Origin: Lachnospiraceae bacterium
Lineage (GTDB): Bacteria > Bacillota > Clostridia > Lachnospirales > Lachnospiraceae
Reading direction: 5' to 3'
Length of the DNA stretch: 64,000 nucleotides
Assembly (NCBI GenBank): GCA_017468395.1
Contig: JAFUIR010000021.1
Coordinates: 83,912 to 147,911 of the forward strand
Part shown: piece after piece, positions 1-64,000 of the stretch
Position numbering within the stretch: position 1 is the first letter of the stretch
Layout: every line of letters starts with the position of its first letter
Translations under genes and position numbers: made by a program
The notes under the pieces: model-generated
What the model saw: the letters and a program-made list of their open reading frames with translations, nothing else
What the model was told of the DNA's origin: nothing
The model's database searches: none

Positions 1-809
1 GCAGACTCTATCATGGTCTGACTGCCAAAAACTGCGCTCTGACTGACATTTTCCCCGGTAACAGTCATCTCCTTTGCAGGCTGTAAAGCAACATCCTGCC
101 CTGTCTGCCCCTCTGTAAGTGCTGCTGATAATTTTGTCATAAGCACCAGGGCTTCCTTTGCATTTCCCTGCTTAAGCAAATTTTCCACATAACCGGAAAC
201 ATCTCCCAGCACCTGTTTCATGCCCTCTGTCAACTGGTGCTGCATAGCCTTATAGTTTTCCAGTTGCCCTAAATTTTCCGGTGTTACATCAATATCCAAT
301 TGATGGAGACTGATAATATCTCTTAAAGTCGCATCCATATAGGCATTAACATCACGGTATACGCTTTGCAGGCTGTTTCTGTCAATGCTCATTCCTTCCT
401 GCATCATAGTCTGGGTCATTTCTATGGTCGTATCATTTGCGGGCAAAGACGCCATTTCAAGGGCTTTTAATACATTGGCATCCGTTGCGGTATTGGCAAA
501 CAAAGGACTTAAGGATAAGGCTTTGCCATTATTTCGCACCTCAAAAGTCATGATTTTCCCCAAATCAATGACCATTTCGCGCTCCAGTCTGGCAGACAGC
601 ACCATATCATCAGCCAGTTTTATCTGCACCTCACTGCCATTTTTACTAATTACTTCCCCTTGCAGGGTTTGTCCCGGCGTTAAGGCTTTTATCTGCCTGT
701 TTAGTTTCAGCATATTCAGATTTTTCTGTCCGATTACAACCGTCTCACCGCCATTTTTGCCTTCATTTTGAACGGTATTTGTACTTCGGAAAAGTTCCGA
801 AAGTTTCAT
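1..809 (-). CDS. YlqG/FliK-like protein, 3'-truncated by window edge
   Basis: This is an open frame read leftward from an ATG at 809 and still open at base 1, so only the first 269 residues are visible. It starts MKLSELFRST and continues with a segment resembling a small beta-barrel (TPGQTLQGEVISKNGSEVQI), then mostly helical sequence rich in Met, Gln and Leu. I see no signal peptide or membrane segment. It lies 5 bases downstream of rnhB, the position occupied in Bacillus subtilis by ylqG, which is followed by the FlhB-like ylqH. YlqG proteins are distantly related to flagellar hook-length control proteins, which is why I suggest that family. The function is unproven, and the C-terminal part needed to test the FliK relationship is outside the window. 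Confidence 0.6.
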   Translation of the reverse strand, partial: MKLSELFRSTNTVQNEGKNGGETVVIGQKNLNMLKLNRQIKALTPGQTLQGEVISKNGSEVQIKLADDMVLSARLEREMVIDLGKIMTFEVRNNGKALSLSPLFANTATDANVLKALEMASLPANDTTIEMTQTMMQEGMSIDRNSLQSVYRDVNAYMDATLRDIISLHQLDIDVTPENLGQLENYKAMQHQLTEGMKQVLGDVSGYVENLLKQGNAKEALVLMTKLSAALTEGQTGQDVALQPAKEMTVTGENVSQSAVFGSQTMIES

Positions 810-814
810 ATGCT

Positions 815-1579
815 TTATCCTTCCATAAAATTCTTAATAAAAGATTTCCGGTGTATGGGAGTAGGACCGTATTTCTTTAAAGCCTCGATATGAGACGCAC
901 TGCCATAGCCCTTATTTCCCGCAAAATCGTACTCCGGGAACACCTGCGCATACTGCACCATCATTCTGTCCCTTGTGACTTTTGCGATAATGCTGGCAGC
1001 GGCAATGGAAATACTTTTGGCATCCCCTTTGATAATGGGCACCTGCTTTATGTCCACACCGGGAATGGTCACTGCATCGTTTAGTAACAGATCCGGTGCC
1101 GGACTTAATTTGGAAACCGCCTCCCGCATAGCCTCATAGGTTGCCTGCAAAATATTGATTTCATCAATTCTTTCCGGCGAAGCAAAGCCAAGCCCTGTGG
1201 CCACGGCTTTTTCCATGATTACATCATAAAGTTCTTCTCTTTTCTTTTCGGATAATTGCTTGGAATCATTTATATACAAAATATCACAATCTTTAGGTAA
1301 AATAACCGCTCCTGCCACTACAGGACCTGCAAGAGGACCTCTGCCCACTTCGTCAATGCCGCAAATATAAGAATAAGAAGCATATTCCCGCTCAAATTTC
1401 TGCATCTGCTTTGTGCGCTCTGCTTCCTTCTCATAGGCGATTACTTTTTTCTCCGCAGACAAAATTATGGCTTTTACACCACTTCTTTCGTCGGTTTCAT
1501 ATCTCTTTATAAGTTCAGGCAGCATCTGAATATCCGCTGCCTGAAAAATCGCTTTAATTTCACTTGTCTTTTGTTCCAT
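815..1579 (-). CDS. rnhB: Ribonuclease HII
   Basis: RNase HII cleaves the RNA strand of RNA-DNA hybrids and single ribonucleotides misincorporated in DNA. The 254-residue product has the GIDEVGRGPLAGPVVAGAV signature with acidic residues D76 and E77. Further candidate catalytic aspartates are D168 (LLNDA) and D186 (KGDAKSISIAAASIIAKVTRD). An N-terminal extension of about 70 residues precedes the catalytic domain, as in the Bacillus enzyme. It follows lepB by 12 bases and precedes the YlqG-like gene in the conserved rplS-rbgA-rnhB order, so it is probably co-transcribed with them. Confidence 0.96.
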   Translation of the reverse strand: MEQKTSEIKAIFQAADIQMLPELIKRYETDERSGVKAIILSAEKKVIAYEKEAERTKQMQKFEREYASYSYICGIDEVGRGPLAGPVVAGAVILPKDCDILYINDSKQLSEKKREELYDVIMEKAVATGLGFASPERIDEINILQATYEAMREAVSKLSPAPDLLLNDAVTIPGVDIKQVPIIKGDAKSISIAAASIIAKVTRDRMMVQYAQVFPEYDFAGNKGYGSASHIEALKKYGPTPIHRKSFIKNFMEG

Positions 1580-1591
1580 CTTTTGTCACCT

Positions 1592-2155
1592 TTATTGATG
1601 TTCTAATATGCCAAATCTGCTAAGGGGCCAAATGCGGAACCATGCACGTCCGATAATGTCCTCTCTATGAATGTTGCCTACCACTTCCGAGCGGCTGTCC
1701 GCACTGTTATTTCGGTTATCTCCCAGCACAAAATATTCATCAGCCCCAAGAGTCACAGGTTCAATAGCTCTGCCGGGGTCCAAAATCACTTCTTTTCCGT
1801 AGCCTTCTTTCAAAACAGTTCCGTTCACATAAATGACACCGTCCTCGTCAATCTGCACTGTTTCGCCGGGCATACCGATAATTCGTTTAATATAAAATTC
1901 ATCGCTGTACTGGAAAGGAAAAACAATAATATCAAAGCGCTTGGGGTCATTGAAACGATAAGTGATTTTATCCACAATCAGATTATCTCCTACCTTTTCC
2001 GGGTCATTTTTGTCAGTCCCGTACAAAGTAGGCTCCATGGAAGCACCGTTTACAATGGTACGCTGACCCACAAAATTCACAATCAAATAGGTTGCCACCA
2101 GTACAATCAAAAGATAAACACTGGTGCTGAGTAATTCTTTTACAAACTTATTCAT
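1592..2155 (-). CDS. lepB: Signal peptidase I (second of two paralogues)
   Basis: Membrane-bound type I signal peptidase that removes signal peptides from exported proteins. The 187-residue protein has one N-terminal membrane segment (about residues 9-29), then the catalytic serine S39 in GASMEPT and the catalytic lysine K90 in FYIKRIIGMPGE. The GDNRNNSADSR box is present near the C-terminus. Its ATG overlaps the stop codon of rbgA by one base (TAATG), indicating translational coupling. A second signal peptidase lies on the other side of rbgA at 3017-3610; the two differ clearly in sequence and are not a recent duplication. Confidence 0.95.
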   Translation of the reverse strand: MNKFVKELLSTSVYLLIVLVATYLIVNFVGQRTIVNGASMEPTLYGTDKNDPEKVGDNLIVDKITYRFNDPKRFDIIVFPFQYSDEFYIKRIIGMPGETVQIDEDGVIYVNGTVLKEGYGKEVILDPGRAIEPVTLGADEYFVLGDNRNNSADSRSEVVGNIHREDIIGRAWFRIWPLSRFGILEHQ

Positions 2156-3000
2156 TATTCTTCACACCTTTCCAAGGTAATTTGGCCTAATCTGCCGCTT
2201 CTGAAATCGTCAATCAAAATACCTGCGGCTTTATCGTAATCCGGTTCTTCCCCTTTGCCCAAACACATCCGGGCTTTGGCAATCAGCGCCAGATTTTCCA
2301 CGGGTTTTTCCTGGATTTCTATGCCATATCTGTCCTTTATGACCTGCGGATAATTTTCATTCAAAAAAGTAATCAGGTCTAAAGCCATTTCCGAACGGAT
2401 AATAATATCATCATTAATAGAACCAAGAAAGGCCAGCCGCATTCCAACATTCTGGTCTTCAAATTTGGGCCACAAAATCCCCGGAGTATCCAAAAGTTCC
2501 AAAGATTTATTCAAGCGAATCCACTGCTTTCCCTTAGTTACACCGGGCTTATTTCCAGTTTTAGTACAGGCTTTTCCCGCAAAAGAATTGATAAACGTCG
2601 ATTTTCCCACATTAGGGATTCCCACAACCATGGCTCTGACAGGTCTGCCCACAATACCACGCTTACGGTCTCTTTCAATTTTTTCTTTACAGGCTTCCTG
2701 CACCATGGCAGAAATGGACTTCATTCCCGCACCGCTTCTGGCATTAATCTCTAAAACATGAAAACCTTGCTTTTTAAAATGCTCTGCCCACTTCCGGTTC
2801 CATCCGGCATCTGCCAAATCCGATTTGTTTAACAAAATCATTCTGGACTTATTTTTTGCCAGTTCGTCAATATCCGGATTGCGGCTGGAAAGGGGTGCTC
2901 TCGCATCCACCAGTTCAATCACCAAATCTATTAACTTAATGTCTTCCTGCATCATACGCTTCGCTTTTGTCATATGACCGGGATACCACTGATAATTCAT
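2155..3000 (-). CDS. rbgA: Ribosome biogenesis GTPase RbgA (YlqF)
   Basis: RbgA is a GTPase needed for late 50S subunit assembly. The 281-residue protein starts MNYQWYPGHMTKAKRMM, typical of the family, and shows the circularly permuted GTPase order: the G4 motif NKSD comes before the G1 motif GIPNVGKST, followed by the DTPGILWP G3 motif. A C-terminal helical RNA-binding region follows. It sits between two signal peptidase genes, downstream of rplS, and shares one base with the next gene. The rplS-ylqF-rnhB neighbourhood matches Firmicutes generally and fits a ribosome assembly role. Confidence 0.96.
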   Translation of the reverse strand: MNYQWYPGHMTKAKRMMQEDIKLIDLVIELVDARAPLSSRNPDIDELAKNKSRMILLNKSDLADAGWNRKWAEHFKKQGFHVLEINARSGAGMKSISAMVQEACKEKIERDRKRGIVGRPVRAMVVGIPNVGKSTFINSFAGKACTKTGNKPGVTKGKQWIRLNKSLELLDTPGILWPKFEDQNVGMRLAFLGSINDDIIIRSEMALDLITFLNENYPQVIKDRYGIEIQEKPVENLALIAKARMCLGKGEEPDYDKAAGILIDDFRSGRLGQITLERCEE

Positions 3001-3016
3001 ATTTTTCCTCTTTCTA

Positions 3017-3610
3017 TCACTTCACAAAGCCTGTTCCTTCCAAAGTTCCGTTAGAATGAAACCATGCTTCGCCTAAAATATGCTTTTTTTCGATGGGACC
3101 AATATTGGCCGCACGGCTGTCCTCACTATTGTTTCGGTTGTCTCCCAAAACAAAATACTCATCTCTTCCCAACAAAATGGGCGTTTCTGCAATTCCTGCA
3201 TCTGCCATTTTATCAAAGATAACTTCCGTATTTTCTTCCATCACATTATTTACATAAAGTCTTCCGCCCACAATCTGCACCGCATCTCCCGGCTTGGCAA
3301 CCACCCTTTTGACATAATAGTGGGAATTTTCATTGCCGTTTGGAAGAAAAACTACCACATCCCCCACTTTCGGCGATGACAACAAATAGGCAATACGGTT
3401 AATGTAAACCTTTTCCCCATTGTCGATGGTAGGCTCCATGGAAACACCGATAACGCGGGTAGTCATACCTACAAAATAAACTAAAACAAAGGCAATAAAA
3501 ACAGATACGAGAATACCAAATAACCAACTGAAAATTTCCCGTACCGTGGATGAACTGATTTTTTTTCTTCTGTGATAAAAACTAAGTCCTTTACGTTTTC
3601 TTCTAGGCAT
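3017..3610 (-). CDS. lepB: Signal peptidase I (first of two paralogues)
   Basis: Type I signal peptidase of 197 residues. A basic N-terminus (MPRRKRKG) precedes one membrane segment at about residues 29-48. The catalytic serine is S57 in GVSMEPT and the catalytic lysine K101 in YYVKRVVAKPGD; the GDNRNNSEDSR box follows. It is the first gene after the rplS terminator and lies 16 bases upstream of rbgA. An extended -10 sequence just after that terminator could give the lepB-rbgA-lepB-rnhB unit its own transcription start. Division of labour between the two signal peptidases cannot be read from the sequence. Confidence 0.95.
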   Translation of the reverse strand: MPRRKRKGLSFYHRRKKISSSTVREIFSWLFGILVSVFIAFVLVYFVGMTTRVIGVSMEPTIDNGEKVYINRIAYLLSSPKVGDVVVFLPNGNENSHYYVKRVVAKPGDAVQIVGGRLYVNNVMEENTEVIFDKMADAGIAETPILLGRDEYFVLGDNRNNSEDSRAANIGPIEKKHILGEAWFHSNGTLEGTGFVK

Positions 3611-3647
3611 CGTTCCATTCCTTTACTACCTGTTTAGGCCCAAAGCA

Positions 3648-3656
3648 AGTATATCA
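3648..3656 (-). promoter_or_regulatory. Possible extended -10 promoter for lepB-rbgA-lepB-rnhB
   Basis: On the minus strand TGATATACT gives an extended -10 (TGnTATACT) about 40 bases upstream of the lepB start and just downstream of the rplS terminator. No good -35 hexamer is present, so this is a tentative call based on position and the extended -10 alone. Confidence 0.4.
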
Positions 3657-3673
3657 CACTTTGTCCAAAGAGA

Positions 3674-3701
3674 AAAGGACAATTCCTAAGAATTGTCCTT
3701 T
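3674..3701 (-). terminator. Rho-independent terminator after rplS
   Basis: A perfect 12-bp stem (AAAGGACAATTC with its complement) and a 4-base loop, followed on the minus strand by TTTTCTCTTT. It lies 17 bases after the rplS stop codon and would separate L19 expression from the downstream lepB-rbgA genes. Confidence 0.85.
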
Positions 3702-3717
3702 CGTTAAGCATCATTAA

Positions 3718-4065
3718 TTATCTTACGATTTCTTTAACTTTTGCTTTCTTACCAACGCGGTCTCTCAAGTAGTTCAGTTTTGCACGTCTTACTTTACCAC
3801 GTCTTACAACTTCGATTTTCTCTACGTTGGGGGAATGCAAAGGCCATGTTTTTTCAACGCCTACACCGTTAGAATTTTTTCTAACTGTGAAAGTTTCTCT
3901 GTTGCTACCGCCCTGTCTTTTCAGTACGATACCTTCAAAAACCTGGATTCTTTCGCGGTTACCTTCTTTGATTTTACCGTATACTTTAACAGTATCACCT
4001 ACGTTAAAATCAGCAACTGTTTCTTTGAGCTGTTCAGCTTCAATGCTTTTAATGATGTCGTTCAT
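3718..4065 (-). CDS. rplS: 50S ribosomal protein L19
   Basis: L19 is located at the 30S-50S interface of the ribosome. The 115-residue product has the family sequence throughout ([22 protein letters not shown] near the start, [28 protein letters not shown] near the end). The start codon follows a strong AGAAGGAGATATAAAATG context. A promoter is visible 76 bases upstream and a terminator directly downstream, so it can be expressed as its own transcript although it sits in the usual place after trmD. Confidence 0.98.
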
Positions 4066-4140
4066 TTTATATCTCCTTCTTTCCTGGATGTTCTTAATAC
4101 ACTTCGTAACAGAGGACCATCTCGTTTTCGCAACGCTAAT

Positions 4141-4169
4141 ACTTTACCATATACTTATCACAAATGCAA
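4141..4169 (-). promoter_or_regulatory. Sigma-A type promoter for rplS
   Basis: On the minus strand: TTGCAT, 17-bp spacer, TAAAGT. It lies in the 144-bp gap between trmD and rplS and leaves an untranslated leader of roughly 70 bases. L19 leader RNAs are known in Bacilli, but I could not match that structure here. Confidence 0.7.
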
Positions 4170-4209
4170 GAATTATTTGGTATTTTCTGCATTATTATTT
4201 GCATTATGG

Positions 4210-5679
4210 TTACTTTTTTTCAAACCAATACACCTTTCCTTTGGAAAAATACAGTCCCAGACTGCTTTGCAACGCCATGGAAACCTCATTTTCCTCCTTA
4301 ACCTGTCCAAAAGGTGTGTAGCCTTTTTCCAACTGCAAATTGATTATGAATGTTTCCAATGCCTTGCCGATTCCGCATTTGCGGTACTCCGGAAACACTT
4401 CCAGCATCCCACTGCTACCTTCCTCATGGATTCCCACAAATCCGGTAAGAACATCGCCTGCAAAAGCTCCGTACATACAGCCGTGGGCAATTCTGCCTTG
4501 CACATAAGACATATCTGCATTTTCATAATGCCCGGAAACAGTCTCTACATGCTCCATTCCAAGGCTTCTGATTTCGATAGGCACCTCCTGCCCGTCCACC
4601 ACTATAGCAGCCTTTACTGCGAGTAGCATCTCTTTACGGGTATAAACTGACTGATAGCACCCCATCACCAATTTCAGTCCCAAAACTTCCTGTGCAATTT
4701 CATTAATACATTCCTGATGGGAAACAAACATCCAATAGTCCTGATTTTGATTGTATTTCTCTATCTTGTCTTTGTTTTCTTCCAGAATTTTTCCCGCTGC
4801 TTCTTTTGTTTTGGCGGTCATCATAATTGCTCCGCTGACTTTATCCCGAAGAAGGACTCCGTCTTTTTCAAAATAGAGAATTTGCGCTTGTCCTCTGCGA
4901 ATCAGTTCAATCATATCAATATGCAGAAGTTTGTCCTTCATAAGCATTTGTATACAGGCCTGGTCCCGTTCGTAAAGTTTGTATAAATCCGGTCTGCGCT
5001 CCTTGGTGCGCTTTATAGATTCTTCCAAACGCCATTCCCTGATTTTTTTATGGTCGCCGGAAAGCAGCACCTTCGGCACTTCTTTTCCCATCCATGAAAC
5101 AGGTCTTGAAAACTGGGGATATTCCAACAAATTTCCGTGAAAACTTTCTGTTTCTGCGGACACCTCGTTATTAAGCACTCCGGGCACCAAACGGGCAATA
5201 GAGTCAATCATGACCATGGCAGGAAGTTCCCCGCCGGTAAGTACATAGTCACCGATGGAAACATAATCTGTCACTATTTCTTCCAGCACTCTTTCATCAA
5301 TACCTTCATAGTGGCCGCAAAGGAAAATAAGTTCCTCTTCTTTGGCAAACTCTTCCGCCATGTGCTGGGTAAAGGGTGCTCCCTGTGGAGTGAGGTAGAT
5401 GGTTCGAGGTTTCTTGTTTTTTCCGGATTTTGTGCCATTTTCACCACTAACACATACTGACTTCCACGCATCATAAACGGGCTGTGCCTGCATAAGCATG
5501 CCTGCGCCGCCGCCATAGGTATAATCATCCACTCTGTTATGCTTATTTGTTGTGAAATCACGAATATTTACAGCATCAATACTGATAAATCCGTTTTCAG
5601 TAGCTCTTCCTAAAATGCTGGTGCCAAGTCCCTGTAAAATCATTTCGGGAAAGAGGGTCAAAACATGAAATTTCATCAT
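4210..5679 (-). CDS. trmD: tRNA (guanine37-N1)-methyltransferase TrmD fused to a GNAT-like acetyltransferase domain
   Basis: TrmD makes m1G37 in tRNAs and prevents frameshifting. Residues 1-237 are a complete TrmD: FHVLTLFPEM at the start, DDYTYGGGAGM near residue 51, CGHYEGIDER at 121-130 and the trefoil-knot SAM site SIGDYVLTGGELPAM at 141-155. The protein then continues in frame to 489 residues, about twice the family length. The extension (about 240-489) ends in a region with GNAT features: AFAGDVLTGFVGIHEEGSSGMLEV, then a probable acetyl-CoA loop PEYRKCGIGKALETFI. No internal stop, frameshift or restart is seen. The substrate of the second domain is unknown. A GGAG Shine-Dalgarno sequence precedes two adjacent ATG codons. 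Confidence 0.93.
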   Translation of the reverse strand: MMKFHVLTLFPEMILQGLGTSILGRATENGFISIDAVNIRDFTTNKHNRVDDYTYGGGAGMLMQAQPVYDAWKSVCVSGENGTKSGKNKKPRTIYLTPQGAPFTQHMAEEFAKEEELIFLCGHYEGIDERVLEEIVTDYVSIGDYVLTGGELPAMVMIDSIARLVPGVLNNEVSAETESFHGNLLEYPQFSRPVSWMGKEVPKVLLSGDHKKIREWRLEESIKRTKERRPDLYKLYERDQACIQMLMKDKLLHIDMIELIRRGQAQILYFEKDGVLLRDKVSGAIMMTAKTKEAAGKILEENKDKIEKYNQNQDYWMFVSHQECINEIAQEVLGLKLVMGCYQSVYTRKEMLLAVKAAIVVDGQEVPIEIRSLGMEHVETVSGHYENADMSYVQGRIAHGCMYGAFAGDVLTGFVGIHEEGSSGMLEVFPEYRKCGIGKALETFIINLQLEKGYTPFGQVKEENEVSMALQSSLGLYFSKGKVYWFEKK

Positions 5680-5706
5680 TGTTTCTCCAAATAATTTATT
5701 ATAATA

Positions 5707-6216
5707 CTAGTCAAGTAATCCGTCCATCAAATGAATGGTCATTTTGCCTGCTTCCACATCCACATCCAAAACACATTCTTTAATAGCAGGAATCAGAACT
5801 TCCCCACCATTTTTCATGGAGATGGTATACACATCATTGGCACCTGTCTGTATAACTTCCGTCAACGTACCAAATTCCGTTCCGTCCTCCAAGTAAACCT
5901 GCAAGCCTTCCAAATCCGCAATAAAATATTCGTCTTTGCGAAGTCTCACAGCATGTTCCCTGTCTACATAGAGATTCTTTCCCTTGTATCTTTCGATATC
6001 ATTTATATTATCAAAACCTTTGAATTTCAATATGACAAACTGTTTGAAAAATTTGACACCTTCAATTTCCAAAGTTACTTGTTCTTTTCCTGTATCCAAA
6101 ATCACATTTTTAAGTCTGCGGAAACGCTTTGGGTCATCTGTTGTAGGAAATACCTTTACTTCCCCGCGCACGCCATGGGTTGATGTAATCGCCCCAACCT
6201 GTAATAATTGTTCCAT
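5707..6216 (-). CDS. rimM: Ribosome maturation factor RimM
   Basis: RimM binds S19 and assists maturation of the 30S head. From the chosen start the product is 169 residues, beginning [22 protein letters not shown], the standard RimM N-terminus; the C-terminal PRC-barrel domain includes [15 protein letters not shown]. An upstream in-frame TTG at 6252 would add 12 residues, but AGAGGA lies just before the ATG at 6216, so I use the ATG. A terminator hairpin separates it from khpA, so rimM and trmD may be transcribed at a reduced level. Confidence 0.95.
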
Positions 6217-6254
6217 TTTATCCTCTTTCTTTGATAACTCACAAATAACCAAAA

Positions 6255-6278
6255 AGGGACACTGTTAAAAGTGTCCCT
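6255..6278 (-). terminator. Terminator/attenuator between khpA and rimM
   Basis: A 9-bp perfect stem (AGGGACACT with its complement), 6-base loop, then TTTTTGG on the minus strand. It starts 7 bases beyond the khpA stop codon and 39 bases before the rimM ATG. It probably terminates part of the ffh-rpsP-khpA transcript. Confidence 0.8.
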
Positions 6279-6285
6279 GATTTTC

Positions 6286-6513
6286 TTAGATGATCTCTAC
6301 ATCCACTCTCTTATTGTCTTTGGATGATGCTGCTTTCACAACAGAGCGGATTGCTTTGGCGATTCTACCCTGTTTACCGATTACTTTACCCATATCTGCG
6401 GGTGCAACATGAAGTTCAACAGTGACATTTTTTCCTTCTGCCTTTTCTGTTACAACAACTTCCTCCGGATTATCAACAAGGGCTTTTGCAATAACTTCAA
6501 CTAATTCCTTCAT
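6286..6513 (-). CDS. khpA: KH-domain RNA-binding protein KhpA (YlqC)
   Basis: A small RNA-binding protein of 75 residues consisting essentially of one KH domain, with the GxxG-type loop in GKVIGKQGRIAKAIRSVVKAAS. In Firmicutes KhpA partners with KhpB/Jag and influences cell elongation and small-RNA biology. It lies between rpsP and rimM, the standard position. Confidence 0.95.
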   Translation of the reverse strand: MKELVEVIAKALVDNPEEVVVTEKAEGKNVTVELHVAPADMGKVIGKQGRIAKAIRSVVKAASSKDNKRVDVEII

Positions 6514-6567
6514 AATCCACCTCCAAAATCCATCAACAAATTCTTTTACAAACTACACAAGAAAAAC

Positions 6568-6813
6568 TTATTTCTCAATACCAGCCTGTTTGAAGAGTTT
6601 GCCAACGATTTCTGTAGGCTGAGCACCATTTGCAAGCCATTTTTTAGCCAGTTCTTCGTTTACTTTTACTGTGCAAGGCTCTGTGCTGGGATCATAAGTA
6701 CCGATCTCCTCGATGCATCTGCCGTCTCTGGGGGAACGAGAATCTGCTACAACGATTCTATAAAAAGGAGCTTTCTTCTGTCCCATTCTTCTTAATCTGA
6801 TTTTTACTGCCAT
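6568..6813 (-). CDS. rpsP: 30S ribosomal protein S16
   Basis: S16 is a 30S assembly protein. The 81-residue sequence starts [26 protein letters not shown], which is diagnostic. It lies between ffh and khpA. A GGAGGT-type Shine-Dalgarno sequence precedes the start. Confidence 0.98.
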
Positions 6814-6891
6814 TTCTTTTTACCTCCAACGTATTGTTTGAAAAATTAATATTTATCTATGATAAGCAATCCGAGTTTCCCAAAGCATATG

Positions 6892-8259
6892 CTAAAAAGG
6901 AAATCTTCCGCCTCCCATACCACCAAACATTCCTCTGCCGCGTTTTCCCATACCGCCGCCAAACTGTTTCATCATTTTCTGGCTTTGTTCAAACTGTTTG
7001 ATAAAACGGTTTACCACTGCAATATCAACGCCTGCACCTTTTGCAATACGGTGCTTTCTGCGAGGATTTAATAATTTCGGGTTTCTTCTCTCCTGGGGTG
7101 TCATGGAAAGAACAATAGCCTCCATATGAGCTAATTTCTTTTCATCCACCATGGATTCGATGTCACCCATTTTGCTGCCCATACCGGGCATCATACTAAG
7201 CAGGGAACTGATGCCGCCCATTTTACGCATCTGCTTCATGCTTTCCAGGTAATCTTCAAAATCGAATTTCCCTTTCTTCATGCGGGAAGCCATTTCTTTT
7301 TCTTTCTGCTCGTCTATTTCCAGATTGGCTTCCTGCACCTTGTCAATAAGGGAAAGCACATCACCCATACCAAGGATTCTGCTGGCCATTCTGTCAGGAT
7401 AAAACTGTTCCATATCGGAAAGTTTCTCTCCCATACCTACATAAAGAATAGGTTTTCCTGTAACTGCTTTGACGGAAAGTGCCGCACCACCTCTGGTATC
7501 ACCATCCATTTTGGAAAGGATAACACCGTCAATGCCCACTTTTTCATCAAACTCTTTTGCCACATTTACTGCGTCCTGACCGGTCATGGCATCCACTACA
7601 AGGAGCGTCTGATGCACTTCGATTTCGGCTTTGATTTCCTGCAGTTCCGCCATCATGTCTTCATCGATATGAAGCCGTCCGGCGGTATCTATGATAACTA
7701 CATTGTGACCATTCTTTTTGGCATGCTCCATGGCAGCCTTTGCAATATCCACAGGCTTATGACCTGTTCCCATGGAGAAAACATCAACTTCCTGTTTTTC
7801 TCCGTTTATCTGAAGTTGTTCGATAGCTGCGGGACGATATACGTCACAGGCTACCAACAGTGATTTTTTCCCTTTTAATTTAAACTTGCCTGCCAATTTT
7901 GCGGTAGCGGTTGTCTTACCTGCACCTTGCAGACCTGCCATCATAACAACGGTAATGGACTTTCCGGGCTGAAACTGTACCTCTGTGGTTTCGCTTCCCA
8001 TCAGAGCAATCATTTCCTCGTTTACAATCTTAATAACCATCTGTCCGGGATTAAGACCATTCATTACGTCCGCACCGATGGCTCTCTCTTCCACCGCCTT
8101 GACAAACTGCTTTACAACCTTAAAGTTTACGTCCGCCTCTAACAGCGCCATTTTTACTTCTTTTAAGGCTGCCTTGACATCATCCTCAGTCAAACGTCCC
8201 TTGCTTCTTAAGTTTTTAAATACATTTTGCAATTTGTCCGTTAAACTTTCAAATGCCAT
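6892..8259 (-). CDS. ffh: Signal recognition particle protein Ffh
   Basis: Ffh is the GTPase subunit of the signal recognition particle and brings nascent membrane proteins to FtsY. The 455 residues include an N-terminal helical bundle, the P-loop GLQGAGKTTATAKLAG, DTAGRLHIDE, and SKMDGDTRGGAAL, then the methionine-rich M domain (about 300-435) and a Gly/Met/Arg tail (GKRGRGMFGGMGGGRFPF). It is 4 bases downstream of ylxM, its usual partner, and FtsY is encoded about 2.6 kb upstream. Confidence 0.98.
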   Translation of the reverse strand: MAFESLTDKLQNVFKNLRSKGRLTEDDVKAALKEVKMALLEADVNFKVVKQFVKAVEERAIGADVMNGLNPGQMVIKIVNEEMIALMGSETTEVQFQPGKSITVVMMAGLQGAGKTTATAKLAGKFKLKGKKSLLVACDVYRPAAIEQLQINGEKQEVDVFSMGTGHKPVDIAKAAMEHAKKNGHNVVIIDTAGRLHIDEDMMAELQEIKAEIEVHQTLLVVDAMTGQDAVNVAKEFDEKVGIDGVILSKMDGDTRGGAALSVKAVTGKPILYVGMGEKLSDMEQFYPDRMASRILGMGDVLSLIDKVQEANLEIDEQKEKEMASRMKKGKFDFEDYLESMKQMRKMGGISSLLSMMPGMGSKMGDIESMVDEKKLAHMEAIVLSMTPQERRNPKLLNPRRKHRIAKGAGVDIAVVNRFIKQFEQSQKMMKQFGGGMGKRGRGMFGGMGGGRFPF

Positions 8260-8263
8260 TTGG

Positions 8264-8632
8264 TTATAACTCCTCTATCAACTGCTTGGATAACTCTTTG
8301 ATTTGTTCGATTTTGTTAAGGTTTGCCCCTGCTTTTGGAACATTTGATTTTTCCTCTCCAAGTTCACATGCCAACTTGTGAATCTCACCGGCCGTTTTCT
8401 TCGTTTCCTGAAAGCGTTCCAGCAAATGAAGTTTTTCCTCGTACTCCTGTAAAATCCGGTCGCATCTTTTTATCAAATCATGGACACCCTGTCTGCTGAT
8501 GCCTGCCTCCTGCGCTATTTCGCTTAAGGACAAATCATTGTAAACAGCGTCTTCATAAATCTTTCTCTGATGCTCCGTAAGCAGTTCGCCGTAAAAATCA
8601 TACAGCAGTCCCTGTTCAAAAATCTTTTCCAT
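8264..8632 (-). CDS. ylxM: YlxM family DNA-binding protein, putative SRP-associated helix-turn-helix protein
   Basis: The product is 122 residues from the ATG at 8632, which has AAAGGTGG upstream; a more upstream in-frame start gives an unlikely 16-residue extension lying across the promoter. The helix-turn-helix sequence LSLSEIAQEAGISRQGVHDLIKR resembles sigma-70 region 4, as in all YlxM proteins, followed by a helical C-terminus. YlxM is almost always encoded with ffh, is reported to bind SRP in some species, and may regulate it. It is the first gene of its transcript, downstream of a strong promoter. Confidence 0.93.
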   Translation of the reverse strand: MEKIFEQGLLYDFYGELLTEHQRKIYEDAVYNDLSLSEIAQEAGISRQGVHDLIKRCDRILQEYEEKLHLLERFQETKKTAGEIHKLACELGEEKSNVPKAGANLNKIEQIKELSKQLIEEL

Positions 8633-8651
8633 ATCTGTTACCACCTTTAGC

Positions 8652-8680
8652 ATCATACACGAAAAGAAATAAGGTGTCAA
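8652..8680 (-). promoter_or_regulatory. Strong sigma-A type promoter for ylxM-ffh-rpsP-khpA
   Basis: On the minus strand: TTGACA, 17-bp spacer, TATGAT. The -35 hexamer lies in the 3' arm of the terminator hairpin of the upstream yitT gene. Confidence 0.85.
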
Positions 8681-8700
8681 GTATTTTTTCTTGACACCTT
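8671..8700 (-). terminator. Rho-independent terminator of yitT, overlapping the ylxM promoter
   Basis: An 11-bp perfect stem (AAGGTGTCAAG with its complement), 8-base A-rich loop, then ATTTCTTTT on the minus strand. It lies 9 bases after the yitT stop codon. The 3' arm contains the TTGACA -35 box of the next promoter. Confidence 0.8.
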
Positions 8701-8709
8701 ACATATTTC

Positions 8710-9573
8710 CTACAACTTCTCGCTGAAATAACTCTTGTACCCTTCCCCGTAAATTTCGCTGGCACTGCTGACAATCATAAATGCCATAGGGTCTTCCTCT
8801 TTCACGATGCTCTCCGCTTTATGATAAACCTGTTTTTTTATGACACACATAATGACCTTCTTTTCCTTGCCGCTGTATGCACCGTATCCCTGCATATGGG
8901 TCACCCCAAGGTCCAATTCTTCCAGAAATCTTGCAGTCAGTTCTTCCGATTTATCACTGATAATATAAAGCAGTTTTGCTCCGTCCTTTCCGTAAAGCAC
9001 CAAATCAAGGACTTTGGATGTGACAAGTACGGAAAGCCCCGCATACAAAGCCCTGTCTATATCCTTAAACACCAAAATGGAGCATACAATAATCGTACAG
9101 TCTATGATGAGAAATAACGCGCCTGTTTTCAAATGCGGAAAACGAAGCCGGAGCAACTTGATAATAATATCTGTTCCTCCCGTGGTCGCGCCCCGCTTAA
9201 ATACTGTTCCGATGGAAACCGCAACCAATGCCCCGCCAACCGCAGCCGCCAAAAAAGGTTCTTCGGTCAAAGGACCGTATGCTGCAAAAATATTAGTAAA
9301 AACAGAAACAAGTAAAATACAGTAAATGGTGGATACCAAAAAACGAAAACCAAATTTCCACAAGCCCAGCATCAAAATGGGAATATTAAAAAGCAAAAAC
9401 AATGTACCTGTTTCTACCGGAATCACACGGCTTAAAATGATGGATATACCCGAAACTCCGCCGGGTGCCAAATTATTGGGGTCTAAAAGCAGACTGATTG
9501 CCGCTGCATAACAGATGGCCGCCAGTGCAATTATCAAATAATCCATGACTTTCTTTTTCCAAGTTTTTTTCAT
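8710..9573 (-). CDS. YitT family integral membrane protein (DUF161/DUF2179)
   Basis: A 287-residue membrane protein from the ATG at 9573, which follows GGAAGGAG; the longer frame from 9618 would add 15 residues without a ribosome-binding site. Five or six hydrophobic segments fill residues 10-200, including LIIALAAICYAAAISLLLDPNNLAPGG and a second related glycine-rich motif (KRGATTGGTDIIIKLL). A soluble C-terminal DUF2179 domain follows (VTHMQGYGAYSGKEKKVIMCVIKK). The family is widespread in Firmicutes and the transported substrate, if any, is unknown. It interrupts the usual ftsY-ylxM link. Confidence 0.9.
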   Translation of the reverse strand: MKKTWKKKVMDYLIIALAAICYAAAISLLLDPNNLAPGGVSGISIILSRVIPVETGTLFLLFNIPILMLGLWKFGFRFLVSTIYCILLVSVFTNIFAAYGPLTEEPFLAAAVGGALVAVSIGTVFKRGATTGGTDIIIKLLRLRFPHLKTGALFLIIDCTIIVCSILVFKDIDRALYAGLSVLVTSKVLDLVLYGKDGAKLLYIISDKSEELTARFLEELDLGVTHMQGYGAYSGKEKKVIMCVIKKQVYHKAESIVKEEDPMAFMIVSSASEIYGEGYKSYFSEKL

Positions 9574-9604
9574 AAGCACTCCTTCCCGAAAAATGATATT
9601 TTCG

Positions 9605-9638
9605 AAAAAAATCCGCATATATAATATATGCGGATTTT
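9605..9638 (-). terminator. Rho-independent terminator after ilvA
   Basis: A 14-bp perfect stem (AAAATCCGCATATA with its complement) with a 3-base loop, ending in a run of seven T on the minus strand. It separates the ftsY-ilvA transcript from yitT. The stem is AT-rich near the loop. Confidence 0.8.
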
Positions 9639-9673
9639 ATCAGCGTTATCCTTTTAAGAAATAACACTTCTTT

Positions 9674-10885
9674 TTAAATGTTTGTGGCTTTCAGTTTGGG
9701 CTGATAACCTTCTTTTTCCAAAGCAGACATAATCTGTGCCTTGTGGTCTGTGCCAAAAGCCTCCATGGTGATACGCAGTTCCACTGCTGCACTTCTGTTT
9801 GTGGATACAAACTGGTTGTGCTCCAGTTTAATAACATTACCGCTTTCTTTTGCAATAATACCGGAAACTCTGCAAAGTTCGCCGGGCTTATCGGGAAGCA
9901 GCACGGAAACCGTGAAAATTCTGTCTCTGAAAATCAGTCCCTGCTGTACAACGGAAGACATGGTGATAATATCCATATTACCGCCGCTTAAAATAGAAAC
10001 AATCTTTTTGCCTTTTACATCTAAATGTTTTAGTGCTGCCACCGTAAGAAGACCGGAGTTTTCCACTACCATTTTATGATTTTCCACCATATCAAGGAAG
10101 GAAACTACCAACTCCTTATCATCCACGGTAATAATATCATCCAGATTTTCCTGAATGTAAGGAAACAACTTAGAACCCGGAGTTTTTACAGCCGTACCAT
10201 CCGCAATGGTGCTTACAGCGGGCAGTGTTACCACTTTTCCCTGACGGATAGATTCCTGCATACAGTTTGCACCTGCGGGTTCCACACCGATTACTTTAAT
10301 ATTGGGATTCAGCATTTTGGCCAGTGTGGAAACACCTGTTGCCAGGCCGCCGCCACCGATTGGTACCAATATATAATCCACCAAAGGAAGTTCTTTAAAA
10401 ATCTCCATAGCAATGGTTCCCTGTCCGGTAGCCACTGTCAAATCATCAAAAGGATGAATAAAGGTATATCCGTTCTCCTTCGCCAATTCCAACGCCTTTG
10501 CACAAGCCTCGTCATAGACATCGCCGTAAAGAACTACCTGTGCTCCGTAACTTTTTGTGCGGTTTACTTTCATAAGTGGTGTACCGGTAGGCATAACGAT
10601 GGTTGCCTTAGCACCGTAGCATTTTGCCGCATAAGCAACGCCCTGGGCATGGTTTCCTGCCGATGCGGTAATGAGACCTTTTTGTCTCTCTTCATCGGAA
10701 AGTGTGCTCATTTTGTAATAGGCACCGCGCACCTTATAAGCACCGGTAAACTGCATGTTTTCCGGTTTCAAAAAGACTCTGTTTCCGGTCTGCTGGCTTA
10801 AATAGTCACTAAAAATCAACTTCGTCTCTAAGGTTACTCTTTTCACCACCTCTGAAGCTTCTTCAAATTTCTCTAAAGATAACAT
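9674..10885 (-). CDS. ilvA: Threonine ammonia-lyase (threonine dehydratase)
   Basis: A PLP enzyme converting threonine to 2-oxobutanoate and ammonia, the first step toward isoleucine or a catabolic step. The 403 residues show the PLP lysine in FTGAYKVRGAYYK, the substrate loop TASAGNHAQG and the phosphate-binding GGGGLATG. A single C-terminal ACT domain (about 328-403, FTVSVLLPDKPGELCRVSGII) suggests allosteric control by an amino acid. The length fits the shorter ilvA/tdcB group with one ACT domain, so a catabolic role is possible. It follows ftsY by 22 bases and is probably co-transcribed, an unexpected neighbour for SRP genes. Confidence 0.92.
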   Translation of the reverse strand: MLSLEKFEEASEVVKRVTLETKLIFSDYLSQQTGNRVFLKPENMQFTGAYKVRGAYYKMSTLSDEERQKGLITASAGNHAQGVAYAAKCYGAKATIVMPTGTPLMKVNRTKSYGAQVVLYGDVYDEACAKALELAKENGYTFIHPFDDLTVATGQGTIAMEIFKELPLVDYILVPIGGGGLATGVSTLAKMLNPNIKVIGVEPAGANCMQESIRQGKVVTLPAVSTIADGTAVKTPGSKLFPYIQENLDDIITVDDKELVVSFLDMVENHKMVVENSGLLTVAALKHLDVKGKKIVSILSGGNMDIITMSSVVQQGLIFRDRIFTVSVLLPDKPGELCRVSGIIAKESGNVIKLEHNQFVSTNRSAAVELRITMEAFGTDHKAQIMSALEKEGYQPKLKATNI

Positions 10886-10907
10886 TTCCTTATAGTTCCT
10901 TCCCTGA

Positions 10908-11840
10908 TTATTCCTTTACATCAAACAAAGCGTTTACAAATTCGTCCGAGTTAAACTTTTGTAAATCTTCAATGGTCTCACCCACACCGATAAACTTCAC
11001 CGGCACATGGAGTTCGGACTGAATCGCCACTGCAATACCGCCCTTTGCCGTTCCGTCCATCTTGGTCAGAATAATACCCGTAAGATCCGCCACTTCCCCA
11101 AATTCTCTTGCCTGGGCAAGGGCATTTTGTCCTGTAGTACCGTCCAGAACAATGAGATTTTCCCTGTGGGCATTAGGGAATTCCCTGTCAATAATACGGT
11201 TCATCTTTTTCAACTCTTCCATAAGATTTTTCTTATTGTGAAGACGTCCCGCAGTATCACACAAAAGCACATCGCAGTTTCTTGCTTTTGCGGCACTTAC
11301 GGCATCAAATACCACACTGGCAGGGTCAGAACCTTCTTTGGCACTGATAATTTCAACGCCGGCTCTGTGCGCCCACTCTGTAAGTTGTTCTGCAGCCGCT
11401 GCGCGGAAAGTATCCGCCGCCGCAATAAGCACCTTCCGGCCCTGGTCTTTTAATTTGCCTGCCAGTTTGCCAACGGAGGTGGTTTTGCCTACACCGTTTA
11501 CACCGATTACCAAAATCACAGACTGCTTGTTTTCAAATTCATAAGCAGTTTCTCCTACCTGCATTTGTTCTTTGATACTGTCAATCAGCAGTTGTTTACA
11601 ATCTGCGGGCTCTTTTATGTGTTTTTCCTTTACCTGTGTCTTCAAGCGGCTGATAATCTCACTGGTGGCTTTCACACCGATATCACCCATAATCAGGATT
11701 TCTTCCAATTCCTCATAAAAATCATCATCAATGGATGAAAATCCGCTAAACACATTGTCAATCCCTTTGACAATATTGTCTCTGGTCTTGCTTAAACCAG
11801 CCTTTAACCGGGAAAAAAAGCCTTTCTTTTCCTCGCTCAT
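10908..11840 (-). CDS. ftsY: Signal recognition particle receptor FtsY
   Basis: FtsY is the membrane-associated GTPase receptor for SRP. The 310 residues have a short basic/amphipathic N-terminus (KKGFFSRLKAGLSKTRDNIVKG), an NG domain with P-loop GVNGVGKTTSVGKLAG, DTAGRLHNKKNLMEEL and TKMDGTAKGG. The long acidic A domain of the E. coli protein is absent, as usual in Firmicutes. It follows smc by 18 bases, in the conserved rnc-smc-ftsY order. Confidence 0.97.
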   Translation of the reverse strand: MSEEKKGFFSRLKAGLSKTRDNIVKGIDNVFSGFSSIDDDFYEELEEILIMGDIGVKATSEIISRLKTQVKEKHIKEPADCKQLLIDSIKEQMQVGETAYEFENKQSVILVIGVNGVGKTTSVGKLAGKLKDQGRKVLIAAADTFRAAAAEQLTEWAHRAGVEIISAKEGSDPASVVFDAVSAAKARNCDVLLCDTAGRLHNKKNLMEELKKMNRIIDREFPNAHRENLIVLDGTTGQNALAQAREFGEVADLTGIILTKMDGTAKGGIAVAIQSELHVPVKFIGVGETIEDLQKFNSDEFVNALFDVKE

Positions 11841-11858
11841 GGAAAATCCTCCTAAAAT

Positions 11859-14800
11859 TTAGTCAGTCAGGTCTTTGTCAATCAAGTTGACACTTACCAA
11901 TGTTGACACACCCTTTTCCTGCATGGTAATACCATACAGGCGGTCTGCTCTTTCCATCGTTCCGCGTCTGTGGGTAATTACAATAAACTGGGTATTCTTG
12001 GTCAATTTATGTAAGTAACTTGCAAATCTGGTAACGTTGTTTTCATCCAGCGCTGCCTCAATCTCGTCAAGAAGACAGAATGGTGACGGCTTTAAGTTCT
12101 GGATTGCAAAGAGCAGGGAAATCGCCGTAAGGGCTTTCTCGCCACCGGAAAGCTGCATCATATTCTGCAATTTCTTTCCGGGGGGCTGTGCAATAATCCG
12201 GATGCCTGCCTCCAGGATATCCTCATCCTCCATCAGTTCCAGCGTACCTTTACCACCGCCGAACAATTCCTTAAATACCTTGTCAAATTCACGGTTTATT
12301 TCCGCAAATTTATCGTGGAACTGTTTACGCATGGCAGTATCCAATTCCTCAATAATGCCTTGCAGCGTCTTTTCTGCTTCCACAAGGTCATCGTGCTGGG
12401 TCTTTAAGAATGTGTATCTTTCCATCAGGTTTTTGTAATCTTCAATGGCATTGACGTTTACATCACCTAACTTTTTGATTTGGTCTTTTAAGGAAGAAAT
12501 CTCTTTTTTCATGGCAGATAAATCCGTCATCTCTTCATCACGGATAGATGCTGCGTCGGAAAGGGTAATCTCATATTCATCCCACATGTAATTAATCTGG
12601 TTTTCAATGGACTCTTCCAATTTTTCTTGCTGGGTATTCAAACGGTAAACTTCTTTATCCAGTCCTGTCATGCGCTCGGACATTTCTTCTCTGGATTTAA
12701 AGAAATTTTTCTGTTTTGCAGAAAGTTCTTCCTTGCGGGTAATATCGTTTTTCAGTTTCTGCTCCGCTTCACTCTGGGATGTATGGGACAAAGCAATAGT
12801 CTTTTCAATTTCTAAGATATTGTGTTCTTTGTATGCAACAGTTTCCCTGCTGTCTTTCAGACTATCTTCAATTTCTGTAAGTTCGCTGACCAGACGGGCA
12901 ATCTCGCCGTCAATACGGTCCACGTTCTGCTGGTGGAAACCTTGGGTCTGGAGCATTTTCTCCACTTTGACATCCCACTCAGAAACTTTGGCAGCCGCCT
13001 CTGTTTCTTCCCCGCGTTTTTCCTCCAATTCCTTCTGGAACTGAGATATTTGTACTTCTGTATTTTTCTCTACTTCCTCGGAAATGGAAAGTTCTTTCTG
13101 AATCTCGTCCTTGCTTGCCTTAATCTCCAGAATCTGCTTTTCAATTTCCTGTGATTCTTTCTTCAAGGAGTCGAAACCTTCTTCCGTTTCTTCTTTTCTT
13201 TCCTTGGCAGCAGTGACATTCATGCGTGCAGTGTTCTGCTCAATAAATTTACGCTGGATATCGCCTTTTAACGTTTCCAATTCCAAACGCATTTTATTTC
13301 TGCGCTCTTTGGTATCTTCTATCTCTTTATTTAAATTATCAATGGTGCGCAAAAGATCTTTTACTTTCTTTTCCAGTTCTTCCATCTCACGGCGTCTGCC
13401 CAGCAGATTGCTGTTATTTTTAAAGGCACCACCGCTGATAGCACCGCCGGGAACAAGCAGTTCTCCTTCCAAAGTAACCATACGGATGCCGTACTCGTAC
13501 TTTCTGGCAATTTTTACCGCATTGTCCACGTTATCTACTACCAAAATACGGCCAAGCATTGCTTTTGCCACATTTTTGTACTTATCTTCGATTTGCACCA
13601 GTTCATCCGCCATGCCCAAAGCGCCTTTTTCTTCCAAAGATTCCGGCTGCTTAAACTCCTGGGGATTGGTAATGCTGGTCAGAGGCAGGAATGTTGCTCT
13701 TCCCAGTTTATTGGTCTTTAAGAAACCAATCATTTCCTTTGCGGTTTCTTCCGTATCCGTAACAATGTTCTGGATATTACCGCCAAGCGCGGTCTCAATA
13801 GCGGTTTCGTACTTCTTGTCTACTTTGATAATGTCCGCAACAACACCGATAATGCCTTTTACCTTGTCTTTCTGCTCCATTACCTTTTTGACACTGCCGC
13901 CATAACCTTCATAGCGCTCTGTCAGGTTGGAGAGAGCCTCCAGTTTGGATTTTTCCTGATGATACAATTCCTGTGACATGCGCAGTTTCTTATCTTTTTC
14001 GGATAAACCTTCACGGATATTGCCAAGTTCCAGTTCCATGCCCGCTGCTTTTTCGTTCATGGTGCCGAGTACTGCCGTTACTTCTTCAAATTCTTTTTGC
14101 AGTTTCTTTAAATTTTCTTCCTGTAAAGCCTCATCGGATTTTACACGGAGCAAACGGGAATTCAGTTCCGCTTTGCGGATGCTGATTTGTTCCATCATGG
14201 TATCATAACGGCCCATTTTGGACTTAATGGTTGCGCGCTGGTTCAATTCACCGATAATGGTGTTTTTACCGCTCTCAATGTCGTCATTTAACTGTGCAAT
14301 ACGGTTTTGAACCGCAAGAAGCATTTCCTTCACTTCATCGCGGGTGGCAACAATCCGGTTTACCTGCTCGTCAATAACACTCTTCTCCTGAAGAATGTCC
14401 TTCTTTTCCATATTTTTTTCGTCAATCTGTTCCTGTACAGTTTTCTGCCTGTTCTGCAAGTGCGCATCGTTACTTCTTGCGGAGTTAATCTGCTCTTTTA
14501 AGACATTGATTTCGCCTTCCAGTTTTCCGCGAAGCACACTGGTATCCGTAAGGGAAGTTCTTGCCTGTTCGATAGCCTCATCCAGACTTTCGATTTCCGC
14601 CTCAACTCGCTCGTATTCTTCTTTGATTTTTTCGTACTGTTCGGTTGTCTCGTTCAAATCTTTGCTTGCCAGTTCATATTTTTCCTCTATGGACTGCAAC
14701 TGTTCTTTCAAACGGTTGTTTTCAAGCAAAAATACATTAACATCCAGTTTTTTTAACTCTTCTTTCTTTTTCAGGTAAACTTTTGCCACTTCGGACTGTT

Positions 14801-15419
14801 TCTCCAAAGGACCAACCTGTTTTTCCAATTCAGAAAGAATATCTTTCACACGCACAAGATTTTGCTGTTCATCTTCCAGTTTCTTCTGCGCTGCATATTT
14901 TCTGCGTTTAAATTTCACGATACCTGCCGCTTCATCAAAAAGTTCACGGCGTTCCTCCGGCTTACCGCTGAGGATTTTATCAATCTGTCCCTGACCGATA
15001 ATAGAGTATCCTTCTTTACCGATACCGGTATCGTAAAACAGTTCATTTACATCTTTCAGACGGCAAACAGAACCATTAATCAGATATTCACTTTCACCGG
15101 AACGGTAAATTCTTCTGGCAACAGTGACTTCATCATAATCAATGGCAAGTTGATGGTCTGAATTATCCAAGGTAATGGCAACAAAGGCGTAACTTAAGGG
15201 TTTTCTCGCTTCTGTACCGGAAAAAATGACATCCTGCATAGAGGCACCTCGAAGCTGCTTAATACGCTGCTCGCCAAGCACCCATCTTACCGCATCCGCC
15301 ACATTACTTTTTCCGCTGCCGTTAGGTCCTACAATTCCTGTAATACCATTATGAAATTGAAATGTAAGTTTGTTTGCAAAGGATTTAAACCCACAAATCT
15401 CAATACTTTTTAAATACAT
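11859..15419 (-). CDS. smc: Chromosome segregation protein SMC
   Basis: SMC is the ATPase of the condensin-like complex that compacts and segregates the chromosome with ScpA and ScpB. The 1186-residue protein has the Walker A motif GPNGSGKSNVADAVRWVLGEQ at 32-52, a long coiled coil, a globular hinge at about 505-680 (GYGGSVKKVMEQKDKVKG to PGGAISGGAFKNNSNLLGRR), the return coiled coil, the signature LSGGEKALTAISLLFAI and Walker B CLLDEIEAALDENN near the C-terminus. The length is typical. It lies between rnc and ftsY. The scpAB genes are not in the window. Confidence 0.98.
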   Translation of the reverse strand: MYLKSIEICGFKSFANKLTFQFHNGITGIVGPNGSGKSNVADAVRWVLGEQRIKQLRGASMQDVIFSGTEARKPLSYAFVAITLDNSDHQLAIDYDEVTVARRIYRSGESEYLINGSVCRLKDVNELFYDTGIGKEGYSIIGQGQIDKILSGKPEERRELFDEAAGIVKFKRRKYAAQKKLEDEQQNLVRVKDILSELEKQVGPLEKQSEVAKVYLKKKEELKKLDVNVFLLENNRLKEQLQSIEEKYELASKDLNETTEQYEKIKEEYERVEAEIESLDEAIEQARTSLTDTSVLRGKLEGEINVLKEQINSARSNDAHLQNRQKTVQEQIDEKNMEKKDILQEKSVIDEQVNRIVATRDEVKEMLLAVQNRIAQLNDDIESGKNTIIGELNQRATIKSKMGRYDTMMEQISIRKAELNSRLLRVKSDEALQEENLKKLQKEFEEVTAVLGTMNEKAAGMELELGNIREGLSEKDKKLRMSQELYHQEKSKLEALSNLTERYEGYGGSVKKVMEQKDKVKGIIGVVADIIKVDKKYETAIETALGGNIQNIVTDTEETAKEMIGFLKTNKLGRATFLPLTSITNPQEFKQPESLEEKGALGMADELVQIEDKYKNVAKAMLGRILVVDNVDNAVKIARKYEYGIRMVTLEGELLVPGGAISGGAFKNNSNLLGRRREMEELEKKVKDLLRTIDNLNKEIEDTKERRNKMRLELETLKGDIQRKFIEQNTARMNVTAAKERKEETEEGFDSLKKESQEIEKQILEIKASKDEIQKELSISEEVEKNTEVQISQFQKELEEKRGEETEAAAKVSEWDVKVEKMLQTQGFHQQNVDRIDGEIARLVSELTEIEDSLKDSRETVAYKEHNILEIEKTIALSHTSQSEAEQKLKNDITRKEELSAKQKNFFKSREEMSERMTGLDKEVYRLNTQQEKLEESIENQINYMWDEYEITLSDAASIRDEEMTDLSAMKKEISSLKDQIKKLGDVNVNAIEDYKNLMERYTFLKTQHDDLVEAEKTLQGIIEELDTAMRKQFHDKFAEINREFDKVFKELFGGGKGTLELMEDEDILEAGIRIIAQPPGKKLQNMMQLSGGEKALTAISLLFAIQNLKPSPFCLLDEIEAALDENNVTRFASYLHKLTKNTQFIVITHRRGTMERADRLYGITMQEKGVSTLVSVNLIDKDLTD

Positions 15420-15434
15420 ATGCGTTCCCCAAAA

Positions 15435-16136
15435 TTATTTCTTTCTCTTGTTTTTTAAAAGTAAAAGTGCCTCGTAAGCGGCATGCTGCTGGGCTGATTT
15501 TTTATTTTTTCCATAGCCTCTGCCCAAAACTTTGCCATCCATATGCACTTCCACAACAAATTCTTTTTCGTGTTCCGGTCCGTTTTCACTGACCAATTCA
15601 TAACAAATTTCTGCCTTTAGTTCCTTTTGTGCCAATTCCTGCAAGGTTGTCTTGCTGTCAAAAAACAACTGCTTATCTTCCAAGTCGGACAAAATAAACC
15701 GGTAAATAAATTCCTTAGCCTTACCGATTCCGCCATCCAGATATATGGCACCTATCAGCGCCTCCATGGCATCGGACGTAATGGAATCCCTGTCTCTGCC
15801 GCCGGTACTTTCTTCCCCTTTTCCAAGGAGCATAAATTTCCCAAGTTCCAAGTCTCTGGCACAAAAAGCAAGGGACGGCTCACAAACCATGGCGGCTCTG
15901 GTCTTTGTCAAAGTTCCTTCCGGCTTATCCGGGTACTCGTGATATAAAAAATCACTGGAAATAAGTTCCAAAACTGCATCGCCCAAAAACTCCAAGCGCT
16001 CATAATTTCCCAGTTTATTTATTTTTTGTTCATTTGTAAAAGAACTGTGGGTAACCGCCTGTTTTATCAATGCTTTATTATCAAAAACATAACCGATTCT
16101 TCTTTCCAGTTCTTCCAGTGTATATCCTTGCAGCAT
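15435..16136 (-). CDS. rnc: Ribonuclease III
   Basis: RNase III cuts double-stranded RNA, including rRNA precursors. From the ATG at 16136, preceded by AAAGGTGG, the protein is 233 residues; an upstream start adds nine residues without a better ribosome-binding site. The catalytic signature is NYERLEFLGDAVLEL, with the second metal site in DAMEALIGAIYLDGG. A C-terminal double-stranded RNA-binding domain follows (TTLQELAQKELKAEICYE to KKSAQQHAAYEALLLL). The gene lies between acpP and smc, as in Bacillus. Confidence 0.97.
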   Translation of the reverse strand: MLQGYTLEELERRIGYVFDNKALIKQAVTHSSFTNEQKINKLGNYERLEFLGDAVLELISSDFLYHEYPDKPEGTLTKTRAAMVCEPSLAFCARDLELGKFMLLGKGEESTGGRDRDSITSDAMEALIGAIYLDGGIGKAKEFIYRFILSDLEDKQLFFDSKTTLQELAQKELKAEICYELVSENGPEHEKEFVVEVHMDGKVLGRGYGKNKKSAQQHAAYEALLLLKNKRKK

Positions 16137-16160
16137 GAATCCACCTTTCGCAAAGTTAAA

Positions 16161-16194
16161 CAAAGTATTCCTAAAAGCGATTAGGAATACTTTG
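16161..16194 (-). terminator. Hairpin after acpP, likely partial terminator
   Basis: A 14-bp stem (CAAAGTATTCCTAA with its complement) and 6-base loop, 19 bases past the acpP stop. The following minus-strand sequence, TTTAACTTTG, is only a weak T tract. It may reduce rather than end transcription into rnc-smc-ftsY. Confidence 0.55.
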
Positions 16195-16213
16195 CATTAG
16201 TTTCAGATATCAA

Positions 16214-16444
16214 TTAATTGATTGCACTTTTAATCATTTCCACTGCTTCTTCTACTGTTGAGATTTTCTCTGCTTTCTCAGGTGGAACCTCAATATCGAA
16301 TTCTTCTTCAATTCCCATAACAATCTGGAATACATCTAAAGAATCTGCTCCCAAATCATCTGTAAAAGTTGTCTCCATTGTAATTTCCTGCGGGTCAACG
16401 TTCAGTACATCCGCAATAATCTGTTTCAGTTTTTCAAATTCCAT
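16214..16444 (-). CDS. acpP: Acyl carrier protein
   Basis: ACP carries growing fatty acyl chains on a 4'-phosphopantetheine arm. The 76-residue acidic protein has the modified serine in the DDLGADSLD motif (S37). It lies directly after plsX, which uses acyl-ACP as substrate, and before rnc. Confidence 0.97.
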   Translation of the reverse strand: MEFEKLKQIIADVLNVDPQEITMETTFTDDLGADSLDVFQIVMGIEEEFDIEVPPEKAEKISTVEEAVEMIKSAIN

Positions 16445-16459
16445 AGCCTGATCCTTCCT

Positions 16460-17470
16460 TTAATCCTCTAATGTAATTTTTTCTTTGATTTTATCAGTAA
16501 TCTTCTGTTCTGTAAATGTTACACACTGCAAAATAGAATTTCTGATTTCAATAGCTTTAGAACTTCCGTGGCTCTTTACTACCAGCCCGGAAAGTCCCAG
16601 CATAGGAGCTCCGCCGTATTCATCGGTACTAAAGCCCTTCAAAGTTTTTTTCAGTGCCGGTTTAATCAAAAGTGCACCGATTTTTGTCTTAAGTGAGGAC
16701 ATCAATGTACCCTTAATCTTTTTAAGGAAAACAGCACCTACACCCTCGTACATTTTTAAAACCACATTTCCTACAAAAGCCTCGCAGACAATAACATCTG
16801 CCAAACCTAACGGAATATCCCTGGCTTCCACACTGCCCACAAAATTGATTTCCGGACAGTTTTTGAGTAACGGAAATGTCTCTTTTACCAGTGCATTACC
16901 TTTTTCTTCTTCTGCACCGATATTGACAATTCCTACTCTCGGATTTTTAATACCCATTACATTTTCCATATAAACGGAACCCATTTTAGCAAACTGTACC
17001 AGATGTGAAGGTCTTGCATCTACGTTTGCACCGCAGTCAATCAGCAAAGAAACACCGTTTTCGGTAGGAATCAGGGGTGCCAAAGGCGCTCTTTCCACAC
17101 CTTTGATTCTTCCCACAATGACCTGTCCGCCCACCAATACCGCACCGGTACTTCCTGCGGACACAAAACCGTCACAGGTTCCGTCTTTCACAAGCTGCAT
17201 GGCCTTTACGATAGATGAATCTTTCTTTTTACGGATTGCCATAACCGGCGGCTCCGCTGTCTCAATAATTTCCGTTGCAGGTACGACCGTAACTTGGGCA
17301 GGATTATATGTATATCTTCCCAGTTCTGCTTCCACAGCAGCCTGAATACCTACCAAATATACTTTCACACGTTTATCTGCATTTACAGCTTCCACAGCAC
17401 CTTTTACAATTTCAACCGGCGCATTATCACCGCCCATTGCATCCACTGCAACACGAATCATATCTGACAT
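16460..17470 (-). CDS. plsX: Phosphate acyltransferase PlsX
   Basis: PlsX converts acyl-ACP to acyl-phosphate for PlsY and so starts phospholipid synthesis. The 336 residues begin MIRVAVDAMGGDNAPVEIVKGAV and include SAGSTGAVLVGG, DCGANVDARPSHLVQFA and DEYGGAPMLGLSG. The start has GGAAGG upstream. It begins the plsX-acpP-rnc-smc-ftsY-ilvA transcript behind its own promoter. The fabD/fabG genes often found between plsX and acpP in Bacillus are absent, and no FapR operator could be recognised. Confidence 0.97.
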   Translation of the reverse strand: MSDMIRVAVDAMGGDNAPVEIVKGAVEAVNADKRVKVYLVGIQAAVEAELGRYTYNPAQVTVVPATEIIETAEPPVMAIRKKKDSSIVKAMQLVKDGTCDGFVSAGSTGAVLVGGQVIVGRIKGVERAPLAPLIPTENGVSLLIDCGANVDARPSHLVQFAKMGSVYMENVMGIKNPRVGIVNIGAEEEKGNALVKETFPLLKNCPEINFVGSVEARDIPLGLADVIVCEAFVGNVVLKMYEGVGAVFLKKIKGTLMSSLKTKIGALLIKPALKKTLKGFSTDEYGGAPMLGLSGLVVKSHGSSKAIEIRNSILQCVTFTEQKITDKIKEKITLED

Positions 17471-17531
17471 TTTTCTATCCTTCCCACGAATTTGGGCTTA
17501 TCACACAAATTCATATTAAATATCCTATTTA

Positions 17532-17560
17532 ACTATACTAGACACCTTTGTAAAAATCAA
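17532..17560 (-). promoter_or_regulatory. Sigma-A type promoter for plsX
   Basis: On the minus strand: TTGATT, 17-bp spacer, TATAGT, in the 105-bp gap between the TraX-like gene and plsX. The leader would be about 55 bases. Confidence 0.65.
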
Positions 17561-17575
17561 GACAAAATTGCGTTT

Positions 17576-18298
17576 TCATACAAGCCCCAAAAGAACTGCC
17601 GTAATATATAAAACGCTCAAATGAAGGGGATAAAAAACATAGAAGAAATATTTATTCCCCTTTCCCCGCTTTCCGTTGTATGCAAAAACCGGTATAAAGG
17701 CAAAAGGCGCCGGAAACTCCCATGCAAATGCAATGACACCTGCCAGAGCCTGCTCAAATAAGTTTCTCCGGAATAAATAAAGTGCCAAAATGGCAATGAT
17801 ACCCCGTCCCCCGTAGTCAACACCTAAAAACCGCGCCCCGAAAAAACCTATTCCTGCGCAAACAATACACAAACTAATTCTTAGAATTTTGGAGAAACGT
17901 TGCTGCTCCCAAATCCGGTCTATGAAAATAATTGTAACCAAGCCTATAAACAAAGTAAAAAATACATTTTGGTATCCTGTGTAGAATGCTCTTCCCGAAA
18001 AAGCGAAATCAAAGGGAATTTCCGAAATAAAGGCAAAGGCCAAAAGCCGCAGCGCATATTTGATTCTGTTTTTTGTATATATAAAGCCTTGTATCAAAAG
18101 AAAACAAAAAATCGGAAAAGCAATCCGGCCTATACCTCGCAGCACGGTATCTAAAATACTTAACTGCTCACAAAGTCCCGGCTTTGTCACACTGAATTTT
18201 ATGATTGCCCTTTCCACTATCAATGCACCTATGTGGTCTATGAGCATGGTGATTATGGCTATCCATTTCAAATCGGTTCCGGTCAATCCTTTTTTCAT
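17576..18298 (-). CDS. TraX family membrane protein
   Basis: An integral membrane protein of 240 residues with about seven or eight hydrophobic segments. The N-terminus, GLTGTDLKWIAIITMLIDHIGA, matches the TraX family. TraX of the F plasmid acetylates pilin; chromosomal relatives in Clostridia have no established role and are presumed membrane acyltransferases by fold. A GGGGG Shine-Dalgarno sequence sits 4 bases before the ATG. It lies between rpmF and plsX, a lipid-synthesis context. There is no visible promoter in the 30 bases after the rpmF terminator, so it is probably read by read-through. Confidence 0.85.
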   Translation of the reverse strand: MKKGLTGTDLKWIAIITMLIDHIGALIVERAIIKFSVTKPGLCEQLSILDTVLRGIGRIAFPIFCFLLIQGFIYTKNRIKYALRLLAFAFISEIPFDFAFSGRAFYTGYQNVFFTLFIGLVTIIFIDRIWEQQRFSKILRISLCIVCAGIGFFGARFLGVDYGGRGIIAILALYLFRRNLFEQALAGVIAFAWEFPAPFAFIPVFAYNGKRGKGNKYFFYVFYPLHLSVLYITAVLLGLV

Positions 18299-18323
18299 AG
18301 TGCCCCCTTAAGCAAATAATCAG

Positions 18324-18355
18324 AAAAAAGGCTCCCCATCATTTTGGGGAGCCTT
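18324..18355 (-). terminator. Rho-independent terminator after rpmF
   Basis: A GC-rich 10-bp stem (AAGGCTCCCC with its complement), 8-base loop and TTTTTT on the minus strand, 12 bases after the rpmF stop codon. Confidence 0.9.
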
Positions 18356-18367
18356 GTCTGCTACTCA

Positions 18368-18547
18368 TTAGTCAACGCTGATGATTTCTTTTTTATTGTA
18401 AGAACCACAAGCCTTGCAAACTCTGTGAGGCATCATCAGTGCACCACATTTGCTACATTTTACTAAAGTAGGAGCGCTCATTTTCCAGTTTGCTCTTCTC
18501 TTATCTCTTCTACCTTTGGAAGATTTATTCTTAGGACAAATAGACAT
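18368..18547 (-). CDS. rpmF: 50S ribosomal protein L32
   Basis: L32 is a small 50S protein. The 59-residue product starts MSICPKNKSSKGRRDKRRAN, followed by WKMSAPTLVKC. It has two CxxC pairs (CSKCG and CKACG), so it is the zinc-binding form. It is 2 bases downstream of the yceD/DUF177 gene, a pairing seen across bacteria. Confidence 0.97.
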   Translation of the reverse strand: MSICPKNKSSKGRRDKRRANWKMSAPTLVKCSKCGALMMPHRVCKACGSYNKKEIISVD

Positions 18548-18549
18548 CG

Positions 18550-19077
18550 TTACACCTCCTTATTCGCGTTAAAGATATCTTGCAATACCGCCATACGCGG
18601 GTCAGGGACAAATGTATCACATCCGCACTCCCCGTCATTTAAGTCATGTCCGCACACTTTACAAATTCCTTTGCAATCGTCTTTGCACAAAACTTTTTCC
18701 GGCTGGTTCATCAAAAGTTCGTTGTAAATCAGAATCTCCGTATCCAGGCTATACCCTTCCATCAGATCCAAATCGTCTTCCTCGGAAATCTCACCAATTT
18801 CTTCCGTCCTGGGCGAAACTTCTCTTTCAAAATCAAGGATAACCTTGACAGAAACAGGTTTCAAACATCTGTCGCACTGCATATCCAGCACTACTTCTGC
18901 CTTACCGCAAACCTTCGCCCTATTAGCACTACCATAGGTAAATGTAAAGGACACCGGAGTTTTTTCTACAATAGAATAGTCCACTCCGTAACTTTTGAAA
19001 GTTTCCATCTCGATGGGCACTTCCATGGTCTTGGTTTTGCCTTCGGTTGTAAAAACATCGGTCAAATTCACTAACAT
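18550..19077 (-). CDS. yceD: YceD family protein (DUF177), rRNA accumulation protein
   Basis: A 175-residue protein from the ATG at 19077 (AGGAGA upstream). DUF177 proteins are linked to 23S rRNA accumulation and nearly always precede rpmF. Visible features are a CDRCLKPV motif near residue 73 and a C-terminal cysteine cluster (CKDDCKGICKVCGHDLNDGECGC) likely to bind zinc. A perfect consensus promoter lies 65 bases upstream, so yceD-rpmF forms a strongly expressed pair. Confidence 0.92.
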   Translation of the reverse strand: MLVNLTDVFTTEGKTKTMEVPIEMETFKSYGVDYSIVEKTPVSFTFTYGSANRAKVCGKAEVVLDMQCDRCLKPVSVKVILDFEREVSPRTEEIGEISEEDDLDLMEGYSLDTEILIYNELLMNQPEKVLCKDDCKGICKVCGHDLNDGECGCDTFVPDPRMAVLQDIFNANKEV

Positions 19078-19141
19078 ATCTGTCTCCTGACGAAAACCTG
19101 TATTCCCTGAATACATACGCTTTCGTATTCACACTCGATTA

Positions 19142-19170
19142 ATTATACATACCATATACTGGTTTGTCAA
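19142..19170 (-). promoter_or_regulatory. Consensus sigma-A promoter for yceD-rpmF
   Basis: On the minus strand: TTGACA, 17-bp spacer, TATAAT. Both hexamers are perfect matches, as expected for a ribosomal protein transcript. Confidence 0.92.
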
Positions 19171-19209
19171 CATCATTTTTTATTCCAATGAAAATTTTTC
19201 AGACAAAAT

Positions 19210-20418
19210 TTAGTTCATATTTTCAAATGTTTCGCGGATTGCCTTAATAAAATCCAAACTGTTTAAAATCACAGGATTTTCACAGGTGGAAATAAGAGAA
19301 AGACTCTTTGTCATTTTTCCGTCTTCTACAGTTTTTACACAGGCCTTTTCCATTTTTTCAGCATAATCCATCAACGCCTGATTTCCATCCAGTTCGCCTC
19401 TCTTTTTCAGGGCACCTGTCCATGCAAAAATAGTTGCAATGGAGTTTGTGGATGTCTCTTCACCCTTCAAATGCTTGTAATAATGGCGCTGTACGGTACC
19501 GTGAGCTGCTTCATATTCATACACACCGCTGGGGGAAACAAGCACGGAAGTCATCATGGACAAATCGCCGTAAGCAGTTGCCACCATGTCGGACATTACG
19601 TCACCGTCATAGTTTTTGCATGCCCAGATAAATCCGCCTTCGGAACGTATAACACGGGCTACAGCATCGTCAATCAATGTGTAGAAATATTCAATGCCCA
19701 GTTCCTCAAATTTTTCTTTATATTCATTCTCGTAAATTTCTTGGAAAATATCCTTAAATGTATGGTCATACTTTTTGGAAATAGTATCTTTGGTGGAGAA
19801 CCACAAATCCTGTTTGGTATCTACTGCATAAGAAAAACAGGATCTTGCAAAACTGCTGATGGACTCCTTTGTATTGTGAATACCCTGAAGAATACCCTCA
19901 CCTTTGAAAGTATGGATAACTTCTCTTGTTTCAGTGCCGTCTTCAGCGGTAAATACCAGTTCTGCTTTACCTGCGCCAGGCACTTTAATTTCTGTATTTT
20001 TGTATACATCACCATAAGCATGTCTTGCAATAGTAATGGGTTTTGTCCAGTTCTTTACATAAGGAACGATTCCGTTTACCAAAATAGGAGCACGGAAAAC
20101 CGTACCATCCAAAATAGCGCGGATAGTTCCGTTAGGGCTCTTCCACATCTCTTTCAGATTATACTCTGTCATTCTTGCCGCATTGGGAGTAATGGTTGCA
20201 CATTTTACCGCAACACCGTATTTAAGTGTAGCATTGGCGGAATCCACTGTAACTTGATCGTTTGTCTCGTTACGGTACTCCAAACCCAAATCATAGTACT
20301 CGGTTTTTAAGTCTACAAAGGGAAGAATCAGTTCATCTTTAATCATCTTCCACAAAATTCTGGTCATTTCATCTCCGTCCATCTCTACCAGGGGAGTGGT
20401 CATTTTAATCTTTTCCAT
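19210..20418 (-). CDS. icd: NADP-dependent isocitrate dehydrogenase, eukaryote-type homodimeric form
   Basis: Oxidises isocitrate to 2-oxoglutarate, supplying glutamate synthesis. The 402 residues resemble the homodimeric type found in eukaryotes and some bacteria rather than E. coli Icd: [21 protein letters not shown] at the start, [33 protein letters not shown] and [19 protein letters not shown]. The frame also allows a GTG one codon earlier, sharing a base with the GntR stop codon; GGAG is better placed for the ATG. It is the last gene of the citrate synthase-GntR-icd operon. No aconitase gene is present in the window. Confidence 0.95.
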
Positions 20419-20420
20419 CA

Positions 20421-21125
20421 CTATTCTCCTTTTTCTTCCGCACGCTCATAGGCTTCATGCAGTCCGCTCTTTACCATGTTTTCGTAGGCATTAATCATAT
20501 GTTTGTTTGCCAACTGCTCCGCCAAATCCGCATCTTTTGCTTTGATGGCTTCCATAATAAGTTCATGTTCATGGTTGGAAGCCGATCCTCTTGAAACGGT
20601 GGCAAGGGTTTTTTTGCGCACTCTCAGCACATATTCGTGGAAATCTTTTAATTGATGCTCCAGCATTTTACTGTTGCATGCTTCATACATAATTTCATGA
20701 AAACGTCCATCCAGTTCCGCAAGTTGCTCCAAATGCCCTTTTTCCGCATGGAATTTTGCAAGATATACGTTCTCTTCCATCTCTTCCATCTGCTCTTTGG
20801 TAATATGTTCTGTGGCCCATCTTGCAGCCAGACCTTCCAACAAAGAGCGGATCATGTAAATATCTTTTACATCTTTTTCCGTAATTCCTGTTACATAGGC
20901 ACCTTTGTTGGGAATAATCTGAATCAGACCTTCCAGTTCCAACTGACGGAATGCTTCCCTCACAGGAGTTCTGCTGACACCCATTTCCTCACCGATGGCA
21001 ACTTCTTTCAATTCCTCGTGTTCTGCATATTTACCGCTTAAAATATCATCTCTGAGTTTGTGGAATACACGTCCACGCAAAGAATATTTATCTGTCACTT
21101 CCTGTTTTACGTCATAATTAGCCAA
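20421..21125 (-). CDS. GntR family regulator, FadR/FCD subfamily, probable controller of the citrate-synthase operon
   Basis: A DNA-binding regulator of 234 residues. Residues 14-80 form the winged helix-turn-helix ([45 protein letters not shown]). Residues 90-220 are the all-helical FCD ligand domain, with likely metal-binding residues in [11 protein letters not shown] and [12 protein letters not shown]. The start is TTG with a weak AGG upstream. The gene is sandwiched between Re-citrate synthase and icd, and a palindrome with a TTGTATACAA core covers the operon promoter. I infer autoregulation by this protein, with citrate or another tricarboxylic acid as a plausible effector. Confidence 0.88.
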
Positions 21126-21151
21126 TTCGCCAACCTAACCTTTCCCATAGA

Positions 21152-21171
21152 CTGTGAAATCACCTTCACAG
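21152..21171 (-). promoter_or_regulatory. Short hairpin between citrate synthase and GntR genes
   Basis: A 7-bp stem (CTGTGAA with its complement) and 6-base loop with no T tract after it. It may stabilise the upstream message or influence translation of the GntR gene; it is not a typical terminator. Confidence 0.35.
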
Positions 21172-21176
21172 CGTCT

Positions 21177-22604
21177 TTATAACGTGATATTCAGACGTTT
21201 ACAAACATCATCAATCGTATTAACAAGTTCCTCATCTGTCAGAACAGTCACACGACCGCCGGCATATTCTTCATCTACCCAAACCTTGACATTTTTAACA
21301 AGTTCACTGGTTTTCTCAACCTGCGCATCGCCTTTTAACTTATAATAAGTGTTAATCCAATGTGCAATACCGGCCAGTCCCGATGTATTGGAAACCGCAC
21401 AAAGTACCGGTCTGTTCAGGAATTTTTCTGTATCAAAAATATTATAAATTTCTTCGTTCTTAAGCAATCCGTCTGCGTGAATACCGGCTCTGGTCACGTT
21501 GAAATTTTTACCTACAAAAGGAGTTCTGGAGGGAACCTTATAACCGATTTCCTTCTCGTAATATTCAGCCAGTTCTGTGATAACTGTAGTATCCATTCCG
21601 TTTAAATGACCGCGAAGCTGCGCATATTCAAATACCATGGCCTCCAAAGGCGTATTTCCTGTTCTTTCACCGATACCAAACAAAGAGGTATTAATACCGC
21701 TGCATCCATAAAGCCATGCTGTGGTGGAGTTTACAACTGCTTTGTAGAAGTCGTTATGACCATGCCATTCAATGAGTTCGGAAGGCACGCCCGCATGGGT
21801 GTGAATCGCATAAATAATACCCTGTACGCTTCTGGGAATAACCGCACCGGCATAGTTGACACCATACCCCATGGTATCGCAGGCACGAATCTTGATGGGG
21901 ATTTTGTACTCATCCATCAGTTTCATCAGTTCCAGACAGAAAGGCACTACATACCCGTAAATATCGGCTCTTGTAATATCTTCCAAATGACATCTGGGGC
22001 TGATTCCCTCTTCCAGACACTCTCTGATAACACTGAGATAATGGTCCATAGCCTGTCGTCTGGTCATTTTCAGTTTCAGGAAAATATGATAATCGGAACA
22101 ACTTACCAAAATACCGGTTTCTTTCATGCCGATTTCTTTTACCAGTTTAAAGTCTTCCTTGCTGGCACGGATCCAGCTGGTTACCTCCGGGAACTGATAT
22201 CCTCTTTCCATACATTTGTAAACAGCATCCCTGTCTTTCTTACTGTAAAGGAAAAATTCTGATGCGCGAATCATACCGTTGGGACCACCCAATTTATGCA
22301 GATAGTCAAAAATAGTCACAATCTGTTCTGTAGTATAGGGTGCTCTGGACTGCTGTCCGTCACGGAATGTTGTATCTGTAATCCAAATATCCTTCGGCAT
22401 GTTGTGAGGCACGATTCTATCGTTAAACGGAATCTTCGGCACTTCTGAATAAGGAAACATATTGCGGAACACGTTAGGTTTTTTTACATCGTCCAATATG
22501 TACATATGCTCTTCGATGGACAATAAATTGTTCCTTTCATTCATGCTGACCGGTCTGTTTTGGAACATGTCATTTTTTCTCATATCGGTAACCATACCTT
22601 TCAT
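21177..22604 (-). CDS. Re-citrate synthase (homocitrate synthase/isopropylmalate synthase-like)
   Basis: Condenses acetyl-CoA and oxaloacetate to citrate with Re stereochemistry. The 475-residue protein belongs to the DRE-TIM family: WITDTTFRDGQQSRAPYTTEQI carries the metal and catalytic residues and EWHGHNDFYKAVVN the HxH metal motif. Overall it resembles the Clostridium kluyveri Re-citrate synthase rather than LeuA, and lacks a leucine-regulatory domain. Pairing with isocitrate dehydrogenase supports citrate as product over homocitrate or isopropylmalate. Several Met codons lie in the first 13 residues (1, 4, 8, 13) and none has an ideal Shine-Dalgarno sequence, so the exact start is uncertain. 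Confidence 0.87.
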   Translation of the reverse strand: MKGMVTDMRKNDMFQNRPVSMNERNNLLSIEEHMYILDDVKKPNVFRNMFPYSEVPKIPFNDRIVPHNMPKDIWITDTTFRDGQQSRAPYTTEQIVTIFDYLHKLGGPNGMIRASEFFLYSKKDRDAVYKCMERGYQFPEVTSWIRASKEDFKLVKEIGMKETGILVSCSDYHIFLKLKMTRRQAMDHYLSVIRECLEEGISPRCHLEDITRADIYGYVVPFCLELMKLMDEYKIPIKIRACDTMGYGVNYAGAVIPRSVQGIIYAIHTHAGVPSELIEWHGHNDFYKAVVNSTTAWLYGCSGINTSLFGIGERTGNTPLEAMVFEYAQLRGHLNGMDTTVITELAEYYEKEIGYKVPSRTPFVGKNFNVTRAGIHADGLLKNEEIYNIFDTEKFLNRPVLCAVSNTSGLAGIAHWINTYYKLKGDAQVEKTSELVKNVKVWVDEEYAGGRVTVLTDEELVNTIDDVCKRLNITL

Positions 22605-22659
22605 TTTCTAATACGTTATAGCAGAAACAATATACACTTTCCCTGTCTCTGTTATAAAT

Positions 22660-22693
22660 CACCTCGTATAATTGTATACAATCATACGAGGTG
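22660..22693 (-). promoter_or_regulatory. 34-bp palindromic operator, putative GntR binding site
   Basis: An inverted repeat centred between 22676 and 22677 with only one mismatched pair; each arm starts CACCTCGTAT and the core is ATTGTATACAAT. The core fits the TnGTnnACnA pattern common to FadR-type GntR operators. It spans the -10 box and the whole spacer of the citrate synthase promoter, so a bound dimer should block RNA polymerase. Confidence 0.75.
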
Positions 22694-22699
22694 TGTCAA
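22671..22699 (-). promoter_or_regulatory. Sigma-A type promoter for citrate synthase-GntR-icd operon
   Basis: On the minus strand: TTGACA, 17-bp spacer, TACAAT. The palindromic operator overlaps everything except the -35 hexamer. Confidence 0.85.
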
Positions 22700-22725
22700 T
22701 AGAAGAACTGATTTTCTTACAAGTT

Positions 22726-23637
22726 TTATTTTAATAAATTTTGTAATGATACCATACCGTAACCTTGTTTGCACCATGGTTCCCCCAAATCCTGGGCTGA
22801 ATAAAGTATTTTTTTCTTGGCATGGTCATTTTTATAATTTTCATGATGTGCATATAATACGCCTGCCACACCCGACACAATAGCCGTTGCCATGGAGGTA
22901 CCGCTCTTTTTTGTATAAGCATTATGAAATCCCCTAATGCTTTTTTTGCAATTGGCATCACAGGACACAATAGCCGTTCCCGGAGCAACAATGTCCGGTT
23001 TACGTTCCGCAAACCGCCCGCAAACGCCTCTGGCGGAATAAGTTTCACACCTGCCCGGCATATCTTTAAAATATTCCCCGTCATGGCATCCAACCGTAAT
23101 GATCCTAGAACTTCTTCCAAGGGCAGAAATACTGCCGGGCTCCGGTCCCTTATTTCCTGCCGCACAGACCACCAGCAGTCCCTCTTCCCATGCTTTTTCC
23201 ATGTATCTGATAAGCATTCTTTCTTTCGTTTTGTCTTGTAACTCTCCGATTCCCACCGAAATATTCAGTACACGGATTTTGTATTTTAGGGCATTTTCAA
23301 TTACCCAGCCTATTCCCTCTGCCATGGCATCAGCCATTCCGTTTCCCTCATGATTTAGTACCTTGCCCACAAATAATTTTGCAAATGGAGCCACGCCCTT
23401 GTATTTTCCTGCTGAAAGTCTGCCATCTCCTGCTATAATGCCACACACATGGGTTCCGTGTCCGCTATCATCATAAACACTGTTTTTTCCATTTACAAAA
23501 TCTTTAAATCCCACAATTCTATTGGACAAATCCGGATGAAGCATAACACCGGTGTCCAAAACTGCTATGGTAGGTACGCTCTCCGGTTTTATATTATATG
23601 TTGTTTCACAACCAATTTGGTTTCTTACTCTGAACAT
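22726..23637 (-). CDS. S8 family subtilisin-like serine peptidase, no signal peptide
   Basis: A 303-residue serine protease with the complete subtilisin triad: D28 in AVLDTGV, H60 in DSGHGTHVCG and S248 in SGTSMATAIVSG, plus N162 in CAAGNKGPEPG as oxyanion residue. There is no signal peptide and only about 20 residues precede the catalytic core, so neither export nor a classical propeptide is supported; an intracellular protease is likely. The ATG lies directly after the T run of the upstream terminator and has only a weak ribosome-binding site, so its expression route is unclear. Several extra cysteines are present. Confidence 0.88.
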   Translation of the reverse strand: MFRVRNQIGCETTYNIKPESVPTIAVLDTGVMLHPDLSNRIVGFKDFVNGKNSVYDDSGHGTHVCGIIAGDGRLSAGKYKGVAPFAKLFVGKVLNHEGNGMADAMAEGIGWVIENALKYKIRVLNISVGIGELQDKTKERMLIRYMEKAWEEGLLVVCAAGNKGPEPGSISALGRSSRIITVGCHDGEYFKDMPGRCETYSARGVCGRFAERKPDIVAPGTAIVSCDANCKKSIRGFHNAYTKKSGTSMATAIVSGVAGVLYAHHENYKNDHAKKKILYSAQDLGEPWCKQGYGMVSLQNLLK

Positions 23638-23676
23638 AAAAACATCCCGGCTTTTTTCATATCATATGCCGGGATG
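23638..23676 (-). terminator. Rho-independent terminator after the second LRR gene
   Basis: A 9-bp GC-rich stem (CATCCCGGC with its complement) with a 16-base loop, then TTTTT on the minus strand, located 13 bases after the LRR gene's stop codon. The T run touches the start codon of the S8 peptidase gene. Confidence 0.8.
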
Positions 23677-23689
23677 CCCTAAATAGGTC

Positions 23690-26398
23690 TTACTTATATT
23701 TTCTTTTCCTTGGTTTATAAAAAATTACTGCCATGGATAAACTGAAAAGTCCTGCCGCAAAAAGCCACTTGGGCTGGAATGTGTCGCCGGTATCCGGCGA
23801 TTCATCCATACGGCTGCTTAAATTTACATTGGTACGGTAAATACCAAAAGGTGACAGATGGGACAAGGTCATCACTAAATTTCCCTCCTCATCATAATGA
23901 TAAGGAACACTCTCCAATTGCCCGTTTCTGTCCATGGTCACAATTCGGATGCTGCCGGTTCCCTCAATCTTAGGCACGGGCATCACTACCTGCAAGGAAT
24001 TGTTTCCAAGTTTTTTTATGGACACATCACTGTTTAAATCAAATAATTCCATCGTAAAATAAACCGTATTTCTGGGAAGGTTTTGTTTATATACATTTTG
24101 GAAGGATGTATCCAGTTTTTCCTTGATACCTTCGTCTCCGTCAGCCACTTTCAGATAAAGAGAACTTACATCGCCTTCCAAAGATGCCTTAATCCGGGAT
24201 GCCAAGCCCAAAACTTCCGCTTCATTTACCACCTGAATATCATAACTTTCCTGCGGTCTTTGGGAAATTCCATAGGACATATCATCCAAACCTTCTACTT
24301 TATAAGTTTTGCCGTCAATATAAATGTATTCCGGTATATATGCCTCCTGCAATTCATCCGGTGTAAGGTTACAGGTAATGGCTGTGATGATGGAACGGCT
24401 TTCAGAACTTATATATCCAACAATTCCCCTGAAGCCGTAATTTTGCGCATCCAAAACGGTTCCCGCCAAATCATCTTCGGAAATTTTACTGCTTACAACA
24501 GCAACAAGCACATCATTTAAAACCAAAGTTCTGGCTTTATCGTTGGACAGTCTGGTTGCTGTATCTTCATATGATATAGTAGGCAGAGTCTCTTCATGTT
24601 CAAATACAACTACTTTTGTAGAGGTACTCTTCTGGGTCTTGCTAAAGTCAATGGCACCAAGTCCTATTTCTTTTACTTCCTTGGTCACATGGAAAGTCTG
24701 AATCGGACAATCTTCAAAAGCATTATCTTCTATCTTGGTTATATACTTTCCGCCTTGAAGGGAAGAAAGATTAATACATCCTGCAAAAGCACCTTCCCCG
24801 ATTTCCCTCATGCCATCCGGGAAAACTACCTGTACCAGTTCATTGTGGTTTGCAAAGGCACCAGGCGCAATTTTCTTAACATTTTCAGGAATGGTCACTA
24901 CTGCATAACTTCCCCTGTATGCAAGCAAAATACCGTCTCCCACAACGAGGAAGTCATCATTGCCGCCGGCCATCCAGTTTTCTATCCAAAGTGAGCCGTC
25001 AAAAGCTCTCGGTGCAATATCTGTTACCGTGGAAGGAATCGTCACATTTCTCAAATCCTTACAATAGTAAAATGCACCATATCCAATAGAGGTAACACTC
25101 TGGGGAATTGCTATTTTTTCAAGATTACTTCTGGCAAATGCAAATTCACCGATTTTTGTAATTCCATCCGGCATTACATAATCCGCTACATCTTCGCTCT
25201 TATAATAAGCCTGGTCAGCCAGAATATTTTCTCCTGTAACCGTAAATTTTGGAATCGAAATTACTTTATCTTCTGCCTCTTCAAAAACGCCGTCCGTGTC
25301 TTCTTCCCCTTCGTCCTTTTCCTCTTCTTCCACAGGATCCGGAGCGCCCAGAACGTTTGGAAGCGTATTATCAATAAAGACAAAAGCACTGTTTCCTACA
25401 ATCTGTGTTTGTCCCAAAATACTCTGTTTGTCGCCGGTGTCTTCACCGGGAACATAGTCCGGTTCTGTCGGGTCTTCCCCTTCATTGTTTCCGGTGTCTT
25501 CATATTCAGACTGGTCTTTATGACGTTTTAACCAATCTTCGTAATAGGTATATCCTTTAGTGCCTACATCTGCAATAATTTGCAGTTTCGGGCATCCGTC
25601 AAAGGCTGTAGAATGAATGGTATTTACCGAAGAAGGAATCCATACATTTTCCAGACTGACGCAATCTTCAAAGGCTCTGACGTCAATTCTTCTGACAGAA
25701 GCCGGAACTGACACTGCCTGCAAAGACTTGCAGTTACTAAAAGAATACGCCGGAATTTCTTCGATAATGTTGCTGATGGACAGGTTTTTCACACTGTTAC
25801 AGCCCCAGAAAGCATATTCCGCAATATCAGTTACTGTGGAAGGCATGGAATAAGTTTCTTTTTCCCTGACAGGAATGAGCAAATATAGTTTGGTCATGTC
25901 TTTATCATAAAGACAGCCATCGGAAACTTTGAAATGCTCATGATTTTTATCAATGATAATTTCTTTCAAACTGCCACAACCGGCAAAAACACCGATTCCC
26001 AAAGTTTTCAATTCATCACCAATTTCCACAATTTTTAAGGAATCGCAGTCAGAAAAAGCACCATTTCCAAGTTCGATTACGGAATCCGGAAGCACTACTT
26101 CTTTCAGTTCGCTACATCCCGCAAAGGCACGGTAAGCAATTTCTTCCACTTCTCCCTTAAAGGAAATGTATTTTACAGTAGTATTCCCTGCAAAGGCCTC
26201 TTCGCCGATACGGTTTACCGTAGCAGGAATAGACACGGTGCTAGCCGTGCCTACATACTTCACTAAAGTACTGCCATTCAATTGAAAATCCGAAGCAACC
26301 GACGTATCCGCCGCTACTTCCGGTGCCGGTATCTGTGTCAAAATCAGTGCTGTCACCAAAAGTAACACTCCGACCACTTTCCGAATCGCTTTTTTCAT
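23690..26398 (-). CDS. Cell-wall anchored leucine-rich repeat protein (BspA-like), SPDTG sorting signal
   Basis: A 902-residue surface protein. Residues 1-30 are a signal peptide (basic start, hydrophobic VVGVLLLVTALILT). Residues 40-290 and about 390-590 hold BspA-type repeats of the pattern IGEEAFAGNTTVKYISFKG with recurring AFxGCxxLKxVxIP units, separated by a Glu/Asp-rich linker. A C-terminal module precedes the sorting signal: SPDTG at 867-871, a hydrophobic stretch and the basic tail RKRKYK. It is the last gene of the sortase-LRR operon, 24 bases after the larger LRR gene. BspA-like proteins often mediate adhesion, but the ligand here is unknown. Confidence 0.9.
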   Translation of the reverse strand: MKKAIRKVVGVLLLVTALILTQIPAPEVAADTSVASDFQLNGSTLVKYVGTASTVSIPATVNRIGEEAFAGNTTVKYISFKGEVEEIAYRAFAGCSELKEVVLPDSVIELGNGAFSDCDSLKIVEIGDELKTLGIGVFAGCGSLKEIIIDKNHEHFKVSDGCLYDKDMTKLYLLIPVREKETYSMPSTVTDIAEYAFWGCNSVKNLSISNIIEEIPAYSFSNCKSLQAVSVPASVRRIDVRAFEDCVSLENVWIPSSVNTIHSTAFDGCPKLQIIADVGTKGYTYYEDWLKRHKDQSEYEDTGNNEGEDPTEPDYVPGEDTGDKQSILGQTQIVGNSAFVFIDNTLPNVLGAPDPVEEEEKDEGEEDTDGVFEEAEDKVISIPKFTVTGENILADQAYYKSEDVADYVMPDGITKIGEFAFARSNLEKIAIPQSVTSIGYGAFYYCKDLRNVTIPSTVTDIAPRAFDGSLWIENWMAGGNDDFLVVGDGILLAYRGSYAVVTIPENVKKIAPGAFANHNELVQVVFPDGMREIGEGAFAGCINLSSLQGGKYITKIEDNAFEDCPIQTFHVTKEVKEIGLGAIDFSKTQKSTSTKVVVFEHEETLPTISYEDTATRLSNDKARTLVLNDVLVAVVSSKISEDDLAGTVLDAQNYGFRGIVGYISSESRSIITAITCNLTPDELQEAYIPEYIYIDGKTYKVEGLDDMSYGISQRPQESYDIQVVNEAEVLGLASRIKASLEGDVSSLYLKVADGDEGIKEKLDTSFQNVYKQNLPRNTVYFTMELFDLNSDVSIKKLGNNSLQVVMPVPKIEGTGSIRIVTMDRNGQLESVPYHYDEEGNLVMTLSHLSPFGIYRTNVNLSSRMDESPDTGDTFQPKWLFAAGLFSLSMAVIFYKPRKRKYK

Positions 26399-26422
26399 CC
26401 TGCCTCATTCCTCATGAGTATT

Positions 26423-29400
26423 TTATACTACCATTGCTTTTTCTTTTTTATCCTTCTTTAAGAACAAGAACACTGCCAAACATCCAAGTCCCATTACAAA
26501 GAACCACTTGGGATGAATATCACCTGTTTTCGGTGAGGAATCCGTTGTTCCCGGAGAGGATAAATCCGTCACATCCACATAAATTACATAGGGTGAGAAG
26601 TGTTCTGCGGTAAATGTAACGCAGGCAACACCATCAATAGTTGCAAATCTTGTGGACAATTTGTCAAGTCTCTCATTCACAACACCTGCCACCTTGTTGT
26701 TACCGGCATATTTAATCATAGAATCCGGCAAAGGAAGGGTTATGGTAATGGAAAGACCGCTGGTGTCTGTAATTTTTGTTTTTCCTGTGGAATCATACAA
26801 ACTGATGTCCATAGGGAAGTATTTCAGATTTTTCACACTGCCATATTCGTTCAGCAGTGCCTTCAATACTTCTTCTGTTGCATCTGTATCTTCTGTAATT
26901 TTAATCACAAAGTTATCAGAAGAACCATGCACTGTACCGGATACAACGCCGGTATTGGATAAACCGTTTTTATCAATTACGATAATAGTGCCCGGCTTAT
27001 TTGAAGAACCACTGTTGTTATTATTGTTTCCGTTATTATTGTTGCTTCCGCTGTTTCCTGAATTACTGCTGTAATTAGGGTCTTTTTCATATGTCGCCTC
27101 AATAATTATATTTTCCGCAGGCATAGTAAAGAAAGTTGCTGCAACAGAATTACTGATAAATTTCGCATTGGCACTCTCACTTACCCATTTGTCAAATCTC
27201 TGTCCTTTTGCAGGTTCATTTGCAATAACAGGAATCTGTGCGCCTGCCGCATAACTACCGGAACCCGTACCATTCTTAACTGTCAGCGTATACAAAGTTG
27301 TATCTGTTGTACCATTGTTACCGCTGTTGCCGCCGGAACCACCATTTCCACTACCGCCTGAGCCGTTATTTCCTGAATTATTATCTTCATCAACCACTTT
27401 ATCGGGAACGCCGTCGCCGTCGGAATCAATCAATGTTCCTCTCTCATACTGCGCATAAGTAGTGGTATCTGCTTTAATATTGGTAATGGCAGGTCTCCAA
27501 CCGGTAAAAGTATATCCCTCTCTGGAAGGATTCTGGGGCGTAATTGCATCGCCGCCGGGAGAAACCATCTGTGTGTAAAGAACGGTGTCGTCCCAATCCA
27601 AAAATGTTACGGTATACTTTGATTCTTCAGAGTCAATCTTTTCGTACAATGCCTGTACGTCCATATCTCTGCTGACATCGGAGAAATCTTGCGACCAACC
27701 GGTAAATCTGTATCCTTCTCTTCCTACCGGATCAGGCGCTGTGGCTGATGTATGCCACAAAAGAGTTTCTTCTTTCACAATCGCCAGTTCGCCGGAAGTA
27801 TTATAATCCCAGAAAGTTACGGTAAAATATTTCTCAATTTCTTTTTCGGAAACTACAATATTTTCATATTCGTTTGCGTATGTCTCCGCAGCGGAACCGG
27901 GTTCACAGTAAAACTCGATAATCTTATTGCTGTCATATGTATCAAAAGCTGAAGGATCAATAAATGTTACACTACCGGGAATTTCCGCATACTGCAAACC
28001 ACTGCCGGTAAAGGCATTGTTACTGATACTCTTACAAGTGCTTGGAAGAATAACCTCAAACAAATTGGAGGTGTTTGCAAACGCATACTGAGGTACTCTT
28101 TCAATATAGGACAGAGACAAGTCTATGGAACCGATATTCTCACAATCCATAAATGCTTCATCATTTAAAGTTTTCACACCGGTCAATTCTTTTGCACTAA
28201 CTGTTCTGCTTCTGGATTCCAGACATTGAACTACAGAAAGTTTCACGTCATCATCCGTTCCGTAAATAACAGAATCTGTACATACAAAGTAAGGACCTCC
28301 GGAGAATGAAACATCTGTCAGCGCTGTACAATCTTTAAAAGGACGAAGTCCCAGAGTTGTAACCTCCGGCGAAATAGTAACATTAGCCAATTTTGCATTG
28401 TTTTGGAATGCGTAATCGCCAATAGTTTCGCCGCCTTTAACCATACGGAAAGTTGTCAGTCCTGACATGGAACCTTCTTTTGTGTCGGGTTTGGTATATT
28501 CATATGCAAAAGCATAGTCATGAATCTTCTCTGCACCGCCATTGATGGTAATGGTGGCCAAATCGGTACAACCGCTGAAAGAATAAGGTTCAAACTCCTC
28601 AATGGATGCCATGGTAATACTCTGGATGTCCGTATCGGGAGTACCCTTGCGGGAACCGGTCTTAGTCTCTTCGTTATACACATATCCGCCGTTAAACAAA
28701 CCACTCTTTAAGCCTGTAACGCCTTCGGGAAGTACCACATTAAGGGCGGAGTTAATAATAGACCACTGGTTTTGGGAAACTTCCGTCTTTCCAAAAGAAT
28801 TTATCCATGCATTATACTGCTCTAAAGCTTTGTCTGCCGCATCAATATATTCCTGTTCCATGTAAGGATAATCTGCAATAGTGTAAGTAGACAGTTCCGT
28901 AAAGGTAGGATAATCTACCAATTCTGCCCGGTTATTATCATAGTTATAAACAATTTCAAGGTTTGTAGGCCAGCCGCTGTAATATGTAATATAAGTACGG
29001 GGCTGCGCACCTGCATTAATATTTCCGTTTGCATTCATGGCATACTGGAAAGGCACAATATTGCTTCCCACTGTACCTGTAAAAGTAAGCACAGGAGCCT
29101 TGGCTACACCGGTTGAAGCATCCGGCTCAAGGAAACTCTCGTCACCACAGCCATAAGTATCATTTATGGAGTGTGAAGAATCAATTACCTGCGTTGCAAA
29201 CGCATCAGTGCCAATCTTGGTAATTGCACCGGCATTTTCAAAAATAACGTGCTGCAGATTATGGCATCCCTTAAAGGCCTCTTCATTAATTGCCTTAACC
29301 GTAGAAGGAATCACAATCTTTTTCAGATAACAGTTATTTGAAAAACTTCCGGCATTAATTTCAGAAATACCATAAGGACCCACTCTTCCGGGGATAGTAA

Positions 29401-31027
29401 CTTCTGCCACAGGACCGGACATCTCAAAATGCAAAAGCTGATTCTGAGAGTTTACCTGATACATAATCTTATTATCAGACTCCTCATCGATAATAATAAT
29501 TTCGTACTTATCATCTGCCGCATATTTAAATGCAATGGCATTCAATTTTGTAAAATCATGAGTCTTGGATTCATCTACACACTCAAAATAAAATGTGGAG
29601 TGTACCTGGTCTTTAAAGTTTTGCACCGTGTATGCATCATCATCATATCCGGTAGTAGCCACCGGCTCAATATCGGAACGGAGCGCCGAAGGAGCCGTCT
29701 GCACGGTAATGCTGCGCAGATTACTACAATCCTTAAAGTTGTTTAATACCAATTTATAAGGGCTCTTATCATCGCCCACAAAGGACGCGGGAATCGTTAC
29801 ATTCTGTAAGGATGTACAACCCTTAAATACATAATAACCCAAATCTTTCAGGTTTACGTTTGCGCCCTCGCGTACACCAGCAATATCCAAATTGCTCAGT
29901 GCCCAGCAGCCGTCAAAAGCATGGTCATAAATATATTGCACACTGGCGGGCAATGTGAAATTGGTCAGTGCCTGACAGTTTTGGAATGCATAGTCCGCAA
30001 TAAAAGTAATATTGGAAAGGAAAGGAATATTTACTGTTTTCAAGTTGATACAGTCCGCAAAAGCAGCTTTACCGATTTCTTCCAGACCATTTCCCAAAGT
30101 AACGGTATCCAGACCACCGCAAGTATAGAAAGCCCAGTTTCCGATACCTTTCAAATATTCACCGATTACCAATGTCTTGATATTAGTGTTGTTCGCAAAG
30201 ATACCTTTCAAAGGATCTGTATTGATTTTGCCCTGCTCCTGTGCAATTTTCCAACCTTGAACCGCACCTGCATCATTAGCATCCACACTTTCCAGTGTCT
30301 GGTTTCCGATGTAAAATACTTTGATGTTTTTAATCCACTGGACATTTTCAGTTGCCGTCAACTCAAAAGCAGCCTCTGCACCTACCACGTCTTCATTTTT
30401 ATTGTAATAAAACTGGGTCAACTCCAAGTCCTGCCAAGCATTTCTGTCGTTATAATAGCAGGGACGGTGCTCGGCAATTACTTTTTCTGTAATGATTTCG
30501 CCCTCTTCGTCCACCATTTCCTTGCCGTTTTCGTCCAACTTGGGCACGTCTTCATAAACAGCATAATACAGAGGATTTCCGGCTTTGTTTGCCGCCACAT
30601 AACCCTCAAAGGAACCTTGGTTGCTGTTGTATTTCATATACGCATTCACTTCATCAGGAATTTCCAGATAGTTATTTACCAGATTTCTGCCGTTATAGCC
30701 CAAAATAACCGCAATCTTATTGTTGCTGGATTTAGACTCGTTTACATAAGCAAACTGGAAAGTACCGTCACCGGTAGTATAGATTTCTTTACAATCAGCA
30801 TCTACAACCGGAATGGCACTGGTATGTTTGGTACTTGCCTCTTTGATATCACCTTTCCAAATCTGATTGTCCCATGTGTATTTTGTTCCTTCGCCGTTTA
30901 CGTTTGCCGCTTCCGCTTTTGGAACCGGAATAGCCGCTACCACCAGGGCTGTAATCAAACAGATTGTTCCCATGGTTCTGCGAACCTGCTTCCTTAATTT
31001 CAAATTTTTCTTTGTCTTCTTAGTCAT
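26423..31027 (-). CDS. Giant cell-wall anchored LRR/InlB-repeat protein, SPKTG sorting signal
   Basis: A 1534-residue surface protein. A signal peptide occupies residues 1-40 (GTICLITALVVAAIPVPKAEA). BspA-type LRR units lie at about 275-650 and 790-1090, with a non-repeat segment between. Two Listeria-Bacteroides (InlB B) repeats follow (REGYRFTGW and REGYTFTGW), then a DSDGDGVPDK calcium-type motif, a Gly/Ser/Asn-rich linker, another beta-repeat domain (GQRFDKWVSES), a Ser/Asn linker and a C-terminal domain. SPKTG at 1498-1502 is followed by a hydrophobic segment and a lysine-rich tail. AAGGAG precedes the ATG. It lies 40 bases downstream of the sortase gene, its probable anchoring enzyme. 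Confidence 0.91.
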   Translation of the reverse strand: MTKKTKKNLKLRKQVRRTMGTICLITALVVAAIPVPKAEAANVNGEGTKYTWDNQIWKGDIKEASTKHTSAIPVVDADCKEIYTTGDGTFQFAYVNESKSSNNKIAVILGYNGRNLVNNYLEIPDEVNAYMKYNSNQGSFEGYVAANKAGNPLYYAVYEDVPKLDENGKEMVDEEGEIITEKVIAEHRPCYYNDRNAWQDLELTQFYYNKNEDVVGAEAAFELTATENVQWIKNIKVFYIGNQTLESVDANDAGAVQGWKIAQEQGKINTDPLKGIFANNTNIKTLVIGEYLKGIGNWAFYTCGGLDTVTLGNGLEEIGKAAFADCINLKTVNIPFLSNITFIADYAFQNCQALTNFTLPASVQYIYDHAFDGCWALSNLDIAGVREGANVNLKDLGYYVFKGCTSLQNVTIPASFVGDDKSPYKLVLNNFKDCSNLRSITVQTAPSALRSDIEPVATTGYDDDAYTVQNFKDQVHSTFYFECVDESKTHDFTKLNAIAFKYAADDKYEIIIIDEESDNKIMYQVNSQNQLLHFEMSGPVAEVTIPGRVGPYGISEINAGSFSNNCYLKKIVIPSTVKAINEEAFKGCHNLQHVIFENAGAITKIGTDAFATQVIDSSHSINDTYGCGDESFLEPDASTGVAKAPVLTFTGTVGSNIVPFQYAMNANGNINAGAQPRTYITYYSGWPTNLEIVYNYDNNRAELVDYPTFTELSTYTIADYPYMEQEYIDAADKALEQYNAWINSFGKTEVSQNQWSIINSALNVVLPEGVTGLKSGLFNGGYVYNEETKTGSRKGTPDTDIQSITMASIEEFEPYSFSGCTDLATITINGGAEKIHDYAFAYEYTKPDTKEGSMSGLTTFRMVKGGETIGDYAFQNNAKLANVTISPEVTTLGLRPFKDCTALTDVSFSGGPYFVCTDSVIYGTDDDVKLSVVQCLESRSRTVSAKELTGVKTLNDEAFMDCENIGSIDLSLSYIERVPQYAFANTSNLFEVILPSTCKSISNNAFTGSGLQYAEIPGSVTFIDPSAFDTYDSNKIIEFYCEPGSAAETYANEYENIVVSEKEIEKYFTVTFWDYNTSGELAIVKEETLLWHTSATAPDPVGREGYRFTGWSQDFSDVSRDMDVQALYEKIDSEESKYTVTFLDWDDTVLYTQMVSPGGDAITPQNPSREGYTFTGWRPAITNIKADTTTYAQYERGTLIDSDGDGVPDKVVDEDNNSGNNGSGGSGNGGSGGNSGNNGTTDTTLYTLTVKNGTGSGSYAAGAQIPVIANEPAKGQRFDKWVSESANAKFISNSVAATFFTMPAENIIIEATYEKDPNYSSNSGNSGSNNNNGNNNNNSGSSNKPGTIIVIDKNGLSNTGVVSGTVHGSSDNFVIKITEDTDATEEVLKALLNEYGSVKNLKYFPMDISLYDSTGKTKITDTSGLSITITLPLPDSMIKYAGNNKVAGVVNERLDKLSTRFATIDGVACVTFTAEHFSPYVIYVDVTDLSSPGTTDSSPKTGDIHPKWFFVMGLGCLAVFLFLKKDKKEKAMVV

Positions 31028-31067
31028 GCTGTATCTCCTTACCTTTCCTCACGAAGTCTCCACAACA

Positions 31068-32225
31068 TTAGTTTATCCTTTTGGCAACCACTACAAATCT
31101 GCCGTAATCCGTATAGTAATCACAGGTTGATAATGTCAATAGTTCATCCCCGTACTTGGCTGTCACACCGGTATCATAAAGGGACATTGCTGCCATTTCT
31201 TTCATGTTAGAATTGAATTCTGTTTCGGAGTTTACATCTATGAATTGATAATATTTAAAAACAATCTCATCTTCCTCATAGATTTTAGAACGAAACACAT
31301 ACATCACCTCATAAGTGCCTTTTTCATAAATGGTGTCAAACTGTATGTATTTGTGCTCTTCGTAATAATCTTTGGAACTGTATTTGTCCAGTTTCCCAAA
31401 CATTCTGCCGCTGGACATATGATGCCCGTAGACAATCAGATTGGTACTCCTTTCAATCACATCACAATCCTTGTCCAAAAAGATGCACCCGTTTTTGTCA
31501 TACTCATGATCAAAGTTATGTTTCAGATAATATTCATTGTCAACTGTCTGCATAACAGGGTAATCTATATTTGTATCGGCTATTTTTATCCATCCGATTA
31601 GTCTTTTATTCTTATTAAATAAATTTTTATATTCATCCAACACTTCCGGGATTACAATTTCGGTATCTTCGTCATAATTTATGACCACCGTAGACCCTGT
31701 TGTGGTGTTTTCCACCGGTTCTTTATCTTTAAGTTGTGCCAGTTCATTATAATTTTGCTCTGTCTGATGAGCCTGATAATAATAATATCCCAAATAGCCA
31801 AAGCAAAGAATGGCCATACAAACGCAAGAAAAAAGCAACAGTTTCCTTCTCCGCTCCTGCTTTTTCAGTTCAGCCTTAATGCTTTTTTGCATATTCTTAT
31901 CATAATCTTCCAGCCGGACTTTCTTTTTTCTTTGGCCGGTACTTTTATTATTTGCTATTTTTTTCTTTGTATTTTGACCTGACGCCTGTCCTGTTTGACT
32001 GATTTTGTTTAACCGCTCCAAGATTTCTTCCTCAAAATCCTGACCGATAATGGTCCTGAAACGGTATTTTCCGCTTTTTAAATCATTTAAGAGTTGCTGC
32101 AGCCCCTCCCTATTTTCCAAGTTATATCTGCGTTTAATCTGTTCTATGTATTCGGCATCTCTTTTGGCCGCTTCATAATCCGTCCGGGTACGAAAATCTC
32201 TTCCTGCTACCGTCCATTCTCCCAT
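31068..32225 (-). CDS. srtB: Class B sortase with N-terminal cytoplasmic extension
   Basis: Sortase transpeptidase that attaches surface proteins to the peptidoglycan. From the ATG at 32225 (GGAGG upstream) it has 385 residues. Residues 1-125 are charged and precede the membrane segment (LLLFSCVCMAILCFGYLGYYYY), so they should lie in the cytoplasm, which is unusual for sortases. The catalytic domain carries the His in VYGHHMSSGRMF, the Cys in LTLSTCDYYTDYGRF and the Arg in the same segment. The long helix-containing insertion before the Cys fits class B. It heads the operon with two SPxTG proteins; C. difficile SrtB recognises similar (S/P)PxTG signals. Confidence 0.92.
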   Translation of the reverse strand: MGEWTVAGRDFRTRTDYEAAKRDAEYIEQIKRRYNLENREGLQQLLNDLKSGKYRFRTIIGQDFEEEILERLNKISQTGQASGQNTKKKIANNKSTGQRKKKVRLEDYDKNMQKSIKAELKKQERRRKLLLFSCVCMAILCFGYLGYYYYQAHQTEQNYNELAQLKDKEPVENTTTGSTVVINYDEDTEIVIPEVLDEYKNLFNKNKRLIGWIKIADTNIDYPVMQTVDNEYYLKHNFDHEYDKNGCIFLDKDCDVIERSTNLIVYGHHMSSGRMFGKLDKYSSKDYYEEHKYIQFDTIYEKGTYEVMYVFRSKIYEEDEIVFKYYQFIDVNSETEFNSNMKEMAAMSLYDTGVTAKYGDELLTLSTCDYYTDYGRFVVVAKRIN

Positions 32226-32287
32226 TCTAAAACATCCTCCGATAGAATGAATCCACACTCTGCCCAATTATATTTACATACAATTCT

Positions 32288-32315
32288 ATTTTACTATATC
32301 TTGAAATTAATGCAA
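32288..32315 (-). promoter_or_regulatory. Sigma-A type promoter for the sortase-LRR operon
   Basis: On the minus strand: TTGCAT, 16-bp spacer, TAAAAT, about 60 bases upstream of the sortase start. It lies in the 206-bp divergent region shared with the small cysteine-rich gene. Confidence 0.65.
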
Positions 32316-32372
32316 GATTTATCCCACATATAGGGCAAATATTTTTTCAAAAAACTTTTTCCAAACCCAGAA

Positions 32373-32400
32373 ACATTGACATGCATTGCTACATAAGATA
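32373..32400 (+). promoter_or_regulatory. Putative sigma-K-like promoter of the cysteine-rich gene
   Basis: CATAAGATA at 32392-32400 matches the sigma-K -10 pattern CATAnnnTA, with AC at 32373-32374, 17 bases upstream. The same region contains a TTGACA at 32376-32381, but no credible sigma-A -10 hexamer at the right distance. The same ten bases, ACATAAGATA, recur at 32778-32787. Confidence 0.5.
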
Positions 32401-32431
32401 GAGCATAAACAAAATCTTGGAGGTAAATCAA

Positions 32432-32680
32432 ATGAGTGATTTAACTGCGACAAACTGCGGCTGCAATACAGCCAATACAAATTCTTGCGGATTCGGAATG
32501 GGTTCCGGATGCAATATTATCTGGATTATCCTTTTGCTCTCCTGCTGCGGAAATAACAATGACTGCGGATGCGGCGGCATTCTGGGCGGCAACAGCGGCT
32601 GCGGCAACAACAGCTGCGAATGGCTGATCTGGATCCTGCTTATTTCCTGCCTGTGCGGCAACAACAACTCTTGCTGCTAA
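32432..32680 (+). CDS. Small cysteine-rich membrane-type protein with internal duplication
   Basis: An 82-residue protein with 14 cysteines, and very rich in Gly and Asn. Two copies of a unit can be read: a hydrophobic Trp-containing segment (CNIIWIILLLSCC, then CEWLIWILLISCLC), each followed by GNNN and further cysteines. The ATG has GGAGG 8 bases upstream; an upstream in-frame TTG overlaps that site and is less likely. No signal peptide or known domain is recognised. Cysteine-rich small proteins of this look occur in spore-forming Clostridia, and the promoter resembles a sigma-K type, so a spore-coat-related role is conceivable but unproven. Confidence 0.75.
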   Translation: MSDLTATNCGCNTANTNSCGFGMGSGCNIIWIILLLSCCGNNNDCGCGGILGGNSGCGNNSCEWLIWILLISCLCGNNNSCC

Positions 32681-32697
32681 TCAGACCTAACCCTATA

Positions 32698-32740
32698 ACA
32701 TGGAATAGGCTCCGAAAGGAGCCTGTGTCCATGTTGATTT
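32698..32740 (+). terminator. Terminator-like hairpin after the cysteine-rich gene
   Basis: A 7-bp stem (AGGCTCC, GAAA loop, GGAGCCT) extended by an outer pairing of CATGGA with TCCATG, followed by GATTTTTACC. It separates the cysteine-rich gene from the next two genes. Confidence 0.6.
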
Positions 32741-32760
32741 TTACCTGTATTCCTAAAGTA

Positions 32761-32787
32761 TACTTTTCCTCATGTCCACATAAGATA
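32761..32787 (+). promoter_or_regulatory. Putative sigma-K-like promoter of the two following small genes
   Basis: CATAAGATA at 32779-32787 matches CATAnnnTA, with AC at 32762-32763, 15 bases upstream, slightly short for sigma-K. It is the second copy of the ACATAAGATA element in this cluster. Confidence 0.4.
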
Positions 32788-32854
32788 AACCACGGAGTAT
32801 TTCTCTGAAATTCACTAGATGCGGATGTCCAAGGACCTCCCGGAAAGGAACAGG

Positions 32855-33334
32855 ATGGAACATAAAGAGCATGACAGAGTATTGGCATTTGATACTCTTT
32901 TTACCACTAATCAATGCAGAATGCTAAAAACCGTCATGCCTTTTTTTGATGTTTCCATGCAGCGCCATCTCGCCATTTATATAAAATATCTGGAACTGCA
33001 ATATGCACTTACTTATTTTAAGAAAAATCCCTTTCCTCCTTTTTCCGGCGCTTGCGATACCCATAATATCTTTCAAGATATCCTTCCCTACTGCTCTCCC
33101 GACGAAAAACAAAAGATTTCCCAATTCGAAAATATTTTTTCTGCCATGGAAAATTACCGGAACATGATGGAAATGATGTCCATGATGAAAGAAATGTTTC
33201 CTCAAGGAGAAGGTGCGCCAGACAGCGACATTCTGTCCGGCTTATTTGGCGGTGGCGGTGACATGAACGAAATGGGTAACCTCTTTGATATGTTCCAAAT
33301 GTTCCAAAACAACAATCATAACGATAATACATAG
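32855..33334 (+). CDS. Protein of unknown function, Met/Asn-rich C-terminus
   Basis: Not recognised as a named family. From the ATG at 32855 (AAAGGA upstream) it has 159 residues. The N-terminal half looks helical (RVLAFDTLFTTNQCRMLKTVMPFFD, then RHLAIYIKYLELQYALTYF). The second half is rich in methionine (NMMEMMSMMKEMF) and glycine (LFGGGGDMNEM) and ends in Asn/His. No signal peptide or membrane segment is seen. It is 20 bases upstream of the next small gene, so the two form an operon behind the second sigma-K-like element. The surroundings suggest a spore-related role, but nothing in the protein proves it. Confidence 0.72.
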   Translation: MEHKEHDRVLAFDTLFTTNQCRMLKTVMPFFDVSMQRHLAIYIKYLELQYALTYFKKNPFPPFSGACDTHNIFQDILPYCSPDEKQKISQFENIFSAMENYRNMMEMMSMMKEMFPQGEGAPDSDILSGLFGGGGDMNEMGNLFDMFQMFQNNNHNDNT

Positions 33335-33354
33335 TTTATTAAAAGGAGATTTTT

Positions 33355-33633
33355 ATGTCCCAACATGCAAAATGGATGGATGACCCTATGGTCAGTCACA
33401 TTTCCAAGGAAAAACTGGAATTTTTAGGCGAACTGGTGGCAGGCGGTCACGGAAAATCCCAAAAAGAAATGATGCCCTATATGATGTCTGTCATGAAAAA
33501 AGCCAAAGCAAACGGCATCACTTTCACTCCTGCGGATATTCAGACTATTATCACCGCCATCAAAAAATACAGTTCTCCCGAAGAACTTGCCAAAATGGAT
33601 GAAATCATGAAAAAGGCGCCGCATCAAAAGTGA
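33355..33633 (+). CDS. Small protein of unknown function
   Basis: A 92-residue soluble protein starting after a strong AAAAGGAG site. It is Met/Lys-rich and mostly helical (KLEFLGELVAGG, then EMMPYMMSVMKKAKANGITFTPADIQTIITAIKKYSSPEELAKMDEIMKK). No named domain, cysteine motif or transmembrane segment is seen. It shares the methionine-rich character of the preceding gene, with which it is co-transcribed. Its stop codon lies inside the stem of the terminator. Confidence 0.72.
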   Translation: MSQHAKWMDDPMVSHISKEKLEFLGELVAGGHGKSQKEMMPYMMSVMKKAKANGITFTPADIQTIITAIKKYSSPEELAKMDEIMKKAPHQK

Positions 33634-33650
33634 TGTGACGCCAGTTTTTT
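33615..33650. terminator. Bidirectional terminator between the small-gene cluster and leuS
   Basis: Stem GGCG/CGCC plus CATCA/TGATG around a 4-base loop with a 3-base internal mismatch. It has TTTTTT on the plus-strand side and, read on the minus strand, CTTTTTC after the stem, so it can serve both converging transcripts. Confidence 0.7.
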
Positions 33651-33665
33651 ATTTTACTTTGTACC

Positions 33666-36083
33666 TTAGGGTTTTACTACAATATTTACAATTCTTCCGG
33701 GAACATAAATTTCTTTTACAATGGTTCCTGCAAGTTTATCCCCAAGTGCCTCTTTTGCCTTTGCAATTACGATGTCTTTTTCTTCGTCCTTTGCAATCAT
33801 GAGCTGTGCTCTTGTTTTACCGTTAATCTGTACTGCAATTTCAATTTCATTATCAACAGTAAGAGCCTCCTCATATTTAGGCCAAGGCTCATATGCAATA
33901 GTATTGTCGTGTCCCAGAATCTGCCACAACTCTTCGCCTACGAAGGGGCAAACACAGGAGAACATCTTTACAAATCCTTCTGCATATTCTTTAGGACAAG
34001 TGCCTACTTTATACAAATGATTGATGAAAATCATCATCTGGCTGATAGCTGTATTAAAGCCGAGTACCTCGAAGTCATTGGTAACTTTTTTCACGGTCTG
34101 ATGATATACTTTTATAATTTCATCTTTATTTGCATCTGAAATATTTTCTGCATTGGTAAGGAAATTCCATACACGCACAATAAATCTTTTTGCACCGTCC
34201 ACGCCGCTGGGATTCCAAGGTTTGGACACTTCGATGGGACCCATGAACATTTCATAAAGTCTCAAAGTATCTGCACCGTAATCTCTTACAATATCACTGG
34301 GATTAACAACAAATTCAGGAAATCTCTTGCCCATCTTGATACCGTTGGCGCCCAGAATCATACCCTGATGAACCAGTTTTTTGAAAGGTTCTTTTACGGG
34401 AGAGAGACCTTTGTCATAAAGGTATCTGTTCCAGATTCTGGAATACATCAGGTGTCCTACCGCATGTTCGGGACCACCTACATACAAGTCAACAGGCATC
34501 CAGTGCTTCAAAAGTTCCTGATTGGCAAATTCTTTGTCGTTATCAGGGTCAATATATCTGAGGAAATACCAGCTGGAACCGGCACTTCCGGGCATGGTGG
34601 AAGTCTCTCTTTTTCCCACAACGCCGTTGTGATTGTATTCTTTCCACTCGGTTGCATTTTCAAGAGGTGCCTTACCACCCCTTCCTTTGTAATCTTCCAA
34701 TTCGGGAAGAACCAAAGGAAGTTCCTCATCTGCAAGAACATGGATGCTTCCATCCTCCAGATATACTACGGGAACAGGTTCGCCCCAATATCTTTGTCTT
34801 GCAAAAATCCACTCACGGAAATGATAATTTACTTTTCTTCTGGCAATTCCCATTCCCTCAAGTTTCTGTGTAATTGCTTCTTTTGCCTCTTCTACCGTAA
34901 GACCTGTAAATTCCTCGGAGTTCATAAGTTTACAGCCTTTTCCAAGGTAATCGCCCTTTTCAAAAGCACATTCACTTACGTCTCTTCCCTCGATTACCTG
35001 AATCATGGGAATGTTATGCACGATTGCATATTCAAAGTCTCTCTGGTCATGGGAAGGTACCGCCATAACCGCACCTGTACCATAACTTGCAAGTACAAAG
35101 TCGCCGATAAATACAGGCACTTCTTTTCCGTTTACGGGATTAATTGCATAAATACCTTTCAGCATACAACCGGACTTTGTCTTATTCAGTTCTGTACGGT
35201 CCATATCGTTTTTCTTCAAAGTCTCGGCAATATAAGCCTCCACCTCTTCTTTATTCTCGATTCTGGGCATCAGATCTTTTACCAGTTGTCCGTCGGGAGC
35301 AAGCACCATAAAGGTAATACCATAAATGGTTTCAATACAGGTTGTATAAATAGAGAACTGACCGCCGCCTACGATGTTGAAATCCACTTCTACACCTGTG
35401 GAACGTCCAATCCAGTGTCTCTGAATATCCTTTGTTGACTCAGGCCAGTCAATTTCCTCCAAACCTTCCAGAAGTTTTTCCGCAAAAGCCACCTGGTCAA
35501 TTACCCACTGCTTCATATTTTTGCGGACAACAGGATAGCCGCCGCGCTCGGACTTACCGTCAATTACCTCATCATTAGACAAAACGGTACCCAGTTCTTC
35601 ACACCAGTTTACCGGCATATCAACCAGTTTTGCATAGCCGTCCAAATATAACTGTTTGAAAATCCACTGTGTCCATTTATAGAACTTAGGATCACTTGTA
35701 GCAAGCACCTTTGTCCAGTCATAGTCAAAACCAAGACCTTTGAGCTGTTCTGAGAAAGTCTCAATATTCTTTTCTGTAAAGCCATTGGGATGATTGCCGG
35801 TGCTTACTGCGTACTGCTCTGCCGGAAGACCAAAAGAGTCATATCCCATGGGATGAAGCACATTATAGCCCTGCATTCTCTTCATTCTGGACATAATGTC
35901 TGTTGCCGTATAACCTTCGGGATGTCCTGCGTGAAGACCTACTCCTGAAGGATAAGGGAACATGTCAAGGGCATAGTATTTGGGTTTTGAAAAATCCCAT
36001 ACATCTGTTTTAAAGGTATTATTCTCTTCCCAATACTTACGCCATTTTTCTTCCACTTCTCTGTGGTTGTAAACTTCTGCCAT
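33666..36083 (-). CDS. leuS: Leucyl-tRNA synthetase
   Basis: Charges tRNA-Leu; a cognate tRNA-Leu(CAA) is encoded at 54197. From the ATG at 36083 (AAAGGA upstream) the enzyme has 805 residues starting MAEVYNHREVEEKWRKYWEE. The HIGH-type motif is YPSGVGLHAGHPEGY; the CP1 editing domain includes the GTGAVMAVPSHDQRD segment; the KMSKS position reads IKMGKRFPEF instead of the consensus. The anticodon-binding and C-terminal domains are present, so length is normal. The start in the upstream frame at 36149 is rejected because it lies in the leader. A promoter and a terminator-like leader hairpin precede it. Confidence 0.97.
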   Translation of the reverse strand: MAEVYNHREVEEKWRKYWEENNTFKTDVWDFSKPKYYALDMFPYPSGVGLHAGHPEGYTATDIMSRMKRMQGYNVLHPMGYDSFGLPAEQYAVSTGNHPNGFTEKNIETFSEQLKGLGFDYDWTKVLATSDPKFYKWTQWIFKQLYLDGYAKLVDMPVNWCEELGTVLSNDEVIDGKSERGGYPVVRKNMKQWVIDQVAFAEKLLEGLEEIDWPESTKDIQRHWIGRSTGVEVDFNIVGGGQFSIYTTCIETIYGITFMVLAPDGQLVKDLMPRIENKEEVEAYIAETLKKNDMDRTELNKTKSGCMLKGIYAINPVNGKEVPVFIGDFVLASYGTGAVMAVPSHDQRDFEYAIVHNIPMIQVIEGRDVSECAFEKGDYLGKGCKLMNSEEFTGLTVEEAKEAITQKLEGMGIARRKVNYHFREWIFARQRYWGEPVPVVYLEDGSIHVLADEELPLVLPELEDYKGRGGKAPLENATEWKEYNHNGVVGKRETSTMPGSAGSSWYFLRYIDPDNDKEFANQELLKHWMPVDLYVGGPEHAVGHLMYSRIWNRYLYDKGLSPVKEPFKKLVHQGMILGANGIKMGKRFPEFVVNPSDIVRDYGADTLRLYEMFMGPIEVSKPWNPSGVDGAKRFIVRVWNFLTNAENISDANKDEIIKVYHQTVKKVTNDFEVLGFNTAISQMMIFINHLYKVGTCPKEYAEGFVKMFSCVCPFVGEELWQILGHDNTIAYEPWPKYEEALTVDNEIEIAVQINGKTRAQLMIAKDEEKDIVIAKAKEALGDKLAGTIVKEIYVPGRIVNIVVKP

Positions 36084-36152
36084 TTTTCTTCTTCCTTTCT
36101 CATTATAAAATGAAATGTGCTTTAACACACGCTTGCGTCCATACACCAAAAT

Positions 36153-36192
36153 TAAAATAGCCCTTCCACCTCATTTTAGAGACGAAAGGGCT
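36153..36192 (-). promoter_or_regulatory. Terminator-like hairpin in the leuS leader
   Basis: A 9-bp stem (AGCCCTTTC with GGAAGGGCT) extended inward by GTCTC/GAGGT, then TATTTTAATTTT on the minus strand. It lies between the leuS promoter and start codon, so it could attenuate transcription. The leader (roughly 155 bases) lacks a convincing T-box motif. Confidence 0.5.
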
Positions 36193-36230
36193 TAATTCTC
36201 TTAACACTTCTCTTCAACGCTTAATATTCA

Positions 36231-36264
36231 AATGACTAGCCTTTATTTTAAAAGGCTAGTCATT
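36231..36264 (-). terminator. Hairpin terminator after the EF-G-like gene
   Basis: A perfect 14-bp stem (AATGACTAGCCTTT with its complement) and 6-base loop. The T tract after it is weak on the minus strand (CATTTGAATATT). The loop is exactly the -10 box of the leuS promoter. Confidence 0.65.
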
Positions 36265-36273
36265 AAATGTCAA
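36245..36273 (-). promoter_or_regulatory. Sigma-A type promoter for leuS, nested in a terminator
   Basis: On the minus strand: TTGACA, 17-bp spacer, TAAAAT. The -10 hexamer forms the loop and the spacer contains one arm of the hairpin that ends the upstream EF-G-like transcript. Confidence 0.75.
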
Positions 36274-36299
36274 GCAAAATATGCCATTTTCACGTTTCT

Positions 36300-38393
36300 T
36301 TATTCCTCAGCATTGTTGGCTGCAACCTGCTCTGCTCTTGCTTTCACCTCTGCTTCCTGTACATCGCTGGGCGCCTGCTCGTATCTTGCAAACTCATACT
36401 CGTAAACGCCTCTGCCACCTGTCATGGAACGAAGGTCTGTGCAATATCCATAGAGGCTGCTCATAGGGATATCCGCTTCGATGGTCTGTTTACCGCCTGC
36501 TACAGGGTTCATACCAAGCACACGTCCACGGCGTTTATTAAGATCGCCCATAATATCGCCGGTGTAAGCATCAGGCACTGTAACTTTCAAAGATGCAATA
36601 GGCTCAAGGAGAATCGGGGTTGCTTCCATGAAACCTTTCTTAAATGCCTGAATGGTAGCCATCTTAAATGCCATTTCGGAAGAGTCTACAGGATGGTAAG
36701 AACCATCATAGAGCACTGCCTTTACACCCACTACAGGATAGGCAGCCATAGGTCCTTTCAACATGGAATCCTGAAGACCTTTTTCTACTGCGGGGAAGAA
36801 GTTCTTAGGAACCGCACCGCCCACAACTTCCTGCTCGAATACATAAGGTGTTTCCAAATCTCCCGAAGATGAGAATTTCATCTTAACATGACCGTACTGA
36901 CCATGTCCGCCGGACTGTTTCTTATATTTGTATTCCACATCGGAAGTTTTCTTAATGGTCTCTTTGTAAGCAATTTTCGGACGTGTCAACTCTACTTCCA
37001 CTTTGTATTCATTAAGAAGTCTGCTGACAACGATATCCAGATGCTGGTCGCCCATACCGTAAAGCAGGGTCTGACGGTTTTCTGCATCGTTTACAACTTT
37101 CAAGGTCAAATCCTCATGGGTCATCTTCTGCAATGCCTGGGAAATCTTATCCACGTCTGCTTTGTTCTTCGGTTTGTAACGCAGATATGTATAAGGTGTA
37201 GAGATTTCAAACTTACCGAATTTGATGGTAGTTGCCTTTGTAGACAGGCTGTTACCGGTTCTTGCTGCGGTCAGTTTTGCAAGTGCACCAATATCGCCTG
37301 CGTGCAGTTCTTTTACTTCGATAGGCTTATTTCCCTGAAGCACATAAAGTTTGCCGACTTTTTCCTCGATGTCACGGTCAACGTTGTAAATCATATCATC
37401 TGTTTTCAAAACACCGGAGTTTACCTTAATCAGGGAATATTTACCGATGAAGGGGTCTACGATAGTCTTCCAGATATAAGCCGATTTTGCTTTTGCAAAA
37501 TCATAGTCTGCATGATAAATTTCGTTGGTCTTCATATTAATACCTGCCACCTCACGGTTTTCAGGGCTGGGCATGTATTTAATAATATCGTCAAGCAGTG
37601 TGTAAACACCCTGACAAAGTGTGTTGGAGCCCATACTCATAGGTACGATGGAACCGTCACATACGTTGCTGCGGAGTGCTGCACGGATTTCTGCCTCGGA
37701 GAATGTTTCGCCGCCAAAATATCTTTCCATGAATTCTTCACTGGTTTCCGCTACTGCTTCCATCAGTGTATCACGGCAAATCTGAAGGTTTGCCTTATTA
37801 TATTCGGGAATATCACAGGGCACAACTTCTTTACCCTGCCATCTGTTACCTGTCTCAGAAATAACATTTACATATCCTACAAATTTTTCATTTTCACGGA
37901 TAGGCAAATGGAAAGGAGCCATTTTCTTTCCGTATGTGGCTGTCATATCTTCTACCACCTGACGGAAAGATGCATTGTCAACGTCCATATTCGTTACATA
38001 TACAAATCTGGGAATTTTATATTTTTCACAAAGTTCCCATGCCTTTTGTGTTCCCACTTCCACACCGGATTTACCGTTTACCACGATAATTGCTGCACCT
38101 GCAGCGCTGATTGCTTCTTCTACTTCGCCGACAAAATCGAAATAACCGGGAGTATCCAAAATATTAATTTTATAACCTTCCCATTCAATAGGAATTACGG
38201 AAGTACTGATAGAGAATTGTCTCTTTTGCTCTTCTTTACTATAGTCACTGAGTGTATTTCCATCCACTACTTTTCCCATTCTGGAAGTAATGCCGGACAA
38301 ATATGCCATTGCCTCTACTAAACTGGTTTTGCCGCTGCCCCCGTGACCTAGCAATACCACATTTCGGATTTTGTCAGTTGTGTAAACATTCAT
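36300..38393 (-). CDS. EF-G-like translation GTPase (EF-G paralogue)
   Basis: A 697-residue GTPase with full EF-G domain organisation (G domain, domains II-V), but of the divergent EF-G-like group. The P-loop is GHGGSGKTSL rather than AHIDAGKTT, the switch II motif is DTPGYFDF with Tyr in place of the catalytic His, and the base-recognition motif reads VTNMD rather than NKMD. The cellular role of this group is unsettled; it is unlikely to be the main elongation factor, which should lie in the str operon outside the window. The start at 38393 follows GGAGG; an in-frame ATG 72 bases upstream also has an AAGGG site and cannot be fully excluded. Confidence 0.88.
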   Translation of the reverse strand: MNVYTTDKIRNVVLLGHGGSGKTSLVEAMAYLSGITSRMGKVVDGNTLSDYSKEEQKRQFSISTSVIPIEWEGYKINILDTPGYFDFVGEVEEAISAAGAAIIVVNGKSGVEVGTQKAWELCEKYKIPRFVYVTNMDVDNASFRQVVEDMTATYGKKMAPFHLPIRENEKFVGYVNVISETGNRWQGKEVVPCDIPEYNKANLQICRDTLMEAVAETSEEFMERYFGGETFSEAEIRAALRSNVCDGSIVPMSMGSNTLCQGVYTLLDDIIKYMPSPENREVAGINMKTNEIYHADYDFAKAKSAYIWKTIVDPFIGKYSLIKVNSGVLKTDDMIYNVDRDIEEKVGKLYVLQGNKPIEVKELHAGDIGALAKLTAARTGNSLSTKATTIKFGKFEISTPYTYLRYKPKNKADVDKISQALQKMTHEDLTLKVVNDAENRQTLLYGMGDQHLDIVVSRLLNEYKVEVELTRPKIAYKETIKKTSDVEYKYKKQSGGHGQYGHVKMKFSSSGDLETPYVFEQEVVGGAVPKNFFPAVEKGLQDSMLKGPMAAYPVVGVKAVLYDGSYHPVDSSEMAFKMATIQAFKKGFMEATPILLEPIASLKVTVPDAYTGDIMGDLNKRRGRVLGMNPVAGGKQTIEADIPMSSLYGYCTDLRSMTGGRGVYEYEFARYEQAPSDVQEAEVKARAEQVAANNAEE

Positions 38394-38498
38394 ATGATGC
38401 CTCCAATTCTCAGGTGCGTCTTTTTCTGCCACGCCCATGTAGTTGTTATTTGGTATTGTCCCCATAACGAAACCCTTATTTTGAAATACCATGTGTCT

Positions 38499-38527
38499 AT
38501 TTTACTAAATTTTCAATCATTTTACAA
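38499..38527 (-). promoter_or_regulatory. Sigma-A type promoter for the EF-G-like gene
   Basis: On the minus strand: TTGTAA, 17-bp spacer, TAAAAT, about 105 bases upstream of the start codon. It lies in the 347-bp AT-rich divergent region shared with tyrA. Confidence 0.65.
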
Positions 38528-38650
38528 GTTTTATTCGTTATATTTTCTATATTTTGTTATTTTTTCTTTAACTGTTTTGCATATTTTGTTTAAATTGTAT
38601 ATGTTTTTCGAAAATTTTACTTCTTTTTACTCTACCGCTTTAAACTTTCG

Positions 38651-38662
38651 CACTTTAAAGTG
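38651..38662. promoter_or_regulatory. Perfect 12-bp palindrome upstream of tyrA promoter
   Basis: CACTTTAAAGTG lies 13 bases upstream of the tyrA -35 box in an AT-rich region. It could be an operator, but no known consensus fits and short AT-rich palindromes arise by chance. Confidence 0.3.
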
Positions 38663-38675
38663 TAAATATTTTCAG

Positions 38676-38704
38676 TTGACTTAAAGCTATTTCCGTGCTA
38701 TGTT
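38676..38704 (+). promoter_or_regulatory. Sigma-A type promoter for tyrA
   Basis: TTGACT, 17-bp spacer, TATGTT, giving a leader of about 30 bases before the tyrA ATG. Confidence 0.7.
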
Positions 38705-38740
38705 TTAAATATTAAAACGAAGAAATCCGAGGATTTTATT

Positions 38741-39844
38741 ATGGCAAAACTTACTTGTGGTTTTATCGGTCTGGGACTTATCGGCGGTTCCATTGCCAAA
38801 GCACTCAAAAATGCTGTTCCTGACGTAAAAATCATTGCATACGATGTAAATACCGCTTCAATGGATTTGGCTGTATCCGAACAGATTGTGGACGTGGCGA
38901 CCTCAACCGTAGATGAGACATTCAACACCTGCGATTACTTATTTTTATGTGCTCCCGTCTCCCACAATGCAGAAAACTTGGAAACTGTCAAAAAAGTACT
39001 GTCTCCCAACTGTATTCTCACAGATGTGGGCAGCGTAAAAGGTGATATCCATGTACATATTGCAAAGGCCGGCCTTTCCCGCCAGTTTATCGGCGGACAC
39101 CCCATGGCGGGCAGTGAGCGCACAGGCTATATCAATTCCAAGGCACTGCTTTTGGAAAATGCCTACTATGTGCTGACTCCTACTGAAGATGTATCTGCGG
39201 ATAAAGTGGCGGCTTATCAGAATCTGGTCAAACTTATGGGAGCCATTCCACTTACCCTCTCTTGCAGCCAGCACGACTATGTAACTGCTGCAATCAGTCA
39301 TCTGCCCCACATTATTGCCGCTTCCCTTGTGAATCTGGTGCGTGACAGCGATTCCCCGGACGGTCTTATGAAAATGGTTGCTGCAGGCGGTTTTAAAGAC
39401 ATTACCCGCATCGCCTCTTCTTCACCTGAAATGTGGCAGCAGATTTGCCTTACCAACACAGACAACATTTTAATGCTTTTAAATGATTATATTGCTTCTT
39501 TGGAAAAAATCAGGGAAGACCTGGCAGACCAGTCCCCTACGGAATTATATGATTTGTTTTCCGATGCAAGAACTTACCGTGATTCCTTTATCAATGCCTC
39601 CAGCGGTCCTATTAAACGTGTTTACACATTAAATGTAGACATTGCAGATGAACCCGGTGCTTTAGCGTCCATCGCCACTATGCTGGCACTCCATGCCATC
39701 AGCATCAAAAACATTGGCATCACCCATAACAGGGAATTTGAGGACGGTGTCCTGCGCATCGAATTTTATGATGAAAATGCGGTGGAATCAGCCAAGCAGC
39801 TTCTGACATCCAAAGGATACCAGACTCACGATAAGAAATTTTAA
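38741..39844 (+). CDS. tyrA: Prephenate dehydrogenase with C-terminal ACT domain
   Basis: Converts prephenate to 4-hydroxyphenylpyruvate in tyrosine synthesis. The 367 residues begin with a Rossmann NAD site (GFIGLGLIGGSIAKAL) and include DVGSVKGDI, GGHPMAGSERTGY with the catalytic-region His, and ISHLPHIIAASLV. An ACT domain occupies about residues 297-367 (LNVDIADEPGALASIATML), as in Bacillus TyrA, and suggests feedback by tyrosine. GAGGA precedes the ATG. It is monocistronic, bounded by its own promoter and a strong terminator; no other aromatic genes lie nearby. Confidence 0.95.
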   Translation: MAKLTCGFIGLGLIGGSIAKALKNAVPDVKIIAYDVNTASMDLAVSEQIVDVATSTVDETFNTCDYLFLCAPVSHNAENLETVKKVLSPNCILTDVGSVKGDIHVHIAKAGLSRQFIGGHPMAGSERTGYINSKALLLENAYYVLTPTEDVSADKVAAYQNLVKLMGAIPLTLSCSQHDYVTAAISHLPHIIAASLVNLVRDSDSPDGLMKMVAAGGFKDITRIASSSPEMWQQICLTNTDNILMLLNDYIASLEKIREDLADQSPTELYDLFSDARTYRDSFINASSGPIKRVYTLNVDIADEPGALASIATMLALHAISIKNIGITHNREFEDGVLRIEFYDENAVESAKQLLTSKGYQTHDKKF

Positions 39845-39875
39845 TAAGAATCATTTTTACTCTAAGTAACAAAAC

Positions 39876-39904
39876 AGCCCCGCAGGCGCACAACCTGTGG
39901 GGCT
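39876..39904. terminator. Bidirectional terminator between tyrA and ackA
   Basis: An 11-bp GC-rich stem (AGCCCCgCAGG pairing with CCTGtGGGGCT) and 7-base loop, followed by TTTCTCATTTCTT on the plus strand and GTTTTGTT on the minus strand. It serves both converging genes. Confidence 0.85.
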
Positions 39905-39914
39905 TTCTCATTTC

Positions 39915-41114
39915 TTATTTTGTCAGTTCATAAGTTTCTCTTGCAATGGCAAGTTCTTCATTGGTAGGAATTACCATTACTGTCGTTGCGGAATCTGCAG
40001 TACTGATGGCAATATCCTCGCCACGCTTGTTATTGGCTGCATCATCCAATTTTACTCCAAGGTAACCAAGATAGTTGTTCAAAATCTTTTCTCTGATGAA
40101 AGGACTGTTCTCGCCAACACCTGCTGTAAAGCAGATTACATCTACGCCGTTCATTGCTGCCACATAAGAACCAATGTATTTTGCTACTTTATAAGCAAAA
40201 GTCTCCATGGTCGCAATTGCATATTTGTCGCCCTTTAAGTATGCTGCCTCCAAATCACGGAAGTCGGAAGAAAGGTCGTTGGACATACCGTATACACCGG
40301 ATTTTTTATTTAAGATAGTCATAACTTCATCAATGTTCTTATTTTCTTTATGTGCAATGAACTCGATGATTGCAGGGTCAATATCACCGGATCTGGTACC
40401 CATAATCAGACCTTCCAGAGGAGTCAGACCCATGGATGTATCTACGCATTTGCCGTTCTTTACTGCGGAAATGCTGGCACCGTTTCCAAGATGGCAAACG
40501 ATAATCTTCAAATCTTCATAGTTCTTTCCAAGTACCTCTGCCGCTCTCTTGGAAACATAAGAATGGCTGGTTCCGTGGAAACCGTATCTTCTCACTTTAT
40601 ATTTTTCATAATAGGAAATAGGAAGACCATAAAGGTATGCTTTCTCAGGCATGGTCTGATGGAAAGCGGTATCAAATACTGCAACCATGGGAGTTTCGGG
40701 CATCAATTCTTTACAAGCATTGATACCAATCAGGTTTGCAGGATTGTGAAGAGGTGCAAGTTCGTTACACTCTTCGATTGCTTTCAGCACATCATCATTA
40801 ATCACTGTGGAACTTGCAAACTTCTCGCCGCCGTGTACAATACGGTGACCAACTGCACCGATTTCATCCAAAGATTTCACAACGCCGGTCTTTTCATTAG
40901 TCAGTGCCTCAAGCACCAGACGGATAGCATCTGTATGGTTTGCCATGGGAGTTACATTTGTCTCCTTCTCGCCGCCTGCGGGAGAATAAACAATCTGGCT
41001 GCCTTCAATACCGATTCTTTCGCAAATACCTTTTGCAATCATTTTTTCTGTTTCTGCATCGATAAGCTGGAATTTCAAAGAAGAACTTCCGCAGTTAATA
41101 ACTAAAATATTCAT
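39915..41114 (-). CDS. ackA: Acetate kinase
   Basis: Interconverts acetyl phosphate plus ADP and acetate plus ATP, the ATP-yielding step of acetate fermentation. The 399 residues begin MNILVINCGSSSLKFQL, the family signature, and include HRIVHGGEKF, FDTAFHQTMP, RRYGFHGTSHSYVS and GLTPLEGLIMGTRSGDIDP. It lies 50 bases downstream of pta, and the two enzymes run in series from acetyl-CoA to acetate. Confidence 0.98.
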   Translation of the reverse strand: MNILVINCGSSSLKFQLIDAETEKMIAKGICERIGIEGSQIVYSPAGGEKETNVTPMANHTDAIRLVLEALTNEKTGVVKSLDEIGAVGHRIVHGGEKFASSTVINDDVLKAIEECNELAPLHNPANLIGINACKELMPETPMVAVFDTAFHQTMPEKAYLYGLPISYYEKYKVRRYGFHGTSHSYVSKRAAEVLGKNYEDLKIIVCHLGNGASISAVKNGKCVDTSMGLTPLEGLIMGTRSGDIDPAIIEFIAHKENKNIDEVMTILNKKSGVYGMSNDLSSDFRDLEAAYLKGDKYAIATMETFAYKVAKYIGSYVAAMNGVDVICFTAGVGENSPFIREKILNNYLGYLGVKLDDAANNKRGEDIAISTADSATTVMVIPTNEELAIARETYELTK

Positions 41115-41164
41115 ATTCTTTTATCACCTTTCGTCACACAAAACCTTTTTCTAACTAATTTATC

Positions 41165-42166
41165 TTATACGAGCTGTGCCTGTACTGCTGTCAGGGCAAC
41201 AACACCTACGATATCTTCCCAAGAGCATCCGCGGGACAAATCGTTAACAGGTTTTGCAATACCTTGCAGCATAGGACCGTAAGCTTCTGCACCGCCAAGT
41301 CTCTGTACCAGTTTGTAACCGATGTTACCTGCATCCAAGTTAGGGAAAATCATAACGTTTGCTTTACCGCCTACAGCGCTGCCGGGTGCTTTGGATTTTG
41401 CCACGGAAGGAACCAGTGCAGCGTCCACCTGCAATTCGCCGTCCAGTACCAGATGAGGATACTGCTCATGGGCAATTCTTGTAGCCTCTACCACTTTATC
41501 AACCAAAGGATGTTTTGCACTGCCCTTTGTGGAATGGGACAACATAGCAATAACAGGTTTCGGACCGATTAAAGATTTGAAACTTCTTGCAGATGTTTCT
41601 GCAATCGCCGCAAGTTCTTCAGGTGAAGGATCCTGATTCAGACCACAGTCCGCAAAAATAAATGTGCCGTTGTCACCCTGATCTTTGAACTGTGTATCCA
41701 TTACGAAGAATGCGGAAACCAGTTTTACACCGGGAGCAGTTTTTAAAATTTGAAGTGCAGGTCTTAAAGTATCTGCTGTGGAATGGCAGGCACCTGCCAC
41801 CATACCGTCCGCATCATTATTTTTAACCATTACGATACCGAAAGTCAGGTAGTCATTCAGCAAAATCTCTCTTGCCATCTCGGGTGTCATACCTTTTGCC
41901 TTACGGGTTTCGTAAAGAAGATTCACATACTCTTCCAGTTTAGGAGTTTTCTTGGGATTCACAACAATTACTTTATCGAGGTCAACCTCCAACCAGCCGG
42001 CACCGTCCATAATCTTCTCTTCATCACCAATCATAATAATGTCAGCAATACCCTCTTCAATGATTTTTGCTGCTGCAATCAGTGTTCTCTTGTCGTTAGA
42101 CTCCGGCAATACAATAGTTTTTTTGTCGAGTCTGGCTCTGTCCTTAATTAAATCAATGTAAGACAT
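41165..42166 (-). CDS. pta: Phosphate acetyltransferase
   Basis: Converts acetyl-CoA and phosphate to acetyl phosphate. From the ATG at 42166, which follows GGAAGGAG, it has 333 residues, the short single-domain form. Characteristic segments are KTIVLPESNDKRTLIAA, GACHSTADTLRPALQI and VAKSKAPGSAVGGKANVMIFPNLDAGNIGYKL. An upstream start at 42217 is not supported. It leads the pta-ackA operon with a promoter and a cre site upstream. Confidence 0.97.
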   Translation of the reverse strand: MSYIDLIKDRARLDKKTIVLPESNDKRTLIAAAKIIEEGIADIIMIGDEEKIMDGAGWLEVDLDKVIVVNPKKTPKLEEYVNLLYETRKAKGMTPEMAREILLNDYLTFGIVMVKNNDADGMVAGACHSTADTLRPALQILKTAPGVKLVSAFFVMDTQFKDQGDNGTFIFADCGLNQDPSPEELAAIAETSARSFKSLIGPKPVIAMLSHSTKGSAKHPLVDKVVEATRIAHEQYPHLVLDGELQVDAALVPSVAKSKAPGSAVGGKANVMIFPNLDAGNIGYKLVQRLGGAEAYGPMLQGIAKPVNDLSRGCSWEDIVGVVALTAVQAQLV

Positions 42167-42257
42167 AAAAATTCTCCTTCCTATTGTGTCTCCTATTTTT
42201 CTCTCTTTGCTTTGCAAACAGAACGAAATTTTCTGCTTTGCAAACTTTTATGTTTAT

Positions 42258-42286
42258 ATTATACTAAAATCAGATTTTGTATACAA
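42258..42286 (-). promoter_or_regulatory. Sigma-A type promoter for pta-ackA
   Basis: On the minus strand: TTGTAT, 17-bp spacer, TATAAT. The leader would be about 85 bases. Confidence 0.75.
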
Positions 42287-42367
42287 GGGAAAATATTCGG
42301 AAAATTGTACAATTTCAAGTACATTCCCTCTTTTCAAATACCTTTTAAAACGTGATTTTTTTCACAA

Positions 42368-42381
42368 TGTAAACGCTTTCA
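42368..42381. promoter_or_regulatory. cre site (CcpA catabolite control element)
   Basis: TGTAAACGCTTTCA (plus strand), TGAAAGCGTTTACA on the minus strand, matches the consensus TGWNANCGNTNWCA at every defined position. Its centre is about 120 bases upstream of the predicted pta start point and about 80 bases upstream of the divergent tmcAL start codon. CcpA activates pta and ackA from upstream cre sites in Bacillus, which fits here; it might also affect tmcAL. Confidence 0.65.
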
Positions 42382-42454
42382 GGCTGTGTTATTTTTTTCA
42401 CATGGCAAATGATTAGATTTTATCGTAATTACGTACATCAGAAAGGATGTTTTT

Positions 42455-43702
42455 ATGAAAGTTACAGGAATTATTGCAGAATACAATCCTTTTCACAATG
42501 GTCATAAATATCACATGGAAAAGTCACGGGAACTTACCGGTGCCGATTTTGTTGTGGTTGTAATGAGCGGTAATTATGTGCAGCGTGGGCTTCCCGCCGT
42601 TATTGATAAGTATGAGCGCACGAAAATGGCTTTGGAATGTGGGGCAGATTTAGTTTTGGAACTGCCGCTACCCTATGCTACGGCAAGTGCGGAATATTTT
42701 GCCACCGGCGCCGTCTCGCTCCTTCATAAATTAGGGGTTGTGGACAGTCTTTGCTTTGGCAGTGAATGCGGGGATGCCTCCCTTCTTTTGAAGGTGGCCA
42801 AACTTCTTGTGACAGAGCCCCTTCCCTATAAGGAAACGTTGCAAAAATATTTGGTGCAGGGGCTTTCCTTCCCCTCTGCCCAGGAAGCGGCCGTTTTTGC
42901 ATGCACTGATAACGGGACAGCTGCCCTTTTGTCTTCTCCCAACAACCGCCTTGGCATAGAATACTGTAAGGCTTTGCTTCGCATGGAAAGTAACATTACG
43001 CCTGTTTCCATTTTACGCCGGGGCGGCGGATACCACGATGAGACTTTGTACAGCGATGCTTCCACTCCCAGTTCCGCCTCTGCCATCCGAAAAGCAATGG
43101 AAAACGCAAAGTGTCCGGACGATATTTTGTCTCAGGTTCCCCAACCGGTTGCCGGAATTTTGCAAAAAGAATGGAACAAATCATTTCCTGTTACAGAAAA
43201 TGATTTGTCCCTGCTCCTTCACTACAAGTTACTTTTAGAAACCAAGGAATCCTTGCAGACTTATTTTGATGTTACACCGGATTTTGCAGATAAAATACTC
43301 AAATGCCTGCCGGAATATACTACTTTCAGCAACTTTTGCCTTTTATTAAAAAGCAAGGAACTGACTTATTCCCGCATCTCCCGCTGTCTTTTGCACATTT
43401 TGCTGGATATCAAAACAGCACATATAGAAAACTATAGGTCTTTGGAAATCACGCCTTACGCACGGATTCTGGGATTTCGAAAGGAATCCTCAGAACTTCT
43501 TCATGAAATCAAGACTCGTGCTTCTATCCCTATGATTTCCAAACTGGCCGATGCCCATAAAATATTAGAGCCTGCGGCACTTGAAATGTTACAACGGGAA
43601 ATCACCGCCGGACATATATATGAGGCAGTGAAAGCAAATAAGTTTATGTACTCTGCTATTATTCCCCAAAGTGAATATACAAGAGAAATCATTATTGTTT
43701 AA
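42455..43702 (+). CDS. tmcAL: tRNA(Met) cytidine acetate ligase
   Basis: TmcAL (YlbM) makes N4-acetylcytidine at position 34 of elongator tRNA-Met, using ATP and free acetate. The 415-residue protein begins MKVTGIIAEYNPFHNGHKYH with the nucleotidyltransferase HxGH motif, followed by VVMSGNYVQRGLPAVIDKYERTKMAL and GAVSLLHKLGVVDSLCFGSE. The length fits the family. It is divergent from pta-ackA, the acetate-producing pathway, so its co-substrate is made by its neighbours. AAAGGA precedes the ATG; no clear promoter was found. Confidence 0.95.
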   Translation: MKVTGIIAEYNPFHNGHKYHMEKSRELTGADFVVVVMSGNYVQRGLPAVIDKYERTKMALECGADLVLELPLPYATASAEYFATGAVSLLHKLGVVDSLCFGSECGDASLLLKVAKLLVTEPLPYKETLQKYLVQGLSFPSAQEAAVFACTDNGTAALLSSPNNRLGIEYCKALLRMESNITPVSILRRGGGYHDETLYSDASTPSSASAIRKAMENAKCPDDILSQVPQPVAGILQKEWNKSFPVTENDLSLLLHYKLLLETKESLQTYFDVTPDFADKILKCLPEYTTFSNFCLLLKSKELTYSRISRCLLHILLDIKTAHIENYRSLEITPYARILGFRKESSELLHEIKTRASIPMISKLADAHKILEPAALEMLQREITAGHIYEAVKANKFMYSAIIPQSEYTREIIIV

Positions 43703-43751
43703 CCACAAAAATACCTGATTTGGCAGAACCATTTCTAATCCCCTCAAATAC

Positions 43752-43794
43752 AAAATACGGTCCTACGCAATAGCGTGAGACCGTATTTTTTTTT
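43752..43794. terminator. Bidirectional terminator between tmcAL and ktrA
   Basis: An 11-bp outer stem (AAAATACGGTC with its complement) and a 4-bp inner stem (ACGC/GCGT), with nine T on the plus strand and an A-rich start that gives T on the minus strand. It overlaps the last codons of ktrA by two bases. Confidence 0.85.
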
Positions 43795-44440
43795 ACATCA
43801 GTTTCTCCATATTCTTCTTTTCCGTGGTTACCCACAAAATCATGTCCTCCGTCAGGGGCTTATCCGGGTCCATGGTCACTACCACTTCCTCGCCCTGCTT
43901 CATGGCCACCACGTTGGCGCTTGCCTTTTGGCGGAAATTCAACTGGCGGAGGGATTTGCCCACCCACTCCGGTTTTACGGAAAGTTCCACCATGCTAACT
44001 TTTTCAGATAAGGGAATAATATCCAGAAAATTCTTTGCTATTAACTGGTATGCCATGCGGATACCGGACTCTTTTTCCGGCACAATGACCCTGTTTGCGC
44101 CTACTTTTTCCAGAATCTTTGTGTGGATGGCATTGTTGGCTTTGGCGAGAATATAAGGAACGCCCAACTCCTTTGCCATAATGGTAGCCATAATACTGGC
44201 ATCCAGATTGCCGGTAATAGCCACCACTACCCCGTCCATACTGGAAATGCCCAAAGATTTCAGTACTTCCATATCGCACACATCTGCACGAACCGCATGG
44301 GTTACGTTTGGTGCAATATTATTTACAATTTCCTCATCGGTATCTACTGCCAGAACTTCTGCGCCTGCTTTGGTAAGTGCCTCGGCTACACTGGAACCAA
44401 ATTTTCCAAGACCAAGGACTGCAAATGTCTTGTTTTTCAT
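43793..44440 (-). CDS. ktrA: Potassium uptake regulatory subunit KtrA (TrkA family)
   Basis: A cytosolic ring-forming subunit that gates the KtrB channel. From the ATG at 44440 it has 215 residues: an RCK-N Rossmann domain (FAVLGLGKFGSSVAEAL, with VLAVDTDEE ending the second strand) and a C-terminal RCK-C domain (VSMVELSVKPEWVGKSLRQLNF). The single RCK pair indicates KtrA rather than the double-length TrkA. Its ATG overlaps the ktrB stop codon (ATGA), showing translational coupling. Confidence 0.93.
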   Translation of the reverse strand: MKNKTFAVLGLGKFGSSVAEALTKAGAEVLAVDTDEEIVNNIAPNVTHAVRADVCDMEVLKSLGISSMDGVVVAITGNLDASIMATIMAKELGVPYILAKANNAIHTKILEKVGANRVIVPEKESGIRMAYQLIAKNFLDIIPLSEKVSMVELSVKPEWVGKSLRQLNFRQKASANVVAMKQGEEVVVTMDPDKPLTEDMILWVTTEKKNMEKLM

Positions 44441-45789
44441 CCTACGGTTACCTCCTCTTTGGGGCAATATACCATTGCCTTTTTCTTTTTATGCCCAACT
44501 GCAATTGCCATGGAAATAGGACCGATTCTTCCCAAATACATGCACAAAATAATAATCAGTTTACTTACAGGATTAAGAATCGGCGTTAAATTACGGGTCA
44601 GTCCCACCGTTCCCACAGCGCTGAACACTTCATAAGCAATATCCACGAAATTTCCCGGCTGTATACAAAGAAGTATCATAAGAGCCGCTAAAGTCACAAT
44701 GGCACTTACCATTGTCACCGCCAGCGCTTTGCGCACATTGCGGATGGAAATGGACCTGCCAAAAAGTCCTGCCTCTTCATAACCACGGATAATGGAGCCT
44801 GCCGCTATGACTATAATGGCTATGGTGGTGGTTTTGATACCACCTGCCGTTCCCACAGGTGAGCCGCCGATAAACATCAGTATCATACAAAACAGTGCCG
44901 TTGAGTCCTTTAGCCCCGTCTGAGATACCGTTGCAAAACCTGCTGTTCTGCAGGTAACAGACTGAAATAATGCCGCCAGAATCTTCTCGCCAAAGGATAA
45001 CGGACCCATGGTCAGCGGATTGGCATATTCAGTACAAAATATCACCAGACCACCGCCGAAAATCAGCCCAAGCGACATGATAACCACCAGTTTTGTATGC
45101 AGCGTCAGTCTGTTCCACATCTGCTTTTTCTTGATTTCGCCTTTTCTTGCCAACTGAAATACCCGCAAAAAGTCCCACCAGACAATATACCCCAAACCGC
45201 CCAGTACAATAAGTGCCATGGTAATCAGATTTACCGGCACATTTGTCACATAATTCATGAGGCTGTTGTTTCCGATAATATCTATACCCGCATTACAGAA
45301 AGCGGACACGGAATTAAACACGGATATCCAAATTCCCTTCAAACCAAACTCCGGTACAAAAACAAACATATACAAAACTGCACCCATGGCTTCCAGTAAA
45401 AAAGTTCCCTTGATTACTCTTTTCAGAAAACGCACCAAACCGCTTAGGCTAGATAAGTTAAACGCATCCTCCAAAAGCAGCCGGTCTTTTAGTGATACTT
45501 TTTTTCCAATCATCAGCATTACTCCCGTGGTAATACTGATAATCCCAAGTCCCCCACACTGTATCAGCAAAAGTATCACAATTTGTCCGAAAATACTCCA
45601 GTGTGAAAAAGTATCCACTACCACAAGCCCTGTCACGCAAACGCAGGTTGTAGAAGTAAAAAGAGCATCTAAAAAGGGCGTAGACTGCCCATCAACTGCC
45701 GAAACCGGCAGCATAAGCAGAATCGCCCCCATTATAATTGCTGTAAAAAATCCAAGTACAATTAATTGTGTTGTAGATAAGTTACGCAT
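44437..45789 (-). CDS. ktrB: Potassium uptake channel subunit KtrB (TrkH family)
   Basis: A membrane potassium transporter of 450 residues with four membrane-pore-membrane repeats. Likely selectivity-filter segments are TTCVCVTGLVVVDT, SAFCNAGIDIIG, SVTCRTAGFATVS and SAVGTVGLTRNLTP, each with the conserved glycine. It is encoded directly before ktrA and behind the UPF0210 and ACT genes. An AGGGGA site precedes the ATG. Confidence 0.94.
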   Translation of the reverse strand: MRNLSTTQLIVLGFFTAIIMGAILLMLPVSAVDGQSTPFLDALFTSTTCVCVTGLVVVDTFSHWSIFGQIVILLLIQCGGLGIISITTGVMLMIGKKVSLKDRLLLEDAFNLSSLSGLVRFLKRVIKGTFLLEAMGAVLYMFVFVPEFGLKGIWISVFNSVSAFCNAGIDIIGNNSLMNYVTNVPVNLITMALIVLGGLGYIVWWDFLRVFQLARKGEIKKKQMWNRLTLHTKLVVIMSLGLIFGGGLVIFCTEYANPLTMGPLSFGEKILAALFQSVTCRTAGFATVSQTGLKDSTALFCMILMFIGGSPVGTAGGIKTTTIAIIVIAAGSIIRGYEEAGLFGRSISIRNVRKALAVTMVSAIVTLAALMILLCIQPGNFVDIAYEVFSAVGTVGLTRNLTPILNPVSKLIIILCMYLGRIGPISMAIAVGHKKKKAMVYCPKEEVTVG

Positions 45790-45810
45790 ACAAATTCCCC
45801 TAAATCACCT

Positions 45811-47175
45811 TTAGTTTTTAAAACTGTGAATCGGTGCTGGGATTCTTCCGCCTCTGTTTACAAAAGCATCACAGGAGAACTGATTTACAGGCATAATGGG
45901 CGCATATCCCAAAAGTCCGCCAAATTCTACTGTCTCACCCACACCTTTTCCAACAACAGGTATCAGACGCACCGCTGTGGTCTTCTGGTTTACCATACCG
46001 ATTGCCATCTCATCGGCAATAATGCCGGATATGGTTGTTGCTTTTGTATCTCCCGGAATTGCAATCATGTCCAGTCCTACAGAACATACACATGTCATTG
46101 CTTCCAATTTTTCCAACGTAAGTGCTCCGGCCAAAACCGCATCAATCATGCCCTGGTCTTCGCTGACAGGAATAAAGGCTCCGCTAAGTCCTCCCACATA
46201 GGAAGATGCCATAACACCGCCCTTTTTCACCTGATCATTAAGCAAAGCAAGGGCTGCTGTGGTTCCCGGTGCGCCTGCGTACTCCAAACCGATTTCGCAC
46301 AAAATGTCTGCCACACTGTCGCCGATAGCCGGTGTGGGAGCCAAAGACAAATCCACGATACCGAAGGGTACATTCAACATTTTAGATGCCTCCTGCGCCA
46401 CAAGCTGTCCTACACGGGTAACCTTAAAGGCAGTCTTTTTAATGGTTTCGCAAAGTACTTCAAAGTTCTCTCCACGTACCTTTTCAAGTGCTGTTTTTAC
46501 AACGCCGGGGCCGCTTACACCTACATTGATAATCTTGTCAGCCTCGGTCACACCATGGAATGCTCCCGCCATAAAGGGATTATCGTCCGGTGCATTACAA
46601 AATACCACCAATTTGGCACAGCCCAAGGAATCCTGTTCTTTTGTATATTCCGCAGTCTCTTTGATGATTTCGCCCATGAGTTTTACTGCATCCATATTGA
46701 TACCGGTTTTGGTGGAACCTAAATTTACGGAACTGCACACTCTCTCGGTACCGGAAAGTGCCAATGGAATGGAACGGATCAAAAGTTCATCCGCAGGGGT
46801 CATTCCCTTGGAAACAAGAGCGGAATATCCGCCGATAAAGTTTACACCCACTTCGTGCGCCACTTTGTCCAAAGTCTTTGCAATGGAAGCAAAATCTTCC
46901 ACGGTTTTGCAAGCCGCACCGCCCACCAGGGCAATAGGCGTAACAGAAATTCTTTTATTTACGATGGGAATACCAAATTCCTTGGAAATCTCTTCTCCGG
47001 TTTTTACCAGATCTTTTGCAGCCTCGTAAATCTTGTGATAGATTTTTTCGTTTACCTTATTGATATCGGAATCGATACAGTCCAGCAAACTGATACCCAG
47101 CGTAATAGTGCGTACATCCAGGTTTTCCTTTTCAATCATCTTATTGGTTTCCGCAACTTCATATATATTGATCAT
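45811..47175 (-). CDS. UPF0210/PFL family protein of unknown function
   Basis: A 454-residue cytosolic protein of the conserved UPF0210 family (PFL-like fold, DUF711). From the ATG at 47175, GGGAG is well placed. Recognisable segments are [56 protein letters not shown] and [14 protein letters not shown]. Structures show a relationship to pyruvate formate-lyase, but no glycyl-radical motif is seen and the reaction is unknown. It follows the ACT-domain UPF0237 gene, a pairing found in many genomes, suggesting that the two act together. Confidence 0.92.
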
Positions 47176-47214
47176 GATATTTTCTCCCAAGTCTTTTCTT
47201 TTTGCAGATGTGCA

Positions 47215-47487
47215 TTAAATTCTATGCATCTGGTCAAAAATTTCTTCCTTCTGACATTTGATTACTACACCGATTTCTTTGCCCAGTGCTTCTAATTCAT
47301 CTGCCATATCGCCATGCTGTTTATCCATGCCGCTTACATCCACTACCATCATCATAGTAAAATAATCCTGCACGATAGTCTGGGAAATATCCAAAATATT
47401 CACTTTGTTCTCTGCAAGATATGTACAAACTCTCGCAATAATACCTACGGTATCTTTTCCAACTACTGTGATAATTGTCTTTTTCAT
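47215..47487 (-). CDS. ACT domain protein (UPF0237)
   Basis: A 90-residue protein consisting of one ACT-like unit (KKTIITVVGKDTVGIIARVCTYLAENKVNILDISQTI), the ligand-binding fold used to sense amino acids and related molecules. It resembles the GcvR-like UPF0237 family. It is first in the operon with UPF0210, ktrB and ktrA, downstream of a good promoter. The ligand is unknown. Confidence 0.92.
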   Translation of the reverse strand: MKKTIITVVGKDTVGIIARVCTYLAENKVNILDISQTIVQDYFTMMMVVDVSGMDKQHGDMADELEALGKEIGVVIKCQKEEIFDQMHRI

Positions 47488-47535
47488 CTTTTTTTCTCCA
47501 TGTCTCTTATTTTTCTTTCAGACCAATTCTTTTTT

Positions 47536-47563
47536 ATTATACGCTCTTACAGCGATTTTGCAA
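47536..47563 (-). promoter_or_regulatory. Sigma-A type promoter for the ACT-UPF0210-ktrB-ktrA operon
   Basis: On the minus strand: TTGCAA, 16-bp spacer, TATAAT. It lies directly after the end of the walJ-like gene. Confidence 0.75.
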
Positions 47564-47569
47564 GCAATA

Positions 47570-48361
47570 CTATACAGTAATGATAGGAGAAGGCTCACTT
47601 CTGTTTGCAACCATAATTTGAAAATCCTCCGCCCGATAAGGACAATCCCCCATGGTAATCTCCATGCGCACCGCCTCGTAAGCCAGTTCCGGCATATTAT
47701 TTTCTTTGCTGAGATGCCCAAGCACCACCGCTTTGGTTTTGTCGCATAATATTCTATTAAGCAGTCTTCCCGAATTTTCGTTGGATAAATGACCTCTATC
47801 CCCCAAAATACGCTGTTTTAAGTAGTAGGGGTAAGGACCCACCTGAAGCATATTAATATCATGGTTTGCCTCAAGCAAAATGGCATCCATTCCCTTTAAA
47901 CATTCCACTGTATAGTCATTAAATACCCCTAGATCCGTACAAACCGCCACCCGGCTGTTTCCGTAACCGATGCGGTATGCCACGGGCTGAGCCGCATCGT
48001 GAGATATTTTCATGGGCGACACCGTCAAATCTTTAATGGTAATTTTGGTGTCCGCCTGTATTTCATGAAACAGTTCTTCAGAAGGGGCATTTTTATTGTT
48101 TAAAATCGCTTCTATGGTACCTTTTGTGGCATAAATGGGTATCTCATATTTACGGCTGAGCACTCCAAGTCCTGCAATATGGTCGGAATGTTCATGGGTA
48201 ATCAGGATTCCATCCACATCCCTGCCGTTTAGTTCCAGAAAATTTAACCCTTCCTCCACTCTTTTACCGCTGATTCCTGCATCTACCAGCAAATGTGTGG
48301 CGTCGGAACCCACATAAATACAGTTTCCGCTACTGCCGCTGGCTATACTGCATAATCTCAT
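47570..48361 (-). CDS. walJ: MBL fold metallo-hydrolase, WalJ/YycJ-like
   Basis: A 263-residue metallo-beta-lactamase fold hydrolase. The metal-binding motif is ILITHEHSDHIAGLGVL (HxHxDH); another metal His lies in KISHDAAQP and the acidic ligand in VAVCTDLGVF. The start, MRLCSIASGSSGNCIYVGSD, is typical of YycJ/WalJ, linked in Bacilli to exonuclease activity and WalRK-associated cell-wall/division coordination. Here it is not beside walRK but ends the polA-coaE-FtsA-like gene series. Confidence 0.85.
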   Translation of the reverse strand: MRLCSIASGSSGNCIYVGSDATHLLVDAGISGKRVEEGLNFLELNGRDVDGILITHEHSDHIAGLGVLSRKYEIPIYATKGTIEAILNNKNAPSEELFHEIQADTKITIKDLTVSPMKISHDAAQPVAYRIGYGNSRVAVCTDLGVFNDYTVECLKGMDAILLEANHDINMLQVGPYPYYLKQRILGDRGHLSNENSGRLLNRILCDKTKAVVLGHLSKENNMPELAYEAVRMEITMGDCPYRAEDFQIMVANRSEPSPIITV

Positions 48362-48383
48362 TTATAGTAACCTGACCTTTCCC

Positions 48384-50504
48384 TTAATTTTTCCAGTAGA
48401 CGTCAATAACGTCCCCGTCCTTTAGTTGCTCCATATACTCTGCCTGTCTGCCGTTCAGATTGGTCACAATGGCACCCTGGGGTTTGCTGAGGTCTATGTT
48501 GATATAATCGAAAATATCTACATAAACATATTTACTCTTGCCACTCATGGTAATGGGCATATTATTTACAATCACTGTCAAATCATAAGGAACTTCCGGC
48601 ATCTGTTCTACCGCTTCCGCCTTTACTTCTTTTGGCGTTTCCTTCGCCGTATCAGTATCTAATTGGCTTTTGGTTTCTGCGGGCGGTACTTCTACCGCCT
48701 GCGGCTCTTCATAATCCGCATCTTCTTTTTCATAGGAAAACTCATCTACCGCTTCATTTGTCCAAAAAACATGGAAATTTTCATACACCGGACTATCCAT
48801 AGTAGCCTTACGGTTATTAACATAGTACTGGTAACTGCCGTCGAGCTGCACATCCATAAACTCAATGATTTGCTGTAAAGTATAGTAATTCAGCATCAAA
48901 ATTTCATCATTTTCCTGAATTTCATAATAACCGGACTTTAACTGCCCGTTTACGGACACAAACTTTGGCAAACCAATCTGCTTGTCATTTACCATAATTT
49001 GCAAATTGTCATGAAACTCCGGCAGGGAAGATAATTCCAGTTTTGCCGGTTCTCCCGCCGTTGACTCCTGTACCACAATCACATCATTAGAATGAATGGG
49101 TGTATGAATATCTGCAAGCTGACCATTTACGGTAATCACTGCTGCTTCGCCGGGAAGCCCCCTTGTAATGCGCGCTTTGCCGTTTACGGTATAATTCAGT
49201 TCTTTTCCCCGTTTAGGGAACAGGCCGTCATTGGGAAACTCTGCCTGCATGGCCACATCCACTACCGCCAATTTTCCGTTATCATATACCTTCACTCTTT
49301 TATCATTAAAGGTCACAAACACAAAATTATTGCTCTGCTCATAGAAACTCAAGCAAATACCGATAGGCGTTACCAACAGGGAATCCTTATGTACATCTTC
49401 AAGGAAATCAATTTTCCCCATTACTTCTTCGCCCCGCACCGCAACTCTTTCTTTTACAATGCCAAGTTCCTGCGCAAGAAGTTCGGTATAGCCGGGGATT
49501 TTGCCGCCTCCGCCTACTACAAATACCGCACTTACGGACTTATCGCCGTTCAATTCCTTAATACAGTCTGCCACGGGTTTTGTCATTTTGGAAATAGCCG
49601 GTGCCAGAAGTTCCAGTGCATCTTTTGTAGTAATAATCTGGGGCAAGCCCATAATATCTTTATATTCGATCTCTTCTTTTACACCAATTTCCCGCTTAAT
49701 CTGCTCTGCTGTACCGAAATCCACCAGACAATGCTGGGCCAAAATCTCCGTCAGACTGTCGCCTGCCACGGGAATCATTCCGTAAGCCGTAATTGCACCC
49801 TCTTTAGTGATGGAAATATCGGAAGTACCTGCTCCCACATCCACCAATGCAATATTTAACATACGATACATTTCGGGAATGGCCACTTGAATGGCCGCAA
49901 TAGGCTCCAAAGTCAAATTTGCCACATGCAAATCTGCCAATTCCACAGCCTTATACAAACCATCCACCACATCTTCCGGCAAAAAGGTCACAATATACTC
50001 ACCGCCGATGGTTTTGGCCTTGTGCCCCACCAAATTTCCGATTGGGTAATTGTTCATGTAAAAACGGATGGCAGAATGTCCCACGCAGTAAAACTTCATA
50101 TCCATATCGTTACTGCGTAAAAATTCGTCATATGCATTTTCTACTCCTTGTGCAGAAAGTGCATACACATCTTCTTCCGTAACTTCTCTTTCCGTTAAAA
50201 AGGTGTTTTCCACCTTCGTAGTCACCGTGCGCAGAACGCGGCCCGCAGCCGCAATGCAAACTTCTTTCAATGTTTCGCCGGTCACTTCTTCCAGTTCCCG
50301 CTTTACTGCTCTGATAGACTCACCAACCTTGCCGATGTCATGAATCTGACCATCAATCATGGCTCTGGTATCATGCTCCTTTACTCTTTGGGCAACCACC
50401 ACAAAACGGTCATCCTCCCGGTATCCCACAGTTCCTACAATACTTCTTGTACCGATATCAAGTCCAAATACTAATTGTTCTTTTCTTTTGACAAATCCAG
50501 CCAC
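48384..50504 (-). CDS. FtsA-like actin-family ATPase with C-terminal repeated beta domains
   Basis: A 706-residue protein. Residues 8-400 are an FtsA/PilM-type actin fold: GLDIGTRSIVGTVGY (phosphate 1), ALVDVGAGTSDISITKEG (phosphate 2) and VFVVGGGGKIPGYTELL (adenosine). The C-terminal 300 residues contain repeated short beta units with VNGQ/VNDK/VNNM turns, split by a Pro/Glu-rich linker at about 600-640. Classical FtsA is about 420 residues and ends in a membrane-binding helix, which I do not see here. It uses a GTG start and overlaps coaE by 34 bases, so coupling is likely. Its role is unknown; a second, true FtsA probably lies elsewhere. Confidence 0.82.
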   Translation of the reverse strand: MAGFVKRKEQLVFGLDIGTRSIVGTVGYREDDRFVVVAQRVKEHDTRAMIDGQIHDIGKVGESIRAVKRELEEVTGETLKEVCIAAAGRVLRTVTTKVENTFLTEREVTEEDVYALSAQGVENAYDEFLRSNDMDMKFYCVGHSAIRFYMNNYPIGNLVGHKAKTIGGEYIVTFLPEDVVDGLYKAVELADLHVANLTLEPIAAIQVAIPEMYRMLNIALVDVGAGTSDISITKEGAITAYGMIPVAGDSLTEILAQHCLVDFGTAEQIKREIGVKEEIEYKDIMGLPQIITTKDALELLAPAISKMTKPVADCIKELNGDKSVSAVFVVGGGGKIPGYTELLAQELGIVKERVAVRGEEVMGKIDFLEDVHKDSLLVTPIGICLSFYEQSNNFVFVTFNDKRVKVYDNGKLAVVDVAMQAEFPNDGLFPKRGKELNYTVNGKARITRGLPGEAAVITVNGQLADIHTPIHSNDVIVVQESTAGEPAKLELSSLPEFHDNLQIMVNDKQIGLPKFVSVNGQLKSGYYEIQENDEILMLNYYTLQQIIEFMDVQLDGSYQYYVNNRKATMDSPVYENFHVFWTNEAVDEFSYEKEDADYEEPQAVEVPPAETKSQLDTDTAKETPKEVKAEAVEQMPEVPYDLTVIVNNMPITMSGKSKYVYVDIFDYINIDLSKPQGAIVTNLNGRQAEYMEQLKDGDVIDVYWKN

Positions 50505-51115
50505 TTATATGCCCCCAGTCTTTCATCAATCTGTCTGTATGCATCTTCCAGCTCTTTGCTGTTATCAATGACAAAATCACATTCCCTGCGAAAATCCTCT
50601 TCGGAAAGCTGCTTCTCCATGATGTCCTTAATCTTGCTGTCGCTATAGCCTCTGCTCTCCCGAAGCCTCTTTTCCCGCACACTTCTTTCTGCATGGATGT
50701 ACCACAGTTCATCCACCATCTCTTTATATCCGGCTTCAATCAAAAGCGCCGCCTCAATAAAAAACAGTTCGGTCTTTTTATCTGCCTTTGCCTCTTTCAC
50801 GGCATTTTCCAGATAAATTCTCACCGCCGGATGCACAATTTCATTTACCTTGGATAAAAGGTGCTTGTCCGAAAAAATCTTTTCGGCCATTTTCCCTTTA
50901 TGAATAAAACCCTTTTCATCCAAAACACCTTTTCCAAGCAGTTTTACAAGTGGCTCATAAGCCACCTCGCCGGGCTCTTTTACCTTATGCGCCACCTCGT
51001 CTGCCAAATAAATCTTTGCTTTATAATGTCTGCCAATATAGGACAAAATCTCTGACTTTCCGGCACCGATACCGCCGGTAATTCCAATCAGACGCAGTTT
51101 GCTATTTCGCCTCAT
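50471..51115 (-). CDS. coaE: Dephospho-CoA kinase
   Basis: Catalyses the last step of coenzyme A synthesis. The 214 residues contain the P-loop IGITGGIGAGKSEILS at 11-26, the DEVAHKV motif, VHPAVR, and EAALLIEAGY. It overlaps the end of polA by 14 bases and the FtsA-like start by 34 bases; polA-coaE is a common Firmicutes pair. Confidence 0.96.
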   Translation of the reverse strand: MRRNSKLRLIGITGGIGAGKSEILSYIGRHYKAKIYLADEVAHKVKEPGEVAYEPLVKLLGKGVLDEKGFIHKGKMAEKIFSDKHLLSKVNEIVHPAVRIYLENAVKEAKADKKTELFFIEAALLIEAGYKEMVDELWYIHAERSVREKRLRESRGYSDSKIKDIMEKQLSEEDFRRECDFVIDNSKELEDAYRQIDERLGAYKWLDLSKEKNN

Positions 51116-53735
51116 ACCAGTTTTCTCCCGTATGCAAATCTACTTCCAAAGAAACAGCCAGTTTTGCTGCATTTTTCATATTATCTTCCAGCAGTTTTTT
51201 AACCTGCTCCGTTTCCTCTATTACCGTTTCAATTAAAAGTTCATCGTGAACCTGTAAAATCAGTTTCGATTTCAGTCCCTGGGCTTTCAGTTCACGCCAC
51301 ACATTAATCATGGCAATCTTTATGATGTCCGCTGCCGTTCCCTGAATGGGTGAATTCATGGCCACACGCTCTCCGAAAGAACGCTGCATGAAATTACTGC
51401 TTGCAAGTTCCGGTACCGGTCTTTTTCTGCCAAACATAGTCGTCACATAGCCATCTTTTTTGGCTCTTTCCACCGTCTCATCCAAAAAGGTTTTTACCTT
51501 TGGATAAGTGGCAAAATACTGGTCAATATAAGCCGCTGCCTCCTTGCGGGTAATGCTCAAATCCTGGCTAAGACCAAAGGAACTGATACCATACACAATG
51601 CCAAAGTTTACGGCCTTGGCATTTCTGCGTTGCAAGTCCGTTACCTCGGAAAGGGGCGTATGGAATACCTTGGCCGCAGTAATTCTGTGGATATCCTCGT
51701 CCATGCGGTAAGCCTCAATAAGCTGCTCGTCCGCAGACATATGTGCCAGCACCCGCAGTTCTATCTGGGAATAGTCCGCATCCATGAGCACACAGCCCTC
51801 TTTGGGCACAAAAACTTTCCGGATTCTTCTGCCCAGTTCCATGCGCATGGGAATGTTCTGGAGGTTCGGCTCCGTGGAACTGATTCTGCCCGTAGCGGTA
51901 ATGGTCTGGTTAAAGTTACTGTGAATCCTCTTATCCTCTCCGATAAATGCCGCAAGCCCGTCTGCATAAGTGGACTTTAACTTTGTAAGGGTACGGTATT
52001 CCAAAATATCCGACACAAAGGGATAATCAACAGCCAGTTTTTCCAGCACATCCGCCGCCGTGGAATAACCGGTTTTGGTTTTCTTTCCCCCGGGAATTTT
52101 CATCTTTTCAAACAAAATTTCACCCAGTTGCTTAGGGGAATTAATATTAAAATCTTCCCCTGCCGCTTCATGAATACTATCTTCTAACTGTTTGATTCTG
52201 CCCGTCAGCGCCTCTCCGTAAGCCTTTAACTCTTCCGGGCGCACAAGCACGCCTTCTTTTTCCATTTCATAAAGAACCAACGACAAGGGCATTTCCACAT
52301 CCCGCATCAGGGAAAACATGCCGGTATTTTGCAATTTTTCCTGTAATACGGCTTTTGCCTTCCATGCCACATAGGCGCCCCGGCAAACATATCCGATACA
52401 CTTGTCCGGCTCCTTTTCATAAACAGATGCCAACGTTTCTTTGCCCAAAACCTCCGCCTTTCCGGGAATCATCATGGAAAGATGCTCAGAGGCGATGGTC
52501 TCCAAATCGTAATCGTTTTTCAGGGGATTCAGCAAATATGCCCCTATCAATATGTCAAAATAGTTGTCCGTATTTTCTCGGTTTAAATAACAGTAATCCT
52601 TTTTAATATCAAATGCACTGATTTTACTTTCACCGGAAAGTTCGCACATTTTGTCTGCCAAATAATTCTCCGTCACAAATCCCTGTACCGGAATAAAACA
52701 GATTTGTTCTTCGCCGCTGCAAAGTGCAGCTCCAAGAAGACTGCCTTTTTCATGCAAAAGAAAAATTCCCACTTCTGCGCCTTTAAGGCTTGCAAATACA
52801 CTTTCCGCCTCTGCAAAATCTTCCGCCACCGAAATTTTTTCCGCAAAATTATCCTTGGTATCCTCCGGCGCATCAAAACGGCTCAGCATATTTTTAAACT
52901 CCAGTTCCTTACAAAGAGCATAGGCTTTTGTTGTAAAATACCCTTCTGCTTTGGAAGACTCATAATTCAGTTCCACGTCGCTGTCAGTCTTGATGGTGGC
53001 TAGGACTTTACTAAGGTCCGCCAAATGGCGGTTCTCCTTCAACGTCTCTTTGATGGACTTCTTTGTGATCTCTTCAATATGCTCGTAAATGCCTTCAATG
53101 GAACCATATTCCACCATAAGAGAGGTTGCGGTCTTTTCACCCACTTTGGGCACACCCGGAATATTGTCTGCTGTATCACCCATCAAAGCTTTCAGTTCAA
53201 TAAATTGCAGCGGTGTGACCTGATACTTTTCCAGCACATCCTTCGCATAATAGTCCTCAATCTCTGTTTTTCCCATTTTGGTCTTGGGAATGCGGATTTT
53301 GATATGCTCCGAGGCAATCTGCAAAAGGTCTCTGTCACCGGAAACCAAGGATACTTCCATCCCCTGCTTTTCTGCCTTTTTGGCAAGAGTACCCAAAATA
53401 TCATCTGCTTCCAGTCCTGCCTGCTCCATGATGGTAATTTCCATGGCAAGGAGCAATTCTTTCAGCACCGGCATCTGTTCGCGCAGTTCCTCCGGCATAG
53501 GCTTTCGGGTTCCCTTATACTCTTTATACATTTCATGTCTGAAAGTAGGCGCCTTTACATCGAAAGCCACCGCAAGATACTGCGGCTTTTCCTCTTCAAG
53601 AATCTTGAATAAAATATTCAAAAAGCCATATATTGCGTTAGTATGAAGTCCCTTTGCGTTGGTCAGTTCCGGCACTCCGTAAAAGGCTCTGTTTAAAATG
53701 CTATGTCCGTCTATTAAGACCAGTTTTTCACTCAT
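51102..53735 (-). CDS. polA: DNA polymerase I
   Basis: Repair and Okazaki-fragment polymerase of 877 residues. Residues 1-290 are the 5'-3' exonuclease (LVLIDGHSILNRAFYG, GLEADDILGTLAK, VSGDRDLLQI). The middle domain (about 300-480) keeps the fold but lacks the usual DxE motif of a proofreading exonuclease, as in Bacillus PolI. The polymerase domain has MDADYSQIELRVLAHMS, RRNAKAVNFGIVYGISSFGLS and VHDELLIE. It lies downstream of the zinc-finger membrane protein gene. Confidence 0.97.
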   Translation of the reverse strand: MSEKLVLIDGHSILNRAFYGVPELTNAKGLHTNAIYGFLNILFKILEEEKPQYLAVAFDVKAPTFRHEMYKEYKGTRKPMPEELREQMPVLKELLLAMEITIMEQAGLEADDILGTLAKKAEKQGMEVSLVSGDRDLLQIASEHIKIRIPKTKMGKTEIEDYYAKDVLEKYQVTPLQFIELKALMGDTADNIPGVPKVGEKTATSLMVEYGSIEGIYEHIEEITKKSIKETLKENRHLADLSKVLATIKTDSDVELNYESSKAEGYFTTKAYALCKELEFKNMLSRFDAPEDTKDNFAEKISVAEDFAEAESVFASLKGAEVGIFLLHEKGSLLGAALCSGEEQICFIPVQGFVTENYLADKMCELSGESKISAFDIKKDYCYLNRENTDNYFDILIGAYLLNPLKNDYDLETIASEHLSMMIPGKAEVLGKETLASVYEKEPDKCIGYVCRGAYVAWKAKAVLQEKLQNTGMFSLMRDVEMPLSLVLYEMEKEGVLVRPEELKAYGEALTGRIKQLEDSIHEAAGEDFNINSPKQLGEILFEKMKIPGGKKTKTGYSTAADVLEKLAVDYPFVSDILEYRTLTKLKSTYADGLAAFIGEDKRIHSNFNQTITATGRISSTEPNLQNIPMRMELGRRIRKVFVPKEGCVLMDADYSQIELRVLAHMSADEQLIEAYRMDEDIHRITAAKVFHTPLSEVTDLQRRNAKAVNFGIVYGISSFGLSQDLSITRKEAAAYIDQYFATYPKVKTFLDETVERAKKDGYVTTMFGRKRPVPELASSNFMQRSFGERVAMNSPIQGTAADIIKIAMINVWRELKAQGLKSKLILQVHDELLIETVIEETEQVKKLLEDNMKNAAKLAVSLEVDLHTGENWYEAK

Positions 53736-53753
53736 AAATCAAATACCCTTCCA

Positions 53754-54074
53754 TTACATTGTGAGCACATATGCGATAACAACTATTCCCAGAATCGCAA
53801 CTATCCCCAGCGTAATTCCAAGATATTTTACCGCATTATGTCTGCGGAGCCCCCGCAGTGCCCCCGCCATTCTAACATCCAATTCCTTTTGTAAATCAAA
53901 GGCACCGCCTTCCACCAGTCTGGCCATACCTTCTGCCACCAAAAACTGAATGGTCAGTTCCTCTCGGCAATCCTCGCAATTTTCTACATGTTCTACGAAC
54001 TCACTCAGTTCTTTGTATTCCAATTGATTTTTAATAAAATCCGGTATTTTTTTCTCAAATTCTTTACAGTTCAT
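53754..54074 (-). CDS. Zinc-finger (zf-HC2) anti-sigma-like membrane protein
   Basis: A 106-residue protein. Its N-terminus has the anti-sigma zinc motif: Cys3 (MNCKEFEKKIP), then HVENCEDC with H29, C33 and C36. One transmembrane segment near the C-terminus (YLGITLGIVAILGIVVIAYVLTM) ends the protein, so no extracytoplasmic sensor domain exists. Such proteins usually bind an ECF sigma factor encoded alongside, but none is present here. It lies 18 bases upstream of polA. A direct role in sigma control is therefore only an inference from the motif. Confidence 0.8.
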   Translation of the reverse strand: MNCKEFEKKIPDFIKNQLEYKELSEFVEHVENCEDCREELTIQFLVAEGMARLVEGGAFDLQKELDVRMAGALRGLRRHNAVKYLGITLGIVAILGIVVIAYVLTM

Positions 54075-54147
54075 ATACTGCCCCCATTAAAGCATATGTA
54101 AAACAACATACTATATAAACTATACAACAATTTAATAAAAAACGCTA

Positions 54148-54187
54148 TAAAAAAATCGCTGAACCTCTTATACAAGAAATCCAACGA
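54148..54187 (-). terminator. Rho-independent terminator of the tRNA-Leu gene
   Basis: A 14-bp stem with several G-T pairs and a 4-base loop, then seven T on the minus strand. It begins 10 bases after the tRNA 3' end. Confidence 0.75.
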
Positions 54188-54196
54188 CCTTTATAC

Positions 54197-54279
54197 TGCC
54201 GGCGGTGGGACTTGAACCCACACGTTGTTGCCAACAACAGATTTTGAGTCTGCCTCGTCTGCCATTCCGACACACCGGC
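54197..54279 (-). tRNA. tRNA-Leu (anticodon CAA)
   Basis: An 83-base class II tRNA. The acceptor stem pairs GCCGGTG with CGCCGGC (one G-T pair), the anticodon loop reads CTCAAAA with anticodon CAA for UUG, a long variable arm (TTGTTGGCAACAA) is present, and the T arm contains GGTTCAAGTCC. CCA is not encoded. Confidence 0.95.
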
Positions 54280-54304
54280 TTGCTTGTCATTTGCGACGAA
54301 AATT

Positions 54305-54333
54305 ATAATAACATACTTCTCGCCGCTTGACAA
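54305..54333 (-). promoter_or_regulatory. Sigma-A type promoter for tRNA-Leu
   Basis: On the minus strand: TTGTCA, 17-bp spacer, TATTAT, about 25 bases upstream of the mature tRNA 5' end. Confidence 0.75.
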
Positions 54334-54370
54334 GTGATTTTGTAAAAATTGTTTAAATATTTGCTACAAA

Positions 54371-55645
54371 TTATGCATCCCAGTTCATTTTATGAAAGAT
54401 ATCAAAGCAATCAAAGGTTGCAAAATAGTCTTTCGGTGTCTCTGCCCTGCGGATTAACTGCACACTGCCATCTTCTTTCAGCAAAAGTTCTGCAGATTTT
54501 AATTTACCGTTATAGTTATAGCCCATAGCGAAACCGTGGGCACCGGTATCATGAATAGCCAGATAATCCCCTTTTTCAATCTGCGGCAGCATTCTGTCGA
54601 TGGCAAATTTATCATTATTTTCGCACAAAGATCCAACCACATCATATTTAAAATCACAGGGCGCATTTTCTTTACCAAGTACCGTAATGTGATGGTACGC
54701 ACCATACATTGCAGGGCGCATAAGATTTACTGCGCAGGCATCCACACCGATATATTCTTTGTAGGTATGTTTTTCATGAATGGCTTTGGTTATCAGATGT
54801 CCGTAAGGAGCCATCATAAAACGTCCCAGTTCGGTGTAAATTGCCACATCTCCCATGCCTGCGGGCACAAGTACCTCTTCAAATACCTTGCGGACACCAT
54901 CGCCGATTACACGAATATCATTGGCTGCCTGATCCGGCTTGTAAGGAATACCGATACCGCCGGACAGATTAATAAAGGAAATATGGGCACCGGTCTCTTT
55001 TTGCAGTTTTACAGCCAATTCAAACATGGTTCTTGCCAGTGTAGGATAATATTCATTGGTCACAGTGTTACTTGCAAGGAATGCATGAATACCGAAATTC
55101 TTTGCGCCTTTTTCCTTTAACACCTTGAATCCTTCAAACAACTGCTCTGTGGTGAAACCATATTTGGAATCGCCGGGGTTGTCCATAATGTCATTGGCAA
55201 TGGAGAAATATCCACCGGGATTGTAACGGCAACTGATGGTTTCCGGTATATATCCTAAAGTCTTTTCCAAAAAGTCAATATGTGTAAAATCATCCAAATT
55301 AATGATTGCGCCCAGTTTTGCAGCATATTCATACTCATGGGCAGGGGTTTCATTAGAAGAAAACATAATGTCCTCTCCTTTTACTCCCATGGCTTCACTG
55401 AGCATCAGTTCTGTCAGAGAGGAACAGTCACATCCGCATCCATACTCTCTCAAAATATTAATCAAAAAAGGATTGGGAGTTGCTTTTACCGCAAAAAATT
55501 CCTTGTATCCTTTATTCCATGCAAATGCTTCCTTCAGGGCTTTCGCATTTTCTCTGATGCCTTTTTCATCATAGATATGGAAAGGTGTGGGATAAGTTTT
55601 TGAAATTTCTTCAATCATCTCTTTTGTTACAAACGCTTTTTTCAT
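54371..55645 (-). CDS. lysA: Diaminopimelate decarboxylase
   Basis: A PLP enzyme making lysine from meso-diaminopimelate. The 424 residues contain the PLP lysine K54 in FFAVKATPNP, the substrate-specificity region with HAFLASNTV, the phosphate-binding SGGIGIPY, and C-terminal VVGSLCENNDKFA and IHDTGAHGFAMGYNYNG. The CEN motif (SLCENNDKF) contributes the second active-site half across the dimer. It is monocistronic, with its own promoter and no recognisable lysine riboswitch in the short leader. Confidence 0.93.
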   Translation of the reverse strand: MKKAFVTKEMIEEISKTYPTPFHIYDEKGIRENAKALKEAFAWNKGYKEFFAVKATPNPFLINILREYGCGCDCSSLTELMLSEAMGVKGEDIMFSSNETPAHEYEYAAKLGAIINLDDFTHIDFLEKTLGYIPETISCRYNPGGYFSIANDIMDNPGDSKYGFTTEQLFEGFKVLKEKGAKNFGIHAFLASNTVTNEYYPTLARTMFELAVKLQKETGAHISFINLSGGIGIPYKPDQAANDIRVIGDGVRKVFEEVLVPAGMGDVAIYTELGRFMMAPYGHLITKAIHEKHTYKEYIGVDACAVNLMRPAMYGAYHHITVLGKENAPCDFKYDVVGSLCENNDKFAIDRMLPQIEKGDYLAIHDTGAHGFAMGYNYNGKLKSAELLLKEDGSVQLIRRAETPKDYFATFDCFDIFHKMNWDA

Positions 55646-55702
55646 GACTTATTTCCTTTCAGTAAAAATCAATTTCTGCCTCTTGCGGAAATTCTCAGAA
55701 AC

Positions 55703-55732
55703 AATATACCCCGTGCAGACGATAAATGTCAA
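55703..55732 (-). promoter_or_regulatory. Sigma-A type promoter for lysA
   Basis: On the minus strand: TTGACA, 18-bp spacer, TATATT, giving a leader of about 50 bases. That is too short for a lysine riboswitch. Confidence 0.7.
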
Positions 55733-55751
55733 CTTATATTGCTATTTTCTA

Positions 55752-55779
55752 TTGATATATTTTGCCCATGTGGTAAAAT
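55752..55779 (+). promoter_or_regulatory. Sigma-A type promoter for the MATE transporter gene
   Basis: TTGATA, 16-bp spacer, TAAAAT, about 60 bases upstream of the start codon and divergent from the lysA promoter. Confidence 0.6.
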
Positions 55780-55841
55780 GCTTTTGAATTTTGTGATTTA
55801 TACTCTATTTAAGATGAAATTAAAGATGAAAGGAAGTTGTC

Positions 55842-57176
55842 ATGAAAAATCTGACCTCCGGAAGACCTATCAAATTGATTTTACTGTTTGCAATTCCCCT
55901 TTTTATCGGGCAATTGTTTCAATTATTTTATAGTTTGGTTGACACACGTATTGTAGGCTCTACCCTGGGAGAAACATCCTTGGCCGCAGTCGGCGCCACC
56001 ACTACCTTAAGCGATTTACTGGTCAGTTTGGTAAACGGGACCACCAATGGCTTTGCCATCATTATTGCCACATTTTTTGGTGCCAAGGATGAAACAAACA
56101 TGAAAAAAGCGATTGCCGGCACATCCGTTTTGGCAATCGGTGCCACACTGATAATCAGTGGTGTTACTTTGCTTTTCCTTTCTCCTATCCTTAGACTTTT
56201 AAATATTGAGGCGGAGATTCTTCCCCAATCCAAAGCTTATATCAGCATTATTTTGGCAGGATTGATTGCTTCCACACTATACAACCTGTGTGCGTCCATT
56301 CTCCGTGCCATAGGGGATTCTTTCACACCGCTTTTATTTTTGATTTTGGCTTCTTTTTTAAATATTTTGGGTGATTATGCCTTTATTCTGTTCTTTGATA
56401 TGGGAGTTGCCGGTGCTGCACTTGCCACAGTACTGTCCCAGGCATTTTCCGCTCTTCTTTGCTTCATTTACATGCGAAAAAAATATCCCATGCTTTCCCT
56501 GTCCAAAGAAGATTTTGTCTTTTCCAAAGACATTTACAAAAAACTTCTTCATACAGGTCTTTCCATGGGATTTATGTCTTCCTTTGTAAGTTTAGGTACA
56601 CTGTCGCTCCAGACCAGCATCAACACTTTTGGTACAAATATTATTGTAGCCCATACCGCTGCCCGCAAAATCACCTCAATTTATATGTTGCCCTTCGCCG
56701 TGTGCGGTGTGACTTTGGCAACCTACTGCGGTCAGAACTTAGGAGCAGGTAAATATTCCCGCATCAAAAAGGGAATCCTCGACACAGTGCTTTTAAACTT
56801 CGGTTGGTGCGCCGTGGTAATATTATCCGCCTTCACCATCGCACCATTTTTAGTAAAGATGGTAACTGCCACCGTGAATACGGAAATTATTGAAACTGCT
56901 ACGTTATATCTGAAAATCAACACTGCCTTTTATTTAGTTCCGGCTGTCATTTGTCTGTTTAGAAACAGTATGCAGGGCTTTGGTGATAATACTACCCCGG
57001 TTATTTCCAGTTCCTTAGAGTTAATCGGTAAAGTAGCAATTGCCTTCTTCCTTGCACCGGCCATCGGCTACATGGGCATTATCGTTTCAGAGCCTATCGT
57101 ATGGTGCATCATGGTCATCCCCTTAATTGTGGGCATGATACGGAATCCCATTTTCAAAATGCCCGACAAAGAATAA
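55842..57176 (+). CDS. MATE family efflux transporter
   Basis: A 444-residue membrane protein with about 12 transmembrane segments in two related halves, typical of cation-coupled multidrug and toxin extruders. Characteristic stretches are GRPIKLILLFAIPLFIGQLFQLFYSLVD and VDTRIVGSTLGETSLAAVGA near the start, and RNSMQGFGDNTTPVISSSLELIGKV in the second half. AAAGGAAG precedes the ATG. It stands alone and is followed by the large inverted-repeat element. Substrate unknown. Confidence 0.93.
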   Translation: MKNLTSGRPIKLILLFAIPLFIGQLFQLFYSLVDTRIVGSTLGETSLAAVGATTTLSDLLVSLVNGTTNGFAIIIATFFGAKDETNMKKAIAGTSVLAIGATLIISGVTLLFLSPILRLLNIEAEILPQSKAYISIILAGLIASTLYNLCASILRAIGDSFTPLLFLILASFLNILGDYAFILFFDMGVAGAALATVLSQAFSALLCFIYMRKKYPMLSLSKEDFVFSKDIYKKLLHTGLSMGFMSSFVSLGTLSLQTSINTFGTNIIVAHTAARKITSIYMLPFAVCGVTLATYCGQNLGAGKYSRIKKGILDTVLLNFGWCAVVILSAFTIAPFLVKMVTATVNTEIIETATLYLKINTAFYLVPAVICLFRNSMQGFGDNTTPVISSSLELIGKVAIAFFLAPAIGYMGIIVSEPIVWCIMVIPLIVGMIRNPIFKMPDKE

Positions 57177-57189
57177 CCCTCTGTATATA

Positions 57190-57436
57190 AAAAGAGACTT
57201 TGATAACATGATAATAACTGAGCGGGTGTAAACATTTTTGCCACAGCCCCTTGAAAAACGTCAGTACTTAGATGGCAAGCGAATGCTTTGCCGCCAAAGG
57301 CTTGCTTGCAAGGATTTTGGTGGCGAAGTATTTGGTTGGCATCTTATGTACTGCTACGTTTTTCACGGAACGAGAGTGTGGCTGTGAAAAAAATTGTTTA
57401 CACCCGCTCTAATATTATCACTTTATATATAAGTCT
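57190..57436. repeat. About 250-bp imperfect inverted-repeat element (MITE-like or structured RNA)
   Basis: The two halves are imperfect reverse complements. Matching blocks, outermost to inner: AAAAAGAGACTT; TGATAATA; AGCGGGTGTAAACA; a T run with CACAGCC; TGAAAAACGT; CAGTAC; AAGATG/TAGATGG. The right arm has extra sequence between CACAGCC and TGAAAAACGT. The centre is near 57313 (CTTGCTTGCAAG). No direct target repeat, transposase or promoter is obvious. Both strands are open across the centre: plus strand ATG at 57272 to TAA at 57412 (46 codons), minus strand a 24-codon frame; I do not call either a gene. It lies between the convergent MATE and ung genes and may also terminate both. I infer a mobile or dispersed element, not proven here. 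Confidence 0.7.
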
Positions 57437-57440
57437 CTTT

Positions 57441-58115
57441 TTAGATATCTTCTATCTGCCAATCTATGGGCTCTAATCCGTTCTCTTTTAAAAATTCATT
57501 GGTTTTGCTGAAATGCTTACATCCAAAGAATCCTCTGTATGCCGACAAAGGACTGGGATGGGGAGCCTCCAAAATCAAATGTTTCGGATTGTTCAGCATG
57601 CTTTTTTTCATCTGCGCAGGTTTCCCCCAAAGCAAATACACAATAGGTCTGTCCTGCTCATTAAGGGCTCGTATCGCTGCATCCGTAAACTTTTCCCAGC
57701 CTTTCCCGTGATGGGAATTGGCCATATGTGCACGCACCGTAAGCACTGTATTAAGCATCAGTACCCCTTGGGATGCCCATTTTACCAAATAACCGTTGTT
57801 TGGAATCTTGCACCCCAAATCATCCCGAAGTTCCTGATATATATTTACCAAAGAAGGGGGGATGTCCACATCAGGCTTTACGGAAAAACATAATCCATGG
57901 GCCTGACCATCATTATGATAAGGGTCTTGTCCGATAATGACCACTTTCACATCCTTTAACGGTGCCAGATGAAAAGCATTAAAAATATCATCTGCCGGCG
58001 GAAAAATTTGTCTGGTATTGTATTCTTCCCTTACAAATTTATATAGTTCTGTATAATAGGGTTTCTTAAATTCGCCGCCAATGGCCTCCAGCCAGTCATT
58101 AGAAATCATTGCCAT
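57441..58115 (-). CDS. ung: Uracil-DNA glycosylase
   Basis: Removes uracil from DNA as the first step of base-excision repair. From the ATG at 58115 it has 224 residues. The catalytic motif is IIGQDPYHNDGQAHGLCFSV with D64, and the second motif is APHPSPLSAYRGFFGCKHF. A TTG four codons upstream is in frame; AGGAAGG lies 13 bases before the chosen ATG, so the start is approximate. It lies 18 bases after hisF and its stop is 4 bases from the inverted-repeat element. Confidence 0.95.
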   Translation of the reverse strand: MAMISNDWLEAIGGEFKKPYYTELYKFVREEYNTRQIFPPADDIFNAFHLAPLKDVKVVIIGQDPYHNDGQAHGLCFSVKPDVDIPPSLVNIYQELRDDLGCKIPNNGYLVKWASQGVLMLNTVLTVRAHMANSHHGKGWEKFTDAAIRALNEQDRPIVYLLWGKPAQMKKSMLNNPKHLILEAPHPSPLSAYRGFFGCKHFSKTNEFLKENGLEPIDWQIEDI

Positions 58116-58133
58116 GTTCTTTACCAAACCTTC

Positions 58134-58895
58134 CTATAAACGCACGGAAACGCCCTTATTATGAAGGTATTCTTTCACCTGTTTAATTTCCAGTTCTTTA
58201 TAGTGGAACAAGGACGCCGCCAAAGCCGCTTCTGCGCCGCCCACCGTAAGCGCCTCGTAAAAATGCTCCATGGTTCCTGCACCGCCGGAAGCAATAACGG
58301 GAATGTTTACTGCTTGCGCAATCTGACTAGTCAAATCCAAATCATATCCGTTCTTGGTACCGTCACCGTCCATACTTGTAAGCAAAATCTCTCCTGCTCC
58401 AAGTTTTTCCGCTTTCATAGCCCATTCTACAGCATCAATCCCCATATCTACACGGCCACCGTTTTTATAAATATTCCAGCCGCTTCCATCTTCACGTCTT
58501 TTAGCATCAATGGCTACCACCACGCACTGACTGCCAAATTTGTCCGCCGCCTGGGAAATCAATGTGGGATTCATAATTGCCGCAGAATTTACGGATATTT
58601 TATCTGCGCCCTCTCTAAGAATCATTTTGAAATCCTCAACCGTACGGATTCCGCCACCCACTGTAAACGGAATAAATACCTGACTTGCAACCTGGCGAAC
58701 CCATTCAAGTTGGGTCGAACGGGAATCTGCCGAAGCCGTAATATCCAGAAAAACCACCTCATCCGCACCGGCTTTATCATAAGCAGCCGCTACCTGCGCT
58801 GGCTCTCCTGCATCACGCAAATTTACAAAGTTGACACCTTTTACGACCCTGCCGTCCTTTACATCCAGACAGGGAATAATTCTCTTTGTATGCAT
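58134..58895 (-). CDS. hisF: Imidazole glycerol phosphate synthase cyclase subunit HisF
   Basis: The TIM-barrel cyclase half of IGP synthase, which uses ammonia from HisH to make imidazole glycerol phosphate and AICAR. The 253 residues have the catalytic D11 ([16 protein letters not shown]) and D130 (VVVAIDAKR), with phosphate-binding TVGGGIRT and IASGGAGT. It abuts hisH with no intergenic base, so the two subunits are made together. Other his genes are absent from the window. Confidence 0.97.
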
Positions 58896-59516
58896 TTATT
58901 TGTCCTCCCTGCCGATTTCAATGAAATTCTTTAAAATGGTCATTCCAACGCCGGAACTTTTTTCCGGATGGAACTGACAGGCAAATACATTGTCTTTTTC
59001 TACAGAAGCCTGAATTTGCACTCCATACTCTGTTTCTGCCACCACTATGGAAGGTTCCTTTGCCTGCAAATAATAAGAATGTACAAAATAAACATAAGAA
59101 TTTTCAGGAATACCTTTGTACAATCTGCCTTCATTAGGATAAGTCAAAGAATTCCAGCCGATATGGGGGATTTTCAAACCTTCCCCATCAGGAATCCTGA
59201 CAATGCGACCTTTCAAAACTCCAAGACCATCCACTCCCGGACTTTCTTCACTGCTTTCAAACAAAAGTTGCAGTCCCAAACAAATGCCCAAAAAGGGAGT
59301 TCCTTTTTCTACAATTTTATGTATAACATCCACCAGTCCATATCCGTGCAGTTTTGCCATGGCATCCCCAAAAGCGCCAACTCCGGGAAGTATTACTTTT
59401 TCTGCATTTAAAAGTATCTCGGGCTCTCTCGTTAAAATGGCTTCTTCACCTAAATACTCCAATGCCTTTTCTACACTTTTTACATTTCCGGCATCATAAT
59501 CAATGATTGCTATCAT
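58896..59516 (-). CDS. hisH: Imidazole glycerol phosphate synthase glutaminase subunit HisH
   Basis: The glutamine amidotransferase half of IGP synthase. The 206 residues carry the class I triad: C79 in LGICLGLQLLFE, and H183 and E185 in ACQFHPEKSS. PGVGAFGDAM is the oxyanion-strand region. It precedes hisF directly and follows the acidic membrane protein gene by 14 bases. Confidence 0.97.
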   Translation of the reverse strand: MIAIIDYDAGNVKSVEKALEYLGEEAILTREPEILLNAEKVILPGVGAFGDAMAKLHGYGLVDVIHKIVEKGTPFLGICLGLQLLFESSEESPGVDGLGVLKGRIVRIPDGEGLKIPHIGWNSLTYPNEGRLYKGIPENSYVYFVHSYYLQAKEPSIVVAETEYGVQIQASVEKDNVFACQFHPEKSSGVGMTILKNFIEIGREDK

Positions 59517-59530
59517 ATTTTTGTCCTACC

Positions 59531-61648
59531 TTATTCCGAAAAATTAATATCAGGCAATTCCTCTTCTTCCGGTAAAAGTCCCGGAAGTTCTTCACTTGTA
59601 TCTTCCAAATCCGAAATACTTTTTCCCGCAATTACCGCCGTCAAATATCTGGTATATTCCACATCATTATTCAGCCCTGCAATTGCCTTGGCTTCTTTCT
59701 CACTAAGCTGATATTCCGAAGCCAAAATCCCTATAATTTCCTCATAACGGACTTCTACTTCGCTTTCCGCACCACAGTTCAATGCTTCCTGATAGATTTC
59801 CTCATAGTGCTTCACGGCTCTCATCAGGGAATCCAGTGCCTCAAGTTTTTTTCTAAGACTCCGGTACTGCTCATAGGCGGTAATACGACGGTCCATTTTC
59901 AGCACAACTGCCGAAAAATCTCTCATTTTCGTTTCTTCTTCATTTAGATTCCAACCGGCAAATTCCTGATAAGCCGCTTCGTAATTTTGCTGCTCAAAAG
60001 CTTTTTTCGCCCTTTGTTTTCCTAAGAAAGGAGAAAAAATAATGTTGCTTAAGAATATTACCGCAAAAACAGATGCCGCTAAAATCACAACCGCAATTAC
60101 GCCGCCTTTTGCAATTTTCTTCCCGGGTTTCCCGTCATCAACAGGCCTGAATTTTTCCTTTGGAACTTTAGGTTCTTTTTTCTTTTTGGGCTTTTTATCC
60201 TTTTTCTTTCCGTCCTCTTCTTCAAAATCGTCCGAATCCTTGCCCTTTTTCTTGCTATTTTTGCCCTGTTTCTTTTTTGCTGCCTTCTTATCTTCTTTAT
60301 CCAGTTCTTCCATAATGGCATTATTTTCTGCATTTATATCCGCACTGCCACCTGTTTTCGCTGTTTTCTCTTCCTCATCTTCGTCTTCTTCAAAAAGCAT
60401 ATTGAAGAATTTCTTGAAAAAACCGCCTTCCTTGCTTGCGCTTTCTTTCTGTTTCTTCTCCTTGCGAGACTTCTCATTTTTCCCTTTTGTTTCACTTGGC
60501 TTCGAGGGAATATCCATATCCTGCAATTCATCTATGTCCATTGCAAAGGCGAATGGTTCATCATCTCCGGCTTTTTTATCAAAATCAGATATATTTTCTG
60601 CCGGAGCAGCCTCAAACTGCAATTCATCCAAGTTAAGAGATCCCAAAAGTGACTGGATATCAGACATATCATCCACTTCCTGATACTCTTCAAAGGTAGA
60701 ATTGTCTTCGCTTAGCACCGGTTCTAAATTCTCATTTGTCCCCTGATTTTGGTCCCCTGTATCTTGCGCATTTGCTTGCTCTTCATCCGCTCCGGAAATA
60801 GCGGGCACCGCACTTGCAGCTTTTTTCGCCATCTTCTTTTGCGCCTTGGCTTCTAATTTTGCAGCCTTTTTCGCTGCTTTCTGCTGTGCTTTTTCTTTAC
60901 GTTTTTTCTCTTTTTCCGCCTTTTTGTCTGAAGCAGCATTATCTCCTGACGTAAGTGCAGACTCTGCATTTGCGGACACAGCAGAATAAAGAGCCAGTAC
61001 ATCTTCACTTACCGCCTCATTGTTATCTGCTTTTTCCAGTAGTTCATTTATTTCCGCAACATCCGAATCTTCCACCGCTAAACTGTCCAAAAAACCCGAC
61101 ATATCAGACGTTTCCAAAGAAGTCTCCTGCCCATTTTCCAACATCCGGCTAATCTCTTCCTCTGAAAGTTCTGCCACATGATCCACAAAGACCTGATCGG
61201 GAACAACATTTTCTTCCAAGTCCGTGTTTTCTCCCGAAACATTTATTAAATTGGGCTCCTGAAAATCAACATCAAGCAAATTAAGTTCTTTAAGCATAGC
61301 GTCAATATCCAGAACCGAATCTTCTCCCTTTGTTACCTCAGGCTCTTCTTCCGTGGTTTCTTCTACTGTTTCTTCCGCCCCTGAAAAATCATTCTGTTCT
61401 ATGTCACTTTCCAAAACTACATCCTGAATCAAATCAGTAACACTTTCAGCCTCTTCAACAAAAGAAGGTTCCGCAAACAACGCGGCCTCCGTTACTTCCT
61501 CTGTCACTGGTACTTCCTCTGTTTCAGGTAGTTCCTCGGTTTCAAATACTTCCTCAGTTTCAACTTCAATTTCTTCAGTTTTCTTTTGGGGTAACTCCCC
61601 GGTTACGGATTTTAGTAGATTATCCAAATATTCTTCATCTGCGCCCAT
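59531..61648 (-). CDS. Large acidic single-pass membrane protein of unknown function
   Basis: I do not recognise a family. The 705-residue protein begins with about 200 residues extremely rich in Glu, Thr and Val (TEELPETEEVPVTEEV), then low-complexity alternation of acidic and lysine/alanine-rich stretches (KKAEKEKKRKEKAQQKAAKKAAKLEAKAQKK near 260; KKKKEPKVPKEK near 485). One transmembrane segment lies at about 515-541 (GVIAVVILAASVFAVIFLSNIIF). The C-terminal 160 residues, predicted outside the cell, are helical and TPR-like (KKAFEQQNYEAAYQEFAG). No signal peptide is present. It is 14 bases upstream of hisH and follows the SIR2-like gene by 26 bases. Confidence 0.75.
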   Translation of the reverse strand: MGADEEYLDNLLKSVTGELPQKKTEEIEVETEEVFETEELPETEEVPVTEEVTEAALFAEPSFVEEAESVTDLIQDVVLESDIEQNDFSGAEETVEETTEEEPEVTKGEDSVLDIDAMLKELNLLDVDFQEPNLINVSGENTDLEENVVPDQVFVDHVAELSEEEISRMLENGQETSLETSDMSGFLDSLAVEDSDVAEINELLEKADNNEAVSEDVLALYSAVSANAESALTSGDNAASDKKAEKEKKRKEKAQQKAAKKAAKLEAKAQKKMAKKAASAVPAISGADEEQANAQDTGDQNQGTNENLEPVLSEDNSTFEEYQEVDDMSDIQSLLGSLNLDELQFEAAPAENISDFDKKAGDDEPFAFAMDIDELQDMDIPSKPSETKGKNEKSRKEKKQKESASKEGGFFKKFFNMLFEEDEDEEEKTAKTGGSADINAENNAIMEELDKEDKKAAKKKQGKNSKKKGKDSDDFEEEDGKKKDKKPKKKKEPKVPKEKFRPVDDGKPGKKIAKGGVIAVVILAASVFAVIFLSNIIFSPFLGKQRAKKAFEQQNYEAAYQEFAGWNLNEEETKMRDFSAVVLKMDRRITAYEQYRSLRKKLEALDSLMRAVKHYEEIYQEALNCGAESEVEVRYEEIIGILASEYQLSEKEAKAIAGLNNDVEYTRYLTAVIAGKSISDLEDTSEELPGLLPEEEELPDINFSE

Positions 61649-61674
61649 GAAACAATCCTCTCATTCAAACTGAT

Positions 61675-62454
61675 TTATCCTAAGTTTAACACATCTACTG
61701 CATTTTGTGGAATAAAATATCCCTGCTCCTTCAATTCCGGCGTTAACTGATATAACCTTTCATGCACACGGATAAAATTCGCTTTTTTATTCAAATAACC
61801 CGTTTTTTCAAAAGGCCATCTGATTACCGAAGGATATTTCAAACCTACGCCTAATTCCAATATACAAAGTTTACGGTTAACAGTTCCCTGCAACCACTTC
61901 ATATATGTGTTCCAACCATCTAAATAACCGTTTTCATCATATTGCTCGGCATATAAACTATTGAATACCATTTTCTCTCCACATTTTTCGCAAACAGGAT
62001 ATTCCACATCTTCCCATTGCAAATTCCCATGCAAGCATTCACTAATTTGCTGCAAAAATTCCGGTTTTGTGTCTATAATCGAATTTTCACATCCATGTTT
62101 GCACTGCATTTTTTTATAATTTCCGCAAGGTTCTACAATTCTGTCCTCACGAAAACCAACTTGTGTAAGAAAATCATTCATACAAGTAGAAACAACAAAA
62201 TAATTCTTATTTTCTACCATTTTCAGCAGGTTTTCAAGTGCCTTTAAGACCTGTTGCTTCTTTTCTTTTAAAAAATGAACATTTACATAGGGCATCATTT
62301 CTTCTAAATGTTGCGTGCGGATTTCATCACATGCTTTTTGATAGGATTCATCTTGATTTAAATAAGATAGACATTCAAACTCGTCTCCAATGCCAATCAA
62401 AACCAAATCTGCTTCTTCAATTTTGTTTTTTATGTTTTGAATGGTTATCTCCAT
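61675..62454 (-). CDS. Degenerate SIR2 (sirtuin)-like protein
   Basis: A 259-residue protein with the outline of a sirtuin: ADLVLIGIGDEFECLSYL at the position of the NAD-binding GAGxS, YFVVSTCMNDFLTQVGF at the TxNxD segment, four zinc-ligand cysteines (C118, C122, C155, C158), and ILELGVGLKYPSVIRWPFEK near the C-terminus. Key catalytic features are missing: the GAGxS signature is altered and the expected catalytic His (in ELHG-type motifs) reads EPCGNY, so C110 takes its place. Deacetylase activity is therefore doubtful; ADP-ribosyl binding or another role may remain. It is upstream of and probably co-transcribed with the acidic membrane protein gene. Confidence 0.65.
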   Translation of the reverse strand: MEITIQNIKNKIEEADLVLIGIGDEFECLSYLNQDESYQKACDEIRTQHLEEMMPYVNVHFLKEKKQQVLKALENLLKMVENKNYFVVSTCMNDFLTQVGFREDRIVEPCGNYKKMQCKHGCENSIIDTKPEFLQQISECLHGNLQWEDVEYPVCEKCGEKMVFNSLYAEQYDENGYLDGWNTYMKWLQGTVNRKLCILELGVGLKYPSVIRWPFEKTGYLNKKANFIRVHERLYQLTPELKEQGYFIPQNAVDVLNLG

Positions 62455-62476
62455 ACTTGTACCTGCCTCATATTAG

Positions 62477-62502
62477 AAAAGCCGGGAATTATCCCGGCTT
62501 TT
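62477..62502 (-). terminator. Rho-independent terminator after cheV
   Basis: A 10- to 11-bp GC-rich stem (AAAAGCCGGG with its complement) and a short loop, then TTTTCTAATA on the minus strand, 10 bases after the cheV stop codon. Confidence 0.85.
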
Positions 62503-62512
62503 CACCTTAATA

Positions 62513-63418
62513 CTAAAGTTGTGCTTTCATAATCAATTCGTCAATTGTGCGAACCAAGTTACCAATCTCCGGCTTTGTAAGCTGCGCATCTGCACCCAAC
62601 GCTTCACCTTTTCTTCTCATTTCTTCATTGATTAATGAGGAGAAGATAATTAAAGGAATATCCTTAGTCTCATCATCACTCTTGACCAGTTTAGTCAAAT
62701 GATGTCCGTCCATTTCCGGCATCTCGATATCAGTAATAATACAGCCCACATGCTCTTTTAATGTGCCTTCTTTCTTGCACTCTAAGATAACATTATACGC
62801 TTCCTGACCATTTTCTGTATGTATCAGATTGGTGTATCCGGCTTTCTTTAATGAATCTACAATCATTTTGTTAAGAAGAACGGAATCTTCTGCCAAAAGA
62901 ATAGGAACATCACATCTCTGACGATTTACAAGACTATCAATTTCAGTCATTTTTAAACCTGTTTCAGGATTAATGTCTGTAATAATCTTTTCAAAATCAA
63001 GAATAATAATCAACTTATTACCCATTTTGATAACACCGGTAGAAATACCATCTTCAGTTGTAGAAACTGTTGCACCGGGCTTAATAATGTCTTTCCATGA
63101 AACTCTATGGATTCCAACTACCGCATCAACATGAAAGGCTATATTCAATTTATTAAAGTTTGTTACAATGAACAAACCACCTTCTTCTGAAAAACCACGC
63201 TGCAGGCAGTTTCTCAAATCAATTGCTGTAATCATCGTATCTCTGGGCATGAAAATACCTTCAATACTGGGATGGGAATTCGGAACCGGAGTAACCGGCT
63301 GGTAATTAATGATTTCCTTAATCTTTGCCACATTAATTCCATATGCATTACCATCAATTGTAAACTCGAGAACTTCTAACTCATTTGTACCATTTTCAAG
63401 TAAGATTTTTGTATCCAT
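62513..63418 (-). CDS. cheV: Chemotaxis protein CheV
   Basis: A chemotaxis coupling and adaptation protein linking receptors to CheA. Of 301 residues, 1-155 form a CheW-like domain (LEFTIDGNAYGINVAKIKEIINYQPVTPVPN) and 172-301 a response-regulator receiver domain (VPILLAEDSVLLNKMIVDSL) with phospho-acceptor D230 in IITDIEMPEMDG and the conserved lysine K282 in LTKPE. AGAGGTG precedes the ATG. It is a single-gene transcript next to the rRNA operon; no other chemotaxis gene is in the window. Confidence 0.96.
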   Translation of the reverse strand: MDTKILLENGTNELEVLEFTIDGNAYGINVAKIKEIINYQPVTPVPNSHPSIEGIFMPRDTMITAIDLRNCLQRGFSEEGGLFIVTNFNKLNIAFHVDAVVGIHRVSWKDIIKPGATVSTTEDGISTGVIKMGNKLIIILDFEKIITDINPETGLKMTEIDSLVNRQRCDVPILLAEDSVLLNKMIVDSLKKAGYTNLIHTENGQEAYNVILECKKEGTLKEHVGCIITDIEMPEMDGHHLTKLVKSDDETKDIPLIIFSSLINEEMRRKGEALGADAQLTKPEIGNLVRTIDELIMKAQL

Positions 63419-63477
63419 CCGTTCACCTCTCGTTTATTTGTTGCTGAAATATACCTTCATATATTTGATATAGAAAC

Positions 63478-63483
63478 ATTATA
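63478..63483 (-). promoter_or_regulatory. Probable -10 box of the cheV promoter
   Basis: TATAAT on the minus strand about 60 bases upstream of the cheV start, within a very AT-rich region. No convincing -35 hexamer sits at 16-18 bp (nearest TTGTTT at 15 bp). The 291-bp gap 63419-63709 otherwise holds only this site, the rRNA terminator and the 23S 3' flank. Confidence 0.45.
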
Positions 63484-63576
63484 GCATATATTTTCTAAAA
63501 ACAACATCTATTTACAAAAAAATTTCATTTTTTTTCTGAAATAAAGCGTTTTTTATATTATATATTCTTAAGATAA

Positions 63577-63605
63577 CAAAAAAAGAGTAGTTTTCCTACT
63601 CTTTT
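63577..63605 (-). terminator. Rho-independent terminator of the rRNA operon
   Basis: A perfect 10-bp stem (AAAAGAGTAG with its complement) and 5-base loop, then a run of seven T on the minus strand. It lies about 105 bases after the 23S 3' end, with no 5S rRNA sequence in between. Confidence 0.8.
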
Positions 63606-63710
63606 AAAGGATTATACCTTCAAAACCGAACATTGAACTCCGAGTTCCTTTTGGAATAACTCGCTTTGCTTTCACATAGAAACTTCTGCTTCTATCTCGA
63701 AACGTCCTTC

Positions 63711-64000
63711 CTGGTTAAGCCTTCGACCGATTAGTAAATGTCAGCTGAACACATTGCTGTGCTTACACCTCATTCCTATCTACCTCATACTCTCTAAGGG
63801 GTCTTATTCAACTTTTAGTTGTTGGGATATCTCATCTTGAGGGGGGCTTCACGCTTAGATGCCTTCAGCGTTTATCCCTGCCGGACTTGGCTACTCTGCC
63901 ATGCACTTGATATACAACAGATGCACCAGTGGTCCGTCCACCCCGGTCCTCTCGTACTAAGGGCAGCTCCTCTCAAATATCCTACGCCTGCGCCGGATAG
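63711..64000 (-). rRNA. 23S ribosomal RNA, 3' end (partial)
   Basis: The minus strand reads into the 3' domain of 23S rRNA, ending TCGGTCGAAGGCTTAACC, followed by CAGGAAGG. The well-conserved sarcin-ricin region (AGTACGAGAGGACC) is visible near 63945. Roughly 290 bases are inside the window; the rest lies beyond position 64000. The exact 3' end is set by comparison and may be off by a few bases. Confidence 0.95.

Follow-up and report, generated by a model that had tools for sequence, protein, structure and literature searches.

An imperfect hairpin between a MATE-family gene and ung is probably one copy of a MITE-like foldback family of Lachnospiraceae

The imperfect hairpin at 57188-57443 of the window (the 64,000-nucleotide stretch of a Lachnospiraceae genome that was analysed) is probably one copy of a non-autonomous, MITE-like foldback family found mainly in Lachnospiraceae. 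We put the probability of this reading at about 0.72. Evidence that the family is mobile comes from target duplications, from an empty site at locus L273 in a sister genome, from tandem arrays and from copies nested in elements whose ends are IS66/ISBst12-like or of other types. The preliminary description of this DNA had offered either a mobile element or a structured RNA. Copy number, covariation and target duplications bear out the first at the level of the family; neither a target duplication nor an empty site was found for the window copy itself. A role of the conserved core as RNA is possible.

The hairpin fills the gap between a convergent gene pair, MATE and ung. Its parts and neighbors are as follows.

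55842..57176, + strand: flanking MATE-family efflux gene, named from reading its translation
57188..57443, + strand: whole imperfect hairpin (foldback element), from an inverted-repeat search and folding
57186-57239/57390-57443, 57234-57248/57380-57394, 57249-57261/57356-57368 and 57262-57270/57345-57353: nested arm pairs, from the inverted-repeat search
57188..57243, + strand: left outer arm, dissimilar to the arms of most other copies
57189..57193, + strand: A-run at the hairpin base (a T-run for an ung-derived transcript)
57244..57384, + strand: conserved folded core, matched by covariance model R1 at 84.1 bits
57250..57271, + strand: left conserved core strand, CTTGAAAAACGTCAGTACTTAG
57272..57342, + strand: inner hairpin, differing in sequence and length among copies
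57343..57377, + strand: right conserved core strand, including a CT bulge and a GNRA-type side hairpin
57370..57377, + strand: the side hairpin, AC-GAGA-GT here and GC-GNRA-GC in most copies
57385..57443, + strand: right outer arm, complementary to the left arm, its end overlapping the ung stop codon
57438..57442, + strand: T-run at the hairpin base, behind MATE
57441..58127, - strand: flanking ung, uracil-DNA glycosylase, named from reading its translation

The nested inverted repeats first reported at 57190..57436 are present and form one continuous hairpin. Folded as RNA, 57180-57445 reaches -132.9 kcal/mol against -60.0 (sd 4.5) for 200 shuffles (z -16.1); the same stretch gives z -16.7 folded as DNA, and its opposite strand z -13.0 as RNA. 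The ends of this copy are AAAAAGAGACTT/AAGTCTCTTTTT. Open frames had been described on both strands, and such frames do exist, with longest stop-free runs in 57190-57436 of 60 codons on the + strand and 51 on the - strand. They are not a meaningful feature: base shuffles equal the run in 129/1000 cases for the + strand, 307/1000 for the - strand and 42/1000 for both strands, and a coding meaning was dropped on this ground. Moreover, the core stretches compared range from 138 to 142 bases among copies and therefore keep no reading frame.

Far from the single, unconserved sequence that would have told against the preliminary description, the element is multi-copy. Searches with blastn found 12 places in its own genome (G000), three of them short (13 rows, among which is the window copy read in reverse), and hits in 27 of 61 genomes of the genus, with a core of ~140 bases common to the copies. 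To build covariance model R1, 29 cores were drawn from 24 genomes, the own genome contributing four; the set excluded the window copy and omitted L031 (truncated), L039 (at a contig end) and L040. The window gave a sole R1 match, the core listed above, and the own genome gave at least 15 matches, 15 of the 16 scored candidates passing. Of 250 Lachnospiraceae genomes sampled, 100 had an R1 match (99 of 249 genera), and some of these carry about 40 copies. Across a phylum-wide sample it matched in 5 of 398 genomes, four of them Lachnospiraceae including the own genome and one a weak match elsewhere (E 3.8e-6).

Among the matches listed from a core pattern scan were Eisenbergiella tayi, Butyrivibrio, Mediterraneibacter and others, as well as MAG contigs labelled Muribaculaceae, Gastranaerophilales, Mogibacterium and Eubacteriaceae. 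The R1 copies on L115, L151 and L183, contigs labelled Gastranaerophilales and Muribaculaceae, may reflect mis-binning. A GC-rich viral contig (L224) has two R1 copies, at 1706-1805 and 8604-8700, surrounded by open reading frames that look phage-like, apparently structural genes from their translations. Among phages and plasmids, blastn returned no match for the L016 copy; the viral contig does hold its two copies. Tandem R1 arrays occur at L251:1338-1914 (164-base period), L258:1141-1587 (180) and L259, which is G169:C21 (187).

Few copies lie within a mechanically called ORF of at least 70 aa: 1/10 in the own genome, 1/27 in G017, 0/14 in G145 and 3/26 in G724. Copies within one genome are kin, and such counts are not independent events. 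The family is short, non-coding and dispersed in many copies, as MITEs are. Many of the G724 copies (right flanks L407-L428) stop, as judged by eye and without a control, just 5' of the promoter-like sequence of the next gene. In the same genome, a second foldback repeat, which lacks the R1 core (L426:1161-1480), is joined to several R1 copies, with shared stretches of ~500 bases. A retro-element with variable 5' truncation was dropped as an account of G724, the longer copies being fusions to this second foldback family.

Compensatory changes, which the preliminary description had linked to either of its readings, were found throughout the core. Both sides changed at 17 of the 22 pairs in the 29 training rows and at 19 of 22 in a larger alignment, A4 (111 matches, 109 distinct rows, from 95 of 100 sources). 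Standard pairs occupy 94.2% of the pair cells of A4, which was fitted to the model and leans toward its structure; with partners slid, at most 55% of cells are paired and 11 pairs change on both sides. Covariation scores 0.525 in this alignment, where shuffles average 0.164 and slid partners reach no more than 0.137. Strongly conserved unpaired positions are the TT ahead of the inner hairpin and the A and CT bulge of the right strand, together with the side hairpin GC-GNRA-GC; conservation is partly by choice here, since 80 of the 100 A4 sources (L104-L183) came from a pattern that fixed GTACCGYTRCG and AGCGRRAGCG, with the partner bases of these motifs and the remaining columns left free.

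Half-way states were also counted. Both-side changes exceed them in A4 and in G724 (49 vs 13), and in G017 the half-way states are the more numerous (103 vs 66). On the core strand, A-C half-pairs stand against G-T half-pairs at 73 vs 30 in G017, 25 vs 18 in G145 and 7 vs 6 in G724 (24, 15 and 15 rows kept); the model-fitted alignment is reversed, with G-T at 50 and A-C at 30. The half-pairs give no consistent mark of a single RNA strand and fit either arm-to-arm copying or folding of either strand.

These counts bear on the alternative that survives best, a multi-copy family of structured non-coding RNA in which the transcribed core acts as RNA and the covariation reflects RNA folding. The strength of the covariation, the invariant unpaired bases and the GNRA-type tetraloop all speak for it, as do two RNA candidates, TwoAYGGAY and (below cut-off) Clostridiales-1, that lie inside or near similar elements. 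We nevertheless consider it unlikely: within genomes A-C half-pairs at least equal G-T ones, despite the opposite order in the model-fitted alignment; sister genomes have the core inverted; and there is no promoter-like site in 57100-57520. Rfam likewise returned no match above the gathering score in the window, where the only matches had E of at least 0.06 and fell far below family cut-offs, or at any core scanned.

Outside the core, arm sequence varies among copies, and each arm stays complementary to its own partner. For copies of the own genome, the 45 bases beyond the core score a median of 21 (minimum 16) with their own partner, against 4 (maximum 13) with partners taken from other copies and 4 (maximum 12) in shuffles. 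G145 arms are partly alike across copies (cross median 10, maximum 25, vs an own-arm minimum of 18). There, 9 of 14 cores differ by at most 2 bases from one 88-base sequence, while the arms diverge more and still pair. Near-identical cores within differing, self-complementary arms are seen in the sister-genome pair G145/G313.

Target duplications, another mark named at the outset, were found for the family and not for the window copy or the own-genome set. The 28 G017 copies have imperfect flanking direct repeats with a mean score of 6.25, against 4.59 (sd 0.20, maximum 5.29) in 400 rearrangements; two of 30 loci, L061 and L067, were omitted as truncated copies, and the eight best repeats span 10-15 bases. 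When copies with a short fold or near an end were dropped, z was 5.4 for G017 (27 copies kept), 4.6 for loci found by pattern (101), 2.6 for G145 (14) and 2.2 for family loci (19). For the nine own-genome copies tested z was -0.4, no better than the control, and the window copy has no detectable target duplication.

Terminal inverted repeats, as in MITEs, are seen in the form of GTAACAGTTCAGC, CAATGTCATT and, in the G017 copies, TAGGTAATTGCG-like ends, so that one core occurs in carriers with differing ends. Exact, script-checked 8-bp repeats flank GTAACAGTTCAGC ends at L149 (CTGTTTTG), L160 (ATGTAGCA), L159 (TTTTTTAC, the far GTAACAGTTCAGC end carrying one difference) and L404 (GATGTGAC). Exact repeats, also script-checked, flank CAATGTCATT ends at L222 (GCCGTGAAT), L104 (GGAATGAAC) and L126 (10 bp); apart from the last, all of these repeats are 8-9 bp long. 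A matching end repeat is absent at L208 and L190, and L405 fails by one base. In G724, most copies lack inverted ends, and the sequences to their left and right are dissimilar. At L159:4709-4930, a CAATGTCATT-ended hairpin sits centrally within a GTAACAGTTCAGC-ended one, and the sequences flanking it mirror each other instead of forming direct repeats.

Twelve G145 loci have a counterpart in the 1.08 Mb of G313 examined, and three of them (L273, L284 and L294) are without the element in G313. These polymorphic loci were compared without an outgroup and do not distinguish gain from loss. At L273, 175 bases including both arms are absent from G313; the blastn pieces overlap by 7 bases, and by eye there is AGAAAATAACACAAG likeness on both sides. 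The idea that only the core had entered long terminators already in place is ruled out at this locus, where hairpin and arms are jointly absent in the sister. At L284 a partial copy lies between exact 11-bp repeats, one of which G313 keeps, but the adjacent sequence differs too and its status as an empty site is unclear. L294 is a degenerate copy with no repeat. For the window copy no empty site was found, MATE adjoining ung at none of 29 other ung loci examined (within 1.5 kb).

The remaining nine shared loci have a whole or partial copy in both genomes. At four of them (L270, L280, L285 and L293) the core is inverted; at L267, L269, L272, L278 and L292 it has the same orientation. The arms are plainly the same in both genomes at L270 and have diverged too at L280. 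At L267 the flanks differ at 78/1279 bases and both cores equal the reference, and L278 has decayed, with 8/88 differences.

What moves the family was sought among neighboring genes and among transposases. Among the neighbors of 120 loci, ABC-transporter ATPases (at 11 loci) are the sole recurring gene family, and no partner gene was found. The Y1 transposase PF01797 is absent from 13 of 18 genomes, including the own genome, G313, G096, G017 and the copy-rich G145, G116, G119 and G146; the copy-rich G169 and G110 have it. Y1-transposase mobility is therefore ruled out as a general account, and the own genome and the seven others named as lacking it are without the Y1 transposase that would mark elements driven by REP/RAYT or IS200/IS605. 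The IS66 transposase PF03050 is present in 5 of 13 genomes, including those of L149, L159 and L160, and absent from the own genome (92.7% complete) and seven others, among them the genome that holds L112 and L190. None of 12 IS66 transposase loci has a GTAACAGTTCAGC end at up to one mismatch. The window copy does not belong with IS66/ISBst12, having no GTAA-type ends, no 8-bp repeat and no PF03050 in its genome. IS66 enzymes could account for part of the family at most.

There is a second alternative, namely that the copies are mainly transcription terminators or boundary hairpins, each kept by selection. The window copy suits it, standing in a convergent gap with an A-run and a T-run at its base, as does the start of 7 of the 9 classified own-genome copies within 25 bases past the end of the preceding gene. 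A terminator pattern scan, which permits loops of 3-8 bases only, reported nothing at the window copy. We regard this account as quite unlikely for the family, since convergent placement is limited to 3 of 9 copies in the own genome and to 2 of the 26 classified in G017, five loci (L272, L278, L285, L292 and L293) are decayed or partially deleted in one sister genome, G145 copies such as L267 have an A-run and not a T-run at the 3' base, and the core is elaborated far beyond what a terminator needs.

A bolder reading, quite doubtful as it stands, makes the core itself a mobile module, not a MITE but a parasite of MITEs, which would be recognised by shape as extruded or single-stranded DNA and would spread and be swapped among foldback elements with ends from different transposase families. 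It predicts near-identical cores in different self-complementary arms as well as core inversion, and both are seen in G145/G313. By analogy with integron attC, the hairpin might instead be a site for site-specific recombination as folded single-stranded DNA, with its varying arms, constant bulges and cores that flip at shared loci, but this is very improbable given target duplications that indicate transposase-type insertion, the capacity of template switching to invert spacers too, and the lack of a recombinase family recurring beside copies.

For the MITE-like family, we infer the following mechanism. Copies would be moved by transposases supplied in trans, in some carriers perhaps by an IS66/ISBst12-type enzyme. 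The core may be retained because something recognises the shape into which it folds, or because it makes insertions tolerable. Arm complementarity and core flips would arise largely from template switching between the arms during replication. Such switching is reported to homogenise the arms and invert the spacers of inverted repeats in yeast (PMC8604942) and to create and maintain RNA hairpins (PMC8794818); flips and paired arms therefore need no new enzyme. Survival of the bulges is not explained by template switching, and selection or exchange between copies would have to act. The window hairpin would then be an old copy directly past the MATE stop codon, and its A-run/T-run base may terminate transcription arriving from either gene, MATE or ung.

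These results matter in several ways. A family carried by two fifths of the sampled Lachnospiraceae genomes (the 100 of 250 above) had no Rfam match and no description in the mainly open-access literature searched on Lachnospiraceae repeats, MITEs, palindromes and RNA candidates. Strong covariation is often read as proof of a functional RNA, and it can arise in mobile hairpins, whose arms may copy each other. TwoAYGGAY, a catalogued RNA candidate, occurs in elements of this type, and mobile DNA hairpins may therefore be present among the structured RNAs already catalogued. With core inversions recurring between sister genomes, gut bacteria would also be a convenient place to observe template switching.

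Among known systems, REP sequences with Y1 (RAYT) transposases are many-copy intergenic palindromes, occasionally clustered. R1 elements resemble them in being many, intergenic, palindromic and at times clustered, and unlike them are far larger. Integron attC sites vary in sequence while their fold and unpaired bases are conserved. The R1 core may be likened to them in these respects, and differs in being dispersed and associated with target duplications. TwoAYGGAY and Clostridiales-1 both appear in an RNA candidate table (PMC2864571). TwoAYGGAY (RF01731) lies within L112:1099-1421 (87.7 bits) and L190:1631-1952 (79.9 bits), elements of 323 and 322 bases with GTAACAGTTCAGC-like ends, of which only L112 has an exact 8-bp flank repeat; the RF01731 model fails to match R1 cores at the scanned loci. 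A sub-cut-off match to Clostridiales-1 (40.9 of 48 bits) lies ~230 bases from an R1 core at L134:3709-3851 and L229:1127-1269, which may be the same place.

ISDge4 (ISBst12 group, IS66) is reported with ends GTAACTGCTCAGCA / GTGACTACTCAGCA and an 8-bp repeat (PMC12898284), and two IS66 elements are tabled with 8-bp repeats in PMC3281130. The GTAACAGTTCAGC ends and exact 8-bp repeats of L149, L159, L160 and L404 resemble those described for ISDge4, a likeness to IS66/ISBst12 that holds for part of the family only and does not extend to the window copy. The Correia element and ERIC are described in PMC10969869 as short and non-coding, with many intergenic copies, stem-loops and fading direct repeats, and inversion is reported there for Correia too. 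Compared with these descriptions, the R1 family is unlike Correia and ERIC in that its core is common to elements with different ends and no source IS was found in the transposase loci and neighborhoods examined, and it is like these bacterial MITEs in consisting of short, non-coding, mostly intergenic stem-loops, a part of which have direct repeats.
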